Shown here: positions 1 through 64,000 of the stretch, in pieces
Position numbering within the stretch: the stretch's first letter is position 1
Layout: each line of letters starts with the position of its first letter
Origin: Phormidium tenue FACHB-1052
Lineage (GTDB): Bacteria > Cyanobacteriota > Cyanobacteriia > Phormidesmidales > Phormidesmidaceae
Assembly: GCF_014696675.1 (NCBI RefSeq)
Contig: NZ_JACJQN010000014.1
Location: forward strand, 1 to 64,000
Length of the DNA stretch: 64,000 bases
Direction of reading: 5' to 3'
Position numbers and translations under genes: made by a program
Notes under the pieces: model-generated
Told to the model about the DNA's origin: nothing
The model's database searches: none
What the model saw: only the letters and a program-made list of their open reading frames with translations

Positions 1-1072
1 CGGTATCCCCACTAGCGGCCACATCATCAACCCTCATCCTGACGAATCCCTCAATACTGGATCCGATTCTCAGTGATGTCACATTAACCTTCCAAGTCGT
101 GTCAGGATGGTAAGTGCAAATAAAGGTTTCAAACTGGTCAACTAGCACTGGGTCGCGCCAGCCCCGCTCTACTTCTTGACGGATAATCTGAAGCGATTCT
201 TCAAGGGAGAAGGCGGGTTTGTAGGGGCGATCGTGGGTGAGCGCGTCAAAGATATCGACTAGCTGAAAAATCTGAGCCAGGCGCGGAATAGCCACCCCGG
301 CCAGGCCATCGGGATAACCGCTGCCGTTCCAGCGCTCGTGATGGTGGCGAATGATCGGCAGTACCCCCTGCATGGTGCGCAGGGGGCGGCAGATGGTCTC
401 ACCAATGGCGACATGCTGCTCCATAATGGCGCGTTCGGCCACAGTGAGGGGGCCAGTTTTGAGCAGCACGGCATCGGGGATGCCCACCTTGCCGATGTCG
501 TGTAGGTAGCCCGCCCAGGCGAGATCGCGAATGTGGCTTGGGCAAAGCCCCAGGTATTCGCCAAAGGCACGCCCGAGGCTAACCAGGCGATCGCAGTGAT
601 CCCCTGTGTTCGGGTCGCGGCTCTCGATGGTGCGGGCAATGGAGAACAACACCTTTTCGGCATGGTCGAGATCTTCGTTGAGGCGCTTCTGGTGAACCAG
701 CGACTTGACTCGGGCCGAGAGTTCGAGCTGGTCGAAGGGCTTGGTTAAAAAGTCGTCGCCCCCCGCTTCAATGCCCTGTAGTCGCGACTCGCGATCGCTC
801 AAGGCCGTGACAAACACCACCGGAATCAGCCGCGTGTTGTCGTTCTCTTTGAGCTGGCGGCACACTTCAAACCCATCCAGGCCAGGCATCATCACATCCA
901 GCAAGATCAAGTCAGGCTGGTGCTGCAAGACTCGGCTTAGGGCGCTCTGCCCGCAGCTAGCCTGCTCCACCTGATAGCCATCGATCGACAACAGCGCTAC
1001 GGCAGCCATGCGGCTAGGGGCGTGGTCGTCGACCACAAGCACACGGGGTGGCAGAGGGTTTCGGTAGGGCAC
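1..1072 (-). CDS. Response regulator with HD-GYP domain, 3' end cut by window edge
   Basis: The protein begins with a receiver domain (VLVVDDH, phosphoacceptor in LLDVMMPG, VVFVTA) and continues into an HD-GYP domain with the intact signature HHERWNGSGYPDG. HD-GYP proteins of this kind hydrolyse cyclic di-GMP, with activity set by phosphorylation of the receiver. The domain closes near the left edge (GWRDPVLVDQF), after which about 35 further residues continue out of the window, so the C-terminus is not seen. No ATG is available upstream of the receiver; I chose GTG at 1072. It lies 50 nt downstream of the methyltransferase gene on the same strand and may be co-transcribed. The partner kinase is not visible. 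Confidence 0.9.
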   Translation of the reverse strand, partial: MPYRNPLPPRVLVVDDHAPSRMAAVALLSIDGYQVEQASCGQSALSRVLQHQPDLILLDVMMPGLDGFEVCRQLKENDNTRLIPVVFVTALSDRESRLQGIEAGGDDFLTKPFDQLELSARVKSLVHQKRLNEDLDHAEKVLFSIARTIESRDPNTGDHCDRLVSLGRAFGEYLGLCPSHIRDLAWAGYLHDIGKVGIPDAVLLKTGPLTVAERAIMEQHVAIGETICRPLRTMQGVLPIIRHHHERWNGSGYPDGLAGVAIPRLAQIFQLVDIFDALTHDRPYKPAFSLEESLQIIRQEVERGWRDPVLVDQFETFICTYHPDTTWKVNVTSLRIGSSIEGFVRMRVDDVAASGDT

Positions 1073-1122
1073 AGCAAGAACCTTAGGAATGGCAACAACC
1101 GATCAACAGAGTTAACTACAGC

Positions 1123-2019
1123 CTATCGGGGAGATAGTTTTTTTTCATATGGGGGCAGCCACCGCTTGCGCCAGCGCGACGTTGGTACTAAGTTTGACGC
1201 AGCCTGCTCCTGCTGGCGGTGCTGCCGAATGGCCTCAGCACTGGCGCTCAAGGTAGGGTCGCGATAGGGAACTGCGGCCCGCGTCAGCAAATGCTCTCGC
1301 TCTTGCAGCGACAGCGGCATTAAGCCCTCAGGGTTTACCTGAGCCAGAGTACCCGGCCAGCGACGGCCAACAGCATTCACCGGCCCAATCGAGAGCCCCG
1401 CCAGCCAAAAGGCCGCCCGCACCGCAGCGGCGGCGGAGTAGGTGACCAGGCGACCCTGGGGGTGCAGACAGGCCGCTACCTGCTCAATAAACTCTACCGT
1501 CCACAATTCAGGACAGTGGGGCGGCGAAAACGGGTCAAAGAAAATCACGTCGGCCTGAAATCCCAGGGCTTCAATATCTTGAATGCGCTGACGAGCATCG
1601 CCCCACAGCAGAGTGGCAGCGAGCCCAGGGCGGGTCACTTGGCCGGTGGCGGCCAGCTCTCGCAGGCAGGTTTGCACGGCTGTAGGCCATCCATTAATCA
1701 ACCCGGCCTCTACAGCTTGGCGCGGCACGCGAGCATCGAGTTCTAGGGCCACCAACCGCACCTGGCAGGCAGGGTTGACCTGGGCAACGGTGGCCAGAGC
1801 GGCAGCGGTGTTGTAGCCCAGCCCGTAGCAGACATCCAGTACGGTCAGGGTTGGGGCCAAGGCCAGACTGGCCAAGCCGGTGGCGTCTACATAGGTAGCC
1901 TTGGCCTCGGCGTAGGCCCCGTCGCGACTGTGGAACCACTCGCCAAAATCTTCTGAAAACAACGTCATCGACCCATCGGCGGTGGGTTCAAGAACCAGAG
2001 CTCCAGTGGGAAGTGACAT
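1123..2019 (-). CDS. MnmD/MnmC2-like tRNA 5-aminomethyl-2-thiouridine methyltransferase
   Basis: 298 residues with the features of the stand-alone MnmC methyltransferase domain: an N-terminal FSEDFGEWFHSRDGAYAEA segment, an SAM-binding VLDVCYGLGYN motif, an acidic strand end (ALELD), and the family signature VIFFDPFSPPHCPELW. Family members methylate the aminomethyl group at wobble uridine 34 of certain tRNAs. There is no fused FAD oxidase domain, as in other cyanobacterial and Gram-positive MnmD proteins. Function is assigned by family; substrate details are inferred. Confidence 0.8.
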   Translation of the reverse strand: MSLPTGALVLEPTADGSMTLFSEDFGEWFHSRDGAYAEAKATYVDATGLASLALAPTLTVLDVCYGLGYNTAAALATVAQVNPACQVRLVALELDARVPRQAVEAGLINGWPTAVQTCLRELAATGQVTRPGLAATLLWGDARQRIQDIEALGFQADVIFFDPFSPPHCPELWTVEFIEQVAACLHPQGRLVTYSAAAAVRAAFWLAGLSIGPVNAVGRRWPGTLAQVNPEGLMPLSLQEREHLLTRAAVPYRDPTLSASAEAIRQHRQQEQAASNLVPTSRWRKRWLPPYEKKLSPR

Positions 2020-2246
2020 GGGCTGTTACACAGGAAATGATGTCCATTGACTTAACTCTAGGGTACTCAAATTCTGCCCTCCCCCATTGCCAATGGTTAC
2101 CGATCGCTATTAAAGCGATAAGGGATTTTGACCCCAAAGCCTCGCAGTTTTAAGCGAGAATACCTATAGTTAAGAAACGTTTTGGTTGCTAAACCCCTGG
2201 TACGCACTCCGGGTTGGCAGCACCTAAATTTTGCAGGAGGTTCTCC

Positions 2247-3971
2247 ATGGTTGTAGCGGCACCAGCGCAAAAGCGTCTCACGGTTCAGGTTGAAGGGGTG
2301 GCTGACGACACTACCACCATTCGCTCGCTAGACTGGGATCGCGATCGCTTCGACATTGAGTTTGGTCTGCAAAACGGCACCACCTACAACTCCTTCATTA
2401 TTCGCGGCGAGAAAGTCGCCCTGGTCGATACCTCCCACGCCAAGTTTCGGGAGCTGTATCTCAAGACCCTAACCGGCGAAATCGACCCCAAAACCATTGA
2501 TTACCTGATCATTAGCCACACCGAGCCCGACCACAGCGGCCTGGTGCGCGACGTGCTAGAGCTGGCTCCCCAGGCAGTGGTGGTGGGGGCTAAGGTGGCG
2601 ATCGCCTTCCTCGAAGACCTGGTGCACCGCCCCTTTGAGCGCCTGATCGTCAAAAACGGCGACACCCTGGAGCTGGGCAACGGCCACACCCTGGAGTTTA
2701 TTAGCGCCCCCAACCTGCACTGGCCCGACACCATCTTTACCTACGACCACAAAACCGGCGTGCTGTTTACCTGCGACGCCTTTGGTCTGCATTTTTGCAG
2801 CGATGCCCCCTACGACGAAAACCTGGAGCTAATTTCCCCCGATTTTCGCTTTTACTACGAATGCCTAATGGCCCCCAACGCCAGGTCAGTGCTCGGGGCA
2901 ATGAAGCGCATGGAAGCCCTACCGCCGGTGAGAATGGTGGCCACAGGGCACGGCCCCTTACTGCGCTACAACGTGGCGGAGCTGACGGGCCGTTACCGGC
3001 GCTGGAGCCAGGAGAAGACCAAGGCCGAAGACCTGGTGGCGGTGTTCTACGTGTCGGATTACGGGTACAGCGATCGCCTCTCCCAATCCATTGCCCGCGG
3101 CATTACCAAAACCGGCGTCGCCGTCGAAATGATGGATATGCGCTCCGCCGATCCCCAAGAAGTCACAGAATTAGTGGGTCGGGCCAAAGGATTAGTCGTC
3201 GGCATGCCTCCCGCCTCTGGGGTCGGTGCCAGAGAAACCCAGACCACCCTGGGCACCATTCTGGCGGCGGTGCACGGCAAGCAAACCATCGGCCTCTATG
3301 AGTCCTACGGCGGCGACGATGAGCCGATTGATCCCCTCGCCAACAAGTTTCAAGACCTAGAGCTGATTCAGTCGTTTGCGCCCATTCGCATTAAAGATAA
3401 CCCCACTGAAGGCATCTATCAGTCATGCGAAGAGGCCGGTACTGACCTGGGTCAAGGCCTCGCCCAGGCGGGCAAGCTGAAAAAGCTCAAATCTCTTGAT
3501 GTTGACCTAGAGAAAGCGCTGGGCCGCATCAGCAGCGGGCTGTACATCATCACCGCTAAAAAGGGTCAGGTTTCTAGCGCGATGCTGGCCTCCTGGGTGG
3601 CCCAGGTTAGCTTTCAGCCCCTGGGTTTTTCGGTGGCCGTGGCGAAAGACCGCGCTATTGAGTCGCTGATGCAGGTGGGCGATACCTTTGTGCTCAACAT
3701 TCTCGAAGAGGGCAAGCACCTGGGCTTAATGAAACACTTTCTCAAGCGGTTTGCTCCCGGTGCCGATCGCTTTGCCGGCGTGCGCACCCGCCCCGCCAAC
3801 AACGGCTCGCCCCTGCTGGCCGATGCCCTGGCCTACGTGGAGTGCGAAGTCACCAGCCGCATGGAGGTGAGCGACCACTGGATCGTCTACTGCACGGTAC
3901 AAGACGGCAAGGTGTCTGACCCCGATGGCCAAACCGCTATCCACCACCGCAAGGTTGGCAACTACTACTAA
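2247..3971 (+). CDS. flv3: Flavodiiron protein, Flv3-type, with C-terminal flavin reductase domain
   Basis: 574 residues with three domains: a metallo-beta-lactamase-like diiron domain (about 35-260), a flavodoxin domain (about 270-405) and an NAD(P)H flavin-oxidoreductase domain (about 425-574), the cyanobacterial class C layout. All usual iron ligands are visible: H91, E93, D95, H96, H158, D177 and H235. This argues for the Flv3/Flv4 side rather than Flv1/Flv2, and the N-terminal SLDWDRDRFDIEFGLQNG block resembles Flv3. Flv1/Flv3 reduce O2 to water at the acceptor side of photosystem I under fluctuating light. Start is ATG 2247, with AGGAGG at 2235-2240; an in-frame TTG at 2214 is less likely. 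No flv1 lies beside it. Confidence 0.9.
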   Translation: MVVAAPAQKRLTVQVEGVADDTTTIRSLDWDRDRFDIEFGLQNGTTYNSFIIRGEKVALVDTSHAKFRELYLKTLTGEIDPKTIDYLIISHTEPDHSGLVRDVLELAPQAVVVGAKVAIAFLEDLVHRPFERLIVKNGDTLELGNGHTLEFISAPNLHWPDTIFTYDHKTGVLFTCDAFGLHFCSDAPYDENLELISPDFRFYYECLMAPNARSVLGAMKRMEALPPVRMVATGHGPLLRYNVAELTGRYRRWSQEKTKAEDLVAVFYVSDYGYSDRLSQSIARGITKTGVAVEMMDMRSADPQEVTELVGRAKGLVVGMPPASGVGARETQTTLGTILAAVHGKQTIGLYESYGGDDEPIDPLANKFQDLELIQSFAPIRIKDNPTEGIYQSCEEAGTDLGQGLAQAGKLKKLKSLDVDLEKALGRISSGLYIITAKKGQVSSAMLASWVAQVSFQPLGFSVAVAKDRAIESLMQVGDTFVLNILEEGKHLGLMKHFLKRFAPGADRFAGVRTRPANNGSPLLADALAYVECEVTSRMEVSDHWIVYCTVQDGKVSDPDGQTAIHHRKVGNYY

Positions 3972-4013
3972 GCCGCGATCGGTAGGGCATCACCCAGAAC
4001 AGGCAGGATGCCT

Positions 4014-4055
4014 ATCCCAAAGGGACTTTAAACAGTTTCTCAGCCCTTTTGGGAT
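4014..4055 (+). terminator. Hairpin after flv3
   Basis: ATCCCAAAGGG (from 4014) pairs with CCCTTTTGGGAT ending about 4055, with one A unpaired. It lies 40 nt after the flv3 stop. No clear T-run follows, so it may be a transcript-stabilising hairpin rather than a strict Rho-independent terminator. Confidence 0.45.
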
Positions 4056-4187
4056 GGCTGTCTCGGCTGTCCTACCCCTAGCCGTCTATCGTTAAGGGCA
4101 GAGAAAAGCTACAGACAACTCGACCTTGCCGCACCCTGGGGCAATGATGTCTCCTAAGATGAAGTACTCCAGGTTCTTTGAGGTCTA

Positions 4188-6032
4188 TTGTTGCCGTCCT
4201 TTGCTGCGATCGCTGTCACCCCCGCCGGACTTAAATCTCTGCTGCCCCTGGTTACAGGTCTCCCCGCGACCCTATGGTTGCCCCACAGCCTAGCTGCCGA
4301 AGCGGAGTCTTTATCGATCCAAGCTCGGGTTTACGAAAGCTCCCTGCCCGAGATCATTGCCGAACTTTGGCCTACCCAGGATGGGCTTATCTTTGCCCTG
4401 GCTACCGGGGCAGTGGTACGCCTGATTGCCCCCTTGCTGGCCGATAAAACCACCGATCCCGCAGTGGTGGTGGTGGCTGAAACGGGGAGTCAGGTGATCA
4501 GTCTCTGCGGCGGCCACCAGGGCGGGGCGGATGCTCTGACCCATCGGATCGCCCTGCTGCTGGGGGCAGAGCCAGTGATTACTGGATCCGCTTCGACCCA
4601 CGGGCTGCCGGGGGTGGATGTGCTAGGAGTGCCCTTCGGCTGGAGCAAGGGCAGCGGCGACTGGACGGGGGTGAGTGCTGCCCTGGCCCACGGCAAAACC
4701 ATTGAGGTGCTGCAAGACTGCGGCACTACCCTCTGGCAAGACCACCTGCCACCGACCCATCCCTTTAGCTTTGAGTCGATTCGCACCCCCGCCGCTCGGC
4801 TGTGGATTAGCCCAATTCAGCGGCAGTTTGCTCCCGACAACGATTTTCCGAAAGCTCAGTGGCACCCGAGGGTGCTGTGGGTGGGCATCGGCTGCGAACG
4901 CGGTACCCCCCAGGCGGTGATTGAGGCGGCGATCGGGCGCATCTGCCGAGCCGGGCACTTTGCTGAAGGGGCGATCGCTGGCCTCGCCAGCCTCGACCTC
5001 AAATCCGATGAGGTGGGCTTGGTGGCGCTCTGCCAAGAACGCCAGTGGCCCCTGCACTGCTTCACCGCTGAGCAATTAAAGGCGATCCCCGTCCCCAACC
5101 CGTCCACGGTGGTGGAAGCGGCGGTGCAGACCCCGAGCGTGGCGGAGGCCGCTGCGATGTTGGCAGCGGCGGGCGATCTGCGGGTAGCCAAGCAGGTGGT
5201 GCGGGTGGAGGGGCAGCCGGGGGCGGTGACGGTGGCGATCGCCCAAGCCGAGCGAGAATACATTCCCAAATCGGGGCATCTGGCGCTGGTGGGCATCGGA
5301 CCCGGCGATCTGAACCAGATTACGCCAGCAGCTAAGGGGGCGATCGCCCACGCCGACGTGGTGATCGGCTACGGCCTTTACATTGACCAAATTCGCCCCC
5401 TCTGCCGCCCGGGTCAAATCGTCGAGCCCTGGCCCATTACCCAGGAGCGCCAGCGGGCCGATCGCGCCATTGACCTAGCTCGCTGGGGCTTGAGCGTAGC
5501 GGTGGTGTCCTCCGGTGACTGCGGCATCTACGGCATGGCTGGGCTGGTGCTAGAGCAGCTCCAGGGCACCGGCTGGGATGGCGAAACGCCTTCGGTGGAT
5601 GTGTTCCCCGGCATTTCAGCCCTCCAATCTGCCGCAGCTCGGGTAGGGGCACCGCTGATGCATGACTTCTGCGCCATTAGCCTTAGCGACCTGCTCACCC
5701 CCTGGCCGGTGATTGTGAAGCGGTTAGAGGCAGCGGCCCAGGCCGATTTTGTAGTGGCGCTCTATAACCCCAAATCAAAAACCCGCACCGAGCAGATCGC
5801 TACCGCCCACAGCATCTTGATGGCCCACCGATCGCCCGATACGCCAGTGGCAGTGGTGAAGTCGGTCTATCGCCCCGACGAGATGATTCACCGCACGACA
5901 CTGGCCAACCTGCTAGAGGCCCCCATCGACATGCTGACGGTGGTGCTGATCGGCAACCAGAGCACTCAGCGCCACGGCCCCTGGCTGATCACGCCCCGTG
6001 GCTACAACGGCAATCTAGAGCAGGCCATTTAG
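4188..6032 (+). CDS. cobJ: CbiG/CobJ fusion: cobalt-precorrin-5A hydrolase plus precorrin-3B C17-methyltransferase
   Basis: 614 residues. The first about 350 match CbiG: N-terminal and middle domains (GAVVRLIAPLL, VVVAETGSQVISLCGGHQGG) and a C-terminal domain (WVGIGCERGTP). From about residue 363 a full tetrapyrrole methylase follows (LALVGIGPGDL, VVIGYGLYIDQI, SSGDCGIYGMAG, VALYNPKSK), matching CobJ/CbiH. Both steps are ring-contraction reactions of B12 synthesis, and this fusion is known from cyanobacteria. No in-frame ATG precedes the conserved start; TTG at 4188 (or 4191) with GAGG a few bases upstream is the best choice. No cobalamin riboswitch is recognisable upstream. Confidence 0.88.
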   Translation: MLPSFAAIAVTPAGLKSLLPLVTGLPATLWLPHSLAAEAESLSIQARVYESSLPEIIAELWPTQDGLIFALATGAVVRLIAPLLADKTTDPAVVVVAETGSQVISLCGGHQGGADALTHRIALLLGAEPVITGSASTHGLPGVDVLGVPFGWSKGSGDWTGVSAALAHGKTIEVLQDCGTTLWQDHLPPTHPFSFESIRTPAARLWISPIQRQFAPDNDFPKAQWHPRVLWVGIGCERGTPQAVIEAAIGRICRAGHFAEGAIAGLASLDLKSDEVGLVALCQERQWPLHCFTAEQLKAIPVPNPSTVVEAAVQTPSVAEAAAMLAAAGDLRVAKQVVRVEGQPGAVTVAIAQAEREYIPKSGHLALVGIGPGDLNQITPAAKGAIAHADVVIGYGLYIDQIRPLCRPGQIVEPWPITQERQRADRAIDLARWGLSVAVVSSGDCGIYGMAGLVLEQLQGTGWDGETPSVDVFPGISALQSAAARVGAPLMHDFCAISLSDLLTPWPVIVKRLEAAAQADFVVALYNPKSKTRTEQIATAHSILMAHRSPDTPVAVVKSVYRPDEMIHRTTLANLLEAPIDMLTVVLIGNQSTQRHGPWLITPRGYNGNLEQAI

Positions 6033-6151
6033 CGCCCCCAGGTAGAGTAACCCACAGAGGTGAGGCGGCCCAGACCGATCTGCGATTAGGATTGAGGAAG
6101 GTGCCAACGCAAAAGTCGATAGTCCTTTCACTCCCGCCGAGGAGGTTGACG

Positions 6152-7114
6152 ATGCCGCCTAAGGATCTGACCTCTGCCCGTGACCCCGAGGTAACCGCAA
6201 CGCTGATCAGCGGTCTCAGCGCCTACGGACGACTCTATGGGTTGCCCAATTCACCCGAGCAGGTGCAGGGTTTGCTTGGCACCCTGCTGCGGCTATATCT
6301 GCCCAAGGAGCCTGCCGCGCTGATCGACATTGTGGCTCAACAGGTGCTCGATGGCCTCACCGCTGACGATCTCAAAAATGCCGTTGTCGATCGCGCTACC
6401 AGTGCCCTAGCGAAGGAAACCCACCGCTGGCAGCAGCATCTAGAGCAAGAAGCGCAGGGCATTCTCACGACCTACGTGCAGCGCTATAGGCCCAATCTCA
6501 CACCAGAAACGCTGAGGACAATAGTTACCGCTGTGATGCCGCTGCTGGGCAGGGCGATCGCCGACCAGCGGCCTCTCACCCGTTCAGAAGCCCTGGGCCT
6601 GATCAGCCAGATTGTGCAAGCCTTTGATGTCGATGGCGCGATCGCCGCCATCGACCCTGCTTACCTGGCGATCGCCGAAACCCTAGCCACTGCCCTAGCC
6701 CAGCGACCGATGGCCGAGGCAGTAGGCGAAACCGTGACCGCTTACGTCAAAAGTCAAACCCCAACCCTGATCAATGTCGGAGCTGACCTCATTGTTGCGG
6801 CTCTGAGCGCGGTGCTGAAAAATCAGGTCGATTTCAACATTGACACCCAGCTCAGCGTCGTCAATGAAAAACTGCTGATCGAGCAGGTCTACTTTCAACT
6901 AAATATTTTGCAGCAGTCACCAACCCCTTCAAAGGCCGCCTGGGCGATCGCCGACCAGGTCACCGCCGCCGTCGAGCAGTACCGGCAAGACCGTAGGGAG
7001 GACAGCGTCGATGTCACCGCTGGCTTAGTCAGTGAGGACGGCCTCTCCATCTCCAGCCCGCTGACCTCCACCCGCCAACCGGGCGATCGCCCCCCACCGA
7101 CTCACCAGCTTTAG
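6152..7114 (+). CDS. Conserved cyanobacterial hypothetical protein, largely helical
   Basis: 320 residues, not recognised as a named family. It is mostly alpha-helical, with long amphipathic stretches and no signal peptide or membrane segment; the tail (about 290-320) is low complexity, rich in Pro, Ser and Thr. Start at ATG 6152 has an ideal GAGGAGG (6139-6145); an in-frame TTG at 6092 has none. Its stop codon overlaps the stop of the convergent hydrolase gene (7111-7114). Confidence 0.7.
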   Translation: MPPKDLTSARDPEVTATLISGLSAYGRLYGLPNSPEQVQGLLGTLLRLYLPKEPAALIDIVAQQVLDGLTADDLKNAVVDRATSALAKETHRWQQHLEQEAQGILTTYVQRYRPNLTPETLRTIVTAVMPLLGRAIADQRPLTRSEALGLISQIVQAFDVDGAIAAIDPAYLAIAETLATALAQRPMAEAVGETVTAYVKSQTPTLINVGADLIVAALSAVLKNQVDFNIDTQLSVVNEKLLIEQVYFQLNILQQSPTPSKAAWAIADQVTAAVEQYRQDRREDSVDVTAGLVSEDGLSISSPLTSTRQPGDRPPPTHQL

Positions 7115-7995
7115 AATAGTTTGGCGTCTGCCCGCAGTGCCCCTAGGCTATGCCACAGCTCCCCACTGTGCAGCCAGCCCACATAGCCTGAGTACAGGCA
7201 GTCATTCTCAGCAGAGGCTAAAAACACGTGGTGAATGCCAAAGGGGCTGAGCCACAGGCGAATACTGGTGCCGTCGGCGAAGGTGTGCCAGGATGTGGCC
7301 CGGGCGAAGTCGCGGCGGTGAGCATCGGTCATACCCGGTATCTGACGCAGCTGCTCCACCAAGAAATGGGGCAATAGCGGCGCGCTCAGGCTGTCGCCCT
7401 GCCAAAACTGTTGAATCTGCGCCACCACGCGAGGGTGACAGCGCAAGGCCGGATGGCTGATACCCTCTAGGCAGACGAACTGCCCATTGGGCACCTGTGT
7501 GCTCTCAATGTGGACAGTGCCATCGCTGCCCCCGTCCACATCGCCTGCGACCGATAAGGTGGTGATGACGGCAGCAATTCGGGTGGCGAGGGGGCGGCGA
7601 TCGCGCCCCAAATCAGCGGCAATACCGACCCCTACCTGTAGCGGATCTAAAATGCGGCCCAGGTCGGCTCCACCCACCGGGGAGCCCACCAGCGTCAAAA
7701 ATTCTACCCTCGGCCACCAGTCGGGATGGCGATCGAGCACCTCCAGCCAAATTAAGCCCCCCATCGAGTGGCCCACAATTCGTACCGGGAGATCGGGCTG
7801 TCGCGCTAGGGTCGCCGTGGCCAAGGCATCAACCTCATCCACCAGGGGAGACATTCGCAGCCAGGTCATGGCGTAGTTGAGGCAGGGAGCCACAATTTGG
7901 GCGCGATCGCCCGCTAGCTGCTCCGCCAGCGTCATCATCGACTGGTTGGTGTCGGCCCAGCCGTGCTGAGCAAAGAGAATGTAGTCTCCGGGCAT
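7111..7995 (-). CDS. Alpha/beta hydrolase, lipase/esterase-like
   Basis: 294 residues. The fold is shown by FAQHGWADTN near the N-terminus (oxyanion loop), nucleophile elbow GHSMGG, an acidic loop GDVDGGSDGTV and a late ISHPAL that may carry the catalytic His. There is no signal peptide, so it is probably cytoplasmic. The substrate cannot be read from sequence. It follows the HdeD-like gene by 8 nt on the same strand, so the two are probably one operon. Confidence 0.8.
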   Translation of the reverse strand: MPGDYILFAQHGWADTNQSMMTLAEQLAGDRAQIVAPCLNYAMTWLRMSPLVDEVDALATATLARQPDLPVRIVGHSMGGLIWLEVLDRHPDWWPRVEFLTLVGSPVGGADLGRILDPLQVGVGIAADLGRDRRPLATRIAAVITTLSVAGDVDGGSDGTVHIESTQVPNGQFVCLEGISHPALRCHPRVVAQIQQFWQGDSLSAPLLPHFLVEQLRQIPGMTDAHRRDFARATSWHTFADGTSIRLWLSPFGIHHVFLASAENDCLYSGYVGWLHSGELWHSLGALRADAKLF

Positions 7996-8003
7996 GGACG
8001 GTC

Positions 8004-8558
8004 TCAGGCGACTTCCCGACGGACGGCCATCGCTGCCCCAAGCAGCGAAGCCCCGCTAAACAATAGGCTAGTGCCCACATAAAAGCCAATCAACCAGAGG
8101 GAGCTAAACGGCCAGCCATTGATCACCAAGATTCCTAGAATAAGCGTGACGATGCCATTGATCGCCACAAACCACGATAGGGTGCGCCCAGCTCTGTAGG
8201 TAAACGCCATGATGATGGTAAAAAAGCCCTCGGCAATAAATAGCAAACCAAAAGCTAGCGTCAGCGCCGCCGTCGCTTTCGCTAAATTAAACAGAATGTA
8301 GAGCCCCGCCACGATATAGAGCAGGCCCACCCCTAAGCTCAACCCCAGCGCCCTGACCGCTCGCGCCTGAAATGCCTGCAAAACCTGCAAAATTCCGCTG
8401 ATTACGGCAACCCATCCCAGGGCAGAGGTAAAAATAGCCGAGGCGATCGCCGGCATTAAGATTGCCACAATACCTAAAACAATCAGACCTAGGCTGAGGG
8501 CCATGACCCAGCCCGTCGCTGTTTTAATCCCAGTACTCGGTTGAGGTTCTACAGTCAT
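8004..8558 (-). CDS. HdeD/DUF308 family membrane protein
   Basis: 184 residues with about six hydrophobic helices in three repeated pairs, the HdeD pattern (LGIVAILMPAIAS, GWVAVISGILQVLQAF, LLFIAEGFFTIIMAF). HdeD of E. coli is linked to acid resistance, but the role of cyanobacterial relatives is unclear. It is the first gene of a two-gene unit with the hydrolase and is divergent from the rhodanese gene. Confidence 0.85.
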   Translation of the reverse strand: MTVEPQPSTGIKTATGWVMALSLGLIVLGIVAILMPAIASAIFTSALGWVAVISGILQVLQAFQARAVRALGLSLGVGLLYIVAGLYILFNLAKATAALTLAFGLLFIAEGFFTIIMAFTYRAGRTLSWFVAINGIVTLILGILVINGWPFSSLWLIGFYVGTSLLFSGASLLGAAMAVRREVA

Positions 8559-8785
8559 GACAGCGCCTCGTTGAATAGGATCTGTTGGTTAACAAGGTTG
8601 ACCGTTCTCTATGGCGAACACTCGATTTGAATAACCACATTTTGCACCGTCCGCATTTCGCACCGGTAGATCCAACGATGACGAGTGTTGCCAGTCCAGC
8701 AACCTTATATCCTACTTCTGTGGTAGACCGCTATCCCTCGCTAGACCAGACTTTAACCTCCCATGCCATCTTGTTTGTCTAACCT

Positions 8786-9607
8786 ATGACCTACCCTCAC
8801 AACCTAGTAACTGCTGCTTGGCTAGCCCAACACCTGGATGACCCCAAAGTTGTGGTCGCCGACTGCCGCTTTGCCCTAGCCGATCCCGCTCAGGGAGCGC
8901 AGCAATATGCCGCTGGCCACATTCCCGGGGCTTGGCATCTAGACCTCAATCAAGATTTATCCAGCCCAGTGCAGCGCCACGGGGGTCGCCACCCGCTGCC
9001 CGATCGCGACACCTTCAGCCAGCGACTCACGGCGATGGGAGTAGAGTCTGGCCCAGAGCCCACCCTCGTTGTCGCCTACGACGATAGCCGCTTTGCCTTT
9101 GCCTCGCGCCTCTGGTGGCTGCTGCGCTACCTCGGCCACGACCATGTCGCCGTGCTCGACGGCGGCTGGACAGGCTGGGTTGAGGGTGGCTATCCCACCA
9201 GTGCCGAGAGCCCTGCCCCGCGATCGGGCCACTTCGTACCCGCGCCGCGCCAGGATTGGATGGTCGATATGGAGACGGTGCGCGATCGCCCGGAAGGAGT
9301 GCTGCTGATCGATTCGCGATCGCCCGATCGCTATCGGGGCGAGGTCGAACCCATCGACCCCGTGGCAGGCAGCATTCCCGGCGCGGTGAACTACTTCTGG
9401 CAAGATGTTTCTACCGAAAACGGCCAAATGAAACCCGCCAATGAGCTAAGCCAACACTGGGCCGGGTTAAACGATGCCGAAGCGGTAATCGTCTACTGTG
9501 GCTCGGGGGTAACGGCCTGCGTCAACCTGCTGGCCCAAACCGTAGCGGGTCGCCCCGTGGCTAAGCTTTACCCTGGCGGCTGGAGCGACTGGTGCTCCTA
9601 TCTCTAG
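8786..9607 (+). CDS. Tandem-rhodanese sulfurtransferase
   Basis: 273 residues with two rhodanese modules. The first (about 5-135) lacks a catalytic Cys; the second (about 155-270) has the active-site loop CGSGVTA. This is the layout of thiosulfate and 3-mercaptopyruvate sulfurtransferases, which move sulfane sulfur to an acceptor such as cyanide or a thiol. The loop lies closer to the thiosulfate type (CRxGx[R/T]) than to CG[S/T]GVT-type mercaptopyruvate enzymes only ambiguously, so I leave the donor open. ATG 8786 starts the conserved domain directly. Confidence 0.88.
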   Translation: MTYPHNLVTAAWLAQHLDDPKVVVADCRFALADPAQGAQQYAAGHIPGAWHLDLNQDLSSPVQRHGGRHPLPDRDTFSQRLTAMGVESGPEPTLVVAYDDSRFAFASRLWWLLRYLGHDHVAVLDGGWTGWVEGGYPTSAESPAPRSGHFVPAPRQDWMVDMETVRDRPEGVLLIDSRSPDRYRGEVEPIDPVAGSIPGAVNYFWQDVSTENGQMKPANELSQHWAGLNDAEAVIVYCGSGVTACVNLLAQTVAGRPVAKLYPGGWSDWCSYL

Positions 9608-9636
9608 AAGCTTGATGCGGCTGAAGACAGGGCTTT

Positions 9637-10452
9637 TTAGTCTTGCTGAAGGGGTAGGGCTGGGGTAGCATCTTCCTGCTTGGAGGCAGCCTCCACAGAA
9701 ACACTGCCCTGGGCCTCTAGTTCAGCCACAGTGGGCACTTTGCCATTGCTTAAATGAGCTGATTCAATGCTGGCACTCTCTTCAACCCGCTTCGAGAAGC
9801 CCCAGGCAAACACCAGGGCAATCACCAACACCATTGTCCACTCTGGAGGCACTAGAGTGGGGTCAATGACCCGCACCAACAGGCGAATACCCACAAATCC
9901 TACGGTGATAAAGCCCGCGTCTTCTAAGTGCTCAAACTCCTCTAGCCAGCGGATAAACAGCCCCGCCATAAACCGCAGGGTGATAATGCCAATGGTGCCG
10001 CCCAGCAAAATCACCAGCACATCTTTAGACAGCGCCAGAGCGGTGGTGACGCTATCGAGCGAAAAGGCCAGGTCGGTGAAGGCAATTACCGGAATCGCCT
10101 GTAAAACGGTGGCAAACCTGGGGCCGTGGTGCTGGGCTTCGGCATCGGTTTCAGCGGTGAAATGTTTATACACCAACCACAGCAGATAGGCGGCCCCCAT
10201 CACCTCAAATTGCCAAAACTGAAGCACCCAGCCTGCCGTCAAAATTAGCCCGACCCGCAATACAAAGGCGATCAGCAACCCAAAGTTAAGCGCCCGGCGC
10301 TGCATGGTTTCGCTCTCTAGACCTTGGGCGATCGCCGCCAGGGCGATCGCATTGTCAGCCGACAGCACCGCCTCCAGAGCAATCAGCACCGGCAGCAGCA
10401 GCAGGGTATCGACCCCAAAGTTGTTAGAGATATCGAGTAGTCGGTCTAGCAT
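9637..10452 (-). CDS. TerC family integral membrane protein
   Basis: 271 residues with seven or more membrane helices and the TerC signatures ALEAVLSADNAIALA and AFTDLAFSLDSVTTALA, which carry the conserved membrane acidic residues. A charged C-terminal tail of about 50 residues is probably cytoplasmic. TerC/YkoY-type proteins are implicated in metal (often manganese) efflux or metalation; in cyanobacteria and chloroplasts relatives are tied to thylakoid assembly. Its leader can fold (see 10502-10587). Confidence 0.88.
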   Translation of the reverse strand: MLDRLLDISNNFGVDTLLLLPVLIALEAVLSADNAIALAAIAQGLESETMQRRALNFGLLIAFVLRVGLILTAGWVLQFWQFEVMGAAYLLWLVYKHFTAETDAEAQHHGPRFATVLQAIPVIAFTDLAFSLDSVTTALALSKDVLVILLGGTIGIITLRFMAGLFIRWLEEFEHLEDAGFITVGFVGIRLLVRVIDPTLVPPEWTMVLVIALVFAWGFSKRVEESASIESAHLSNGKVPTVAELEAQGSVSVEAASKQEDATPALPLQQD

Positions 10453-10501
10453 TAGCTCAGTTCAGCCGCCTAGAGTAGCGATCAAAATAGTTCAGGGAAA
10501 A

Positions 10502-10587
10502 GTGCCGGGCTGACTCGCCCACCTGGCCCACGGTCGCAGACTATTTAGGGAATCTCCCTCGCCTGCGCTAAACCCGGACAGCGGCAC
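10502..10587 (-). promoter_or_regulatory. Nested inverted repeats in the leader of the TerC gene (candidate structured RNA)
   Basis: Three nested pairings are visible: GTGCCG (10502-10507) with CGGCAC (10582-10587) plus a neighbouring GGG/CCC pair; CGCAG (10534-10538) with CTGCG (10562-10566); and GGGA with TCCC at 10548-10558. It begins about 50 nt upstream of the TerC start. TerC/ykoY genes elsewhere are often under the manganese yybP-ykoY riboswitch, but I cannot find that motif's GGGGAGUA core, so identity is open. It could also serve the divergent gene. Confidence 0.35.
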
Positions 10588-10662
10588 AATGGCTTCAGTC
10601 TAACGTGCCCGACTTCCTTAGAATAGTACGGTTACCATCCACCCGCAGGGGAGACCGCCCGA

Positions 10663-11448
10663 GTGTTAAGTTCGCTGCTGACGCAATTTCGCCATCAGTA
10701 TCCCCAGGGCAGTCTGACGTCAGATTTGCTCACGATCCACGACGGACTGTACGTGGTGCGGGTCTGCGCTGGAGTAGACAACCTAATTTTGGCGAGCGGG
10801 TTAGGGGCAAACACTGCCCTAGAGATGGCCGAAGATATAGCCACCACCCGCGCCCTAGAGCGTCTGAGCTTGACGGCTGAACCGCCCAGCCTGACCCATC
10901 CCATCGGAGTCGAGAGGGTTGAGGCTCCTAGAGCCGCCACACCACAGCCTAGCCACGGATTGGCCAACCCTGAGGCGATTCTTCCGGGAAGAGGCTCCGC
11001 CAACGCCCCTTCACCTTCAGCGCCGCCCAACGACGAACTCACTCCGACAACTCATCTTGAGCTGCCCCCCCCGCGGCTGAGCCTAGTCCCCCCCACCTTA
11101 GACCAGGAAAATTTCCCAGAGCCACCCGCTGCCGAGCTGCCCCTAGCAGCTATGACAACTCCTGTTCTGCCCCCGCAAGTCACTCCATCTGAGGTTGAGT
11201 TGCCCGCTACTTTTGAGGTGTCGGCCAACGAGTTTATCGATCTGACCACAGAACCGGCAGCGGTCGATCTATCAGACATCATTGCCCAGACCGATGTAGA
11301 ACTCCAGCGGTTGGGCTGGGGCGTCGCCCAGGGACGCGAGTTTTTGAAGAAGACCTACGGCAAGCTATCGCGCCACGACCTCACCGACGACGAACTGCTG
11401 GAGTTCTTGCTGTTCTTAGAAACTCAATCCCCACACGACGGCACATAA
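10663..11448 (+). CDS. Conserved cyanobacterial hypothetical with Pro-rich linker
   Basis: 261 residues. An N-terminal globular part (1-80) is followed by a disordered Pro/Glu/Thr-rich linker (about 80-200) and a conserved helical C-terminal module containing LQRLGWGVAQGREFL and DDELLEFLLFLE. This C-terminal motif, LGW..GR.FL..TYGK, recurs in cyanobacterial proteins of unknown function. GTG 10663 is preceded by GCAGGGGAG. The gene converges on clpP with a shared terminator. Confidence 0.75.
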   Translation: MLSSLLTQFRHQYPQGSLTSDLLTIHDGLYVVRVCAGVDNLILASGLGANTALEMAEDIATTRALERLSLTAEPPSLTHPIGVERVEAPRAATPQPSHGLANPEAILPGRGSANAPSPSAPPNDELTPTTHLELPPPRLSLVPPTLDQENFPEPPAAELPLAAMTTPVLPPQVTPSEVELPATFEVSANEFIDLTTEPAAVDLSDIIAQTDVELQRLGWGVAQGREFLKKTYGKLSRHDLTDDELLEFLLFLETQSPHDGT

Positions 11449-11475
11449 CCCCCCAAAGCATTGCGTTTTGGGGGG
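11449..11475. terminator. Bidirectional terminator between convergent genes
   Basis: CCCCCCAAA (11449-11457) pairs with TTTGGGGGG (11467-11475). It sits in the 36-nt gap between the hypothetical gene at 10663 and clpP. The palindromic stem can serve both strands. Confidence 0.7.
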
Positions 11476-11484
11476 GTGAGAGAT

Positions 11485-12090
11485 TTACATCGCTGTCAGT
11501 GGGCGGGAACCGACGGAGGTGCGATCGATCACCTGATCGATGAGACCGTACTCCACCGCTTCTTGCGGGCTCATAAAGAAGTCGCGCTCGGTGTCTTGGG
11601 CAATCTTATCGATCGACTGGCCGGTGTTTTTGGCGATCGCATCGTTGAGCTGCTTCTTCAGGTAAAGAATTTCCTTCGCCTGAATTTCAATATCAGTAGC
11701 CTGACCCTGGGCACCACCTAAAGGCTGGTGAATCATGATGCGGGAGTTAGGCAGACTCATGCGCTTGCCCTTTTCGCCTGCGGTGAGCAAAAACGCCCCC
11801 ATGCTGGCGGCCAGCCCCACGCAGATGGTGCAGATCTGGGGCCGAATGTGGTTCATCGTGTCGTAGATGCCCAGACCCGCCGACACGGAGCCACCGGGGG
11901 AGTTGATGTAGAGATAGATATCTTTGTCGGGGTCTTCGGCTTCGAGAAACAGCATCTGGGCCACAATCAGGTTGGCCGAGTCAGCGGTAACCTCTTGGCC
12001 GAGGAAGATAATGCGCTCCCGCAAAAGTCGGGAATAAATGTCAAACGCGCGCTCGCCACGCCCGGATTGCTCAATAACGGTTGGGATCAT
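11485..12090 (-). CDS. clpP: ATP-dependent Clp protease proteolytic subunit ClpP
   Basis: 201 residues, standard ClpP length. The catalytic triad is visible: S96 (GLAASMGA), H121 (IMIHQPLGG) and D170. The [19 protein letters not shown] block binds substrate and forms the oxyanion loop. It is the serine protease barrel that works with ClpA/C/X ATPases. The triad is complete, so this is an active ClpP and not the catalytically dead ClpR paralogue that cyanobacteria also carry. It is divergent from panB. Confidence 0.97.
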
Positions 12091-12220
12091 CGTGATAAGC
12101 CACTTTGTACGGGTTTATTTGATTTTAGCGAGTTGTGTTCCCCAGGGGGGCGGAAGATTGGAGGGATAGCCGAATCAGGGTTTGTTATCCTGACATCCAT
12201 ATCCCTTTCCAGGCGCAGCC

Positions 12221-13006
12221 ATGGCCGTTAGCGTTGATCGAATTTTGCGGTGGAAGCAGACGGGCGCACCCGCCCAACCTATTACCGTACTGACCGCCTG
12301 GGATGTGATGTCGGGGCAAATTGTTGACCAGGCCGGGGCCGACATTGTGCTGGTGGGCGATTCGTTGGCGATGGTCGCCCTAGGCTACGACACCACCCTG
12401 CCACTGACCACCGAGGATATGGTGATCTGCGCCAAGGCGGTGCGCCGGGGGGTCAAAAATGCGCTGTTGGTAGTCGATCTCCCCTTCCTCAGCTATCAGA
12501 CCAGCGTTGAGGACGCCATTCGCGCTGCTGGCCAAATGCTTAAGATAGGTGCTCAAGCCGTGAAGCTAGAAGGGGGCCACGATGAAGTGGTCGAAACGGT
12601 GCGTCGCCTGGTGCAGTGGGGCATTCCGGTAATGGGGCATGTGGGGCTAACGCCGCAGTCGGTAAACCAGCTAGGCGGCTTTCGCAAACAGGGCAAAACC
12701 CCAGAGGAGGGCGATCGCATTCTCGCCGAGGCCAAAGCCCTAGAGCAGGCCGGAGCCTTCTGCGTGGTGCTAGAGCACATTCCCGCCGAGCTGGCCCGCA
12801 ACATCACCAAGGCGCTGAGCATCCCAACGATCGGCATTGGGGCAGGGGTACACTGCGATGGCCAGGTGCTGGTTACCGCCGATGTGCTGGGGCTGTCGGC
12901 CTGGCAGCCGCCCTTTGCCAAGGTCTACGCCAACCTCCGGCAGCAGGCCGTTGAAGCTGCCCAGCAGTTTTGTGAAGAGGTGCGATCGGGGCAGTATCCT
13001 GCATGA
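12221..13006 (+). CDS. panB: 3-methyl-2-oxobutanoate hydroxymethyltransferase
   Basis: 261 residues with PanB signatures: [28 protein letters not shown] (Mg-binding Asp), [17 protein letters not shown] and catalytic Glu in VLEHIP. It transfers a hydroxymethyl group from methylene-tetrahydrofolate to alpha-ketoisovalerate, giving ketopantoate, the first committed step of pantothenate and CoA synthesis. No other pan gene is adjacent. Confidence 0.97.
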
Positions 13007-13017
13007 GCATAGTGGCA

Positions 13018-13066
13018 GTACCTCGTATAAAGTATCGGGATAGTACCTCGTACAAGTATCGAGACA
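13018..13066. repeat. Tandem imperfect 25/24-bp repeat
   Basis: Two consecutive units start GTACCTCGTA at 13018 and 13043, each continuing with AAGTATCG-G/A-GA. They differ at a few positions and by one base in length. The repeat lies in the 140-nt gap between panB and ahcY, about 80 nt ahead of ahcY, where it could be a tandem operator or neutral slippage. Confidence 0.6.
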
Positions 13067-13143
13067 ATCCCCTGAGTGAAATTCCGTTAAGCTAGAAACG
13101 CTGGCAACTGGCACAGAGACGATTTACTACGGTTGATACCTAA

Positions 13144-14421
<1,278 letters not shown>

Positions 14422-14505
14422 GCGATTTCGGGACGGAGACTCGCTTCGAGTTTCCGTTTCTAGGATGCCCTAGGCTTTACGCTTCGCGAATCGCCTCCTT
14501 AGACT

Positions 14506-14540
14506 AAAGCCCCAGGCTGCTTAAAGCAGCCTGGGGCTTT
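14506..14540 (+). terminator. Strong Rho-independent terminator after ahcY
   Basis: A perfect 15-bp stem (14506-14520 with 14526-14540) has a TTAAA loop and ends in TTT. A second hairpin, CCCCCG (14553-14558) with CGGGGG (14571-14576), follows at once. Together they form a double stop for ahcY transcription. Confidence 0.88.
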
Positions 14541-14576
14541 GCCATTAAATAACCCCCGAGGCCGAGGCACCGGGGG

Positions 14577-14797
14577 CTGGTTAAAAATAGGGAGTTAGTT
14601 ATAGCGCGAAGCCCGTCTTAATCTGTACCTAGAATGCCTCACGGGCACGGCTGAGTCATCCCTTGCAACCGTATCTTGATGGCAGATTGGTCGAGAAGGG
14701 TTTCCTCTCAAGGGTTTTGCGAACTGTGACGCCTGTCACTTACAGGGTTCCACAGGCCGATGCTATAAAGGTTGGCTGCGCTGCAATATTTCCACAG
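14577..14797. other. Non-coding stretch between ahcY terminator and Uma2 gene
   Basis: The gap between ahcY and the convergent Uma2 gene is 376 bp. Beyond the two hairpins I see no open reading frame with coding character, no tRNA and no recognisable RNA family. Short inverted words (for example GTGAC...GTCAC near 14727-14741) are too small to interpret. Confidence 0.4.
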
Positions 14798-15382
14798 CTA
14801 AGCAAAGGGGGCAACCTCTAAGGTGAAGCCCGGCAGCACAGATTCTCCAGAAAGCTGGGTAGGCAGCGATCGCACCTCTGCCCCCTGCCCAGGCCGATAA
14901 ATTTCCACCTGCTGATCCTGAGAATTGACCAGCCAGCCCAGGCGAACACCGCCGGCCATGTATTCCTGCATCTTCTCGCGCAGAGTGGTCAGATTGTCGG
15001 TGCTCGAACGCACCTCCATGACAAAATCAGGCGCAATGGGGGGAAATCTGCGCCGCTGTTCTGGGGTCAGCGCCTCCCAACGGGATAGTTCTACCCAGGC
15101 GGCATCGGGCGATCGCTTGCTGCCGATCGGTAGCTGAAAAACAGTGGACGAGCTAAAGACTTTGCCAAGTTTAGTTTGTCGATTCCACAATGCTAAGTCA
15201 GTCCCCAACTCCATCTCTTGATTGCCGCTCTCACCGCCAACAGGGGGCATAACGATCAACACTCCTTGGGCATTTTGCTCGATCGCCATCTCCGGGTTGT
15301 GAATGCAGAGTTGGTAAAACTGCTCATCGGTAAAGTGAACAGCCTCAAGGTTGAGTTCAAGGGGCAAATCCAGGGTGGTCAT
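14798..15382 (-). CDS. Uma2 family (DUF820) endonuclease-like protein
   Basis: 194 residues with the Uma2 pattern: FTDEQFYQLCIHNPEMAIEQ at the N-terminus, LIVMPPVGGESG, and the PD-(D/E)XK-like core SPDAAWVELSRW ... PDFVMEVRSSTDNL ... KMQEYMAGGVRLGWLV. This family is hugely expanded in cyanobacteria; a restriction-endonuclease-like fold is established but the biological role is not. It stands alone. Confidence 0.9.
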   Translation of the reverse strand: MTTLDLPLELNLEAVHFTDEQFYQLCIHNPEMAIEQNAQGVLIVMPPVGGESGNQEMELGTDLALWNRQTKLGKVFSSSTVFQLPIGSKRSPDAAWVELSRWEALTPEQRRRFPPIAPDFVMEVRSSTDNLTTLREKMQEYMAGGVRLGWLVNSQDQQVEIYRPGQGAEVRSLPTQLSGESVLPGFTLEVAPFA

Positions 15383-15736
15383 AGGATGCTCCGAGAGGGG
15401 TGGGCGATCTCTAACTGACGGCGGTGTCTTCTATGGTAGCGACTCGTCTAATTTGTAGAAATCGTCAAAAACCGTTGCAGACGAACAACTCTACAGAGTG
15501 AACTGTCTAAACTAGTCACTAACTTGCATCACCAGTACTGACTCTGAACGTGATTTATCACCGATTTCAGCCCAGTCTTACCGGCTTTTCTTTAACTTGT
15601 GGCTACCTGATGGGCAGCAGATTTGCTCTGCCCCGCCGTCGCTCTGGTCTATGCCAGGGCGATTTTTGGCTGAGAGGATTGTCGCCAGCGGTGAAGCGAG
15701 TTGCCGATAAACTTCGTTTTTATCACCCGTTTAACC
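15383..15736. other. Divergent intergenic region, no gene seen
   Basis: 354 bp between the divergent Uma2 gene and the small gene at 15737. Reading frames here lack coding character. It presumably carries both promoters, but I cannot place conserved -35 and -10 boxes with confidence. Confidence 0.3.
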
Positions 15737-16081
15737 ATGAGCTATAGCTTTGACATTGTGGGCATTGCCCCGGTACTGCAATTCTTCAACCACCAGCAGC
15801 AGGCAGAGGCGCGGCGCGATCGCAGCCAGGCCTTTCTCGGCAGCTATTGCTGCACCCTCGATGCCTTTATCGACGCCACCGAGGCCGTGCACCGCAAGCC
15901 CGATTGGGATTGGGATGCGATCGTCAGCACCATCGTCGCCTTCTGGCTAAACCAAGAACAGGACGTGCGCCACTGGAAACAGCAGTTTGCCGCCGCCCAG
16001 GGCGACCAAAACCTGATTGTGGCCCGCGTGGTCAACTACGACAGCCTGCGCCACGAGTTTGAGACCCTGTTCGAAGACTAA
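15737..16081 (+). CDS. Small conserved hypothetical protein
   Basis: 114 residues, soluble and rich in aromatic and acidic residues (WDWDAIVSTIVAFWLNQEQDV). No named domain is recognised. ATG 15737 lacks a clear Shine-Dalgarno, but no better start exists. It lies 72 nt upstream of nblS on the same strand and may share its transcript. Confidence 0.6.
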   Translation: MSYSFDIVGIAPVLQFFNHQQQAEARRDRSQAFLGSYCCTLDAFIDATEAVHRKPDWDWDAIVSTIVAFWLNQEQDVRHWKQQFAAAQGDQNLIVARVVNYDSLRHEFETLFED

Positions 16082-16153
16082 GCGCAGGGCTAAGATGCGA
16101 AGAACATGCCAGAATAAAGGCTGAATTCAACATCCAGCATTCGATAGGTTCCG

Positions 16154-18169
16154 TTGATCAGGCTTCTGGCAAAAATTCGCGATATCTTCCTGCACTGGTG
16201 GGGCGACTTCACCCTCCAAACCCGGCTGATGGCCGGGGCAACGCTGGTGGTGTCGATGATCACGAGCGCCCTCACCTTTTGGGCCGTCAACACCATTCAG
16301 ATGGATGCCCGACTCAACGACACCCGTTTTGCCCGCGATCTGGGCCTGCTGCTCGCCGCCAACGTCGCCCCCCTGGTCAACGAAGCCGATCGCACCGAGC
16401 TAGCCCGCTTCTCCTACAGCTTTTACCAAAGCACCTCTAGCGTGCGCTACATGCTTTACGCCGATGAGAATGGCGATATTTTCTTCGGCATCCCCTTTTC
16501 TGAAGCAGCAGTCCAAAACTCCCTCACGCTGCGACGACGCATGCAATTGCCCGAGGGCTACGCCCAAAACACCGATCGCCCCCTGGTGCGCCAGCACCTT
16601 ACCCCTGCCGGTGAAGTTACCGACGTCTTTGTGCCCCTCAACTACAACGGCATTCACCTGGGCGTTTTGGCTATGGGCATTAATCCCAACCCCACGGTGG
16701 TGGCCTCTTCACACCTGACGCGGGATGTCACCATTGCGGTGTTTGTGTCGATCTGGGTGATGGTGATTTTAGGAGCCGTGTTCAACGCGCTCACCATTAC
16801 TCAGCCGATTAAAGAGCTTTCGGTGGGGGTTAAGAACATCGCCGACGGCAATTTTAGGCAGCGCATTGACCTGCCCCTCGGGGGCGAACTCGGCGAGCTG
16901 ATCTACAGCTTCAACGACATGGCCGAGCGCCTAGAAAGCTACGAAGAGCAAAACATCGAAGAGCTTACCGCCGAAAAAGCCAAGCTCGAAACCCTGGTTT
17001 CTACCATCGCTGATGGGGCCATTTTGCTCGACAGCGATATGCACGCTGTGTTGGTCAACCCTACCGCTCGCCGCATTTTTGGGTGGGACGATCAGATTTT
17101 GGACGGGAAAAATATTCTGGAACACTTTCCCAATGCGGTGCGGGTGCAGCTTACCCGGCCCCTGTTTCAGGCCGTCAAGGGCGACTCAGAAGCGATGGAA
17201 TTTCGGGTGCCGATCACCGAGCCTAGCCATCGCACCCTGCGGATCTTGCTCAATACCGTGCTCGATCAGGCTAAGGAGAACGTCAAAGGTCTGGCCATTA
17301 CCGTGCAGGACATTACCCGTGAAGTGGCCCTCAACGAGGCTAAGGCTCAGTTCATCAGCAATGTCTCCCACGAGCTGCGCACGCCGCTGTTTAATATCAA
17401 GTCGTTCATCGAAACCCTGCACGAGTACGGCGAAGACCTCAGCGACGGCGAACGCAAGGAATTCCTCGAAACCGCCAACCATGAAACCGATCGCCTTACC
17501 CGCCTGGTCAACGACGTGCTCGACCTGTCGCGTCTAGAGTCGAGCCGCCAGTATCAGCTCGACGCGGTGGATATTATTCAGCCCATCGAGCAGACCCTGC
17601 GAACCCACCGCCTCAATGCCCGCGATAAGAAGATTGAGCTGCTACAGGACGTGGAGCCCAACCTGCCCCCTGTGATCGGCAACTACGACCTGCTGCTACA
17701 GGTATTCAGCAACCTGGTGGGCAACGCGCTGAAGTTTACCGAATCTGGCGGCCAGGTGATGCTGCGGGCTCACCAGATTGTGCCCCCCGGAGACGACCCC
17801 AACGAGGGCGGCTACATTCGTATCGAGATCTCTGACACCGGCATTGGCATTGCCCCCGAAGACCAGCAGGCCATTTTCGATCGCTTCTTCCGGGTCGAAA
17901 ACCGCGTTCACACCCTAGAGGGCACTGGTCTAGGCCTCTCCATTGTCAAAAACATCATCGAAAAGCACAGCAGCCAGGTGCATTTGGTCAGCGAAGTGGG
18001 CATTGGCACCACTTTCTGGTTTGATGTGGCTGCTTACCAACCTGAGGCGATCGCGGTACTAACTAAAGACAGCACCCACAGTGATGGAGGCAAAGATTTG
18101 GCGATCGCCGCCGTCAGCCCTGGGGCCTCCAGCCCCTCATCGATTGCTTCCCAGGCTGACCAAAGCTAG
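16154..18169 (+). CDS. nblS: NblS/Hik33-type sensor histidine kinase
   Basis: 671 residues: membrane segment about 24-46, extracytoplasmic region, second membrane segment about 193-215, HAMP (about 216-270), PAS (about 280-390), HisKA with phospho-acceptor H406 (FISNVSHELRTPL) and an HATPase domain (LVGNALKFTESG, DTGIGIAPEDQ, GTGLGLSIVKNI). Architecture, length and strong conservation match NblS (DspA/Hik33), the near-universal cyanobacterial kinase for high light, cold, nutrient and osmotic stress that signals to RpaB. The start is a TTG at 16154; no ATG precedes the first membrane helix. A Ser/Ala-rich tail of about 35 residues follows the ATPase domain. Confidence 0.92.
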   Translation: MIRLLAKIRDIFLHWWGDFTLQTRLMAGATLVVSMITSALTFWAVNTIQMDARLNDTRFARDLGLLLAANVAPLVNEADRTELARFSYSFYQSTSSVRYMLYADENGDIFFGIPFSEAAVQNSLTLRRRMQLPEGYAQNTDRPLVRQHLTPAGEVTDVFVPLNYNGIHLGVLAMGINPNPTVVASSHLTRDVTIAVFVSIWVMVILGAVFNALTITQPIKELSVGVKNIADGNFRQRIDLPLGGELGELIYSFNDMAERLESYEEQNIEELTAEKAKLETLVSTIADGAILLDSDMHAVLVNPTARRIFGWDDQILDGKNILEHFPNAVRVQLTRPLFQAVKGDSEAMEFRVPITEPSHRTLRILLNTVLDQAKENVKGLAITVQDITREVALNEAKAQFISNVSHELRTPLFNIKSFIETLHEYGEDLSDGERKEFLETANHETDRLTRLVNDVLDLSRLESSRQYQLDAVDIIQPIEQTLRTHRLNARDKKIELLQDVEPNLPPVIGNYDLLLQVFSNLVGNALKFTESGGQVMLRAHQIVPPGDDPNEGGYIRIEISDTGIGIAPEDQQAIFDRFFRVENRVHTLEGTGLGLSIVKNIIEKHSSQVHLVSEVGIGTTFWFDVAAYQPEAIAVLTKDSTHSDGGKDLAIAAVSPGASSPSSIASQADQS

Positions 18170-18176
18170 CCTTGGT

Positions 18177-18836
18177 CTATAGCTCAGCACTGATTGGTAG
18201 CCAGGGCCGCAATTGCTCAAACAGATGTCGCACTAAAGCCAGATCCTTTACGCCGGGCTGGTGTTCCACGCCGCTAGAGAGGTCAATGCCGTCGGGTCCA
18301 AGCGTCGAGAGTGCCGTAGACACATTCTCGGGGGTGAGCCCACCAGCCAGCATCCACGGGCAGGTCGGTCGAAACGACACCAGGGCATCCCAATCCAGCG
18401 TTAGCCCCGTACCGCCAAGCTGATCGGGATGGTAGGCGTCGAGCAGCAGGGCATCGACGTAGGGGGCATAGGTTTCAGCCAGGACTAAATCTGCGGCGGT
18501 GCGGACACGAATAGCTTTGATGAGGAAAATACTAGGTATCTCAGCTAGGAGCTGCTGACATTGCTCTAGGGATTCCTGACCGTGGAGCTGGATGTGGCTG
18601 AGGTTGGCCTGGCGGGCGATCGCGCCCATCTCTTCTAGAGTTGCATCGGCAAAGACTCCGACGGTTTTAGTCACCACGCCCGCCGCATCTAAAGCATTGG
18701 TGATTTCGGCGATCGCAGCGGGGGTCAGGTAGCGGGGCGACTGGGGCACGCAGATAAAGCCGAGGTGAGTGGCACCGTGGCGGGCGATCGCGATCGCCTG
18801 CTCAGATTGGGTAATGCCACAAATCTTGACCCGCAT
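18177..18836 (-). CDS. trpF: Phosphoribosylanthranilate isomerase
   Basis: 219 residues from ATG 18836 (MRVKICGIT). An in-frame ATG at 18854 would add six residues; the shorter start matches the family. TrpF motifs: KICGIT, GATHLGFICVPQSPR, QLHGQE, ALLLDAY and LAGGLTPENV. It performs the Amadori rearrangement of tryptophan biosynthesis. The gene stands apart from other trp genes, converges on nblS with a 7-nt gap and is divergent from psaK. Confidence 0.96.
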   Translation of the reverse strand: MRVKICGITQSEQAIAIARHGATHLGFICVPQSPRYLTPAAIAEITNALDAAGVVTKTVGVFADATLEEMGAIARQANLSHIQLHGQESLEQCQQLLAEIPSIFLIKAIRVRTAADLVLAETYAPYVDALLLDAYHPDQLGGTGLTLDWDALVSFRPTCPWMLAGGLTPENVSTALSTLGPDGIDLSSGVEHQPGVKDLALVRHLFEQLRPWLPISAEL

Positions 18837-18977
18837 GTTAACTCTGTTGAACATTCCGTTGGGGGTGTGTCGGCGGATTTTTATAATCCAACTAGGCTTA
18901 AATGCCCATACTAAGGCCGCTGCCGTTAAATTTCATTTCTCAAGACCCAATTTTAGACCTCTAGCGGAGAAATAACA

Positions 18978-19250
18978 TTGCTGTTTTCTACCCTACTTGC
19001 CGCCTACACTGTGCCCACCACCCCGGAGTGGTCGCCCAAAGTGGCGCTGATTATGATCACCTGCAACCTATTTGTGCTGGCCATTGGCAAATACGCCATT
19101 CGTAAGCCTGGGGCTGGGCCAGCGCTGCCCGTAGGTCTGCCAATGTTGTTCGAAGGCTTTGGGCTGCCCGAGCTGCTGGCGATCGCCAGCTTTGGCCACA
19201 TTCTCGGCGCTGGCATGATTTTGGGCTTGGGCAACGCCGGGCTGCTCTAG
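18978..19250 (+). CDS. psaK: Photosystem I reaction centre subunit PsaK
   Basis: 90 residues with two membrane helices (about 21-41 and 62-84) joined by a charged loop, the PsaK fold, and the diagnostic LPELLAIASFGHILGAGMILGL. PsaK sits at the periphery of photosystem I, binds chlorophyll and helps couple antenna; cyanobacteria often have two copies. Start is TTG 18978 with GGAG nine bases upstream; no ATG is available. Confidence 0.94.
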   Translation: MLFSTLLAAYTVPTTPEWSPKVALIMITCNLFVLAIGKYAIRKPGAGPALPVGLPMLFEGFGLPELLAIASFGHILGAGMILGLGNAGLL

Positions 19251-19307
19251 CCTCACCAACGCCTAGGCCAACGACTTTGTGGGGCGATTGATAGAATAAA
19301 GCCAGAC

Positions 19308-19353
19308 CCCAGACCCGAGTGCCCTAGTTTTGCTAGCCACTACCGGGTCTGGG
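19308..19353 (+). terminator. Terminator-like hairpin after psaK
   Basis: CCCAGACCCG (19308-19317) pairs perfectly with CGGGTCTGGG (19344-19353); the loop is 26 nt. TTGGTATTTG follows. It lies 58 nt after psaK and before the protease gene, so it probably ends the psaK message. Confidence 0.6.
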
Positions 19354-19386
19354 TTGGTATTTGACAGCATTCATAGGAGCTAGGCA

Positions 19387-20598
19387 ATGCAATCCAACTG
19401 GCGCGTTGGGGCCATTTTAGGAATTCCCCTATTTGTCGATAGCTCCTGGTTCATTATTTTGCTGCTGGTGACCGTGTCCTACGGGTTGGAGCCCAGCTGG
19501 CACTCGGCCTGGGGCAACCTGGCCTGGGTGATGGGCTTTGGTCTGGCGCTGCTGCTGTTTGCGTCGGTGCTGCTGCACGAGCTGGGCCACAGCCTTGCCG
19601 CTAAGGGTCAGGGCATCGCGGTCAACTCGATCACGCTGTTTTTGTTTGGCGGCATCGCCTCCATCGACAAAGAATCAAAAACGCCGGAAGATGCGCTTAA
19701 GGTGGCGATCGCCGGCCCGTTGGTCAGCTTTGGTCTATTCCTGCTGCTCACCGCCATCTCCCAAATTGAATCGCTACCGACTCCGGTGAGAGTAATCACC
19801 GGCAGCGTAGCTCAGATCAACCTGGTGCTGACGCTATTCAACATGATTCCCGGCCTGCCCCTCGACGGCGGCCAGGTGCTCAAGGCTCTGGTTTGGAAAG
19901 TCACTAACAGCCGCATCAAGGGCATTCGCTGGGCGGCGCGCTCCGGTCAGATCTTGGGCTGGCTGGCGATCTCCTTTGGCCTGGTCATGGCGTTCGTCTA
20001 CCAAGCGTTTTCCGGCTTTTGGATTGCTGCGATCGGCTGGTTTGCCCTGCGCAATGCCGACGCCTACAACCAGGTCACCAATCTACAGGAGGCCATGTTG
20101 GCCCTTACCGCCGCCGACGCTATGGCCCGCGATTTCAAAGTCGTCGATGCAGACATGTCGCTGCGGCAGTTTGCTGACACCTACCTGCTCGAAGAGAACC
20201 GCCCCCCGGCTTACTTCGCGGCCTCGGATGGGCGCTATCGGGGCTTGGTCACGGTTGAAGACATGCGGGCAATCGAGCGCAGCCAGTGGGACACCCTACC
20301 CCTCAACCACATCGCCAAGCCACTGCTGACGATTCCGTCGGTGCGTGAGGGCACACCGCTGACCGAAGCCATTGACCAGCTCGAAGACTTACAGCTACTC
20401 CGGCTCACGGTGCTCACCCCGGCTGATGCCGTGGCGGGCACGATCGATCGCGGCGATGTGGTGCGTGCGATCGCCGATCGCCTTGGCCTACGGGTTTCCC
20501 CCGCCATGATTGAGCGCATCAAAGAAGAAGGGCAGTATCCCCCTGGGTTACAGCTGTCCTCGATCGCAAAATCAGTAATTGAAGAGGCGCGGGCCTAG
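19387..20598 (+). CDS. Site-2 protease family zinc metalloprotease with CBS-like C-terminus
   Basis: 403 residues. The N-terminal half is membrane-embedded with zinc motif HELGH and partner motif MIPGLPLDGGQVL, the S2P (SpoIVFB-like) active site. The C-terminal cytoplasmic half (about 240-375) resembles a CBS-domain pair that may sense adenine nucleotides. Such proteases cut membrane-bound regulators; the substrate here is unknown. ATG 19387 follows an AGGAG at 19375-19379. Confidence 0.88.
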   Translation: MQSNWRVGAILGIPLFVDSSWFIILLLVTVSYGLEPSWHSAWGNLAWVMGFGLALLLFASVLLHELGHSLAAKGQGIAVNSITLFLFGGIASIDKESKTPEDALKVAIAGPLVSFGLFLLLTAISQIESLPTPVRVITGSVAQINLVLTLFNMIPGLPLDGGQVLKALVWKVTNSRIKGIRWAARSGQILGWLAISFGLVMAFVYQAFSGFWIAAIGWFALRNADAYNQVTNLQEAMLALTAADAMARDFKVVDADMSLRQFADTYLLEENRPPAYFAASDGRYRGLVTVEDMRAIERSQWDTLPLNHIAKPLLTIPSVREGTPLTEAIDQLEDLQLLRLTVLTPADAVAGTIDRGDVVRAIADRLGLRVSPAMIERIKEEGQYPPGLQLSSIAKSVIEEARA

Positions 20599-20608
20599 GG
20601 CTGCAAGA

Positions 20609-20640
20609 TGTAGGGCTTAGGACTGTTCTTGCCCCCTACA
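20609..20640. terminator. Hairpin between convergent genes
   Basis: TGTAGGG (20609-20615) pairs with CCCTACA (20634-20640) in the 61-nt gap between the protease and the YbjN-like gene. Either strand could use it. Confidence 0.45.
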
Positions 20641-20659
20641 CCTCGTACCCTATACCCTG

Positions 20660-21133
20660 CTAGCTCATGCCAAATTCGGAGACTAGCGCCTCGTCAGAAT
20701 CATCGGCGATCGTGGCCACAATAGTCATCAGGCGGGAGATTTCAGCGGGGGAAATATCCTTCAGAATACGGCTTGAGATCACCAGCACCTGATTGCCGGA
20801 GATGCCGAAGCGAGCTTCGAGGGTTTCGTTGCAGTTTTTCTCGAGCAGCCGCTTCATCAGGCGAGGCTCGTCTTTGGCAGGCAGCACAAGTACGGGAGAC
20901 CACACGGTTAGCGTGTCGGTCTCGGTTTCGCCGGTTAGCTGCGCATACACATCGACACTGCCGTACTTAAATCGCCACAGGTGACCGTCATCAGTCTGGC
21001 TAACCATAGCTCCATCCCCTTGATCCAAAGAAGCAATCACTGCCTCAATGGTGTCCACGTAGGACACAATATCTAACCCATCCTCAGGCGGGGTGGAACA
21101 GGATAGATCCATATCTATTGCGTCTTCAGTCAT
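20660..21133 (-). CDS. YbjN-like conserved protein
   Basis: 157 residues, acidic and soluble. The layout (an N-terminal helix, then VYAQLTGETETDTLTVWSPVLVLPAKDEPRLMKRLLEKN, then a helical C-terminus ending in ATIADDSDEALVSEFG) resembles the YbjN/type III chaperone-like fold found in many cyanobacteria; function unknown. ATG 21133 has an AAGGG-like site upstream; an in-frame ATG at 21163 is less likely. Confidence 0.7.
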   Translation of the reverse strand: MTEDAIDMDLSCSTPPEDGLDIVSYVDTIEAVIASLDQGDGAMVSQTDDGHLWRFKYGSVDVYAQLTGETETDTLTVWSPVLVLPAKDEPRLMKRLLEKNCNETLEARFGISGNQVLVISSRILKDISPAEISRLMTIVATIADDSDEALVSEFGMS

Positions 21134-21538
21134 AACAGACCCTTGGTAGCTATTGATCAACAAATCAATGGTGCAGCCGATCTGCGGTGAGGGGGGTTAG
21201 TCCCCAACCGTCAAAACACTGCGGCGATGGTCAGAAACCGGCCCGGGGCCATCGCTGCGCCTCCCCAACTGTAGCCCCTTGCGCTATCTCTGACTATCCC
21301 CCGGTCGACTTTCTCGCGGCTCAACCAGCGGCTGTGGCCAATGTGTAGGCTACCTGAGCCAAGTGCCCTCACTAGCCAAGCAGCCTCACCGCTGGAGTGA
21401 TATTAAATAATTGTGGCTGTTCAACGCGTCGTCCAGAAGCCGGAGATTGGTCGCCATTTCCAGATCGGTTGAGACCTTTTGCCTAACCCCTTGCTCGCGA
21501 CTCGTGCTCTAAGCACAGTGGCCAACGCGATACCTGAT
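21134..21538. other. Intergenic region, no gene seen
   Basis: 405 bp between two genes on the minus strand. I see no coding-like frame or RNA family. A small hairpin word, GGGG-TTAGT-CCCC near 21192-21205, is the only notable structure. Confidence 0.35.
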
Positions 21539-22201
21539 TCACCCCACTGTCTCAACTTCCTGGAACTGATCCTCCAGCGTGTCAAAGCTGTAGTCGCGCA
21601 CCTCGGGTGCCTCAGGCGGCACCTCAAACCCCGTCATGGTGCAGGCTTGGCGGCGCTCGGGCCGCGACGAGTAGCGGCAGAGGTGTTCGATAAAGTGAAA
21701 CACTACTTTAGGGTCAGACCACTTCATCTCGGCCCGCTGCTTGAGAATGATCAGTGCCTCTTTGTCGCTCATCGAGCTACGCCAGCCTTTGCGCTGACGG
21801 CACGACACCCAGGCGTTGAGCACCTGAAAAATCCGGGCCAGGTGATTGTGGGGAATAGCCCGCAGGTGGTACTCATCGAGAACGTCGGCGACTTCCTGAA
21901 GACCGGCATCTCTGGCTAGCTGAGCGCTGGCATTGAACAGCACCTCCATCTGGGTGATGGCCTCGCGATGGTCTCGGTACTCTTGTCTGAGGTTGTGGTC
22001 TTCGAGGTAAATGGCCCCCAGGTTTTTGAAGTGGGCGGCCAGAAAGAGGGTCTTTTTGTCGCGATCGCCCAGACCGGCAATAGTGCCGTAGGCGAGGCAC
22101 AGATCTGCCAGAAAAATGGATTCTTCAAACAGCAGGGGCTGCCTGCGCCTGAGCAGACTGCGCAGCAGTTTAACGAAGCTGTGGAAGCTTGGGTAGCTCA
22201 T
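21539..22201 (-). CDS. Degenerate HD-GYP-like protein, catalytic residues lost
   Basis: 220 residues. The whole sequence tracks an HD-GYP domain: KNLGAIYLED (59-68) falls where HDIGKI..PD is expected, IPHNHLARIFQVLNAW matches the IP..ARI..V.D.FDA segment, and MSDKEALIILKQRAEMKWSDPKVVFHFIEHL matches the domain's end. The catalytic H and D become K59 and N60, the following K becomes A63, and the GYP signature is absent. It should not hydrolyse cyclic di-GMP; I infer a binding or scaffold role. Homology is my alignment by eye. Confidence 0.6.
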   Translation of the reverse strand: MSYPSFHSFVKLLRSLLRRRQPLLFEESIFLADLCLAYGTIAGLGDRDKKTLFLAAHFKNLGAIYLEDHNLRQEYRDHREAITQMEVLFNASAQLARDAGLQEVADVLDEYHLRAIPHNHLARIFQVLNAWVSCRQRKGWRSSMSDKEALIILKQRAEMKWSDPKVVFHFIEHLCRYSSRPERRQACTMTGFEVPPEAPEVRDYSFDTLEDQFQEVETVG

Positions 22202-22504
22202 GGGTCAAGGGTTCCCTGAAACAGCTGGCGGCAAACAGAACGTTCACCACTAGATGAAGTGTTGTGGACTACGCAGACCAACCGTAGACTATCGACCGGT
22301 TTGATGTTAATCATCACCAATCTGACCGATCTTCGCCACCGCTGGTCTACACCCAATCTCTATTGCCGAATCAGCAGAGCCAGGACAGGATTTTCAGGGA
22401 ACACCCCAAGTCTAAGGCAAAATTATGGTGCCGGGACGCCGTTGGCCAGGTCTTCGAACCCTGGAGGACTTTCCCTTAAATTCCTGGAGGACTTTCCCTT
22501 AAAT
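22202..22504. repeat. Intergenic region with a tandem 23-bp duplication
   Basis: CTGGAGGACTTTCCCTTAAA plus ATTC occurs twice in direct succession at about 22462-22508, running into the 3' end of marC. A plus-strand frame across the region (22259-22525) has no coding character. No other feature is seen. Confidence 0.5.
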
Positions 22505-23173
22505 TCAAGGAGCGAGCAAATTTAATGAGGTCAACCAGTCGGCCAACCCGTTCAAAATTAGCTGTACCCCAATGGCCATGACAAACAGGCCCAACAGACG
22601 GCTCATGGCCTGAATGCCGCTGGCTCCTAAAGCTTTGAGCAGCAGCGTGGACGATCGCAGCGACAGAAAAATTACGACACCAATCAACCCGATCGCGACG
22701 GCGATCGCCAGCATATTTATCGCGGTGGGAACGGATAGATCGCCACCCGCTTGGGCGGCTAGGCCGAGGGTGACGGCGATCGCCCCCGGCCCTCCCAGCA
22801 GCGGGATGGTCATCGGCATGAACGAAATATCTTTGTGCTCGCCAACGCGATAGGCAGCATCCTGATTATCCACCTCGTTGAGCTTGGGATCAGAGTTCAT
22901 TGCTTTCCATGCCGCGTGGAATACCACGATGCCTCCGGCGATGCGCACCACCGCCAGAGATACGCCAAAAAACCGCAGCACGCTGCCCCCAACTAGGAGC
23001 GTACTGATCAGCAGCAGCACCACATTGCGGGCAATATTCAGAGCGTACTGGTTGCGCAGCGCGGCGGGCACCCCGGTCGTCAGCACCAAAAAGATCGGCA
23101 CTGACCCAATCGGATCAACCACCGGGAACAGGGCCGCAATGCCGCCCACCGTAAAGTCAAGAAAGCTTCGCAC
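22505..23173 (-). CDS. MarC family (UPF0056) integral membrane protein
   Basis: 222 residues with six membrane helices and MarC motifs FPVVDPIGSVPIF near the N-terminus and MTIPLLGGPGAIAVTLGLA in the middle. The family is proposed to transport small solutes, possibly amino acids; the earlier link to multiple antibiotic resistance in E. coli is not supported. Start is GTG 23173. The last codons overlap the tandem duplication. Confidence 0.9.
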   Translation of the reverse strand: MRSFLDFTVGGIAALFPVVDPIGSVPIFLVLTTGVPAALRNQYALNIARNVVLLLISTLLVGGSVLRFFGVSLAVVRIAGGIVVFHAAWKAMNSDPKLNEVDNQDAAYRVGEHKDISFMPMTIPLLGGPGAIAVTLGLAAQAGGDLSVPTAINMLAIAVAIGLIGVVIFLSLRSSTLLLKALGASGIQAMSRLLGLFVMAIGVQLILNGLADWLTSLNLLAP

Positions 23174-23255
23174 CGCTGGTTAGCCTGAGAAAACCTGGTT
23201 TTACTCTACGGCTATTTTTCGTCTCGTAGCGGCGGCTGGGCTACAGATGACCAGA

Positions 23256-23579
23256 CTATTTCCAGGCGCGGTTTTCTAAATCTCTGACCTGGCGCTCTAG
23301 GCGATCGAGCCGTCCGCGCAGCTCGTCCATTTCGGCTTGACGGGGCACGCCCAGGTCTTGCAGCGTATTGCGAAACAGCCGCTGAAACTGCTCTTCAAGC
23401 GCGCCATTGCCCTCGTTGAGCTGGGCCATCACCTCGTCCATCAGGGTGCGGGCCTGTTCGGGGTTAAACTTGCCCTCGCGCACCCACTCCTCGCTGACCT
23501 GCTTGACCCGCTCAGCGACTAGGGAAGTAGTGCCCACGCCAATCATGAGCAACTGGCGTAAAAGGTTGTTGGTATCCAT
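23256..23579 (-). CDS. Phasin-like coiled-coil protein
   Basis: 107 residues, almost all helix: an N-terminal amphipathic/hydrophobic segment (LLRQLLMIGVGTTSLVAERV) and a C-terminal heptad-like stretch (ELRGRLDRLERQVRDLE). This matches small cyanobacterial proteins annotated as phasin family or poly-granule-associated. No PHA synthase gene is nearby, so a polyester role is not supported here. ATG 23579 has a good AAGGAG. Confidence 0.7.
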   Translation of the reverse strand: MDTNNLLRQLLMIGVGTTSLVAERVKQVSEEWVREGKFNPEQARTLMDEVMAQLNEGNGALEEQFQRLFRNTLQDLGVPRQAEMDELRGRLDRLERQVRDLENRAWK

Positions 23580-23782
23580 GAAAATCTCCTTGCTATTTGC
23601 GGGGCGCGATCGATGGAGGTATCAGGCGATCATCCAGGAGTTTGACCAGGGCTTAGGGCGTTCAGAGCCATGCCTCAAACCTTAAACCTTTGACCTTAAA
23701 CCCAATTAGCCCCCTATTCATTCTGTCAAAGATTTTGTTGGCTCTTGGGTAATGAAAGCCGAACTCAACCTGCCGGATGCCC

Positions 23783-24490
23783 TTAGCTGCCCGACAGTTC
23801 ATTGACTTTGGCCCGCACCGCCTGAATGTCTTGCCACATTAGCCACTTGGGACTGCCCTTATCGCGTGACGGGTTGCGCAGCAGGTAGGCCGGGTGAAAA
23901 ATGGGCATACACAGGCGACCTTCCCACTCCATCCACTGGCCGCGCACTTTGCTAATGCCCGACTTCACCCCCAAGAGCGCCTTTAGAGCTGTAGCTCCGG
24001 TGAGAAGAATGATTTTAGGATCCACCATACGAATTTGCTCTAGCAGGTAGCCCTTGCAGGCGGCTACCTCCGCTGTGGTGGGCACGCGGTTCTCAGGTGG
24101 GCGACACTTGACGATGTTGCAAATGTATACATCGGTCTCGGTGTTAAACCGCACTGATTCAAGAATTTTCTCTAGCAGCTGGCCCGACTTGCCCACAAAG
24201 GGCACACCCTGCTCGTCCTCCTGCTGACCGGGGCCTTCGCCAATAATCAGCACCGGAGCGGTGGGGCTGCCCCGACTAACCACTACATTGGTGCGCGTTT
24301 CTGACAGGTCGCAGCGTACACAGCCCCGACAGTGGGTGCCCAAAGTCTCTAGGTCAGGGTAAATGCCGGGGGGAATAGGCACCGATCCACTGGTGGGAAT
24401 GGCATCAAAATCTACGGTGCTGGGGTCTGCGATCGCGCCCTCGGTAGCGCCACTGCCAGCATTAAACAGGCTAAATTGCTCGTCGGCCAT
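23783..24490 (-). CDS. Type-4 uracil-DNA glycosylase
   Basis: 235 residues. Motif A GEGPGQQEDEQGVPFVG and C-terminal HPAYLLRNP define family 4 uracil-DNA glycosylases. Iron-sulfur cysteines are visible (CRGCVRC near 54-60, ICNIVKC and a later C in the ACKGYLL segment). The enzyme removes uracil from DNA at the first step of base excision repair. An N-terminal extension of about 45 residues precedes the core. Confidence 0.9.
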   Translation of the reverse strand: MADEQFSLFNAGSGATEGAIADPSTVDFDAIPTSGSVPIPPGIYPDLETLGTHCRGCVRCDLSETRTNVVVSRGSPTAPVLIIGEGPGQQEDEQGVPFVGKSGQLLEKILESVRFNTETDVYICNIVKCRPPENRVPTTAEVAACKGYLLEQIRMVDPKIILLTGATALKALLGVKSGISKVRGQWMEWEGRLCMPIFHPAYLLRNPSRDKGSPKWLMWQDIQAVRAKVNELSGS

Positions 24491-24637
24491 CGATTCTTGG
24501 GGGCAACATCATCCGCTTGGCCTTTATTGTAAAGGGTCTCGACCTGCCTTGCCTGGCGATTACTCAGCGGTGCCCCAGGTCGGCGTTGTATAGTAGAAAG
24601 CTAGTCAAATTATGTTTGTTGTCCAGGAGCCTCAGTC

Positions 24638-25516
24638 TTGACTTTCTCCGCCGAAGATTTTGCCAAAGCCCTTGAGGCCCACGACTACGACTTTCAGGTG
24701 GGCAGCACCGTGCGGGGCACCGTCATTTCCTTTGCTCCCGACGGGGCCACGGTGGATATTGGCGGCAAGTCAGCGGCCTTTTTGCCCATTCGTGAAGCGG
24801 CGGTGCGCCCCATCACTTCCTTTGATGGCGTGCTCGAACCGGGCGTTGAATACTCGTTTCAGGTGATTCGCGACCAGGATGCCGATGGTCAGGTGCTGCT
24901 ATCGATCCGCAAGCTTCAGCTCAAGCAGCTGTGGAATAAGCTAGCCCAGCAGGCCGAAGAAAGTGCCGTCATGGAGGTCAAAGTCACCGGCTTCAACAAG
25001 GGCGGCGTGACGGTCGATGTGGAAGGCATGCGGGGGTTTGTGCCGCGATCGCACCTGGGCCGCACCTACGAAAATCTGGAAGATGCGGTGGGTCAGCGCC
25101 TCACCGTGGGCTTCTTGGAGGTTAACCCCGCCGCCAACAAGCTGGTGATGTCGGCCCGCATGGCTGCCCGCAGCCAGATGATGAGCACCTTGGCCCTAGG
25201 TCAGCTAATCGAAGGCACCGTGGCCAGCCTCAAACCCTTTGGCGCGTTTGTGGAGTTTGACGGCATTAGCGGCCTACTGCACATCAAGCAAATCAGCAAA
25301 AACTACGTTGAGTCACTGCCCTCGGTGCTGAAGGTGGGCCAGCCAATCAAGGCGGTGGTGGTCGCCCTCGATCCAGAGAAAAACCGTATTTCCCTCTCGA
25401 CCAAGGTGCTCGAAAAGTATCCCGGCGAGATCATCAAAGAAGCTGAAGCCGTGTTTGAAGACGCTGAAAACCGCTTAAACGACGTCAGCCGGATGCTGAA
25501 CGACAGCGAGGCATAA
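24638..25516 (+). CDS. Ribosomal protein S1 homologue with three S1 domains
   Basis: 292 residues with three S1 RNA-binding domains at about 19-90, 107-170 and 190-260 (GTVISFAPDGATVDIGGK, VTGFNKGGVTVDVEGMRGFVP, GTVASLKPFGAFVEFDGISGLLH). Cyanobacterial and plastid S1 have three to four such domains, against six in E. coli; this shorter form resembles the second paralogue (Rps1b-like). It binds mRNA for translation. Start TTG 24638 follows AGGAG. Five nucleotides separate it from the Tab2 gene. Confidence 0.88.
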   Translation: MTFSAEDFAKALEAHDYDFQVGSTVRGTVISFAPDGATVDIGGKSAAFLPIREAAVRPITSFDGVLEPGVEYSFQVIRDQDADGQVLLSIRKLQLKQLWNKLAQQAEESAVMEVKVTGFNKGGVTVDVEGMRGFVPRSHLGRTYENLEDAVGQRLTVGFLEVNPAANKLVMSARMAARSQMMSTLALGQLIEGTVASLKPFGAFVEFDGISGLLHIKQISKNYVESLPSVLKVGQPIKAVVVALDPEKNRISLSTKVLEKYPGEIIKEAEAVFEDAENRLNDVSRMLNDSEA

Positions 25517-25521
25517 GCGCT

Positions 25522-26397
25522 ATGGGCACCGTATGGGAACTCGACTTTTACTCCCGGCCCGTGCTGGATGAAAATGACAAAAAACTTTGGGAAGTCCTGC
25601 TCTGCGAGGGGTTAATAGACACCAAAGCAGAGGCTGACCAGCTCTTTCGCTACAGCAAGTTTTTGCCCAGCAGCGACGTCAATTCTATTGTTCTGAAGGG
25701 AGCAATCGAGGAGGCGATCGCCGAGGCCACCAGCCAGGGCATCGCGCCCCCCAGCCGCATTCGGTACTTTCGCTACCAAATGCAAAACATGATTCTGCGA
25801 GCCTGTGAAGACGCAGGCATTCCAGCGCGGCCCAGCCGCCGCACGGTGGCGTTGCAGCGGTGGTTGAGCGATCGCAACCAAACCGTGTACCCCCACATGG
25901 AAGGCTACACCAACGTCCCATCTCCCTCTGTGGCCGCGCCACCGCCCAGTCCTCAGGCACTGCCCGATGCCCTGCTGGGGCAGCAGTGGGCCTTTGTCAC
26001 CCTCGAAGCCGCCGCCTTTGCCGATCTGCCCGACTGGGAAATTGGCTTTGGGGAATCCTTTCCCCTGGATATGGCTAACCTGAACCCCAATACGCCCATC
26101 CCCGGCCTGCTGATTTTCTCCCCCCGCGCCACCGCCCTTGCTGCCTGGATGTCGGGCCTGGAGCTGGCCTACTGGCGGGTAGAGTCGAGCAAAAAGCCCG
26201 AAATCATTCTCGAAACCGGTGCCTCCGACAGCTGGATTTTGGCGGGTTTGCCTGGCCCTAAGCTGCTGGCCGAGGCCCAAGCGTTTGAAGCCGCTAAAGC
26301 GAAGTCCAACCAAGTGCACTTCATTGGCATTCAAGACAGCCGCGAGAGCGAATTTTTTGCGGGGTTTTGGCTGCTGCAAGAGCTGCTTTTGGGGTAG
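25522..26397 (+). CDS. Tab2/Atab2 family RNA-binding protein
   Basis: 291 residues. Family features: WELDFYSRPVLDENDKKLWEVLLC at the N-terminus, RIRYFRYQMQNMILRAC, RTVALQRWLSDR, a variable Pro-rich middle, and C-terminal ILETGASDSWILA. In algae and plants Tab2/Atab2 activates translation of photosystem I psaB and other photosystem mRNAs. Its coupling to an S1 gene here is consistent with a translation role, by inference. Confidence 0.88.
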   Translation: MGTVWELDFYSRPVLDENDKKLWEVLLCEGLIDTKAEADQLFRYSKFLPSSDVNSIVLKGAIEEAIAEATSQGIAPPSRIRYFRYQMQNMILRACEDAGIPARPSRRTVALQRWLSDRNQTVYPHMEGYTNVPSPSVAAPPPSPQALPDALLGQQWAFVTLEAAAFADLPDWEIGFGESFPLDMANLNPNTPIPGLLIFSPRATALAAWMSGLELAYWRVESSKKPEIILETGASDSWILAGLPGPKLLAEAQAFEAAKAKSNQVHFIGIQDSRESEFFAGFWLLQELLLG

Positions 26398-26497
26398 TCA
26401 AAATGCCCCCCGCCCAGGCGTCTTTTATTAGCCCGATCTCAGAGGCTCCTCAGAATCCTCAGGTTTCAGTCCTCCGATGCTTCAGGCAGGCCTACCC

Positions 26498-27364
26498 ATG
26501 CCCAATCGTAAGCAGCAACCCATAGTTCAATCCCTCACCCAGTGGCCTCACTGGCGCAACCTGGGCATTTACGTCCTCCTGCTGGTTATTGCCCTGGTGA
26601 TGGTGTTTCCGCTGCTGTGGCTGCTCAGCACCTCCCTTAAGGGATCAACAGAGAACCTGCTAGCAAACCCACCCCAACTCCTGCCCCAGCAGCCGACCCT
26701 GGCTAACTACCGGCAGGTATGGCAGTCAAACCCCTTTGGCCAATATTTTCTCAACAGCACCGTGGTGGCGGTGCTGACCGTGGCGGCGAACCTGCTGCTG
26801 TGCTCGCTGGCGGCCTATCCCCTGGCGCGGCTGTCGTTTTTAGGCCGCGACACCTTGCTGGCACTGATTGTCGCCACCATCATGATTCCGTTTCAGGTGG
26901 TGATGATACCGCTGTACATTTTGGCGGTGAATTTGGGGCTGCGGAACACCTACCTGGGGTTGGTGCTGCCCTACCTGGCCTCGGCCTTTGGCATTTTCCT
27001 CATGCGCCAGGCGTTTCAGGGCGTGCCTAAGGAGCTTGAAGAAGCCGCACGCATGGACGGCTGCTCTGATCTGGGCATCTGGTGGAATGTGATGCTCCCC
27101 GCCACTCGCCCGGCCCTGGTGACGCTGGGAATCTTTGTGTTTATTGGCACCTGGGGCGAGTTTCTCTGGCCGCTAATTTTGCTCGATCGCCCCGAACGCT
27201 ACACCCTCCCCCTGGGCGTGGCGCGGCTAGCTGGCAGCTTTTCTCTAGACTGGCGGCTGATTGCGGCGGGGTCAATTTTGTCGGTGCTGCCCGCCATTTT
27301 GGTGTTTGTGCTGTTGCAGCGCTACATTGTGCCCACCGAGACGGGAAGTGGGGTTAAAGGGTAA
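26498..27364 (+). CDS. Carbohydrate ABC transporter permease, MalG type
   Basis: 288 residues, six membrane helices, and the cytoplasmic EAA loop EEAARMDGCSDLGIWWNVMLPATRPA that docks to the ATPase. It belongs to the MalG/UgpE class for sugars or polyols. ATG 26498 follows AGGCAGG; an ATG at 26477 is in frame. No binding protein, partner permease or ATPase is adjacent, so the transporter is split across the genome and its substrate is unknown. Confidence 0.88.
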   Translation: MPNRKQQPIVQSLTQWPHWRNLGIYVLLLVIALVMVFPLLWLLSTSLKGSTENLLANPPQLLPQQPTLANYRQVWQSNPFGQYFLNSTVVAVLTVAANLLLCSLAAYPLARLSFLGRDTLLALIVATIMIPFQVVMIPLYILAVNLGLRNTYLGLVLPYLASAFGIFLMRQAFQGVPKELEEAARMDGCSDLGIWWNVMLPATRPALVTLGIFVFIGTWGEFLWPLILLDRPERYTLPLGVARLAGSFSLDWRLIAAGSILSVLPAILVFVLLQRYIVPTETGSGVKG

Positions 27365-27535
27365 TGGCTAGCCCCGGCGGCCCACAGCACAGCGTTTTAG
27401 TATAAAGAACTACAGCTTTATCGGTTCCTTAGATTCATTGCTTAAAGTAATGCGGGCGAATCATTCAACCTCGCTTCATCAGGCCGCTGCTTCTAGGGCT
27501 GCGGCTCCCTTTTGCGCAATGAGACTCGACAAACT

Positions 27536-28111
27536 ATGAAACTTAAAACCCTGGCTGTTGCCTTGCTTTCCACCGCTGCTGCCGTTGGCCTATCTATTTC
27601 TGCGGCCTTTGCCCAGGTCGCCGAGGTGAATATCGACAGTCTCAACGTGCGCTCTGGTCCCGGCCTCACCCACGGCATTCGCGGCACCATACCCAGGGGA
27701 GCCCAGGCCAAAATTATTCAAACCCAGGGCAACTGGCTCTATATTGTCACCGGCCCAATTGAGGGCTGGGTTTACGCCCCCTACGTCACCATTCTGGATC
27801 AGCCTGGGCCAGGGGTTGACTCTCCTGCAACCACTGTCATGGTCTGCAACGGCACCAACCGCATGACGGCCCGCGTGTATCGGCAAAACGGCGAACTCAA
27901 GCTGCGGGTGCACGATCGCCTCGACAACCTCACCTGGCTCGACTCCCCTGCCCGCATGGAAACAGCTTCTGGGGCCACGACCTACGTCAATATTCGCGGC
28001 GAACAAACGACTCGGGTGTTGCAGAGCCAAAGCTCGCCGACTAACTGCTCAATTCAAACCACTAACCGCCCTATAGAGGCTGGGGTGGTGACCGAAATAG
28101 AGCAGCCTTAG
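27536..28111 (+). CDS. Secreted SH3-domain protein
   Basis: 191 residues. A signal peptide (hydrophobic 5-22, cleavage likely after AFA) is followed by a bacterial SH3 domain (about 25-85: VNIDSLNVRSGPGLTHGIRG, GNWLYIVTGPIEGWVYAPYV). The C-terminal half (about 95-191) has two Cys (CNGTNRM, NCSIQTT) that could form a disulfide. SH3b domains usually bind peptidoglycan or surface polymers; role inferred. A 22-bp inverted repeat follows. Confidence 0.8.
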   Translation: MKLKTLAVALLSTAAAVGLSISAAFAQVAEVNIDSLNVRSGPGLTHGIRGTIPRGAQAKIIQTQGNWLYIVTGPIEGWVYAPYVTILDQPGPGVDSPATTVMVCNGTNRMTARVYRQNGELKLRVHDRLDNLTWLDSPARMETASGATTYVNIRGEQTTRVLQSQSSPTNCSIQTTNRPIEAGVVTEIEQP

Positions 28112-28170
28112 CCATCTCTAAACGCCTGCGGCGCTTGAATGGGGATGAAGTTAGATTTGGGACAAAACGG

Positions 28171-28221
28171 CAGTTCTCTGGGTAGAAGGTTCTATATTCG
28201 AACCTTCTACCCAGAGAACTG
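28171..28221. repeat. Perfect 22-bp inverted repeat with 7-nt loop
   Basis: The arm starting CAGTTCTCTGGG at 28171-28192 is perfectly complementary to 28200-28221; loop TATATTC. It lies between two convergent genes, 60 nt after the SH3 gene stop. There is no T-run after either arm, so it is a very stable hairpin that could act in both directions, or the remnant of a small palindromic element. Confidence 0.85.
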
Positions 28222-28296
28222 AGAAAGCAGATCTAGGGGTTTCGCCCCAGCCAAAATCCTAACAAACGGATTGATTTAGGCTGAAAATATGCTGCT

Positions 28297-28638
28297 TTAT
28301 TTGCCGCCCGTGACTTTGTTAACTAGGTCTTTGGCGTCGTCAACGAGGCTCTTTTGATCAGGGTTTTCTTGGCGATACTGCTTGAGATTTTCTTCGTAGT
28401 TTTTTTGCACACCGTTAGGGTCATCAATGACCTCTACAGCCTCTTCATATGCTTGGTCACGGGGTTCTTCGGTCAGAGCTTGGTCTACGGGTGGGGTCAC
28501 AGTAGCCTTGCTGTTGGCGGCAAAAGCAGGCTGGGTGGCCAGCGTGAGCCAGCTCATTAGCCCAACTAGGCAAACTAGGGCGATCGCGCGAAAGCGGCGG
28601 CTAATAACTTCTTTAGAGAGCGTGATCAGGCGTTGCAT
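28297..28638 (-). CDS. Small secreted hypothetical protein
   Basis: 113 residues. A basic start and hydrophobic segment (18-40) ending PAFA form a signal peptide or N-terminal anchor. The mature part is acidic and helical (EAVEVIDDPNGVQKNYEENL, KSLVDDAKDLVNKV). Similar short cyanobacterial proteins are sometimes annotated as low-temperature-induced, but I cannot confirm that here. Confidence 0.65.
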   Translation of the reverse strand: MQRLITLSKEVISRRFRAIALVCLVGLMSWLTLATQPAFAANSKATVTPPVDQALTEEPRDQAYEEAVEVIDDPNGVQKNYEENLKQYRQENPDQKSLVDDAKDLVNKVTGGK

Positions 28639-29048
28639 AAAGTTTTTAAGATCCTTAGTATAAATGTGAACAAATCCGGTTCTGTAAGGAAGCGGCAGAC
28701 TAGAGCCGCTGACAACTAAGAACAGATTGAACCGTATAATACGAGACCTAATGCCTGTGCCTCTCTACCCCCAGGCACATTCTACGGGCTGAGTTTTAAC
28801 GACCTGTAAGACCGGCTGAAGGGTAAAAGGTTTAGAGTTGCAATCCGCTGCTTAACATAGGATTTGGAATTGAAAGAAACCTATGGCACGGTTTTTGCCG
28901 AGACACCCCAGTCATTTACGTTGGGGGAGCGACTGCTGTAGGATGGTTGCCTGTGTAAAATTTCGGCTAGGTTCAGGCATTAGCGCTAGGTTCTTAGCGC
29001 GCTCTAGAGCTGGGGCTACCGGAATGCTTGGTGTGTTGCGCCGGTGCC
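28639..29048. other. Divergent intergenic region, no gene seen
   Basis: 410 bp between the small secreted protein gene and the glycosyltransferase. Short frames here lack coding character. Both promoters must lie within it; no tRNA or known RNA motif is recognised. Confidence 0.35.
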
Positions 29049-30293
29049 ATGATTCCCCCATCCCAGTTGCAAAAGCTTGAGTCTTGCCCCAGCGGCCCAT
29101 TACAGATTGAACCCTTGCCCGCTCTAGGTGGGGATGATGGGGTGGCGCTACAAACCTTAGCCCTGTCTTTAGCCATCCCCACCTATAACGAAGGCCAGAA
29201 CATTGGCCCCCTGGTGGAACGACTGATCGCCCTCCTCGACAGTGCGATTCCCCAGGACTACGAGCTGATTGTGGTTGACGACAACAGCCCTGACCTTACC
29301 TGGAACACAGCGCTGGAGCTACAGGCAACCTACCCCCAGGTGCGAGTGCTGCGGCGGCAGGAGGAGCGCGGCCTCTCTTCGGCAGTGATTCGCGGCTGGC
29401 AGATCGCCCGTGGGCGCATTTTGGGCGTGATCGACGCCGATTTGCAGCATCCTCCCGAGGTGCTGCTCGGTTTGTTGGCAGCCATTCAGCAAGGGGCTAA
29501 CTTGGCGGTGGGCAGTCGCCACGTCGAGGGCGGCGGCGTCAGCGAGTGGAGTCTGGCGCGGCGAGTGCTGTCGCGGGGGGCGCAGACGGTGGGCCTGCTG
29601 CTGCTGCCTCGGGTGGTGGGTCGAGTCAGCGACCCGATGAGCGGCTATTTTATGGTGCAGCGGGAGGCGATCGCCGGCCCTCTGCTCAACCCCAAGGGCT
29701 ACAAAATTTTGCTAGAGGTGCTGGGGCGCGGCACCATCGACACCATCGCCGAGGTGGGCTACGTCTTTCAGGAGCGGCAGGAGGGGGCCAGCAAGGTCAC
29801 CTGGCGGCAGTACATCGACTACATTCACCACCTACTGCGGCTGCGGCTGGGGGGGCGGCTGTCGCAGCTACACCAGCGTTTCCCCATGCAGCGGTTTGTG
29901 CGCTTTGGCGTGGTGGGGCTGAGCGGCGTGGTAGTGGATATGGTGATTCTCTACCTGTTGCACAGCACCCTAGGACTGCCCCTGACCCGCAGCAAAATTG
30001 GGGCGGCTGAAGTCGCAATTATCAACAACTTTATTTGGAACGACGCCTGGACCTTTGCCGATGTCAGCATGCTGCAACAGGGTTGGTCGGCCCGGCTCAA
30101 GCGGTTTCTCAAGTTCAACCTGGTGTGTCTGGCGGGGCTGGTGCTGAATGTGCTGGTGCTGAATGTGATCTACAACTGGGTGTTTGGCCAGCGCTGGCCC
30201 TACCTGGCGAATCTGGTGGCGATCGCGATCGTCACCTTCTGGAATTTCTGGCTCAACCTCAAGCTCAGCTGGCGGGTGACGCAGGTGAAATAA
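29049..30293 (+). CDS. Family 2 glycosyltransferase fused to a GtrA-like membrane domain
   Basis: 414 residues. The N-terminal GT-A domain (about 40-260) has LAIPTYNEGQNI, IVVDDNSPD and DADLQHPPE, the DPM1/GtrB-like polyprenyl-phosphate sugar transferase pattern. The C-terminal third (about 280-410) has four membrane helices of the GtrA type (FVRFGVVGLSGVVVDMVILY, NNFIWNDAWTF). The pair would load a sugar onto polyprenyl phosphate and move it across the membrane; substrate unknown. ATG 29049 is preferred over a TTG 21 nt upstream. Confidence 0.9.
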   Translation: MIPPSQLQKLESCPSGPLQIEPLPALGGDDGVALQTLALSLAIPTYNEGQNIGPLVERLIALLDSAIPQDYELIVVDDNSPDLTWNTALELQATYPQVRVLRRQEERGLSSAVIRGWQIARGRILGVIDADLQHPPEVLLGLLAAIQQGANLAVGSRHVEGGGVSEWSLARRVLSRGAQTVGLLLLPRVVGRVSDPMSGYFMVQREAIAGPLLNPKGYKILLEVLGRGTIDTIAEVGYVFQERQEGASKVTWRQYIDYIHHLLRLRLGGRLSQLHQRFPMQRFVRFGVVGLSGVVVDMVILYLLHSTLGLPLTRSKIGAAEVAIINNFIWNDAWTFADVSMLQQGWSARLKRFLKFNLVCLAGLVLNVLVLNVIYNWVFGQRWPYLANLVAIAIVTFWNFWLNLKLSWRVTQVK

Positions 30294-30301
30294 AGGGGTT
30301 A

Positions 30302-30340
30302 AGGTATCAGGTTTCAGTCCGCCCCTTAAACCCTATACCT
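30302..30340. terminator. Hairpin between convergent genes
   Basis: AGGTATCAGGTTT (30302-30314) pairs with AAACCCTATACCT (30328-30340) at 11 of 13 positions. It sits in the 67-nt gap between the glycosyltransferase and the convergent membrane-anchored protein. Confidence 0.5.
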
Positions 30341-30360
30341 GAGATCTTGAACCCGCCTTT

Positions 30361-30978
30361 TTAAAGGCATTCGAGGGTAGCAAAGACCTGATCAGCAGCG
30401 GTTTGCGGGGCGTCGCCGTGGGCCAGCACCCACACAAAGCGAGCATCGTTGTTGTGCTCTACAAAGGTCAGCAGACTGGCGGCGTTGTAGGTGTTGGGGC
30501 CGTCTTCAAAGCTGCCTGTCTGAATTACGACCGATACGGGTTGGTCGCAGAGGGTGCGCTCTTCAACCCGTTGCTCGGTGAGTTTATAGCTGCCTTGGGT
30601 GGTAATGCTGTTTTGAAACTCTTCGACAAAGCTTTGCTGAGCGTCGTTGCCTTTGAGGTAGCTGGGCAACTGGCCCATGGTCAGCAGCACCGACGGTGGC
30701 GAGTCGGTATTGGCCACCTGGAGCATCTGCATGCCAAACATGTCCATATTAAAAATAGATTGAGTCTCACCGGGAATGGCGTAGGTAAATAGCTCTTGGC
30801 TATCGGCTGAGCCCTGGTCGGGGCCAATGGCAAACCGCATGGTGCGGTTGATAAAAAACGCCAGGGCTAGCCCGGCCAGCACCGTCACGCCGAGGCAACC
30901 ACCGCAGCCTAGCGCCACCCACTTGGCCGTGTTGCTTCCACCAGAAGGGGTTGGGGGTGCGGGGTCGGCCTGGGTCAT
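30361..30978 (-). CDS. Membrane-anchored hypothetical protein
   Basis: 205 residues: a Pro/Ser/Thr-rich N-terminus, one membrane helix (about 20-44, with GCGGCLG) and a beta-rich domain likely outside the cytoplasm. Two Cys are visible in the domain (LCDQPV and the C-terminal ECL). No family is recognised. Confidence 0.65.
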   Translation of the reverse strand: MTQADPAPPTPSGGSNTAKWVALGCGGCLGVTVLAGLALAFFINRTMRFAIGPDQGSADSQELFTYAIPGETQSIFNMDMFGMQMLQVANTDSPPSVLLTMGQLPSYLKGNDAQQSFVEEFQNSITTQGSYKLTEQRVEERTLCDQPVSVVIQTGSFEDGPNTYNAASLLTFVEHNNDARFVWVLAHGDAPQTAADQVFATLECL

Positions 30979-31050
30979 TAGTTAACACTATACAAAATGC
31001 GGTATTGCCATCATATCGCTCACGTTTTAGGGCGCTGCCGCCGATGATGA

Positions 31051-31078
31051 ATCTTTGCGATCGCGCGATCGCAAAGAT
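31051..31078. repeat. Perfect 28-bp palindrome with two overlapping HIP1 octamers
   Basis: ATCTTTGCGATCGC is directly followed by its exact reverse complement, so the 28 bp have two-fold symmetry with no spacer. The centre is GCGATCGCGCGATCGC. It could be a cruciform, a dimeric protein site or a by-product of HIP1 spread. Confidence 0.85.
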
Positions 31079-31085
31079 GATCCCA

Positions 31086-31134
31086 CCTTCGCCTTATCAA
31101 GTTTGAGGGCGAAGGGCTGAGCGGGCGATAAGGC
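31086..31134 (+). promoter_or_regulatory. Mutually exclusive hairpins upstream of a lipoprotein gene
   Basis: CCTTCGCC (31086-31093) can pair with GGCGAAGG (31108-31115), while GCCTTATC (31091-31098) can pair with GATAAGGC (31127-31134). The two helices share GCC at 31091-31093, so only one can form. This lies 140-188 nt ahead of the lipoprotein start. A switch-like leader is inference. Confidence 0.4.
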
Positions 31135-31273
31135 AGCCTAGTCTGCGGAGGTTTTTGGAGTAAAAAAGCCCTAACTTGGCTAAAAATGTACCTTTAGCAA
31201 CTTAAAAAACCTACCGCAAGAGTGTTTATAATGCTCAATGCTGAAAAATGCCCTTTCGACAGGTAATTTTGCT

Positions 31274-31810
31274 ATGGTTTCTCGTCTAATCGGTGCTAAA
31301 TCGTCGGCCTCTACCTGGGGTCGCCTAGGTGCAGCGGCAGCACTCTGCCTCGTCGGTGCCGTAGGCTGCACCACCCCCGTAGAAGTCATGGATCCCTACG
31401 AAGAAGCTCCTGCTACCGAGGAGCCCACGACTGAGGAGCCTGGAGCCACAATTGATGTATTTTTCGGCGATGTCGAGAGCCCAGAGGGCGGCATGGTGAA
31501 ACAGCTTCGGCTGCCCGGCCCCGAAATCGGGGTGATGGTGGCCTGCGACCAAGAAGGCTTTGTGCCGTTCGCCTACAGCGATATGGGTATGGATTGGGTC
31601 GGTTGCCAAGTGCCTAACCCCGGCGACGCCGTCGGCCCCGAGTCGGCGCTGACCGAACCTGAGCTATCCGATGTACCTAGCCCCGTTGGCGGCACCGTCT
31701 CTATGGTGACCATCCCCGGCCCCCAGAGCGCTGTTTCCGTGCTCTGCGAAACCGGCACTCCCTTTGTCTACGAAGATCAGGGCACTTGGATCGGCTGCCA
31801 GGGCAGCTAG
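31274..31810 (+). CDS. Lipoprotein with internal duplication
   Basis: 178 residues. The N-terminus has a hydrophobic stretch ending LVGAVGC, a lipobox. After an acidic Thr/Pro/Glu linker come two related modules: GGMVKQLRLPGPEIGVMVACD...WVGCQ (about 77-125) and GGTVSMVTIPGPQSAVSVLCE...WIGCQ (about 138-178). Each has two Cys that may pair. Start is ATG 31274 or an in-frame ATG at 31238. No family is recognised. Confidence 0.7.
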   Translation: MVSRLIGAKSSASTWGRLGAAAALCLVGAVGCTTPVEVMDPYEEAPATEEPTTEEPGATIDVFFGDVESPEGGMVKQLRLPGPEIGVMVACDQEGFVPFAYSDMGMDWVGCQVPNPGDAVGPESALTEPELSDVPSPVGGTVSMVTIPGPQSAVSVLCETGTPFVYEDQGTWIGCQGS

Positions 31811-31837
31811 GGGTAAAGGGTAGGGAGTGGGGGGTAA

Positions 31838-32004
31838 GGCATTTTAGGCGTTGCTGAATTGAGGTATGAATCTGCAAAAGCAACAGTTGCTGCATCGGCC
31901 CCCCAACCCCCCAAGTTTGGGGGACTTTGAAGTCGTCCGGTTCCCCCCAGAATTGGGGGGCTAGGGGGGCAAATCATACTGCTGATCAGCAACGCGGCAT
32001 TTTA
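31838..32004. mobile_element. MITE copy 1 with target-site duplication
   Basis: A 149-150-bp element (31847-31995/6) starts GGCGTTGCTGAATTGAGG and ends with the inverted GCTGATCAGCAACGC. It is flanked by GGCATTTTA on both sides (31838-31846 and 31996-32004), a 9-bp duplication. It is nearly identical to the copy at 37581-37730 and differs at five internal bases and the last base. The interior has C-run/G-run hairpins and no coding sequence. It appears to have landed inside a GGGTAGGGAGT...ACTCCCTACCC inverted repeat that looks like the former terminator between lipoprotein and chlB genes. Confidence 0.85.
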
Positions 32005-32033
32005 CTCCCTACCCCTTACTCCCTACTCCCTTC

Positions 32034-33572
32034 TTATGCTCCTACCGCTTCTTTCGCGGCGTAGAGCACCTCGGCGGTGATGCTAGCCACGCCCTGCTCA
32101 CGGGCGAACTTCTCAGTGTTGCGCTTCACCTTGCCGCGCACGAAGCCGGGGATCTTTTGCAGCTCGGCCAGGCCGTCGGCGCTCCAGCCCAGACCCGCTT
32201 CGACGGCGGCATCGGCGCTCATGGTCTTGGTGAGAATTTCCTTGGTATCGTGGCCGCCAAAGAACTCCAGCAGGTGGTCTTCCATACCCAGGGTGAAGGA
32301 GTTGTAGACCAGGTCAACAATCTGGTTGGCTCCTTCGTAGCCCATGAATGGCCGATAGCCCACGGGGAAGTTTTGAATGTGGATAGGTGCGGCAATCACG
32401 CCGCAGGGGATGTCGAGCCGCTTGCCCACATGGCGCTCCATCTGGGTGCCAAAGATGGCGGCGGGTTCGAGCTGGGCGATGCGATCGCCAATTTCCCCAT
32501 TATCCTCACTGACCAAAATCTCGTCGCAGTACTCACCCACCTCAGCGGCAAACCACTCGGCGTCGTACTTGCAGTAGGTGCCCGCCAGCACCACGTGGAT
32601 GCCCATCTCGCGGGCGAGAATTTTGACCATGGCAGCGGCGTGGGTGCTGTCGCCAAACACCACAGCCTTTTTGCCGGTCAGGTTCTGACAGTCGATCGAT
32701 CGCGAGAACCAGGCCGCCTGCGACACAAACCGGGTCTGCTCGTCGATGAAGGCGTCGTAGTTGACCTCGGCCCCCTGCTCGTTCAGCACCGTTTGAATGG
32801 CGCGAATGCAGCGGGCGGTCTCGACAATGCCCATGGGGGTGATATCCACGTAGGGCATGCCCAGCTCTTCTTTGAGATACTCCGCCGTCAGCGGCCCCAC
32901 TTCACGGTAGGGCACCAGGTTAAACCAGGCCCGGCCCATATCTTTGATTTGAGTAACCAGCGCCCCCTCAGGCATCACCAGGTTCACCTCAATACCGAGC
33001 TGGGCCATCAGGGTACGCAGCTCACGGCAGTCGTGATTATTGTGGAAGCCTAGGGTGGTCATGCCAATGATATTCACCGAAGGCTTCTCGGTTTTACCCT
33101 CGGGCAGGGTGCCCTGCTTGCGGGCTTTGGCAATGTAAAACTGCACGATCTGCTGGAGGGTGCGATCGGCGGCCTGCAGCTCGTTGACCCGGTAGTGGTT
33201 GACATCGGCCAGCAGCACATCGCTTGCTGAATCGAGACTGGCGCGCTGCACAAAGTTGGCCAGATCCTCTTGCAGAATGCTGGAGGTGCAGGTGGGGGTG
33301 AGCACGATTAAATCGGGCTGCTCTTCTTTGTCTTTGCGGACGATATTATCGACCACCTTTTCTTGGGAGCCGCGCGCGAGGACGTTGCGATCGACAATGC
33401 TAGCGGTGACGGGGGTAAAGTCGCGCTCCCGCTCTAGCATCGATCGCATGACGTTGAAATAGTCATCCCCCAGCGGCGCGTGCATAATCGCGTGCACGTT
33501 CTTGAACGAGCTCGCAATGCGCAGGGTGCCAATGTGCGCCGGGCCGGCATACATCCAGTAGGCCAGTTTCAT
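32034..33572 (-). CDS. chlB: Light-independent protochlorophyllide reductase subunit B
   Basis: 512 residues, the normal ChlB length. It begins [20 protein letters not shown] and has [13 protein letters not shown] and [17 protein letters not shown], typical of ChlB. ChlB with ChlN forms the catalytic, NifDK-like component of dark-operative protochlorophyllide reductase; ChlL supplies electrons. Start ATG 33572 has AAGGAG upstream; in-frame codons further up lack support. chlL and chlN are not in this window; chlB is often unlinked from them in cyanobacteria. Confidence 0.97.
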
Positions 33573-33763
33573 CGGGTGAGTCTCCTTGGTGGCGGTGGTC
33601 AGCGTGAGTTTGCCGAAACACCCTGAGCCGCGCAGCCCTGGTAGACCCAACGGTTTTGATTGTCGCGAAGATGTAGCTCTGGTGGGGGCCTCTGAGAGAA
33701 TTCTTTACCTGAACCGCCAGAGACAGCCCTACAGACTACAGCCCGTCAACGCTTAGCTACGGG

Positions 33764-34027
33764 TTAGCGATCGCCCAACAGTCTGCCCTCACAAAAGGTG
33801 AGTTCTTGGCAACAGACCGTTGATTGCAGTAGTTCGGCCACTTGCACCGCAGGACTAGGCTCCAAGCCCGGATAATCTGTTTGCAGATAGTCAATCACCG
33901 CGTCGGCTGGCCAAGGCCCCAGCGAAGTTTTGTAGTCCGAAAATTCTGCCTGAATCTCTTGCCAAGACCCATACTGCTTTTTGGATAACAGCATTTTGGT
34001 CTCGGTGTAAATAAGGTGAAGTTCCAT
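33764..34027 (-). CDS. Small hypothetical protein coupled to a hydrolase
   Basis: 87 residues, soluble. Its ATG directly follows the stop codon of the upstream hydrolase (TAGATG at 34030-34025), which suggests translational coupling. The sequence (YGSWQEIQAEFSDYKTSLGPWPADAVIDYLQ) matches no family I recognise. Confidence 0.55.
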   Translation of the reverse strand: MELHLIYTETKMLLSKKQYGSWQEIQAEFSDYKTSLGPWPADAVIDYLQTDYPGLEPSPAVQVAELLQSTVCCQELTFCEGRLLGDR

Positions 34028-34825
34028 CTACAGAACCGCTTCTAGGGCTTGGGAAAAGGCCTCAGGGGCATCGAGCATGAGCCAGTGGCTGGTATTGGGA
34101 ATGGTCGTCGTTGGCAGCATTGGCCGCAGCACGTGCAGGCTGAGGGGCATCGCATTAGATGCAGCCACAATGGCGTGGGCTTGAGCACCGGGTGAAGCCA
34201 GATAGCGATCGAGGGCGGCTGCGGCTTCAAAGGTGAACAACTCACGCCCGGTACCGACTAAGGCTGCCTTTGGGGTGTGATTTAGACGCGCCAAGATGTT
34301 GGTCTGGGTTTCAGGGGTGCCGCCGGTCAGAGCATTGCGAAAGGATTGTTCCAGTACCGATCGCCAGTCCTCCCCGACCATGGCCTGCTGCATCGGCGCA
34401 ATCTCTGCCCCATAGACCTCCGGGGGGCATTGAGTAGAGTCAATCGGCGGATCCACCAAGATCAGCTTGGCAATGCGGCAAGGTTGAGCGGCGGCGGCAG
34501 CAAGGGCAACGCAGCTACCGTAGCTGTGGCCAACTAGGAGAATGCTTTCTAGCTGCAAGGCATCCAGCACCACAAACAAGGCATTCGCGCAGGCGGCGGG
34601 GGAATAGTCATCGTCGGTTGGCGGGGTAGACGCGCCGTGACCGGGTAGAGAGATCGCGATCGCCGTTCTCTGCTGAGCCGTCTGCTCTAACTGTGGTCGC
34701 CACAGGTCAGCGGCGCAGGCCATACCGTGGATAAACACCGCTGGCAGGGCCGAAGTCTCTGTAGCAGCGTCAGCCACCAGCACCTCAATACTGCCGGTAG
34801 TAGTGGCGATGGGGATGGAACGCAT
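34028..34825 (-). CDS. Alpha/beta hydrolase
   Basis: 265 residues with the hydrolase signature VFIHGMACAADLWRP, nucleophile elbow GHSYGS, an acid in LILVDPP or the later strand, and C-terminal NTSHWLMLDAPEAF containing the catalytic His. It is a soluble epoxide-hydrolase/esterase-like enzyme of unknown substrate and is followed by a coupled small gene. Confidence 0.85.
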   Translation of the reverse strand: MRSIPIATTTGSIEVLVADAATETSALPAVFIHGMACAADLWRPQLEQTAQQRTAIAISLPGHGASTPPTDDDYSPAACANALFVVLDALQLESILLVGHSYGSCVALAAAAAQPCRIAKLILVDPPIDSTQCPPEVYGAEIAPMQQAMVGEDWRSVLEQSFRNALTGGTPETQTNILARLNHTPKAALVGTGRELFTFEAAAALDRYLASPGAQAHAIVAASNAMPLSLHVLRPMLPTTTIPNTSHWLMLDAPEAFSQALEAVL

Positions 34826-34962
34826 CTCTCATTCCTCGTCTAGGACAGGTGAAGTCTTGGGTTAAAACAACCCGAAATGCCACGATTCCAGCCTATCGAG
34901 ATTTTTTCATTTTTCGCTCTTCTATTTTCGTTCTTCAGCCCGTGCGCAGGTTTGCTCTGGCG

Positions 34963-35286
34963 CTATTCAGCAAACATTTCGGCCAGGGTTTCCAGCAGCA
35001 TTCTCTGTTCACTGGGGCTGATTTGACCCAGGCGTTTAACCAACCGGGCTTTATCGACGGTGCGAATTTGGTCTAAAACAATCTGGCCGTTTTTGCCCTC
35101 AAAGCGGCAGGCAATGCGGGTAGGGTAGAGCTTGCCCTTAGTCGTCATCGGAGCCACGATCGCAGTGGTAATGTAGCGATTCATCTCGTCGGGCGAGATC
35201 ACCACGCAGGGTCGTGTTTTTTTAATTTCGTTGCCAACAGTGGGGTCGAGGTTGACGAGAAAAACGTCGAAGCGGTTGACTACCAT
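34963..35286 (-). CDS. mazF: MazF/PemK-type toxin
   Basis: 107 residues with the MazF core RFDVFLVNLDPTVGNEIKKT and RPCVVISPDE. MazF toxins are sequence-specific mRNA interferases that halt growth when the antitoxin decays. It overlaps the end of the MazE-like gene by 7 nt, the usual antitoxin-first layout with coupled translation. Confidence 0.88.
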   Translation of the reverse strand: MVVNRFDVFLVNLDPTVGNEIKKTRPCVVISPDEMNRYITTAIVAPMTTKGKLYPTRIACRFEGKNGQIVLDQIRTVDKARLVKRLGQISPSEQRMLLETLAEMFAE

Positions 35287-35540
35287 TCCCATTCAGCGTC
35301 GTCCCAGTCGGTGGGGTTGAGGTCGTCGAGTAGAGTGTCGTCATGACTGTCTGCCATGGCAGCAAAGGCGGTGTCCCAACCGGCTCGCTGGCGAGGGGCG
35401 GTGCGAATGACGAGGTGATCGCCCTCAACCTCAACCTCTACGTCTGCGTTCAGGCCGCTCTGCTCTAGCAGCAGCTTGGGAATACGAATGCCCTGGGAAT
35501 TGCCAATTTTGACAATGCGAGTTCGAATGGCGGTGCCCAT
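35280..35540 (-). CDS. mazE: MazE/AbrB-fold antitoxin
   Basis: 86 residues. The N-terminal swapped-hairpin DNA-binding domain is clear (RIVKIGNSQGIRIPKLLLEQ), and the acidic C-terminal tail (DDLNPTDWDDAEWEW) is the kind that wraps the toxin. It likely represses its own operon. Confidence 0.88.
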   Translation of the reverse strand: MGTAIRTRIVKIGNSQGIRIPKLLLEQSGLNADVEVEVEGDHLVIRTAPRQRAGWDTAFAAMADSHDDTLLDDLNPTDWDDAEWEW

Positions 35541-35863
35541 AGACCTGTGTGCCCAGACGTTAAGTAATTACATTGTAGATACGCTCACAAGGGGCGTCAA
35601 GGGGATGATCCATTACAAACATTCATCAGGTTAGGACAGGTTCGACGTAGGGGCATAGCACTGCAATGCCCCTACCGTAGGATTCCGCTTGGCAAAGTGG
35701 TCTAACTCAATCAACTGCTGCAATAGTCATGGGCGGCTCTCGATATCGCTGCACCCTAGGGCATTTCAAAAAGTGTCTCCACCGTAGATGCCGTAGAGGA
35801 AGACTCGCCTAGGGTTGACGTAGTTATTCACATCGTTCATTCACACCGTTAAGGAGTCAGCCG
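35541..35863. repeat. Intergenic region with a GTAGGGGCAT hairpin repeat
   Basis: The 323-bp gap contains GTAGGGGCAT (35647-35656) paired perfectly with ATGCCCCTAC (35666-35675). Such GTAGGGGCAT...ATGCCCCTAC words recur in cyanobacterial intergenic DNA as I recall them. No gene is seen in the rest. Confidence 0.5.
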
Positions 35864-36145
35864 ATGAATTCTGTGCAGCCGCCATCGAGCCACAGTCAAG
35901 CCTGGGTCGTGCAAACCTGGCTAGCCTTTTTGCTGTCGGTGGGCAGCCTATCGCTGGGCATCTTTTGCCTGCCGGTGGACGCTTGGGTAAAAGGCTACAT
36001 GGGCATGGGCACCCTGTTTGCCCTGGGGTCTACCGCCAGTCTCTCTAAAACGGTGCGCGACCTGCACGAAGCCAGGCAGGTCACTGCCCGCATTGACGAA
36101 GCCAAGGTTGAAAAACTGTTAGCTGAACATCACCCGCTGCGTTAG
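35864..36145 (+). CDS. YiaA/YiaB-like two-helix membrane protein
   Basis: 93 residues with two membrane helices (about 16-36 and 42-58) and the yiaAB pattern WVVQTWLAFLLSVGSLSLGIF ... GYMGMGTLFALGS, followed by a charged tail. The function of the family is unknown. Its stop overlaps that of the convergent gene by 4 nt. ATG 35864 has AAGGAG at 35851-35856. Confidence 0.8.
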   Translation: MNSVQPPSSHSQAWVVQTWLAFLLSVGSLSLGIFCLPVDAWVKGYMGMGTLFALGSTASLSKTVRDLHEARQVTARIDEAKVEKLLAEHHPLR

Positions 36146-36852
36146 GGCGATCGCTCGTTGCAGGCGGCAAAGTAAAACCCTAGCAAAACCTCCCTAGAGT
36201 GCCACCGCTTAAACGACACTGAGCGAATAAACGCAATGTAGGACAGCGCCAAGGCCCCAAAAAACAACGCCACCTGCTCCAAGGATATTGCCCCAACGCG
36301 GAGAATATTGACTAAAAACACTCCGCCTAGGATTAGCAGCCCGAATGAGATGTTGCGATACATGATGTGGGTAGCCTGGTACAAATCTGCGGTAACCAGG
36401 GAGGGTCTATTGTTCTCTTTGAGATACGAGCAGACCCTCGAATAGAGGTGGTTCATCGTTTTTGGCATGCCAACTTTGTCGTGCAGCAACAGCAGTAAGC
36501 GGCTCTCAAAATCGAGGGTTTTGGGGTCAACATCTTTAGCTATTCCTTGCAGCCACTCGCCCCTGTTTAAGAGAATTTCGGTGGGGAAGTAATGCAGGTC
36601 GCGATCGAACACATTACAGAGAGCCAAAAAAAACTTCCAGGTCACGCTCTGCGCCAAGCCACCGAGCAGGTAGCTAACAAACGCCAAGGCAATCACCACC
36701 TGGAGTGAGACACTGGCTTGAATTAAACCAGCAAAATCTTGCACGTTAATTGCTGGGTTATAGAGCAAGAAGATCGCCAGTACGAGGGGCACCCCCCCAA
36801 GAATGGCGGCAAAAAACTCGTACGGCCCCAGCGCAAACTTGAATAGATCCAT
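36142..36852 (-). CDS. Four-helix membrane protein of unknown function
   Basis: 236 residues. Two hydrophobic helices near the N-terminus (about 13-33 and 49-70) and two near the C-terminus (about 172-192 and 197-215) flank a soluble middle (EILLNRGEWLQGIAKDVDPK, HLYSRVCSYLKENN). No family is recognised. It converges on the yiaAB-like gene with overlapping stops. Confidence 0.65.
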   Translation of the reverse strand: MDLFKFALGPYEFFAAILGGVPLVLAIFLLYNPAINVQDFAGLIQASVSLQVVIALAFVSYLLGGLAQSVTWKFFLALCNVFDRDLHYFPTEILLNRGEWLQGIAKDVDPKTLDFESRLLLLLHDKVGMPKTMNHLYSRVCSYLKENNRPSLVTADLYQATHIMYRNISFGLLILGGVFLVNILRVGAISLEQVALFFGALALSYIAFIRSVSFKRWHSREVLLGFYFAACNERSP

Positions 36853-36897
36853 AACCTTAGAATGGCTAAATCAACGCCAAATCAACAGCAGACGAGT

Positions 36898-37371
36898 CTA
36901 AAAGAATCCTTCAAAGGCCTTCAGTGCCTCATCTTCGAGCACAGGGCCAACCACTTTAACCGGTCGCTTGCCGTGCTTGAGCACCTCGCGGCTGGCTAGC
37001 GGTAGCTGAAAGGGAGACTCACCCTGGATGCTGTAGAGGCGATCGCTGCTCAAGGCATATACCAGCCGCCCCACCCCACTCCAAAAGATTGCCCCGGCGC
37101 ACATAGGGCAGGGTTCGGTGCTGGCGTAGAGGGTGCAGTCTTTGAGGGTGTCTGGGCTGAGGTTTTTATCCATTTGCCGCAGCAGTACGGTTTCGGCGTG
37201 GCCGGTGCAGTCGCGCTCGGTGATTTGGTTGTTTTCGGCTTCGGCCAGCACCTGGCCTGAGGCATCGGCCAGCACGGCACCAAAGGGGCGGTTGCCGGCC
37301 TCGCGGGCGCTATGGGAGAGGGCGATCGCCCGCCGCACATGGCCTAAATCTTGCTCACTCACATCGCTCAT
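36898..37371 (-). CDS. Nucleoside/nucleobase deaminase (CMP/dCMP-type zinc fold)
   Basis: 157 residues. Zinc and catalytic residues are intact: HAET supplies His and the proton-shuttling Glu, and PCPMCAGAIFWSG supplies two Cys. The GRLVYALSS and C-terminal regions resemble guanine deaminase-like and TadA-like proteins, and the substrate cannot be fixed from sequence. Start ATG 37371 has GGAG upstream. Confidence 0.85.
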   Translation of the reverse strand: MSDVSEQDLGHVRRAIALSHSAREAGNRPFGAVLADASGQVLAEAENNQITERDCTGHAETVLLRQMDKNLSPDTLKDCTLYASTEPCPMCAGAIFWSGVGRLVYALSSDRLYSIQGESPFQLPLASREVLKHGKRPVKVVGPVLEDEALKAFEGFF

Positions 37372-37421
37372 TCGCCACACTCCAATTGATTGCTCACCCA
37401 ATCATGCCACTAGAGTTGGGG

Positions 37422-38198
37422 CTACTTAGGAAAGCCGTTGGGAATCTCAAAGCGATCGCCCGTGCGGCAGTATTCATAGCCCGCCATCCGCCCGATCGCC
37501 CCCACTTTATCCACATCAATCCGGTTGTTCTCGCCCAGCACGTCGTCGCGCACAAACAGGTGCACCACCTGGCCAATCACGGCGTTGCTGAATTGAGGAA
37601 TGAATTTGCAAAAGCAACAGTTGCTGCATCGGCCCCCCAACCCCCCAATTTTGGGGGACTTTGAAGTCATCTGGTTCCCCCCAGAATTGGGGGGCTAGGG
37701 GGGCAAATCATACTGCTGATCAGCAACGCCGCCAATCACAATGTGAAACTCGCCCACCGGCACAATTTGCAGGGTGCGGCACTCAAAGGCCACGGGCGAC
37801 TCGGCCACGCGGGGCGGCTGAATCACCCGGCTGGGAGCGGGGGAGAGATTCACATAGTCAAATTCCGACTCGCCGTAGGGCAGCGGCTCGGCGCATTCTG
37901 CCACCTGGTGAGCGTAGGACTCAACCGCCAGGTTGATCACGTATTCCCCAGTGCCGCCCTCGTTGGCAGGGCGCACGTTGCGCAGGGTGTCTTTTTCGCT
38001 GCCGTCGGGCTTGAGGCTGATGCTAAACATCAGCGCTAGGGGTTTGTGGCCCGCCGCGTTGAAGTAGGAGAAGGGTGCCAGGTTGGCCACGCCCTCGGGA
38101 GAAAGGCTGGAGACAAAGGCAATTGGTCGAGGCACAACGCTGCCGATCAACAGCTTATAGCGAGTCGAGGGGTCGAGAAGCTCAGGGTCAATTTCCAT
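37422..38198 (-). pseudogene. Flavin reductase family gene split by a MITE
   Basis: The 5' part (38198 to about 37731) encodes a flavin reductase-like FMN-binding protein: STRYKLLIGSVVPRPIAFVS, NLAPFSYFNAAGHKPLALMF, GEYVINLAVESYAHQV, ending ...VGEFHIVIG. The MITE then introduces twelve foreign residues and a TAG near 37695. The original 3' end resumes on the other side in the same frame (GQVVHLFVRDDVLGENNRID...FEIPNGFPK, stop at 37422). Removing the element and one TSD copy restores one open frame of about 205 residues. The surviving 167-residue product lacks the last strand and helix, so activity is doubtful. Confidence 0.88.
37572..37739. mobile_element. MITE copy 2 inside the flavin reductase gene
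   Basis: A 150-bp element (37581-37730) has terminal inverted repeats GGCGTTGCTGA/TCAGCAACGCC, extending imperfectly for about 28 bp. GCCAATCAC flanks both sides (37572-37580 and 37731-37739). A 9-bp duplication and GGC-GTTGCTGAAT ends resemble IS5-family IS903-type elements, whose ends begin GGCTTTGTTGAAT. It encodes no transposase and would need one in trans. Confidence 0.9.
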
Positions 38199-38375
38199 GG
38201 GGGTCGGGGTGCAACAAAGGCAGTCGCAGGCATTTTGCCACGTTTCGCCCGCTGCGACTGAGCCCTCCGTAGCTAACCCCGACATACCCACCATGAATTT
38301 GGCTGTCCTAGCCAAACAATCCCATCGCTACCAATGGCCGCTGTACGTTGCTGTCAGTGACCTGGCGATCGCCGC

Positions 38376-39212
38376 TTACGAACCGCGCTGTTCAACCTGC
38401 AAGACCAGGATATGGACATCAGCGGGCTCTTTGACCAGCGTTTCTGGAGGAGTTACCGTCGGCCAAACCGTCTTTAACTCTTGCAAACTTTTGGCGATCG
38501 CCGCATGGTCTTCGGCGCGGGTCTGCTCCATCTCTTGAGCAATGGTTTGATATAGCTGGTCAGAATACAAAACAAACCCGCGCGAGTCTTGATACTCAAC
38601 CGCTTCCACAATTTTGCCATCCACCACGGCGGCTTCATACTCTTCAGCGGCGGTTTTGAGGACGTGGCTGATGACTTCTAGCACAAAGTCAGGGGATTGG
38701 CGCTGGTCGGCGGGCAAGGCCGCGATCGCTCCATCAATCGCAGCGATCGATTCGTCAAACTCGGTTTTGAGCTGAGGGCTCTCGGGGGCAGACTTAGTTA
38801 GGTCAAGCAGCTCATTGAGCTGGTCTTTGAAGGGCGTGACATTGCGCTCGGCGAGTTGAGCCTCGACACCACCATAGAGTTCTTCAACCGGGTGGCCAAT
38901 GTGGGGTTCAGCCTCTGCATAGCTCCCGGCGGCGATCAATTCTTCTGCCACCATCAGGTGGCCTTTCATCAGCGCCAGGGTGGTCATGTAGTCGGCGTCG
39001 GGATTGCTGGTGGCTCCAGCTTCGCCACCTTCACCACCTTCGCCGCCCTCGCCACCTTCACCGCCTTCGCCGCCCCCATGGGCCATATCTGCCGTGGGAG
39101 CGGTATCGGCACCGACTTCACCACCTTCGGAGGCTGGCCCGCCACAGGCCCCTACCGCCGCCGCTAAACCAACCGCTAGAAACAGCTCTACAGGCTTGAG
39201 TTGCTTTGCCAT
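38376..39212 (-). CDS. Lipoprotein with Gly-Glu-Gly repeat
   Basis: 278 residues. The signal ends AAAVGAC (lipobox), then a low-complexity (GEGGEG)n linker and a helical domain (about 75-265) with regularly spaced His and Glu (HLMVAEELI, EPHIGHPVEELY). It lies 113 nt downstream of the multicopper oxidase on the same strand, so a shared role in periplasmic metal handling is inferred. No named family is recognised with confidence. Confidence 0.75.
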   Translation of the reverse strand: MAKQLKPVELFLAVGLAAAVGACGGPASEGGEVGADTAPTADMAHGGGEGGEGGEGGEGGEGGEAGATSNPDADYMTTLALMKGHLMVAEELIAAGSYAEAEPHIGHPVEELYGGVEAQLAERNVTPFKDQLNELLDLTKSAPESPQLKTEFDESIAAIDGAIAALPADQRQSPDFVLEVISHVLKTAAEEYEAAVVDGKIVEAVEYQDSRGFVLYSDQLYQTIAQEMEQTRAEDHAAIAKSLQELKTVWPTVTPPETLVKEPADVHILVLQVEQRGS

Positions 39213-39325
39213 ATCAGTATCAATTGAGAATAAATTGCATTTAATCTTGTGTCTATGAGCCTAGGACTATATGAGATCGCATGTCAATAAGCTCCAAGGC
39301 GATCGCGACGAGGCAGGCGACAAAC

Positions 39326-40330
39326 CTAGGCTGGCAACACATCAAATAGCCCCATGCAGCCGTGCTCTGCGATCGCATCCTGATGCGGGTGAAACATATA
39401 TTGGCCGGGATAGGGGTAGGCAAACTCTAGGATGTGGCGCTCAGCAGTGCCCATGGTGATCACGTCAGAATCGCCGGTTGAGGTGAGGGTGCGCCCCGTC
39501 GGAAAAATCTGAAACAGGTTGGCATGAATGTGGAAGGTCACCGCTACGTCAAACTCAATCATGTTGAGCAGATACAGCCGCACCCGCTGGTTTTGGTAAA
39601 TGGGAATCGGATGATCGCGGTAGTAGTTGGGAATGCCGTTAAAGGCATACAGCTCGTTGTGCCCATCGTTATTGATGTCAAAGCCGCCCATCACCAGCAC
39701 CATCTCGTCGGCAGGTGGACGGCCCTCGGGCGGATCCACAATAAACAGACCATAGAGCCCCTTGCTAATGTGACGCGTCACCGGGGCGACGTGGCAATGG
39801 TAGGGATGCACGCCAAACGGCCCGGCCTCAAACTCATACACCATCGTCTGACCATGGCGAATTGGCTGAACCCCATCCATCTCGGCGGGGTGAATGCCGT
39901 GGAAGTGCAGACTGTGGGAATGCCCGTCCTGGTTGTGGAAAATAATCCTCACCCGCTCCCCGGCTTTAGCTCGCAAGGTGGGGCCTGGCACTCTGCCGTT
40001 GAGGTTCCAGCTCATGAAGGTAATGGCACTGTTGAGCTGGAGGGGTGAGCTGTTGGCCGTCACCTCAAACTCACGCACGGTGCGACCGTTGTCTGACTTG
40101 AGGGTGCCGTAGTCAAAGTCGCGCAGCAGGGCCATGGGGTCAAAGCTGTTGTCGGTCGGCGGCCCATAGCCCTCAGGCAGCGGGGGAATGCGCGCGGCCT
40201 GCGATTGCCCCACCCAGGCCGACCCGACTACTGCCGCCGTCGCAACTGCCCCGATGCCCCCAGCCCCCCAGCCCAAAAATTGACGCCGTGACCAGGCCGT
40301 CGGAAATTTTGCCAAGGGTTGTTTAGCCAT
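39326..40330 (-). CDS. Two-domain multicopper oxidase, Tat-exported
   Basis: 334 residues. The N-terminus has a twin-arginine signal (SRRQFLGWGAGG). Two cupredoxin domains follow with copper ligands SLHFHG, HPYHCHVAPVTRH, FHIHANLF and MFHPHQDAIAEHGCMG. It is shorter than three-domain laccases and fits two-domain oxidases, which act as trimers. Candidate substrates are Cu(I), Fe(II), Mn(II) or phenolics; nitrite reductase is less likely because HCH replaces the type 1 pattern of NirK. It heads a two-gene unit with the lipoprotein. Confidence 0.88.
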   Translation of the reverse strand: MAKQPLAKFPTAWSRRQFLGWGAGGIGAVATAAVVGSAWVGQSQAARIPPLPEGYGPPTDNSFDPMALLRDFDYGTLKSDNGRTVREFEVTANSSPLQLNSAITFMSWNLNGRVPGPTLRAKAGERVRIIFHNQDGHSHSLHFHGIHPAEMDGVQPIRHGQTMVYEFEAGPFGVHPYHCHVAPVTRHISKGLYGLFIVDPPEGRPPADEMVLVMGGFDINNDGHNELYAFNGIPNYYRDHPIPIYQNQRVRLYLLNMIEFDVAVTFHIHANLFQIFPTGRTLTSTGDSDVITMGTAERHILEFAYPYPGQYMFHPHQDAIAEHGCMGLFDVLPA

Positions 40331-40404
40331 GCCAAAGAAAAAACCATCTTCTTGAGAATAGTTCTTAATGGCCCGAATTGTTAGCTCTCTAGGCTTTGAG
40401 ACCT

Positions 40405-41238
40405 CTAGCGGCAGTAGTCATTAACCGGCTGCGCGGCTTGGATTGTGATCGGTGACCACTGACGAATGACAAACTCGCTTAAGCCCACATGGTCTGGACG
40501 GGCTGGGTCAAGGGTTGCCCAGTCGGCGCGATCGCCCCAATCATAGGTATAGCCTAGCTGAGTCCAGGGGTAGGGCAGAGCGCCAGGAGGTTCCGCGCCA
40601 TTGATTGCGATCGGCTGTCCCTGGTATTGATAGCGCTGATCATACTGGGCATAGAACCAGTGCAGATAGCTACTCGGCACCGAGGCAAATTCGTTGGCGG
40701 TGCGAAAGGTCAGCTCGGCCTCATGGTCGGTAATCTCAGGATCGGGGCTGGGGCGAAAGAGAAACTGTGGCTCGACCCAGACCTCAACCACCCGACGATT
40801 GGCCGATTGGACAGCGGGTTCTGGTGGCAAGCCGAGCACCTGGCCCAGGCGGGCCGCTAAGGAAATCTCCGGCGTTGGGGTGTAGGCTTTACAAAAGTTC
40901 TGCAAGTCTGGAACCGCTGTGACCCAGACATCGCGGGTTACAATCAGCCGACTCCCCACATTTTGGGTGTAGCCCACCCAGTCGGCCCAAGTCGCCATTA
41001 AAACGCTGCCATGGTCATCCCAGGTGAGGGCGCTGTTGTAGCGGGTAATGGCGGTCAGGTCTCTAAAGACTTCGCTGGGTTCTGGCGTTCTGGCATCTTC
41101 GACGGCATTCCAATAGGCCGGTGGTGGTGCGATCGCCCCTGATTGAGCCTGCACCGGGCTTGCGATCGCACCACCAATCTCAGCCAGTCCCAGCACAATG
41201 GCTCCAATGCTGAAGCGTAGCGTTTGCCTAGAGTTCAT
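40405..41238 (-). CDS. Secreted hypothetical protein
   Basis: 277 residues with a signal peptide (hydrophobic 9-29, cleavage after VQA). The mature part is rich in Trp and Tyr (SYLHWFYAQYDQRYQYQG, YPWTQLGYTYDWG) and has two Cys. ATG 41238 is preferred over ATG 41244. No family is recognised. It is 74 nt upstream of the multicopper oxidase on the same strand and may belong to that unit. Confidence 0.7.
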   Translation of the reverse strand: MNSRQTLRFSIGAIVLGLAEIGGAIASPVQAQSGAIAPPPAYWNAVEDARTPEPSEVFRDLTAITRYNSALTWDDHGSVLMATWADWVGYTQNVGSRLIVTRDVWVTAVPDLQNFCKAYTPTPEISLAARLGQVLGLPPEPAVQSANRRVVEVWVEPQFLFRPSPDPEITDHEAELTFRTANEFASVPSSYLHWFYAQYDQRYQYQGQPIAINGAEPPGALPYPWTQLGYTYDWGDRADWATLDPARPDHVGLSEFVIRQWSPITIQAAQPVNDYCR

Positions 41239-41383
41239 GACCATGCCATGCCACAGAGTTGTATTGCGTTTAGAGTGCCCAGATGTGGCGATCGCAGAAA
41301 GCATAAGCGCTATAGGTTGGATCGAGCACTAGCGCAACCTAAAAGCGTTAAGCCCAGTGTTGGTCATACTTCGTTTTACCAAA

Positions 41384-41590
41384 CTACCCATCTAAGTCTT
41401 GAATCATTTGGCGGACTGTTGAAATCAATTGAGGTATGTCATCTCTCCAAATATCATAGATTTGCTGTTCATCTACCTCAAAAGAAACATGAGCCAGAAT
41501 ATTTCTCAAACCCATATTTTCTTGCAAAGGAATCTGAGGATAAGCCGCTAGCAGGCCTCCCTTTGTTTTTTGATTGATTTGCTTAACGAT
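41384..41590 (-). pseudogene. 5'-truncated hepT (DUF86) toxin remnant
   Basis: An open frame without a start codon encodes AAYPQIPLQENMGLRNILAH and a C-terminal DIWRDDIPQLISTVRQMIQD, the C-terminal half of HepT with its RX4H motif (RNILAH). The N-terminal half is absent: a TAG lies at 41593 and the nucleotidyltransferase gene stops at 41608. The Tyr that usually follows as RX4HXY is Ser or Phe here. This explains the otherwise lone MntA-like gene. Confidence 0.8.
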
Positions 41591-41607
41591 CTAGTAGTAG
41601 ACCGTCA

Positions 41608-41931
41608 TCAGACATAGATGGCTTCTCTGTCTAAACGTGCCTTAAAGCGAGGATTCATGTTCTCATGGTAGCGGATAACGTCTACGGGGAGGTTTATAAG
41701 CTCAATGAGGTCTAGCCTCAGTCGAGACGTCAGTAATAAGTTGGGGTAGTCCGTCTTGAACACAACATCCACATCGCTGTCAGGGCTGGCTTTTCCACGG
41801 GCGTAGGAGCCAAAATAGCCCAAAGCAGTTAGCTGAAAGCTTTCTCCCCGTTGCTCTTTAAACTCTCGCAAAAGCTTTTGCAGTTGCGCTGGGGAGATTG
41901 CCAGTTGGCTTTCTGTTTTCAAAATGGCCAT
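41608..41931 (-). CDS. MntA-like minimal nucleotidyltransferase
   Basis: 107 residues. The motif GSX10DXD is exact: G41-S42, D53, D55 (GYFGSYARGKASPDSDVDVV). MntA antitoxins neutralise HepT by adding AMP groups. Here the gene is intact but its HepT partner, 18 nt downstream, survives only as a fragment. Confidence 0.85.
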   Translation of the reverse strand: MAILKTESQLAISPAQLQKLLREFKEQRGESFQLTALGYFGSYARGKASPDSDVDVVFKTDYPNLLLTSRLRLDLIELINLPVDVIRYHENMNPRFKARLDREAIYV

Positions 41932-42081
41932 GGCGTTACGTAGTTTAATTAGCCTGACTCTAGTAATTTTAGCGTGTGTGCTTTTCGAATAAACAACGTT
42001 GTAAGTTAGGTAGAGCGCTAGCAGAATCCAATATGGATAAATCTAGTGTTGGGTTACACCTCGTTTCACCCAAATTACTTA

Positions 42082-43188
42082 CTACGGGCATTCTTTAAGA
42101 ATCAAAGCGAGTAGTCCTTTAATCTCAGCGTCTACCAACACAGGGTCAGAATCATAGGGGAAGTGACTGCCATAGCGAAAGTGCCCTTGTAAACTTGGAT
42201 GAGGAGAGACTTCAATCTGTTTCGCTTGCAACCATTGACTCAGTTGGGTATCGAAACCATCATACCCTTGGGTTTTAGGCACGCCCTTGAAAAAATTATC
42301 ATCCTTAATACGAATATCCCAACCATCTATGCTTAAATCCGCTACGATACCAATACCATAACCATGCGAAACAGGAATCCAATATCCAACAGCTTCTCTA
42401 AGCGATTTATCTCGAAGGCCGCTGCTATAAAACCAGAGCTTAACTGTATCTGATTCTTTCTCTCTCATTAATTCTGCCAAAGTACCTGCCTTTTTCTTCA
42501 TTTCTTTCTGCAAACTTGTTACTTTTTGCAGCAAAGAGATAGTGTCTTCCTCATGGGATCTTAGGAACGTCAGAAATTCTTGATTCATTACTCTTGCATC
42601 GTATAAGTTCTGAGTGGTTTGAATGAAGTCCAAAAGAAAGATTAAATATCGATTATCTGCATTGATAATTTGAGATCCAATTCGATTAAGAATCTCTTGG
42701 CAAAAAGATTTATACAAGACCGGCTTGAAATTCCCTATGTTAGCTCCTGGGGGAACATCAAAGAGCGTCAACAGAATCAATACAATCGGTCGCTGGCTAG
42801 CAGCTTTATTTGCGTGCTCCTCGTAGTCTATAAAGGGATTAATTGCAGCATGAAAAATCTTGTTCTCGATGACGATTACAGCATCTGGATAGGCATCAAT
42901 CAGTAGATCGATTCTTTTGCCCGAAGACGTAATAACCTCTCGCGATACGAAAACAACCTGCGGATTGCTGATTGTGACAGGGGTTGCTACCAGAGAAAGT
43001 AATGCTTCTAGAAGCAGCGCGCCTAAGCCATGCTCAGCATTTGGGTTGAAATAAAAGTCGAGCACATTGCTGGCAACATTTTCCAGGTGAGGATATGACG
43101 TAATCTCCATGAATGTTGGAGAACGCTTCTCATGGAAGGCTATCCGGCGAAAACGAGCTAAGGCTTCTGACAAGCTCTCATAATTCAT
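42082..43188 (-). CDS. PD-(D/E)XK nuclease family protein
   Basis: 368 residues. The nuclease core is visible as GKRIDLLIDAYPDAVIVIENKI (D then E-x-K), preceded by helical ASNVLDFYFNPNAEHGLG. The C-terminal half (about 200-368) holds a coiled-coil stretch (LLQKVTSLQKEMKKKAGTLAELM) and an unidentified domain. The gene is AT-richer than its neighbours and has no HIP1 site, suggesting acquisition. A defence or mobile-element role is inference. Confidence 0.8.
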   Translation of the reverse strand: MNYESLSEALARFRRIAFHEKRSPTFMEITSYPHLENVASNVLDFYFNPNAEHGLGALLLEALLSLVATPVTISNPQVVFVSREVITSSGKRIDLLIDAYPDAVIVIENKIFHAAINPFIDYEEHANKAASQRPIVLILLTLFDVPPGANIGNFKPVLYKSFCQEILNRIGSQIINADNRYLIFLLDFIQTTQNLYDARVMNQEFLTFLRSHEEDTISLLQKVTSLQKEMKKKAGTLAELMREKESDTVKLWFYSSGLRDKSLREAVGYWIPVSHGYGIGIVADLSIDGWDIRIKDDNFFKGVPKTQGYDGFDTQLSQWLQAKQIEVSPHPSLQGHFRYGSHFPYDSDPVLVDAEIKGLLALILKECP

Positions 43189-43221
43189 AGGGATGAGGAA
43201 AACTATTTTCTAGAAGTTACC

Positions 43222-43458
43222 TTAAGCGCCCGTAACAGAATTTGCGTCTAACCGTTCTGCTAGCCACAGTTTAATAATGGCTTCGCGTTGAATCCCTAAC
43301 CGCTGGGCTTCCTTATCCAAAGCGGCTACCATCCACTGTGGAAAAGTGACCTCAATTGCTTGGGGTTCTAGTCCAGGTCGTCTTGAGGTAGAGAGGTCAA
43401 AGTACTCCAGCACGTCTTCACCGTCATCGAATTTGCGATCTAGGTCTTTAGCATTCAT
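43222..43458 (-). CDS. BrnA/CopG-like antitoxin
   Basis: 78 residues from ATG 43458. The C-terminus has a ribbon-helix-helix-like segment (AIEVTFPQWMVAALDKEAQRLGIQREAIIKLWLAERL). It follows and overlaps the BrnT-like toxin gene by 11 nt, which is the toxin-first order typical of BrnT/BrnA pairs. Confidence 0.82.
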   Translation of the reverse strand: MNAKDLDRKFDDGEDVLEYFDLSTSRRPGLEPQAIEVTFPQWMVAALDKEAQRLGIQREAIIKLWLAERLDANSVTGA

Positions 43459-43708
43459 ACAGCGATACCTCATTGTCGCGGGAGCGGCGTACAGAAATAA
43501 TGCGGATGTTCATACCTCGGTAGGTGATGATCGCAGACCAGTATTTTCCCTTAATCTTACCAATTACTAAGAAGCGCGGTTCTACTGCCGATATAGCCTG
43601 TAGCTCTATCCGATACTGATCGTGCCAGAGCAGCTTGGCTGTCTCAAAATCAATGCCGTGTTTCGCTAAGTTGCTTTGGCTTTTATTGGGGTCATACTCA
43701 AACTGCAC
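43448..43708 (-). CDS. BrnT family toxin
   Basis: 86 residues with the BrnT pattern: FEYDPNKSQSNLAKHGIDFE at the start, RFLVIGKIKGKYWSAIITYRG and the final IRIISVRRSRDNE. BrnT is a RelE-like ribonuclease that inhibits translation and is held by BrnA. Confidence 0.9.
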   Translation of the reverse strand: MQFEYDPNKSQSNLAKHGIDFETAKLLWHDQYRIELQAISAVEPRFLVIGKIKGKYWSAIITYRGMNIRIISVRRSRDNEVSLYEC

Positions 43709-43760
43709 TACAAAGCCTGTTTAGAGATATTCCGAAAACTTTTTCATACGGGATCCTGCC

Positions 43761-43799
43761 AAAAAACAGATCCCAGGGTTTTCAAAAACTCTGGGATCT
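43761..43799 (-). terminator. Rho-independent terminator of the branching enzyme gene
   Basis: On the minus strand AGATCCCAG (43799-43791) pairs with CTGGGATCT (43776-43768), followed by a T-run (43766-43761). It lies directly after the GH57 gene stop. Confidence 0.85.
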
Positions 43800-43807
43800 T
43801 AAACTCG

Positions 43808-45397
43808 CTATAGCGGTCGGTAGACGCGGTAGTTGATGTTGGGGAAGATGTTGTCTACTACCTCGATCTTCTCTAGCCAGCCGGAGTCGATTTTTTCGCG
43901 CAGAATGTCATCCCACAGCTTTTGGAAACGCATTAGGTGTGACCTAGTGCGCCGCACCGCATAGGGCACCATCGTCCCCGTCCGCATAATGAAAGCCCAG
44001 TCAGACGATTGCGCCAGCAGCAGTTCGCGCGCGGCCTGGTTGAGGGCGCGCCACTCTAGCTCGTCGGCGGGTTCGCGCTTGGCCAGGTCGATCATGCGCT
44101 CGGCGGCCTTGTGCAGGTGGGGGTAGATCCAGGAGTTGGTTTCGTTCAGCCAGTATTCGTGGAAGCCTTTGTAGCCCCAGCTCGACTGGGAGGGGCGGCA
44201 GACCTGCTGGGTGGGGTGGCCCTGGAGGTAGTCGGCCAGGTGGGTCATTTCGTAGGTGTTTTGGTCAAACCAGCTCTTGCGGAACAGGTAGTCGAGGAAC
44301 CAGGGGCCTTCATACCACCAGTGGCCAAACAGCTCGGCATCGTAGGGCGACACAATGATCGGCGGGCGCTGCATCAGGCCGTGGAGGTGGCCGATCTGCT
44401 GCTCACGGTTGTACATAAAGTTGGCGGCGTGCTCAGCGGCTTTTTCTTTGGCCCAGTAGGGATCGTAGAGCTGCTTGTCGGAGAGGCCCAGGCCCTTGCC
44501 GGTAATTTTGTGATATTTGATGCCCACATTCTTGCGCTGGCCGTTGGGCATGATGTAGGGCTTGATGTATTCGTATTCGGCATCCCAGCCCAGGTCGCGG
44601 TAAAACTCGCGGTACTCAGGCGCACCAGGGTAGCCCACCTGGGACGACCACACCTGCTGCGACGACTCATGATCGCGGCCAAAGGCAGCCACACCACTCT
44701 CGGTAAAGATGGGGGCGTAGCTGCCAAACCGAGGCCGGGGCCGAGCGTAGAGAATGCCGTGGCCATCGGTGAGGAAGTAGCGCAGACCGGCGTCGGCGAC
44801 CATGCGCTCGAGACCTTCGTAGTAGGCGCACTCGGGCAGCCAAATGCCTTTGGGGGGCTGACCGAAGGTGTCTTCGTAATGTTCAGCGGCCACCTGAATT
44901 TGCGCCCACACCGCTTCGGGATACATCTTCATCAGCGGTAGGTAGCCGTGGGTGGCCCCGCAGGTGATGATGTCGAGGTTGTTGCTGTCTTGGTACTGCT
45001 TAAAGGCGGTGACCAGGTCGCCGCTGTAGCTCTCCCACACGTTGCGGACGTGGTTGAACTCTTTAGCGTAGGTTTCTGCTAAGTATTGCAGGTGACCGTT
45101 GTGGACGTGGCGCTCGACCTCTAGCTCGGTGAGTTCTTCGAGCATGGCCAGGTGGGCATCGAAACGCTCTTGCAGCAGCGGGTCGCGCAGCATGGAGACC
45201 AACGGCGGGGTCATGCTCATGGTGAGCTTGAAGTCGATGCCGTCGCGTTTGAGCCCCTCAAACATGGTGAGCAGGGGCACGTAGGTCTCGATAATCGCCT
45301 CGTAGAGCCACTCTTCCTCCAAGACGTAGTCACTCTCGGGGTGTCGCACGTAGGGCAAATGGGCGTGGAGTACAAGCGCGAGATATCCAGTAGCCAT
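43808..45397 (-). CDS. GH57 1,4-alpha-glucan branching enzyme
   Basis: 529 residues, the usual length. GH57 motifs: LHAHLPYVRHPE at the N-terminus, HVHNGHLQ, THGYLP, GIWLPECAY (nucleophile Glu) and YDAELFGHWWYEGP (acid Asp). The C-terminal part holds helices and SSWGYKGF. It introduces alpha-1,6 branches into glycogen; cyanobacteria carry it alongside or in place of the GH13 enzyme GlgB. Start ATG 45397 begins the catalytic barrel. Confidence 0.92.
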   Translation of the reverse strand: MATGYLALVLHAHLPYVRHPESDYVLEEEWLYEAIIETYVPLLTMFEGLKRDGIDFKLTMSMTPPLVSMLRDPLLQERFDAHLAMLEELTELEVERHVHNGHLQYLAETYAKEFNHVRNVWESYSGDLVTAFKQYQDSNNLDIITCGATHGYLPLMKMYPEAVWAQIQVAAEHYEDTFGQPPKGIWLPECAYYEGLERMVADAGLRYFLTDGHGILYARPRPRFGSYAPIFTESGVAAFGRDHESSQQVWSSQVGYPGAPEYREFYRDLGWDAEYEYIKPYIMPNGQRKNVGIKYHKITGKGLGLSDKQLYDPYWAKEKAAEHAANFMYNREQQIGHLHGLMQRPPIIVSPYDAELFGHWWYEGPWFLDYLFRKSWFDQNTYEMTHLADYLQGHPTQQVCRPSQSSWGYKGFHEYWLNETNSWIYPHLHKAAERMIDLAKREPADELEWRALNQAARELLLAQSSDWAFIMRTGTMVPYAVRRTRSHLMRFQKLWDDILREKIDSGWLEKIEVVDNIFPNINYRVYRPL

Positions 45398-45765
45398 AGG
45401 GTGCCGTTGAGGGAAGTGAACTAAGAGCCGAGCTGTGGGGAGGGTAACCGCCGTGACCAAATTCTAGAGCAAAAGGTAAACGCTAACGGCTGTCTGGGCT
45501 GCATCCACCATCGGGGGCTGCTTGGGAGGGTTGTTTATAGGCGATCGCAGAGTCGGCACTGGTATGCCATGAAACGGTGACTCTAAAAAGTTCAGGGAGA
45601 ACTCTTTCGGGGGAAAGGCTAAGCGTCAGGGTCGGGAGGGGAGGAGTAAGGGGGTGAAGGAGGTGAGGAGGATGGGGGAGCGGTTTGGGGCGGGAGCCTA
45701 TAAAGTAGTAGCCCGAGCCTCTCAATGAATTTGGCGAACAAGAGCAATCCGGCAGACGCAAGCTT

Positions 45766-46521
45766 ATGGGAAAAGTCTTTGGTTGGGTATTCTGCACGGC
45801 TTTAGCCCTGGTGGGCTGCCAGCGGGAGGCGGCGGTGCCGTGGCAGGCTACGACGCTTTCGACTGAGGCGATGGAGAATCTGGCGTTGCCACCGTTTTTG
45901 GTGGATGCTCAGGCGGCGGCTCGCTACCGGCAGGAGGGGCTAACTTTTCGGCAGCAGGGAGATCTGGAGCGGGCGATCGCTACCCTCAAGATCGCCGCCG
46001 CTCTCGACCCCCGCAACCCCGAAGGCCAGGTCTTGCTGGGCTGGACTCAGCACCTCGCCGGGTTCGAGGCCCCTGCGATCGCGGCGCTGCAAACCGCCCT
46101 AAGCTACAGCCCAGAGCATGTGCCCGCCCTCAACGCCCTGGGCATTGTGTATCTGGTGAATGGGCAGCTAGAGGCGGCAGTGGAGACCCACACCCGCGCC
46201 GCCGAGCTTGAGCCTAGCAACGAAATTGCTCACTATAACCTCAGCCTGGCCTACCAGCGGTTGAAGCAGGGGGAGCAGGCGATCGCATCTGCCCAGACCG
46301 TCACCGAGCTAGAGCCAGGCAACCCCCACCCCTGGGTGGCGCTGGCGCTGGCCCATTGGTCAGCCGGGAATACGACTGAGGCAACGGCAAACTATCGCCA
46401 GGCCCTAGGCTTAGACAGCCGCTACACCAGCCGTGACTATCTCGACCACCTCGAACAAGCCGGGTTCAGCCAAGAGCAGATTGAGGCGACGGAGGAAATT
46501 CGCCAGACAGTGGGGCCGTAG
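45766..46521 (+). CDS. TPR-repeat lipoprotein
   Basis: 251 residues. The signal ends ALALVGC (lipobox). After a short linker come about five tetratricopeptide units (about 50-230; for example ALNALGIVYLVNGQLEAAVE, AHYNLSLAYQRLKQGEQAIA). It is a periplasmic protein-protein interaction scaffold; partner unknown. Confidence 0.85.
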   Translation: MGKVFGWVFCTALALVGCQREAAVPWQATTLSTEAMENLALPPFLVDAQAAARYRQEGLTFRQQGDLERAIATLKIAAALDPRNPEGQVLLGWTQHLAGFEAPAIAALQTALSYSPEHVPALNALGIVYLVNGQLEAAVETHTRAAELEPSNEIAHYNLSLAYQRLKQGEQAIASAQTVTELEPGNPHPWVALALAHWSAGNTTEATANYRQALGLDSRYTSRDYLDHLEQAGFSQEQIEATEEIRQTVGP

Positions 46522-46537
46522 GGGTTTCAGGGTATAA

Positions 46538-46580
46538 GGTGTAGGGTTTAAGGAGTGTCTTGTACCTCGAACCCTACACC
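46538..46580 (+). terminator. Hairpin after the TPR gene
   Basis: GGTGTAGGGTT (46538-46548) pairs perfectly with AACCCTACACC (46570-46580); loop 21 nt. It is 17 nt after the stop. No T-run is seen, so termination strength is uncertain. Confidence 0.5.
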
Positions 46581-46649
46581 CTCCGCCCTTAGATAGGGAT
46601 GTGCCCAGCCACGCTGTGCGACGCTTCTGTAAGTAACTCCGGTACCCCC

Positions 46650-47546
46650 ATGACCGCTGCAACTCTGCCTGAGCTATCGGCCCAAAACGTGCTCTCTGCT
46701 CGCGCCCGCCTGGGGGAAGGCCCGCTGTGGGATGGCGACAAGCAGGTGCTCTACTGGGTCGATATTCTCAATCACCGCGTCCATGTGTTTGAGCCCAGCA
46801 GCGGCGACGACTGTCACTGGGATGTGGGCGGTGTGGGCAGCGCCCTAGCCCTGATGGCAGGGGAAAAACTGCTGGTGGCTATGGGCGATCGCATCACCAG
46901 CCTCGATCTCACCTCAGGGAAGGTCGAAACGCTTCACACCTTTGAGTTTGATGCCCCCGGCACCCGCTTTAACGACGGCAAATGCGACCCCCAGGGCCGC
47001 TTTTGGATTGGCTCGATGAGCCCAGACCACCCTGGCCACGCGGCCCTCTACCGCTACGACCCCGACGGCTCGGTGCGCACCATGGAAACCGGGCTGACGA
47101 TCTCTAACGGGCTGGGCTGGAGCCCCGACGGCCATACTTTTTACTTAACTGATTCGCCTCAGCGCAAAATTTTTGCCTATCGGTTTGATGGAGCCACGGG
47201 GGAAATTAGCGATCGCACCGTCGCCATCGACCTGAGCACCGAAGACGAAGCAGTAGAACCCGACGGCCTGACGATCGACGGCGATGGCAATATCTGGACA
47301 GCCCTCTGGAATGGCGGCTGCGTGGCCTGCTTTAGCCGCTCTGGGGAAGCCCTGGGCCGGGTTAACCTGCCGGTGCAACGCCCCACCTGCCCCACCTTTG
47401 GCGGCCCTCATCTCTCAACGCTCTACGTCACCACCGCCTCCGTGGGACTGAGCCAAAAGGAGATCCAGCAGGGGTTTTATTCGGGAGATGTGTTTGCGAT
47501 CGCAGCCCCCGTGCCCGGCCTGCCCACCAACCCCTTTGGGGCTTAA
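46650..47546 (+). CDS. SMP-30/gluconolactonase/LRE family protein
   Basis: 298 residues, six-bladed propeller with family motifs LGEGPLWDGDKQVLYWVDI, RFNDGKCDPQGRFWIG, ISNGLGWSPDG, EPDGLTIDGDGNIW and RPTCPTFGGPHLSTLYVTT. The metal ligands (Glu of GEGP, Asn of SNG, Asp of PDG) are present. Members are sugar lactonases, plausibly for gluconolactone here. No signal peptide. Confidence 0.9.
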   Translation: MTAATLPELSAQNVLSARARLGEGPLWDGDKQVLYWVDILNHRVHVFEPSSGDDCHWDVGGVGSALALMAGEKLLVAMGDRITSLDLTSGKVETLHTFEFDAPGTRFNDGKCDPQGRFWIGSMSPDHPGHAALYRYDPDGSVRTMETGLTISNGLGWSPDGHTFYLTDSPQRKIFAYRFDGATGEISDRTVAIDLSTEDEAVEPDGLTIDGDGNIWTALWNGGCVACFSRSGEALGRVNLPVQRPTCPTFGGPHLSTLYVTTASVGLSQKEIQQGFYSGDVFAIAAPVPGLPTNPFGA

Positions 47547-47787
47547 GCCTCTATCCATACCGCGCCTGTCATGATAGACGCAGTGGAGCACGCGCTATTT
47601 AAGCTGAAGGTACCCGTCCCTTGATGTTGATAGGGAGCATTTCAACCTAGCCTAGTAGAGATAGGGCGATGGTCAAAGACCGACCCTGAAGGGTCATCGC
47701 CAAGACAGCAGCCTGAGCTTTTTGCCAACGTCACTGCCCTTCACACCGCTCTATGGCTCCGGGAAATCTAATCGGGAGACTCCAGAG

Positions 47788-48798
47788 ATGAATGCCGTAT
47801 TAATTGTCAACCCCACCTCTGGGCCAAGTGAAAATTCTCAGCTAGTGCCGGATCTTACCAACGCCTTACAAAGCCAGGGTATTCAAGCCAAAATCTGCCC
47901 CACAACAGCCGAGGAAAATGGTCAAGGGTTAGCGACCGCAGCCGCAAAATCGGGAGCAAAACTGGTAGTTGTCGCCGGGGGCGACGGCACAATTGAAGCG
48001 GTCGCTCGGGGCTTGGCCCATACCCAGACGGCATTGGGCATTATTCCCCTTGGCACCCGCAATAATATTGCGGCCAGCCTAAATATTCCTACAGATATGG
48101 CCCAGGCTGTACAAGTTCTCATCGAGGGAGAGCGCAGTCAATTTGACCTGGGCAAAGCCAATAACCACTATTTTATGGAAGTAGTGGGCATAGGACTAGA
48201 AGCCTCCCTTTTTCCCTGTGGAGATGATGTCAAGGAAGGCATCAAGAGCAACTATTGGGCGGCTATTAAAAGCTTTGTTGCTGGCTTCAAAACCTTCTTG
48301 CAGTTTAGACCACACCGTTTAGTCTTACGCTTTGATGGCAGAAGGGCGCGGCTGAGTACGCTACAAGTCAATGTCTGCAACAGCCCTCGCTATGGCATCG
48401 AGTTTGCCCTAGCACCCCAGGCTAAAATGAATGATGGCAAGCTTGATCTCATTTATATCAATCAGCCCTCTAAGTGGGATCATTTTCGCCACTTTTTTGC
48501 CGCTATGCGGGGCAAACACCTCCCCCATGAACGGCTCAAAATGTATCAGGCCTCCACGATTGAAGTGAGAGCGTACCCAGCGCTAGAGGTTCATGCCGAT
48601 GGGGAATGTATCGGCACAACGCCGGTCATCGTTGAGGTTGTTCCTAAGGCCCTCTGGATCTATGTACCCACACCTGAGCTAGTGGTCACCTTCACTCAAC
48701 AAAACAGTGCTGCTGAGAAAAACAGCATTTTTGATTTCATCCAGCACCCTCACATCTCTGAGCCGCAAATTCCTAATTCTGAAGCCTCTGAGCTTTAA
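47788..48798 (+). CDS. Diacylglycerol/lipid kinase family protein (YegS-like)
   Basis: 336 residues. Kinase motifs: VNPTSG at the N-terminus, VVAGGDGTIEAVARGL (nucleotide-binding GGDGT), GIIPLGTRNNIAASL, then a beta-rich C-terminal domain (VVGIGLEASLF, KMNDGKLDLIYI, VHADGECIG). A disordered tail of about 30 residues follows. It would phosphorylate diacylglycerol or a sphingoid-like lipid. A PAP2 phosphatase lies convergently 25 nt away. ATG 47788 has GGGAG. Confidence 0.88.
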   Translation: MNAVLIVNPTSGPSENSQLVPDLTNALQSQGIQAKICPTTAEENGQGLATAAAKSGAKLVVVAGGDGTIEAVARGLAHTQTALGIIPLGTRNNIAASLNIPTDMAQAVQVLIEGERSQFDLGKANNHYFMEVVGIGLEASLFPCGDDVKEGIKSNYWAAIKSFVAGFKTFLQFRPHRLVLRFDGRRARLSTLQVNVCNSPRYGIEFALAPQAKMNDGKLDLIYINQPSKWDHFRHFFAAMRGKHLPHERLKMYQASTIEVRAYPALEVHADGECIGTTPVIVEVVPKALWIYVPTPELVVTFTQQNSAAEKNSIFDFIQHPHISEPQIPNSEASEL

Positions 48799-48823
48799 AG
48801 GCTTCAGTGAAAGACTCACGCCC

Positions 48824-49492
48824 TCAAAGGCCACCAATGTGCACCAGCCCTAGCACGCAAACCCCAAGCCAGATACCGCCAGCTACCCAGCCGCTCAAGA
48901 CATCGGTTGGCCAATGCACACCCAGATACACCCGGCTAAACCCCACCCCCAGGGTTAAAAGCAGAGCCAGCGTAGCCGTAATCTCCAGCGGAATGCTGAG
49001 GGAGGTTAGGACAGCGGCCAAAAGACCGTAAAACGAAATCGCGCTCATGGCATGGCCGCTGGGGTAGCTGTAGTCCATCGGACGTTTAGACGAAGACCAC
49101 AAGTCGGGCCTTTCCCGGCGGAAGAAAGATTTAAAGACCCCATTCAGTAACCATGACCCGCTTAGCCCAATGGCTAGAACCAGGGCCGCGATCGCGCGAT
49201 CGCGGTAAATCAAAATTCCACCAACCACGATCAGCACAGGGATGGTAATTTCGCCTTGAGCTAGCTGGGTGACAGCCGTCATACCCCTATCGAGGATTGG
49301 GTTAGCTTGCGCCTTGAGCGTCAACAGGCAAAACTCTTCAACCGATCGCAACCGGTCTACAAACAAAATCCGGGCTAAAAAAGCGCCCACCGTCAAAATA
49401 AATGCGCCCGAAAAAAGGCCTAGGAGCAGATAGGGCATAAAGGCAATGAGCGACTGGAACAACCAGTCAAGGCGGGGGCTAACCTCTGCCAT
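48824..49492 (-). CDS. PAP2 family membrane phosphatase
   Basis: 222 residues with about six membrane helices and the three PAP2 motifs: KSFFRRERP, YPSGHAMS and SRVYLGVHWPTDV, giving catalytic His and Asp. The family dephosphorylates phosphatidic acid, undecaprenyl diphosphate or similar lipids. Placement opposite a lipid kinase suggests opposed lipid phosphorylation and dephosphorylation. Confidence 0.92.
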   Translation of the reverse strand: MAEVSPRLDWLFQSLIAFMPYLLLGLFSGAFILTVGAFLARILFVDRLRSVEEFCLLTLKAQANPILDRGMTAVTQLAQGEITIPVLIVVGGILIYRDRAIAALVLAIGLSGSWLLNGVFKSFFRRERPDLWSSSKRPMDYSYPSGHAMSAISFYGLLAAVLTSLSIPLEITATLALLLTLGVGFSRVYLGVHWPTDVLSGWVAGGIWLGVCVLGLVHIGGL

Positions 49493-49720
49493 TCATACTC
49501 TCCTAGGACAGCGGATAGGCGTTGCTAGTATTGTATGTTCCCCGTTAGCACCAGACTGCCATCTTCCCATGCAGCCGTAAGCCCGTGCAGTTGAGCAACG
49601 GCGTGCTTAGGCCCGAGGAAATTGGTCTATTGCATATCTAACATCCGGTACATCCCCTGCGGTGGGCAACGGCACTACCATGAATCCTCAGCCGTTTTTC
49701 CAATCAGGCCTATACCTCCG

Positions 49721-50029
49721 ATGAACCGCAATTTAGAGACTTCTGGGGCGCAGTACCCCTCCTTGTTCAATCGCATCTTTCGTGACGACGAAGGCAACCT
49801 CGTGATCGCTCAACCACCAAATTTGCCAATTTTAGTGGCGGTGACGGCGACGGTTCTCCAAGCCATTCTTCCCGATGGCCCGCTGCAAACCACCGCCGAG
49901 CTGGTGGCCTTTGGCACCTGGTTCACCTGGGCTTGGCTAGAACTGTTCACTGGGGTCAACTACTTCCGCCAGTCCCTTGGACTCTTCACCCTAGTTGGCT
50001 TAATCGCTCTCAAACTCAACCTGGGCTAA
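49721..50029 (+). CDS. Small hypothetical membrane protein
   Basis: 102 residues with about two hydrophobic helices in the C-terminal two thirds (LVAVTATVLQAIL, LGLFTLVGLIALKLNLG) and a soluble N-terminus. ATG 49721 lacks a strong Shine-Dalgarno. It converges on deoC with a 1-nt gap. No family is recognised. Confidence 0.6.
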   Translation: MNRNLETSGAQYPSLFNRIFRDDEGNLVIAQPPNLPILVAVTATVLQAILPDGPLQTTAELVAFGTWFTWAWLELFTGVNYFRQSLGLFTLVGLIALKLNLG

Positions 50030-50030
50030 C

Positions 50031-50741
50031 TTAAGGGCGGTCAGTGCCATTTACCTCACCGGCTGGCTCTTCTTTCTGCTGCCGCATTAGATCGACCCCG
50101 CGCGAGGTGCCCAGGCGAGTGGCCCCCGCCTGCACCAGGGCCACCGCTTGGGCAGCCGTGCCAATGCCGCCAGAGGCTTTAATGCCCACCTGGCCCTGGG
50201 TCAGCTCCCATAGCTGGCGCACAACTTCGACGGTAGCGCCCCCCTGCCAGCCGGTGCTGGTCTTTAAGAATGAAACACCAGCATCCATGCAAACTTCGGC
50301 GGCCAGAGCAATCTCTGGTGGGGTAAGCACGGCGGTTTCGAGAATGGCTTTGACCAGGAGCCCTGTCTCTTCGCAGATGGTGGCAATTTCGCGGTGAATG
50401 GCTTCTGTTTTGCCCTCTTTGAGCCAGCCCAGATTGATGACCACGTCGAGTTCATCAGCGCCCCGCTCGGCGGCCTCCTGAGCCTCGTAAAGCTTAGTGC
50501 CTGAAGTGGTTGCCCCGGTGGGAAAGCCAATCACCGTACAAACTTTGACTTTGGTGTTGTGCAACAGATCCACGGCCTGGGGCACATGGCAGGGGGCGAT
50601 GCAAACCGAGGCAAACCCGTAGCGATCGCCCTCAGCACACCACTGGGCCACCTGCTCCGCCGTAGCCGTCGGGCTCAGCAAAGAGTGATCGATATAGGGG
50701 GCCAGATCTACCCCGTCATCTGCTGTTGGTCGTCGGGCCAT
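50031..50741 (-). CDS. deoC: Deoxyribose-phosphate aldolase
   Basis: 236 residues. DeoC motifs: [71 protein letters not shown] (Schiff-base Lys) and VGIKASGGI. It cleaves 2-deoxyribose 5-phosphate into glyceraldehyde 3-phosphate and acetaldehyde. ATG 50741 is preferred; upstream codons in frame are not conserved-looking. Confidence 0.95.
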
Positions 50742-51463
50742 AGGTCTAACTGCCTCTAGGTGCCAAAAACTGGTTGGGTTGGCGATGGATGCGGCTTTAG
50801 CCAGGGGCAACTGGTCGCCCGGCAAAGCTGTGGCGCTGCGATCGCATCTCACTATATAGCGTTCTAGCCACAGACTAGGGCTCAACAGACTGCCTGCGCC
50901 ACTCTATCTTAAGAAATATATCGCCCATGTCCGCAATCTCACGCAGCCTGCGGCAGAGCGGAGTAGGGCTTTTCTTTGCATAGCTTAATACTATTGACAA
51001 ATCGCCTCAGCTTAGAGATCGCTGACGAAAAAAGTAACCCTAGTTCAGGCCAGAGTTTTCTGAGAAAAAGCAACTTTTATCTATAAATACATCTATAAGT
51101 ACACGATCCGGTTGCACGATCCTGAAATAAACAATTTAGGGGTTCCTAAAGTGCGATCGCCTAAACATTAGCTTTAGCATAGCTTTACTGATATTAACAG
51201 CCTCAGTGTTGTTTAAGTCAGTTACAACACTTTATTTATGCAGGTGTGTTGCTGGCATCGGCTTTAAGTAAAAAAGGCATTCCCCATCTTAGAAAATACC
51301 CACCAAAGTCGTGATTAAAGTTCAAAGAGAAGGCCGTGTTTTAAACTCTCTTGAAAAACACCCAGATTCTGAAATCTTAGGTATTCACGCCATGTTGTCG
51401 CCTGGGCCTAAAGCGATAAAACAAGGATGTTGGAAACAAAGCCCTACTTTAAGGATTAGCCCA
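50742..51463. promoter_or_regulatory. Divergent regulatory region ahead of the protoglobin operon
   Basis: 722 bp without a convincing gene, AT-rich from about 50980. An 8-bp inverted repeat, AGTGTTGT (51205-51212) and ACAACACT (51224-51231) spaced by 11 bp, lies 233 bp before the protoglobin start and may be an operator or a leader hairpin. An upstream GTG at 51311 could extend the protoglobin frame but lacks a Shine-Dalgarno. Reading it as a long regulated leader is inference. Confidence 0.4.
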
Positions 51464-52018
51464 ATGAGCCTCGAACCCAAAGAATTTATGTCTAAGATGG
51501 TGTCGCGCATTGGCTTCACCGCCGCCGACCGCCAAGTACTTCAAGCCGCCGCCGGGTGGGGCTTAGAAATTGCCCCCGAAATGGCCGACTATTTCTATGA
51601 ATATCTGGGCCGCGATGCCGAGATGAATGCCATTCTCAACGAGTCTGAGGGCAGAATTCACCGGCTGCGCGAAACCTTTGTGGCCTGGTTCCACGAAATG
51701 TTTACCGGCATGGATGACTGGGGTGATGCCTACGCTGAGCGGCGCTGGCGCATTGGTCTAATTCACGTACGCATTGGCATCGGCCCCCAACACGTAGTGC
51801 CTGCCATGGCTGTAGTCGTGCATGAGGCGGGCAAACGCGCCCAGGTCGACGGCAAAAATGAGCAGCTACGCGAAGCCCTAGCCAAAATTTGCATGGTCGA
51901 CCTGGCCTTTATTGAGCAAGCCTACATCGAAGTCTCTTCGGCAGCGGTGCTGAAAGAAACCGGCTGGTCTGAGGGTCTCTTTAGACGGCTAGTTAAAACC
52001 GGTGCTGCGGCAATGTAA
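51464..52018 (+). CDS. Stand-alone protoglobin-domain protein
   Basis: 184 residues matching the sensor globin fold of protoglobins and globin-coupled sensors: FTAADRQVLQAAAGWGLEIA, TFVAWFHEMFTG and the proximal-His block RIGLIHVRIGIGPQ (H101). It binds haem and could sense O2, CO or NO. There is no attached output domain, so a partner is needed. Start ATG 51464 has AAGGA at 51451-51455. First gene of a six-gene unit with Roadblock and GTPase genes. Confidence 0.88.
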   Translation: MSLEPKEFMSKMVSRIGFTAADRQVLQAAAGWGLEIAPEMADYFYEYLGRDAEMNAILNESEGRIHRLRETFVAWFHEMFTGMDDWGDAYAERRWRIGLIHVRIGIGPQHVVPAMAVVVHEAGKRAQVDGKNEQLREALAKICMVDLAFIEQAYIEVSSAAVLKETGWSEGLFRRLVKTGAAAM

Positions 52019-52097
52019 CGCCTAACCGCACGCTTTTTCTATTGTTTTACTTCAACTCTATTCACTTCATTTTCCTCAACCAAAAAGAGAACTAATC

Positions 52098-52469
52098 ATG
52101 GCTATTAGCACCGAAAAACTCACTAACATTTTGCAAAGCTTTGTCACCTCTACCACCGACATTCAAGGGGCGGCTGTGGTCACCCCCGACGGTCTGCCTC
52201 TAGCGGCTAGCCTGCCCGGCGGCATGGATGAAGAGCGGGTTTCAGCCATGTCGGCGGCTATGCTTTCTCTAGGCGATCGCATTGGCAGCGAGCTAGCCCG
52301 TGGCGGCATCGATCGCATCTTTGTCGAGGGCGACAAGGGCTACGGCATTCTCACTAGCTGCGGCGAAGACGCTGTCTTTCTGGTGCTGGCTGACAAAGCG
52401 GCAAAGCAGGGCCTGCTGATGCTCGAAATCAAGCGCACCCTGGCCGATCTAAAAGCCGTTTTGATGTAG
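52098..52469 (+). CDS. Roadblock/LC7 domain protein (MglB-like)
   Basis: 123 residues, a single Roadblock/LC7 domain (DIQGAAVVTPDGLPLAASLP, SAAMLSLGDRIGSELARGG, FLVLADKAAKQGLLMLEIKR). MglB proteins of this fold are GTPase-activating partners of MglA. An adjacent small GTPase makes that relation very likely. It begins 79 nt after the protoglobin gene, with AGAGAAC before ATG 52098. Confidence 0.9.
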   Translation: MAISTEKLTNILQSFVTSTTDIQGAAVVTPDGLPLAASLPGGMDEERVSAMSAAMLSLGDRIGSELARGGIDRIFVEGDKGYGILTSCGEDAVFLVLADKAAKQGLLMLEIKRTLADLKAVLM

Positions 52470-52489
52470 CACCCCATGGCAGAGCATAG

Positions 52490-52511
52490 CCCCCCTTTTT
52501 TCCAAGGGGGG
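52490..52511 (+). terminator. Intra-operonic hairpin between Roadblock and GTPase genes
   Basis: CCCCCCTT (52490-52497) pairs with AAGGGGGG (52504-52511). It is 20 nt after the Roadblock stop and 105 nt before the GTPase. No T-run follows the second arm; it may adjust the dosage of Roadblock over downstream products. Confidence 0.5.
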
Positions 52512-52616
52512 CCGGGGGGATCTCTGACCATTGCGATCCCCAGGCACTTTGCCTATTTAGAATTACGCTCCGTCCCCACGACGTTTGACCTTGTTCTTCA
52601 TTGCCTCCACCCCTTC

Positions 52617-53165
52617 ATGGAAATCATGCGTCTAGTGGTCACTGGCCCCGTGGGGGCCGGCAAGTCGACCTTTATTCGATCCGTCAGCGAAATTGAGGTG
52701 GTAGACACCGATCGCCGCGCCACCGACGACACCCTGCTGCTCAAAAAGCGCACCACCGTTGCCTTTGACTTTGGTCGCCTCCAGTTTGGCCCCGACATGG
52801 CCCTGCACCTCTACGGCACCCCCGGCCAGTCGCGCTTCGACTTCATGTGGGACATTTTGATTCAAAAGGCCCACGCCTACATTTTGCTGGTGGCGGCCCA
52901 TCGACCCCACGAGTTTCGCGAGGCCCGCCGCATCATGACCTTCATGAAGCAGCGATCGCCCGCCCCCATGATCATCGGGCTCACCCACACCGACTGCCCC
53001 GGTGCCTGGGATGCCGCCAACATTGCCCTGGCCCTCGGCTACCCCAACCCCGCCCGCCGCCCGCCCGTGGTGGCCGTCAACGCCAACGAAACCGCATCGG
53101 TAGCCCAGGCCGTCATTTCCCTGGTGCAGTTTACCTGGGCGGGCAGCTTAGCCCCTACAACCTAG
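52617..53165 (+). CDS. Small Ras/Arf-like GTPase (MglA-type)
   Basis: 182 residues. P-loop GPVGAGKST (10-18), switch I TTVAFDFG (46-53) and G3 region YGTPGQSRF (66-74) are clear. G3 lacks the canonical Asp, as in MglA and other bacterial Arf-like GTPases; the G4 position is THTD (123-126) where NKxD is usual. It binds guanine nucleotide and is likely controlled by the adjacent Roadblock protein. ATG 52617 or 52626 are both possible. Confidence 0.88.
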   Translation: MEIMRLVVTGPVGAGKSTFIRSVSEIEVVDTDRRATDDTLLLKKRTTVAFDFGRLQFGPDMALHLYGTPGQSRFDFMWDILIQKAHAYILLVAAHRPHEFREARRIMTFMKQRSPAPMIIGLTHTDCPGAWDAANIALALGYPNPARRPPVVAVNANETASVAQAVISLVQFTWAGSLAPTT

Positions 53166-53345
53166 CCGCCCGCCCGGCAGCACCACTGAAAATTCAGTTA
53201 AACATGCGGGATTTACGGATGCGGTGTTGAAGCTAGCGGTACAAAACCGTCAACTCCCCAAGCCCAACCCCATTCCCACCCATCCCTCTTTTGATCCTCC
53301 ACGCCTACTCACCCACTCACTCGCCCACAGAAAGGGATAACACCC

Positions 53346-54221
53346 ATGACTGTCACTGGATATCTCGCCGATTTCTCGTTGCCCGAACTGTTCCAGCTCG
53401 TCGAACAGGGCAATAAAACCGGCCTGTTGACGATCTGCACCCTCACCGACCCCAACGCCGTCGCTCGCCACAACCACCACATCTGGCTGAGCCAAGGGCA
53501 AATTGTTGCCGCTGGCAACAGCCTCGACCAGCAGGGTCTAATGCGGTTGATTGCCCAGCGGGGCTGGATGGGCGATCGCGCCGTCTCGCGGCTGGCCCAA
53601 ACCTGCCAGATCCACACCCCCCTCGGCCTGTGCCTCAAAAACCAGGGCGTGCTCACCGCCGAGCAGCTCAAGCTGCTGTTTTATACCCAGGTGATGCGCC
53701 AGGTGTGCGCCCTGTTTGCCCTGCCCGACGGCTGGTTTCAGTTTGACCCCAAAGCGCCGCTGCCCGTCTCCGAAATGACCGGCCTGATCGCCACCGCCAC
53801 CGATGTCACCCTGGCCGGGCTGCGCGCCCTCAAAGACTGGGCCGCCCTCGACGAAAAACTGCCCGACCCCTCCTCAGCCCTAATCAGCGTGGTCGAGAGC
53901 AAGCCCAGCCTGCGCCTCAACCCCAACGAATGGCAGGTGTGGGAGTTTACCAACGGCACCATGGCGATCAAGGATATTGCCCAGCAGCTCAACCTGCCCG
54001 TGGCCAAGGCCCAGCAGATTGCCTTTCGCCTCATTGTCACTGGCCTCGCCGAAGAGATGCCGATGGTAGCCGCCCCGCCCACCGCCGCCTTTGACCTCGC
54101 GACCCCAACCCTGCTAGAGCATGGGCCTACCGCCAGCGTCACAGCCGAATCGGCAGGTGCAGCCCCGGTCAGCCAGTCTTTTCTGCAAAACCTCGTCGGC
54201 TTTCTCAAAGGCAAGGTGTAG
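53346..54221 (+). CDS. DUF4388 (PATAN-like) domain protein
   Basis: 291 residues. The N-terminal GYLADFSLPELFQLVEQGNKTGLL with HIWLSQGQIVAAG is the DUF4388/PATAN module also found in PatA-type response regulators. A middle helical part (about 100-160) continues it; a winged-helix-like segment (EFTNGTMAIKDIAQQLNLPVAKAQQIAFRL) follows at about 200-235. A disordered tail ends in FLQNLVGFLKGK. No receiver domain is present. It is a likely effector of the GTPase module. Confidence 0.82.
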   Translation: MTVTGYLADFSLPELFQLVEQGNKTGLLTICTLTDPNAVARHNHHIWLSQGQIVAAGNSLDQQGLMRLIAQRGWMGDRAVSRLAQTCQIHTPLGLCLKNQGVLTAEQLKLLFYTQVMRQVCALFALPDGWFQFDPKAPLPVSEMTGLIATATDVTLAGLRALKDWAALDEKLPDPSSALISVVESKPSLRLNPNEWQVWEFTNGTMAIKDIAQQLNLPVAKAQQIAFRLIVTGLAEEMPMVAAPPTAAFDLATPTLLEHGPTASVTAESAGAAPVSQSFLQNLVGFLKGKV

Positions 54222-54223
54222 CC

Positions 54224-54430
54224 ATGACCCAAGACGCTCTACGACTGCTGCAAGGCTTTCTCGGCCTGCTCAAGCTGACCGATCTGCTCACCAGCCCTCC
54301 GGGCCTGGCCGTCACGCTGTGGCTCTGGCTCTATCTCACCCTGCCCTATGACACCGCTTTGGGTCTATGGCTAGCCACCCTCCTACCGTTGCTGATGGCG
54401 AGCCACGAAACCGCCAAAGACAAGTTTTGA
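54224..54430 (+). CDS. Tiny membrane protein in the GTPase operon
   Basis: 68 residues with two hydrophobic segments (about 27-40 and 43-58). Its ATG is 2 nt after the DUF4388 stop, so translation is likely coupled. No family is known to me. It could anchor the cytoplasmic proteins of this unit. Confidence 0.6.
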   Translation: MTQDALRLLQGFLGLLKLTDLLTSPPGLAVTLWLWLYLTLPYDTALGLWLATLLPLLMASHETAKDKF

Positions 54431-54493
54431 ATTTTGAACTAAGAATTCAAAACTCAAAACTAAGCACTCCAAACTTCTCCCCCCCCCACCACC

Positions 54494-54934
54494 ATGGAAA
54501 ACACCATCACCCTCCAGCCCTTCACCTGGGACGACTCCCTCAGCACCGGCGTACCGATGATTGACGCCCACCACAAAGAGCTGATTGCCGCCGTCAATGA
54601 TCTGGGACTGGCGATCGCCCACCACAAAGGCAGCACTGCCATCAAAAAGCTTTTCGCCTTTCTTAAGTTCTATGCCGAATGGCACTTTGAGCATGAAGAA
54701 GCCTGCGCCGCCAAGCACAAGTGCCCCATTGCCGAGGTCAACCAGCAGGCCCACACCACCTTCATCGAGAACTTTGGCCAACTGCACGATCGCTACAAAG
54801 CCAGCGACGCTAGCGAAGCGGTCGCCATCGAAATTTATCAGCAGCTAGCCGACTGGCTGACCAGCCACATTCTTAAAATCGACACCAACATTGGCCGCTG
54901 CATTCGCAGTGCGACTCAGGCTCAAACCCCTTAG
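54494..54934 (+). CDS. Bacteriohemerythrin with one ligand replaced
   Basis: 146 residues, four-helix hemerythrin fold. Iron ligands visible are H26 (DAHHKEL), H64 and E68 (HFEHEE), H87 (AHTTF), H125 and D130 (HILKID). In the usual YPxxxxHxxxH motif the first His is N83 here (CPIAEVNQQAH). The remaining set could still hold two irons or only one. Hemerythrins bind O2 and sense or store it. It closes the operon; its stop overlaps that of the convergent mechanosensitive channel gene (54931-54934). Confidence 0.9.
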   Translation: MENTITLQPFTWDDSLSTGVPMIDAHHKELIAAVNDLGLAIAHHKGSTAIKKLFAFLKFYAEWHFEHEEACAAKHKCPIAEVNQQAHTTFIENFGQLHDRYKASDASEAVAIEIYQQLADWLTSHILKIDTNIGRCIRSATQAQTP

Positions 54935-55830
54935 CTTGCAGCATCCCTAGCCCCAGTGCCGTTGGCCAAGGGCTGACTTTCGCTGAACTGGGTTTGATCA
55001 AACAGATGCACCGTGCGAATCGGGTAGGGAATCGAAATGCCTGCTTCGTCGCAGGCCGCCTTGAGGGCCATGGCCACCTGGGTTTGAATGCGGCGCACCT
55101 CTGCCATTTGAGGCGTCGTCCAGTAGCGCAGCTTAAAGTCGATGGAGCTATCGCCAAAGCCCACCACATCGACCTCGGGAGCTGGGTCACTCAGCACCCC
55201 GTCGGTGCGGTTGATCACCTCTAGAAAGGTTTGCTTAGCCAGGGGCAAGGGCGTCGTGTAATCGACCCCAATGCCCAGGTCGGTGCGGCGGCTGCGAAAG
55301 GCGGTCAGCACCCGCACCGGGCTGGTAAACACGATCGCATTGGGAATTTCGACCAGCTCCCCGGTGTAGGTACGCAGCTGGGTCGAGCGAATTTTAATCG
55401 CCTCGACCGTGCCCTCGTAGTCGCACATGATCACCTGGTCACCCAGGCGAAAGGGCTGTTCCACCAGCAGCAAAATGCCCGCCAAAAAGTTCTTAAAAAT
55501 ATCTTGAAAGGCAAAGCCGATCGCCACCGAGCCCAGCCCCAGCAGACCAATAATGTCGCCCAACCGCAGATCGGGAAAGGCAATCACCGCCGCAATAATA
55601 ATTCCTATGGCCCAGGTGCCAATGCGGGTAACTTGCATGGCCAGCAGTTGCAGCGATCGGCTGGGCACAAGGCGCTTCGCCATTCTGCCCACCATCTTTT
55701 GGGTCACCTTGGCGGCGTAGCCCGTGAGCAGCACCAGCACCAGGGCGATCGCCAGCCCCGGCAAGAGCTGAATAAACTGCCCCACCAAATCAAGCAAACT
55801 GGTCTGGACGCGCTCAAGCAGAAGGTTCAT
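54931..55830 (-). CDS. Small-conductance mechanosensitive channel (MscS family)
   Basis: 299 residues. Three membrane helices, then the pore-lining helix with GLLGLGSVAIGFAFQDIFKNFLAG and a beta domain (LLLVEQPFRLGDQVIM, GTVEAIKIRSTQLRTYTGE, IPNAIV). It opens on membrane tension to release solutes during osmotic downshock. Start ATG 55830 is chosen; an upstream in-frame codon at 55893 is weaker. Confidence 0.93.
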   Translation of the reverse strand: MNLLLERVQTSLLDLVGQFIQLLPGLAIALVLVLLTGYAAKVTQKMVGRMAKRLVPSRSLQLLAMQVTRIGTWAIGIIIAAVIAFPDLRLGDIIGLLGLGSVAIGFAFQDIFKNFLAGILLLVEQPFRLGDQVIMCDYEGTVEAIKIRSTQLRTYTGELVEIPNAIVFTSPVRVLTAFRSRRTDLGIGVDYTTPLPLAKQTFLEVINRTDGVLSDPAPEVDVVGFGDSSIDFKLRYWTTPQMAEVRRIQTQVAMALKAACDEAGISIPYPIRTVHLFDQTQFSESQPLANGTGARDAAS

Positions 55831-55919
55831 GGGCAATGAAAGCCAATCACAACAGGCTTTTGGCAGCCTATCACCGAGGTGTGCGATCGTCATCTGCCCC
55901 AGTGGGCTTGCCTATCCCC

Positions 55920-56651
55920 TTAGGTAAACGTTGAGCTGCCCTGGAGTGAACACCCCAGAAATTGCTCGTACCCCCGCTGGAATTGCTGCTTGCCACCCTG
56001 CTCGACGATGCTGCCGTGGGCCACAATCACTCGATCAAAATCCCAGCGCAAAACTTGCTCAGCCGAAGCTTTGACCTTCTCCTTGTCCCTGGTTGCCACT
56101 CGCTCTAATAACGACGGACTCAGGTTTTTGTAGCCGCCCCCAAGTTTAGTGACTAGCTGCGTCAGCCACGGAGAACTCTCGTCAAAGCAAAAAGCCGTAT
56201 CCGTCAAAATCAGCGTCCGGCTGGCGGTATGGAGGAACACCCATTCCTCAAGCGGATCTGGGCCACTGGGGCTCAGGGTTTTGAACCCATCAAAGAACAG
56301 ATGCTCAATGCCGTCCCATGGACTGTTCGAGCCGCCGGATATAGCCTGATCGATCGCCAACTTTGGCCACTTTGCCCTCAGCCCCGCCGTCGCCCAAAAC
56401 GTCGCCGCTGGGTACAGCGCCTTGAACTCTGCGGCGAAAAGATAGTGATACAGGTTAGGCGCAATGATATGCGTGACGGTGCCCAACTCATTCAGCTCGT
56501 CTACCAACTCCTCACTCACCTGAATTGGCGAAATCACCACCAGCTCGCTGCTAGCCAAACGAATCACCGTCATGCGGGTGCCTATGCTCAGCCCAAAATA
56601 TCGCAAGGGCTGCTCGGCCACCCAAAGATCGCGATCGATTGCTCTGAGCAT
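55920..56651 (-). CDS. DUF4336 family metallo-beta-lactamase-like protein
   Basis: 243 residues. It begins MLRAIDRDLWVAEQPLRYFG and has VTHIIAPNLYHYLFA and DRVIVAHGSIV, typical of DUF4336. The fold is MBL-like but the classic HxHxDH motif is missing (N-x-x-H at that place), so hydrolase activity is doubtful. Function unknown. It is 31 nt downstream of menB on the same strand, or its own unit. Confidence 0.8.
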   Translation of the reverse strand: MLRAIDRDLWVAEQPLRYFGLSIGTRMTVIRLASSELVVISPIQVSEELVDELNELGTVTHIIAPNLYHYLFAAEFKALYPAATFWATAGLRAKWPKLAIDQAISGGSNSPWDGIEHLFFDGFKTLSPSGPDPLEEWVFLHTASRTLILTDTAFCFDESSPWLTQLVTKLGGGYKNLSPSLLERVATRDKEKVKASAEQVLRWDFDRVIVAHGSIVEQGGKQQFQRGYEQFLGCSLQGSSTFT

Positions 56652-56682
56652 AAAAGGAACTCCTTAACATCGTCACCCTCGC

Positions 56683-57516
56683 CTAGGGCAGCCAGGGATA
56701 TTGCCGAAAATCAGGCTCTCGCTTTTCCAAAAACGCCTGCCTGCCCTCGGAGCCTTCTTCGGTCATGTAGTAGAGCAGGGTGGCGTTGCCCGCCAGCTCT
56801 TGCAGCCCCGCTTGACCATCGCAGTCGGCGTTAAAGGCCGCTTTGAGGCAGCGAATGGCGATCGGGCTTTTTTGCAGAATTTCCTGCGCCCACTGCACAC
56901 CTTCGGCCTCTAGCTGTTCGATCGGCACCACGCAGTTGACCATGCCCATATCGAGCGCTTCCTGGGCGCTGTACTGGCGACAGAGATACCAAATTTCGCG
57001 GGCTTTTTTCTGGCCTACCATACGAGAGAGATAGCTAGCCCCAAAACCACCGTCAAAACTGCCCACTTTAGGCCCAGTTTGGCCAAAAATTGCGTTATCA
57101 GCAGCGATAGTCAGATCGCACACCACGTGCAGCACATGGCCACCGCCGATCGCATAGCCCGCCACCAGTGCAATCACCACCTTGGGCATGGAGCGAATCA
57201 GCCGCTGCAAGTCGAGCACATTGAGCCGGGGAACACCGTCGTCATCCACATAGCCGCCGTGGCCGCGCACGCTCTGGTCGCCGCCCGAGCAAAAGGCGTA
57301 TTTGCCGTCGGTGTGGGGGCCAGCCCCGGTCAACAGCACCACGCCAATGCGGCTGTCTTCGCGGGCGTTGGAAAACGCTTCGTACAGCTCGACAATGGTT
57401 TTGGGGCGAAAGGCATTGCGCTTGTGGGGCCGGTTGATGGTGATTTTGGCAATGCCATCGGCCTTTTGGTAAATGATGTCTTCGTAGGGCTTTACGTCTT
57501 GCCAGGCAACCTGCAT
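56683..57516 (-). CDS. menB: 1,4-dihydroxy-2-naphthoyl-CoA synthase
   Basis: 277 residues, crotonase fold. MenB features: [81 protein letters not shown] and a C-terminal [18 protein letters not shown]. It closes the naphthoate ring in menaquinone/phylloquinone synthesis; phylloquinone serves photosystem I. It is divergent from the glutathionyl-hydroquinone reductase gene. Confidence 0.98.
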
Positions 57517-57651
57517 AGGGGGCGAATCCAGATAACACTGGTGTCTAGCGTCTCACATCGGGGTGTGGAATTCTTTCTCAAGCCAGAGGACGGCATTGGC
57601 AAGACACCGTATGCTGAAACCCGATATTTGAAGAAAAATGAAGGAGACCCT

Positions 57652-58641
57652 ATGGGATTGGGCCTACTTGTGAACGGTCAGTGGCAAAAAGAACGCAGCC
57701 AAGAGGATGATAAAGGCCGCTTTGTACGTCCCGAAACCGACTTTCACCATTTCACGAAAGCGGACGGTACGAGCGAATTTAAACCAGAGGCCAATCGCTA
57801 CCACCTCTACGTCTCGCTGGCCTGTCCCTGGGCGCATCGCACGCTGATTATGCGTGAGCTGAAGGGGTTAACTGATGCCATTTCGGTATCGGTAGTGGAT
57901 CCTTACATGGGTGACGAAGGCTGGGCCTTTAGCGACTACCCTGGCGCGGTTCCCGACCAGGTGAATGGGGCGCAGTATTTGCGGGAGATTTATGTCAAGG
58001 CCAAGCCCGACATTTCTGGCCGGGTGACGGTGCCCATTTTGTGGGATAAGCAGACCCACACCATTGTCAACAACGAGTCGCGAGAGATCATTCGCATGCT
58101 CGATACGGAGTGGAATGAGGTGGCCACCAATGCCGTTGACCTCTACCCCGCCAACCTGCAAGACAAAATCGACAGCGCCATCGACGCCATCTATCAGCCC
58201 ATCAACAATGGCGTGTATCGGGCTGGGTTCGCCACTAAGCAGGGTGCCTACGAGGAGGCAGTGACCGAGCTATTCGACGCCCTCGATCACTGGGAAGGCG
58301 TGCTCGATCGCCAGCGTTACCTGTGCGGCGATCACCTCACCGAAGCCGATATCTGCCTATTCACCACCCTCTACCGCTTCGATGCGGTTTACTACGTGCA
58401 TTTCAAATGCAACCTGCGGCGCATTGTTGATTACCCCAACCTGTGGGGCTACCTGCGCGATCTGTACCAGCAGCCTGCCTTCAAAAACACCTGCAACCTA
58501 GACCACATCAAACGCCATTACTACATGAGCCACCCTGGAGTGAACCCGCACCAGATTGTACCCCTGGGGCCGGTGATCGACTTTGAGGAAAAGAGCGATC
58601 GCGCCAAACGATTTAGCCTGACCGCCGGTAGCGCCCGGTAG
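57652..58641 (+). CDS. Glutathionyl-hydroquinone reductase (Xi-class glutathione transferase)
   Basis: 329 residues. Catalytic motif CPWAHRTLI with active Cys, then DPYMGDEGWAF, REIYVKAKPDISGRVTVPILWDK and a helical C-terminal domain with YLCGDHLTEADICLFTTLYRFD. It reduces glutathionyl-hydroquinones to hydroquinones, releasing glutathione disulfide. Quinone detoxification fits its place beside menB. ATG 57652 has AAGGAG; the open frame extends further upstream across menB but that part is not real. Confidence 0.93.
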   Translation: MGLGLLVNGQWQKERSQEDDKGRFVRPETDFHHFTKADGTSEFKPEANRYHLYVSLACPWAHRTLIMRELKGLTDAISVSVVDPYMGDEGWAFSDYPGAVPDQVNGAQYLREIYVKAKPDISGRVTVPILWDKQTHTIVNNESREIIRMLDTEWNEVATNAVDLYPANLQDKIDSAIDAIYQPINNGVYRAGFATKQGAYEEAVTELFDALDHWEGVLDRQRYLCGDHLTEADICLFTTLYRFDAVYYVHFKCNLRRIVDYPNLWGYLRDLYQQPAFKNTCNLDHIKRHYYMSHPGVNPHQIVPLGPVIDFEEKSDRAKRFSLTAGSAR

Positions 58642-58722
58642 GAACTTCTAGCTGCAAGAATGCCTTGCTGATGCTGGGCAGAGAGTTTAGCCTGTGCAAA
58701 ACGTAATTCAAACGGTGAAACA

Positions 58723-59160
58723 ATGGATTTAATGGGAATAGTCAACCAGGCGATCGCCGCCTCCGATACCGAAGCTAACGGTAGCCTGATCGGCTCACTG
58801 CTAGGGAACCTCAACAACGCCCCGGTGGACAACAGCAAAATTGGCGGCATCGCCAGCAGCCTCCAGGGCGTGCTGCAAGATAAGGGCCGAGGCAATCCGG
58901 GAGGGCTGATGGGGACGCTGCAAACCGTCGCGGCGACGGGGGCAGTAGAGCGATTGCTGGCCAATGATCAGGTTAGCGCGATCGCCCAGCGAGTCGGGGC
59001 CGATCCGGCCATGGTCAGAAGCTTGACCCCGCTGATCGCTCAATTTTTAGTCAAAGGGTCGAATGCCCAAGGCGGCGGGCTACTGCAAAAGGTGCTCTCC
59101 GGCGAGGTTGACCTAGGGCAAATGGCTGGGCTGATCGGCATGGCCAACAAATTCTTGTAA
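58723..59160 (+). CDS. Hypothetical protein, DUF937-like helical repeats
   Basis: 145 residues, small and Gly/Leu/Asn-rich with several short amphipathic helices (IGSLLGNLNNAP, ASSLQGVLQDKG, MVRSLTPLIAQFLVKGS, GLLQKVLSGE). This resembles the DUF937/YidB-like helical class but the match is by eye. ATG 58723 or 58732 are both plausible. Confidence 0.65.
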   Translation: MDLMGIVNQAIAASDTEANGSLIGSLLGNLNNAPVDNSKIGGIASSLQGVLQDKGRGNPGGLMGTLQTVAATGAVERLLANDQVSAIAQRVGADPAMVRSLTPLIAQFLVKGSNAQGGGLLQKVLSGEVDLGQMAGLIGMANKFL

Positions 59161-59259
59161 GGCGAGATGCTTGGCTAAGAGTTTGGGGGTTGGGTCTCTG
59201 AGCGGGTTGCCAGCATTGATGCTGAAGCTCAGTAGAGACCCGACTCCTTTTGAGACGCG

Positions 59260-60024
59260 TTACGACGCTAGGCTTTTCTGAAGGCGATCGCGCAGGGCCG
59301 CCAAGATTGACAGGTCAGCATCAACGCTCGATCGCCCATCGTATTGAAATGGGTTATCCAAATCGCGAATTAGCAGCAGCAAATAGGTAAAGGCAGTAAA
59401 CAGCAGGCACGACACCACCAGGGTTTCGCTAAAGCTGGCAGAACCAATCAGCAGCAGGGCGCACAAGACCCCCACCAAAAACAGCTCTAGCAGCACGTAG
59501 GCCGGGCCGATAAAGTCGGTATCGCGATTGATGCCAATGTAGGCCAGCAGCAGACGAATTTTGGCCTGCTCCGCTTGCATGCGGCTGATGATGGGGCCGC
59601 TGGTGTAGGGCAGCATCCCCGCCAAGGAGACGTTGAGCTGGTCGAGGTTAGGGGCGATCGCATCCTGGGGTTTTTCTTGCTCTAGCCAGTCGAGGATAGC
59701 CTGCACAATAGCCACCAGATTTCGAGTCAGGGGGATAGGGTCATACTCTCCGTTAGCCTTGGCCACCAATAAACTGCTGTCTTGAATGGCCTCAATGGCA
59801 TTGGCCACCTGCACCGGCATATCAGCACTGGCCTTGAAGTCGCTCAGGGTGCCGTTGAGCACAAAGGCAATCACAAAAGTTGCCGCCCCAAACAGCGACC
59901 CGGTGAGGGGGTCAAAGGCCCACGGTTCCCAGCCCAAACGGTGTACGGCCACCTTAGCCAGCCCATACAGGCCCGTCAGCGGCAGCACCGTCAGCAATAT
60001 TCGCCACTTCGTTGGCAACACCAT
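59260..60024 (-). CDS. Bestrophin-like (DUF4239-type) membrane protein
   Basis: 254 residues with two membrane helices near the N-terminus (about 8-28 and 42-60), two near the C-terminus (about 168-190 and 195-212) and the closing motif RDLDNPFQYDGRSSVDADLSIL. That ending is the DUF4239/bestrophin-like signature. Bestrophin relatives are anion channels; function here is inferred only. Confidence 0.7.
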   Translation of the reverse strand: MVLPTKWRILLTVLPLTGLYGLAKVAVHRLGWEPWAFDPLTGSLFGAATFVIAFVLNGTLSDFKASADMPVQVANAIEAIQDSSLLVAKANGEYDPIPLTRNLVAIVQAILDWLEQEKPQDAIAPNLDQLNVSLAGMLPYTSGPIISRMQAEQAKIRLLLAYIGINRDTDFIGPAYVLLELFLVGVLCALLLIGSASFSETLVVSCLLFTAFTYLLLLIRDLDNPFQYDGRSSVDADLSILAALRDRLQKSLAS

Positions 60025-60179
60025 GGTTGCGATCGCTCCTAGAGCAGCCCTCTACACAACCTCAACCCATAGCTTGGGCTGTTGTTATGGTAAGCGCTGG
60101 GCTGAGCCATGACCTACGCGGCGAATTATGCAAATCCTACATGTTGCTCATGCGATAAAAGGATGGCTTGCTACAAAGC

Positions 60180-60221
60180 GTAACTAAAAATACAAAACAC
60201 GTTGCGAAGTTTGAATAATTT
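60180..60221 (+). promoter_or_regulatory. NtcA-activated promoter
   Basis: GTA (60180-60182), 8 nt, TAC (60191-60193) matches the NtcA site exactly. TAATTT (60216-60221) lies exactly 22 nt further, the spacing of class II NtcA promoters (TAN3T box). Predicted transcription start is about 60227. It lies about 410 nt before nrtA and directs plus-strand transcription, fitting control of nitrate uptake by nitrogen status. Confidence 0.82.
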
Positions 60222-60226
60222 AAGCT

Positions 60227-60370
60227 CAAATACCGCAGTGTAAGGCCGCAGAAATGCTGACTTTTCCCTCGGTATTTGTAGTAAGCAAAAAATCGTGGGG
60301 CTGCGGCTTTGTAAATCCTAAACACTGCTTTACTGAAACGGCTTAACCTGACAGAGAAGCTCTCCTTTTT
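60227..60370 (+). ncRNA. Structured NtcA-controlled leader or small RNA (candidate)
   Basis: Helix A pairs CAAATACCG (60227-60235) with CGGTATTTG (60270-60278). Helix B pairs AAGGCCGCAG (60242-60251) with CTGCGGCTTT (60301-60310), with one G-U pair. Helix C pairs GCAGTG (60235-60240) with CACTGC (60323-60328). A' lies inside B's loop, so A and B/C compete or form a pseudoknot. A weak GAGA-AGC-TCTC hairpin plus T5 ends near 60370. This could be a nitrogen-controlled sRNA or an attenuating leader of nrtA. Not matched to a family. Confidence 0.45.
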
Positions 60371-60639
60371 GCAGCATCCAGCTTAGAGTCTGGCTAATCT
60401 AGGGGCGAATCTTAGCCCAAAGCCTCCTAATCAATCACCTATCTCTTGTTTGTTCTGCCAACATTGCCACAGTTTGTTTAGAAAATTTCTGATTTTATAG
60501 AGAGCTAAACACTGGCTTCTGTGAGCAGCAATTTAGGTTGAGACTCAGATTTCCTCGGGGATGACTACAACGGTGAGATGCCGCTACCCGATTCTTTTTT
60601 CCAATTCACCACATTGCCTAACGTTGGAGTGAGCACAAT
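60371..60639. other. Remaining upstream region of nrtA
   Basis: About 270 bp between the candidate leader RNA and nrtA. No open reading frame with coding character and no second exact GTA-N8-TAC site is seen. GGAGTGAG at 60625-60632 is the nrtA ribosome binding site. Confidence 0.4.
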
Positions 60640-61953
60640 ATGACTCGACTAAATCGCCGTAGATTTTTGATGACCGCCGGCACCGCAGCAGCCGGTACTG
60701 TGCTGCTCCACGCTTGCAGTCAGGGCGAATCTGACTCAGCTTCGTCAGACACCCCGACCGCAGCGCCCGCCAACTCGTCCGAGGCCCCAGAAACGACCAC
60801 CGCCAAGCTGGGCTTTATTGCGCTAACCGACTCTGCCCCGCTGATTATCGCCAAGGTCAAAGGGTTCTTTGACAAGTACGGCATGACCGACGTATCGGTT
60901 GAGAAGCAGGCCTCCTGGGGCACCACCCGCGACAACCTGGTGCTGGGTTCTGGCGGCGGCGGCATTGACGGGGCGCACATTCTCACCCCCATGCCCTATC
61001 TGATCTCTGAGGGCATTGTCACCGACGGCAAGAAGGTGCCAATGTACATTCTTGCCCGCCTCAACACTAATGGTCAGGGTATTTCGCTCTCCAACGACTA
61101 CCTCGATCTCAAGGTCACCAAAGACAGCACCCCGCTCAAAGAGGTGTTTGCCAAGCGCAAGGCCGAAGGCAAAGAACTCAAGGCCGCAGTAACCTTCCCC
61201 GGCGGCACCCACGACCTGTGGATGCGCTACTGGCTAGCCGCTGGCGGCATTGACCCCGACCAAGACATCTCGACCATTGTGGTGCCCCCGCCGCAGATGG
61301 TGGCCAACATCAAAGTGGGCAACATGGATGCCTTCTGCGTGGGTGAGCCCTGGCCGCTGCAATTGGTGAACCAGAAAATTGGCTACAACGCTCTCACCAC
61401 GGGCGAACTGTGGAAAGACCACCCTGAGAAAGCGTTGGGTATGCGGGCTGACTGGGTCGATGCCAACCCCAAAGCTGCCAAAGCGCTGCTGATGGGCGCG
61501 CTAGAGGGTGCCATGTGGTGCGATCAGCCTGAGAATAAGGAGGAAATGTGCCAGATTCTCTCCGAACGCGCCTGGTTTAATGTGCCTGTTTCAGACATTA
61601 TCGATCGCTCCCAAGGGAAGTTCGACTTTGGCACCGACCGCGTCGAAGAGCTGCCCGACCTGATGCAGAAATACTGGGCTGACAATGCCTCATACCCCTT
61701 CAAGAGCCACGACCTGTGGTTCTTAACTGAGAATATCCGCTGGGGTAAGCTGCCCGCCGATACTGACACCAAGGCGTGGGTCGATGCGGTCAACCGCGAA
61801 GACCTCTGGCGCGAAGCGGCCACCGCTCTGGGCCAAGAAGCCATGATTCCCAAGAGCACCTCCCGTGGAGTTGAGACCTTCTTCGACGGCGTTACCTTCG
61901 ACCCCGAAAATCCCCAGGCGTACCTCGACAGCCTGAAGATCAAGCGGGTGTAG
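60640..61953 (+). CDS. nrtA: Nitrate/nitrite-binding lipoprotein NrtA
   Basis: 437 residues. The N-terminus combines a twin-arginine motif (NRRRFLMTAG) and a lipobox (LLHAC). The mature part follows NrtA closely: LGFIALTDSAPLIIAKVKGFF, KQASWGTTRDNLVLG, GIDGAHILTPMPYLIS, TFPGGTHDLWMRYWLAAGGID and AFCVGEPWPLQLVNQKIGY. It is the periplasmic solute receptor of the ABC nitrate/nitrite transporter. CmpA (bicarbonate) is the close alternative; the NtcA promoter and the residues near NGQGIS favour nitrate. Confidence 0.92.
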   Translation: MTRLNRRRFLMTAGTAAAGTVLLHACSQGESDSASSDTPTAAPANSSEAPETTTAKLGFIALTDSAPLIIAKVKGFFDKYGMTDVSVEKQASWGTTRDNLVLGSGGGGIDGAHILTPMPYLISEGIVTDGKKVPMYILARLNTNGQGISLSNDYLDLKVTKDSTPLKEVFAKRKAEGKELKAAVTFPGGTHDLWMRYWLAAGGIDPDQDISTIVVPPPQMVANIKVGNMDAFCVGEPWPLQLVNQKIGYNALTTGELWKDHPEKALGMRADWVDANPKAAKALLMGALEGAMWCDQPENKEEMCQILSERAWFNVPVSDIIDRSQGKFDFGTDRVEELPDLMQKYWADNASYPFKSHDLWFLTENIRWGKLPADTDTKAWVDAVNREDLWREAATALGQEAMIPKSTSRGVETFFDGVTFDPENPQAYLDSLKIKRV

Positions 61954-61964
61954 ATCATCCCTGA

Positions 61965-61986
61965 CCCCTCTCCCCCCGGAGAGGGG
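61965..61986 (+). terminator. Hairpin between nrtA and nrtB
   Basis: CCCCTCTCC (61965-61973) pairs with GGAGAGGGG (61978-61986), loop CCCC. There is no T-run, so it most likely protects or partly terminates the nrtA message, giving more binding protein than permease. Confidence 0.65.
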
Positions 61987-62059
61987 AACTACCTGCCCTG
62001 AGTTTGCTGGTCTGGAAAATTCTTCGTCCGCTGTTCTCAATCCTGGAGATGCAACCCCA

Positions 62060-62905
62060 ATGACGGCACCCCTCGATATTCGCCCGACGCGATCGCGCTT
62101 CAACCTGCAAAAGTTCGCCAATTCGTCTCTGGATGCGCTCAAGGGACTGATTCCCCCGGTGGTGGCGATTCTGATCTTCTTGGTCATCTGGCAAGTGCTC
62201 ACCATGGGGCCTGATGCCAACCTGCCTACCCCGGTGCGCACGGTGACAGAAACCTGGGAACTGATCATCAACCCCTTCTTTAACTACGGTGGCACCGATA
62301 AGGGTCTGTTTTGGCAGGTGTGGACTAGTCTGCAGCGGGTTGCCCTGGGCTTTACCCTGGCGGCGGTGGTCGGCATAGCTCTGGGCATTTTGGTGGGCAC
62401 CAGCTCGCTAATGTATAGCGCCCTCGACCCCCTGTTTCAAATTTTGCGCACGGTGCCGCCCTTGGCCTGGCTGCCGATTTCGCTGGCGGCGTTTCAGCAG
62501 GCGAATCCTTCCGCTATTTTCGTGATTTTTATTACGGCGATCTGGCCCATCATCATCAACACCACCGAGGGTGTTCGCCAGATTCCGCAAGACTACAACA
62601 ACGTGGCGCGGGTGCTCCAGCTATCTAAGTCTCAGTACTTCTTCAAAATTTTGTTTCCGGCCACCGTGCCTTACATCTTCACCGGATTGAGAATTGGCAT
62701 TGGCCTATCTTGGCTGGCGATCGTGGCGGCAGAAATGCTGATCGGCGGCGTGGGCATCGGCTTCTTCATCTGGGATGCCTGGAACAGCTCCCGCATCAGC
62801 GACATCATCATCGCCATTCTCTACGTGGGTATTGTCGGTCTGCTGCTCGATCGCCTGATTGTATTCGTCGGTGGCCTGGTGCTGCCCGAAGAACAGAAGC
62901 AGTAG
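62060..62905 (+). CDS. nrtB: Nitrate ABC transporter permease NrtB
   Basis: 281 residues, six membrane helices of the NrtB/SsuC/TauC class with the EAA-like loop QIPQDYNNVARVLQLSKSQYFFKILFPATVPYIFTG and LRIGIGLSWLAIVAAEML. It forms the membrane channel of the nitrate transporter. It is 106 nt after nrtA. Confidence 0.93.
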   Translation: MTAPLDIRPTRSRFNLQKFANSSLDALKGLIPPVVAILIFLVIWQVLTMGPDANLPTPVRTVTETWELIINPFFNYGGTDKGLFWQVWTSLQRVALGFTLAAVVGIALGILVGTSSLMYSALDPLFQILRTVPPLAWLPISLAAFQQANPSAIFVIFITAIWPIIINTTEGVRQIPQDYNNVARVLQLSKSQYFFKILFPATVPYIFTGLRIGIGLSWLAIVAAEMLIGGVGIGFFIWDAWNSSRISDIIIAILYVGIVGLLLDRLIVFVGGLVLPEEQKQ

Positions 62906-63027
62906 GGTGGGCACTGCCCACCGTTCCCCTGCACGACCCAGCGGTCAAATCGCCAATGTGTCAGGGGACGCGCTGACCTAAACCTGTGATTCTGCCAAAG
63001 GTGTGTGGTGGGCAATGCCCACCCTAC
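62902..63027. repeat. 126-bp element with 21-bp terminal inverted repeats between nrtB and nrtC
   Basis: GTAGGGTGGGCACTGCCCACC (split here as GTAGGGTGGGCA plus CTGCCCACC) at 62902-62922 is the inverse of 63007-63027 at 20 of 21 positions; each end is itself a hairpin. Interior CCCCTG/CAGGGG can pair too. It starts at the nrtB stop codon, contributing that TAG. No coding sequence. Likely a MITE or REP-like palindrome. Confidence 0.75.
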
Positions 63028-63082
63028 GCCGCCAAACTTTCTGGCTTGCTCGCTCGAACTGCACCTTCATTCCCTGAGCGCT

Positions 63083-64000
63083 ATGTCTGTCTTTGTTGAA
63101 GTTGACCATATCGATCGCGTCTTTAAGCTGCCCACAGGCGGCGAGTACATTGCCCTCAAAAACATCGACCTGCAAATTCACAAAGGGGAGTTTGTCTCCC
63201 TGGTAGGTCACTCGGGCTGCGGCAAATCGACCCTGCTCAACATTCTCTCAGGGCTAGATCAGCCCAGCGCGGGCGGCATTGTGCTCGAAGGGCGGCAGGT
63301 CACCGAGCCTGGCCCCGATCGCATGGTCGTCTTCCAAAACTATTCCCTGCTGCCCTGGCTGACGGTGCGCGAAAACATTGCCCTAGCGGTAGACCGGGTG
63401 ATGAAGAAGCATCCCCAGGCGGTGCGCGATCGCATGATTGACCACCACATCGAGATGGTGGGCCTGCAAAAGGCGGCGAACAAGCGCCCTGGCCAAATCT
63501 CGGGCGGCATGAAGCAGCGGGTGGCGATCGCCCGCGCCCTGGCCATTCGCCCCAAGCTACTGCTGCTGGATGAACCCTTTGGGGCACTGGACGCCTTGAC
63601 GCGCGGCGGGCTACAAGAACAGCTAATGCAGATCTGCCAGGAAAACGAAGTCACCTGCGTCATGGTCACCCACGATGTGGATGAGGCGCTGCTGCTGAGC
63701 GATCGCATCGTGCTGATGACCAACGGCCCCGAGGCCCACGTGGGCCAGATTGTCGATGTGCCATTCCCCCGGCCCCGCGAGCGCATGGAGGTGGTCAAGC
63801 ACCCCAACTACTACAGCCTGCGCAACGAGATCGTCTACTTCCTCAACCAGCAGAAGCGGGCCAAGCTGCATAAGGCCAAGCCCGTGGTGGCCGTAGCCGC
63901 CAATGGCCTGGAGAAGGTCAATCTGGAACTGGGCTTTATTCCCCTGGTCGACTGTGCGCCCTTGGTCGTCGCCAAAGAAAAGGGCCTGTTTGAGGCCCAT
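63083..64000 (+). CDS. nrtC: Nitrate ABC transporter ATPase NrtC, cut by window edge
   Basis: 306 codons are visible. ATPase domain (about 1-255): Walker [11 protein letters not shown]-loop [12 protein letters not shown], signature [14 protein letters not shown], Walker [13 protein letters not shown] and switch VTHDVDEAL. From about residue 270 an NrtA-like domain begins ([27 protein letters not shown]), the NrtC-specific fusion thought to regulate transport by binding substrate; it runs off the window. ATG 63083 begins the domain directly. Confidence 0.94.

Follow-up and report, generated by a model that had tools for sequence, protein, structure and literature searches.

The nrt operon in the 64,000-nt stretch of DNA analysed here (the window) appears to start from a nitrogen-controlled NtcA promoter, and a small hairpin, kept by most relatives in the genus, probably forms at the beginning of the leader transcribed from it. 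The reading that we prefer, with a probability of slightly under one half (about 0.48), is a class II NtcA promoter followed by a 412-nt leader whose genus-specific 5'-terminal stem-loop, designated hairpin A, acts in cis by end protection and/or binding. In this model, transcription of nrtABC(D) would depend on a class II NtcA-activated promoter, with position 60228 as the predicted start, and the first 50 nt of the leader would fold as hairpin A, which would leave no free 5' overhang. By analogy with other mRNAs, hairpin A would protect the 5' end of this long untranslated leader against 5'-end-dependent decay, would offer its apical loop, the conserved CAGAAATG, as a binding site for a protein or an RNA, or would do both. 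A second pairing, helix B, could refold the same left arm and is the predicted more stable end state in the genome of the window. Should the hairpin or the alternative fold govern the decay or translation of the mRNA, a post-transcriptional layer of regulation of nitrate uptake would be added to that by NtcA.

The features of the locus are listed in Table 1. The nrtA product has the NrtA structure 2g29 as its best match among solved structures (phmmer, E 6.5e-200, compared with 1e-133 for CmpA, 2i48). CmpA is a bicarbonate protein, and a CmpA-like paralog is located on a different contig of the same genome. The start of nrtC was taken to be an ATG within the open frame listed from 63005. The nirA gene of this genome lies apart from nrtA on contig C33 (PF01077 match); its product shares 77% identity with NirA of PCC 6406, and an NtcA-type box is located about 140 nt upstream of the gene. 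In the lineage represented by this locus, nrtA is separated from nirA; it has an NtcA-type promoter to itself and a long leader in which a 5' hairpin is conserved. Among the best 80 of 578 named loci, a listing that may omit the window's own record, the closest ones are from Nodosilinea and related Leptolyngbyaceae. On the minus strand, a divergent open frame of 254 amino acids (59260-60024), which gave no NCBIfam match, has its intergenic region in common with nrtA.

Table 1 Features of the nrt promoter, leader and genes in the window (consensus and spacing rule from the accessible part of PMC3898017)
Feature	Position	Strand	Basis
NtcA box GTAACTAAAAATAC (GTAN8TAC)	60180..60193	+	exact match; kept in genus
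Extended promoter motif TACAAAA-N11-GTTTGAATA, genus-specific	60191..60217	+	counts across family genomes
-10 box TAATTT (TAN3T)	60216..60221	+	exact match; consensus from PMC3898017
Predicted transcription start	60228	+	box centre 60186.5 + 41.5; spacing rule from PMC3898017
Hairpin A, 5'-terminal	60228..60277	+	alignment pairing, null model, shuffles
Hairpin A outer stem	60228-60235/60270-60277	+	AAATACCG with CGGTATTT
Hairpin A inner stem	60242-60245/60262-60265	+	apical CRCAGAAATG conserved
Helix C	60235-60241/60322-60328	+	perfect pairing; extends B in window genome and closest relatives
Helix B	60242-60251/60301-60310	+	nine Watson-Crick pairs and one G-U
Helix B extended, left arm	60239..60251	+	alignment pairing, null model, blind scan
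Helix B extended, right arm	60301..60313	+	alignment pairing, null model, blind scan
Most conserved leader block, TTCTGCCAACATTGCCACAGTTTG ... TCTGATTTTATAGAG	60453..60502	+	leader conservation
GGAG, likely ribosome-binding site of nrtA	60626..60629	+	region conserved in leader alignment; predicted role
nrtA, nitrate-binding protein	60640..61953	+	phmmer against solved structures
nrtB, permease	62060..62905	+	NCBIfam TIGR01183 ntrB above cut-off
nrtC, ATP-binding subunit	63083..64000, runs past window edge	+	NCBIfam TIGR01184 above cut-off

The promoter and its distribution

Promoters activated by NtcA are described by a GTAN8TAC box centred at -41.5 from the transcription start and a -10 box of the form TAN3T (PMC3898017, accessible part). 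A previous sequence-only reading of this DNA had called the box, the 22-bp spacing and the TAATTT exact, and GTAACTAAAAATAC-N22-TAATTT is indeed present at 60180-60221. The distance from the predicted start to nrtA is 412 nt, and the 24 leaders that were extracted from genomes or loci with the promoter measure 368-600 nt by the same reckoning; the 22-nt spacing between box and -10 box is constant in all of them. Within the window, the composite promoter pattern occurs once, compared with a mean of 0.06 over 100 shuffles, six of which contained a match. In the whole genome it occurs 18 times, compared with 16 occurrences of a reversed control pattern, so that the match alone is not significant, the genome-wide motif was rejected as stand-alone evidence, and support for the promoter comes from its conservation.

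A match to nrtA is present in all 26 genomes of the genus, and the promoter upstream of it is kept in 22, exactly in 20 of them and with GTG for GTA in two. Two genomes without it, G005 and G018 (loci L059 and L058, respectively), carry nirA directly upstream of nrtA, and the other two, G013 and G016, have upstream sequences of only 228 and 2 nt, too short to tell. Also in L066 and L067 (PCC 6406), further relatives without an nrtA promoter, nirA is directly upstream. In L067 (Leptolyngbya sp. PCC 6406), a short tandem repeat of ACCTAC units at about 1905-2000 was seen by eye to take up a large part of the nirA-nrtA gap.

The longer motif TACAAAA-N11-GTTTGAATA was found in exactly one copy each in 21 of the 26 genus genomes, at promoter sites already identified, and was absent from the remaining 37 of the 63 family genomes searched. 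A DNA search that reached beyond the family, covering 57 genomes, gave matches in 20, all of the genus. The looser pattern GTAN8TAC-N20-24-TAN3T was scanned for in the named loci and, among the best 80 of 578, occurs also in nine loci outside the genus group. Six of these are from Microcystis (L095, L100, L101, L104, L105, and L116), with GTAN8TAC-type and TAN3T boxes 360-365 nt upstream of nrtA, so that nrtA may have acquired a long NtcA-driven leader on more than one occasion. As a prediction drawn from sequence comparison, the view that NtcA controls a long nrt leader whose 5' end is structured finds support.

Hairpin A at the predicted 5' end of the leader

Two alignments of the leaders were used: A1 with 20 of the 24 (G021, G014, G002, and G024 were left out by eye as too divergent in the 5' part) and A2 with 17, which is also without G004, G008, and G001. 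Pairings were compared with slid controls, in which the same pairing is shifted along the alignment, and with a phylogenetic null model, in which the parsimony number of changes per column is placed on the nrtA tree; this null undercounts repeated changes, and the structures tested were chosen partly from the same data.

As the sequence-only reading had proposed, helix A begins at the predicted start, and it is the outer stem of a hairpin of about 50 nt. In 18 of the 20 leaders of A1, its first arm starts at the predicted position +1, and in the other two at +2, the start itself being predicted. Over the 20 leaders, 82.3% of the 378 cells of the 19 pairs are paired (at most 48.1% in slid controls), and the covariation score is 0.264 (at most 0.136 in slid controls); double changes occur at 12 of the 19 pairs, and likewise at 12 in the control slid by +3. 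None of the 1000 null simulations reached as many paired cells, and the p values for double-change pairs and double-change cells are 0.003 and 0.046. When the closest clade is cut to one sequence, the three measures (paired cells first) give p=0.0055, 0.0055, and 0.0385. For the outer stem alone, p is 0.012 for paired cells and 0.067 for double-change pairs, and on the 17-row alignment 0.028 and 0.66, respectively. By paired cells, the inner stem reaches p=0.047 and the apical stem p=0.018, and the middle stem of three pairs (columns 17-19 with 48-50) is unsupported by the null (p=0.26). Duplex energies of cognate versus swapped arms of helix A do not differ significantly (p=0.09, in a permutation that ignores relatedness).

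The first 54 nt were also compared with dinucleotide shuffles for stability of any fold, which gave a mean z of -1.93 over the 24 leaders; 15 of them reach z -1.5 or lower, and G021, G002, and G024 have values near zero. The window's leader from 60225 to 60370 exceeds its shuffles in stability by a modest margin, with z -1.69 and 9 of 200 shuffles equally stable. A covariance model, R1, built from A1 recovers a single copy of the hairpin in each of 18 of the 26 genus genomes, always at nrtA; since all 18 are in the model, these matches arise by construction. R1 found no hairpin in G021, G014, G002, and G024 at E up to 1, which indicates that not every such promoter needs the hairpin and that the pairing of 82% describes a selected set. 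In the 37 family genomes outside the genus, no R1 hairpin was obtained under stricter filters with 87 candidates scored per genome, a setting in which weak relatives could be missed. Hairpin A is described here as a leader element found in one genus only, with a predicted role.

A blind scan of about 80,000 seven-pair stems of the leader (79,800, counted at a slightly looser column filter) left 43 that passed a filter. Ranked by null z-score, the inner part of hairpin A is 9th and its outer stem 20th-21st of the 43. The top stem of the scan, 60571-60577/60605-60611 (z 3.1), is unrelated to these helices and lies close to the nrtA ribosome-binding site. In the predicted equilibrium ensemble of the window genome, hairpin A is nearly absent (pair probability 0.00).

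Helices B and C and the explanations compared

Helix B has its left arm in common with hairpin A, and the two are mutually exclusive; the second arm of A (60270-60277) lies within the loop of B between 60251 and 60301, and helix C extends B with perfect pairing in the window genome, both as the sequence-only reading had described. In the 17 leaders of A2, B and C together pair in 75.6% of 287 cells (54.7% in the best slid control), and B alone in 76.9%. Against the null, B gives p=0.010 for paired cells, 0.013 for double-change cells, and 0.035 for double-change pairs; the corresponding values are 0.0275, 0.0175, and 0.0475 without the window genome, and with the closest clade cut to one sequence the three p values, paired cells first, are 0.020, 0.0245, and 0.032. 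Helix C is unsupported outside the closest species, both with all 17 leaders (p=0.074 for paired cells, 0.23 and 0.16 for the double-change measures) and in reduced sets (p=0.09 and 0.29). In the blind scan, extended B (60239-60248/60304-60313) takes ranks 2 and 4-6 of the 43 filtered stems, and B is thus better supported than most chance pairings, though not cleanly. The choice of B was made post hoc, and other segments are almost equally good partners for its T-rich right arm. Duplex energies of cognate versus swapped arms gave p=0.002 for B and C together, 0.017 for B, and 0.028 for C, the permutation ignoring relatedness, and the duplex of C is strong mainly in the closest clade.

Predicted ensembles for the first part of the leader have A dominant (pair probability at least 0.6) in 11 of 17 species and B dominant in two, the window genome and L054; in G007 only C is favoured, and in G010, G023, and L062 none of the three helices is strongly favoured. 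For the window genome, the state with B and C is predicted to be favoured over A by 5.4 kcal/mol. Transcription would complete A about 36 nt before extended B, so that in the window genome A could form first and then be displaced. The proposal of competing helices holds in part: on checking homologous leaders for compensatory changes, hairpin A as a whole is the best supported, B is weakly so (p about 0.01-0.05, post hoc), and C is not. As an alternative fold of the same left arm, helix B is moderately supported; the competing fold is predicted to be strong mainly in this strain.

Among the 24-mers of the leader, conservation is highest at 60452-60475 (0.907, compared with a mean of 0.74 and with 0.88 for the ribosome-binding region). 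In the mid-leader block (60453-60502), a near-palindromic CTGCCAACATTGCCACAG is accompanied by TCTGATTTTATAGAG at an almost constant distance; among the 17 aligned leaders, the spacing from 60452-60475 to a following TCTGATTYTATRGA-like sequence is the same in 16 and three bases longer in G003. The block is present in 19 of the 24 leaders, 17 being recognised by pattern and L054 and G015 by alignment; exact copies of the search pattern occur in 10 of the 26 genus genomes, each at nrtA, and copies with one mismatch occur elsewhere too. A stem enclosing its -10-like part (60472-60476/60506-60510) gives p=0.014 for paired cells and 0.21 for double-change pairs in the null. The block may serve as an activator site, in which case a second start would lie near 60505, or as an RNA element. 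Several further candidates in the leader were rejected: the ATG at 60254 opens a frame of 30 codons in the window genome, and ATG or frame is lost in relatives such as G010, G007, and G019 (by eye); the mid-leader block can form 7 of 8 pairs here with the ribosome-binding region of nrtA, a pairing that is disrupted in G022 and G025 with no compensating change (by eye); and kissing of the apex of hairpin A with 60485-60491 gave null p values of 0.058 for paired cells and 0.51 for double changes.

A rather unlikely explanation is that only the promoter is functional and that the hairpin and helices in the leader are under no selection and look conserved through kinship. It would account for the four promoter-bearing leaders without the hairpin, for the modest p values of single stems and the equal scores of several unrelated stems, and for the weak consensus fold of the whole leader (-3.62 kcal/mol), but the whole of hairpin A scores above a null in which the tree and the changes per column are retained, and it surpasses all slid controls in paired cells and covariation score. 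Hairpin A may instead be one half of a bistable leader, in which A forms first and is displaced by B (with C in this lineage), the choice being set by a ligand, a protein or the speed of transcription and controlling nrt expression without an intrinsic terminator. The common left arm, the passing of the null by B, its high ranks in the blind scan, and the advantage of the combined B and C state in the window genome all fit such a leader; we nevertheless consider it unlikely, as A dominates in most species and B in two, C fails the null, and B was picked afterwards and has a promiscuous right arm. With no terminator and a ribosome-binding site about 300 nt away, moreover, no output device is visible. 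A wider version, in which the Nodosilinea nrt leader is a bistable RNA with both folds selected that acts together with the mid-leader block on transporter expression without a terminator and represents an undescribed nitrogen-linked class that arose when the nirA-nrt operon was split, appears improbable to us.

In a two-promoter region, a second, activator-dependent promoter would reside at the mid-leader block and the NtcA transcript would be secondary. The exceptional conservation of 60452-60475 would be explained in this way, and a near-palindromic CAACRTTG would lie about 42 nt upstream of the start implied by the conserved TCTGATTYTAT. A -10 box usually has an A at position 2. This base is missing from the would-be -10 sequence TTYTAT, a scan of 59500-61000 found no sigma-70-type site, and the restriction of exact block copies to nrtA offers no regulon support, so that such a second promoter is quite improbable. 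The sequence-only reading had itself proposed a weak terminator near 60352-60371 and, with it, either an attenuator in the nrt leader or an NtcA-induced small RNA of about 140 nt. That terminator falls below the threshold of the scanner: the plus strand from 59500 to 61000 yielded no site, a scan of our own of the same kind found none in the leader of the window genome, and terminator-like sites in the first 200 nt are present in 4 of the 24 leaders at four different places. An attenuator based on an intrinsic terminator was therefore rejected, and a discrete 140-nt RNA is likewise not supported at its predicted end. The far upstream position of the NtcA promoter, the structured 5' end, and a short T-run at 60367-60371, which is also present in four aligned close relatives, would suit a small RNA that ends near 60371 with read-through into nrtA; against this stand the terminator results and the position of 60342-60413 among the least conserved leader sequence, and we regard such an RNA as very improbable. 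A transcript end may be generated by processing or by another type of termination. The preferred reading, an NtcA promoter with a leader that begins with a cis-acting hairpin A, retains the best accord with these data.

Comparison with known systems

Glutamine riboswitches are leader RNAs of nitrogen genes. No Rfam family matched the window at gathering score, nor the region 60100-60660 at E up to 5, and a known Rfam riboswitch or leader family was rejected on this basis (no covariance-model matches). A report of a structured nrtA leader was not found in the open-licence literature, which is weak evidence of absence. NsiR4 is an NtcA-activated small RNA linked to nitrogen assimilation (PMC9196836, accessible part), and the transcript predicted here resembles it in being NtcA-driven and nitrogen-linked; it differs in having no predicted terminator, in being co-oriented with and upstream of nrtA, and in being found in one genus only.

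The promoter itself is of a known kind. It agrees with the canonical class II NtcA promoters of nirA, urtA, glnA, and ntcB in the GTAN8TAC box, the TAN3T box, and a spacing that fits a centre at -41.5 (PMC3898017, accessible part), and differs from them in its longer, genus-specific constraint TACAAAA...GTTTGAATA and in serving nrtA without nirA, which is located elsewhere in the genome. The hairpin, by contrast, is an element found here in one genus only, with a predicted function. The ompA, papA, and aprE leaders carry 5'-terminal stem-loops that stabilise bacterial mRNAs (cited in the accessible part of PMC3997798), and hairpin A is predicted to share with them the location of a stem-loop at the extreme 5' end of a long leader; the likeness is one of position, and a role of hairpin A in mRNA decay is suggested by analogy.
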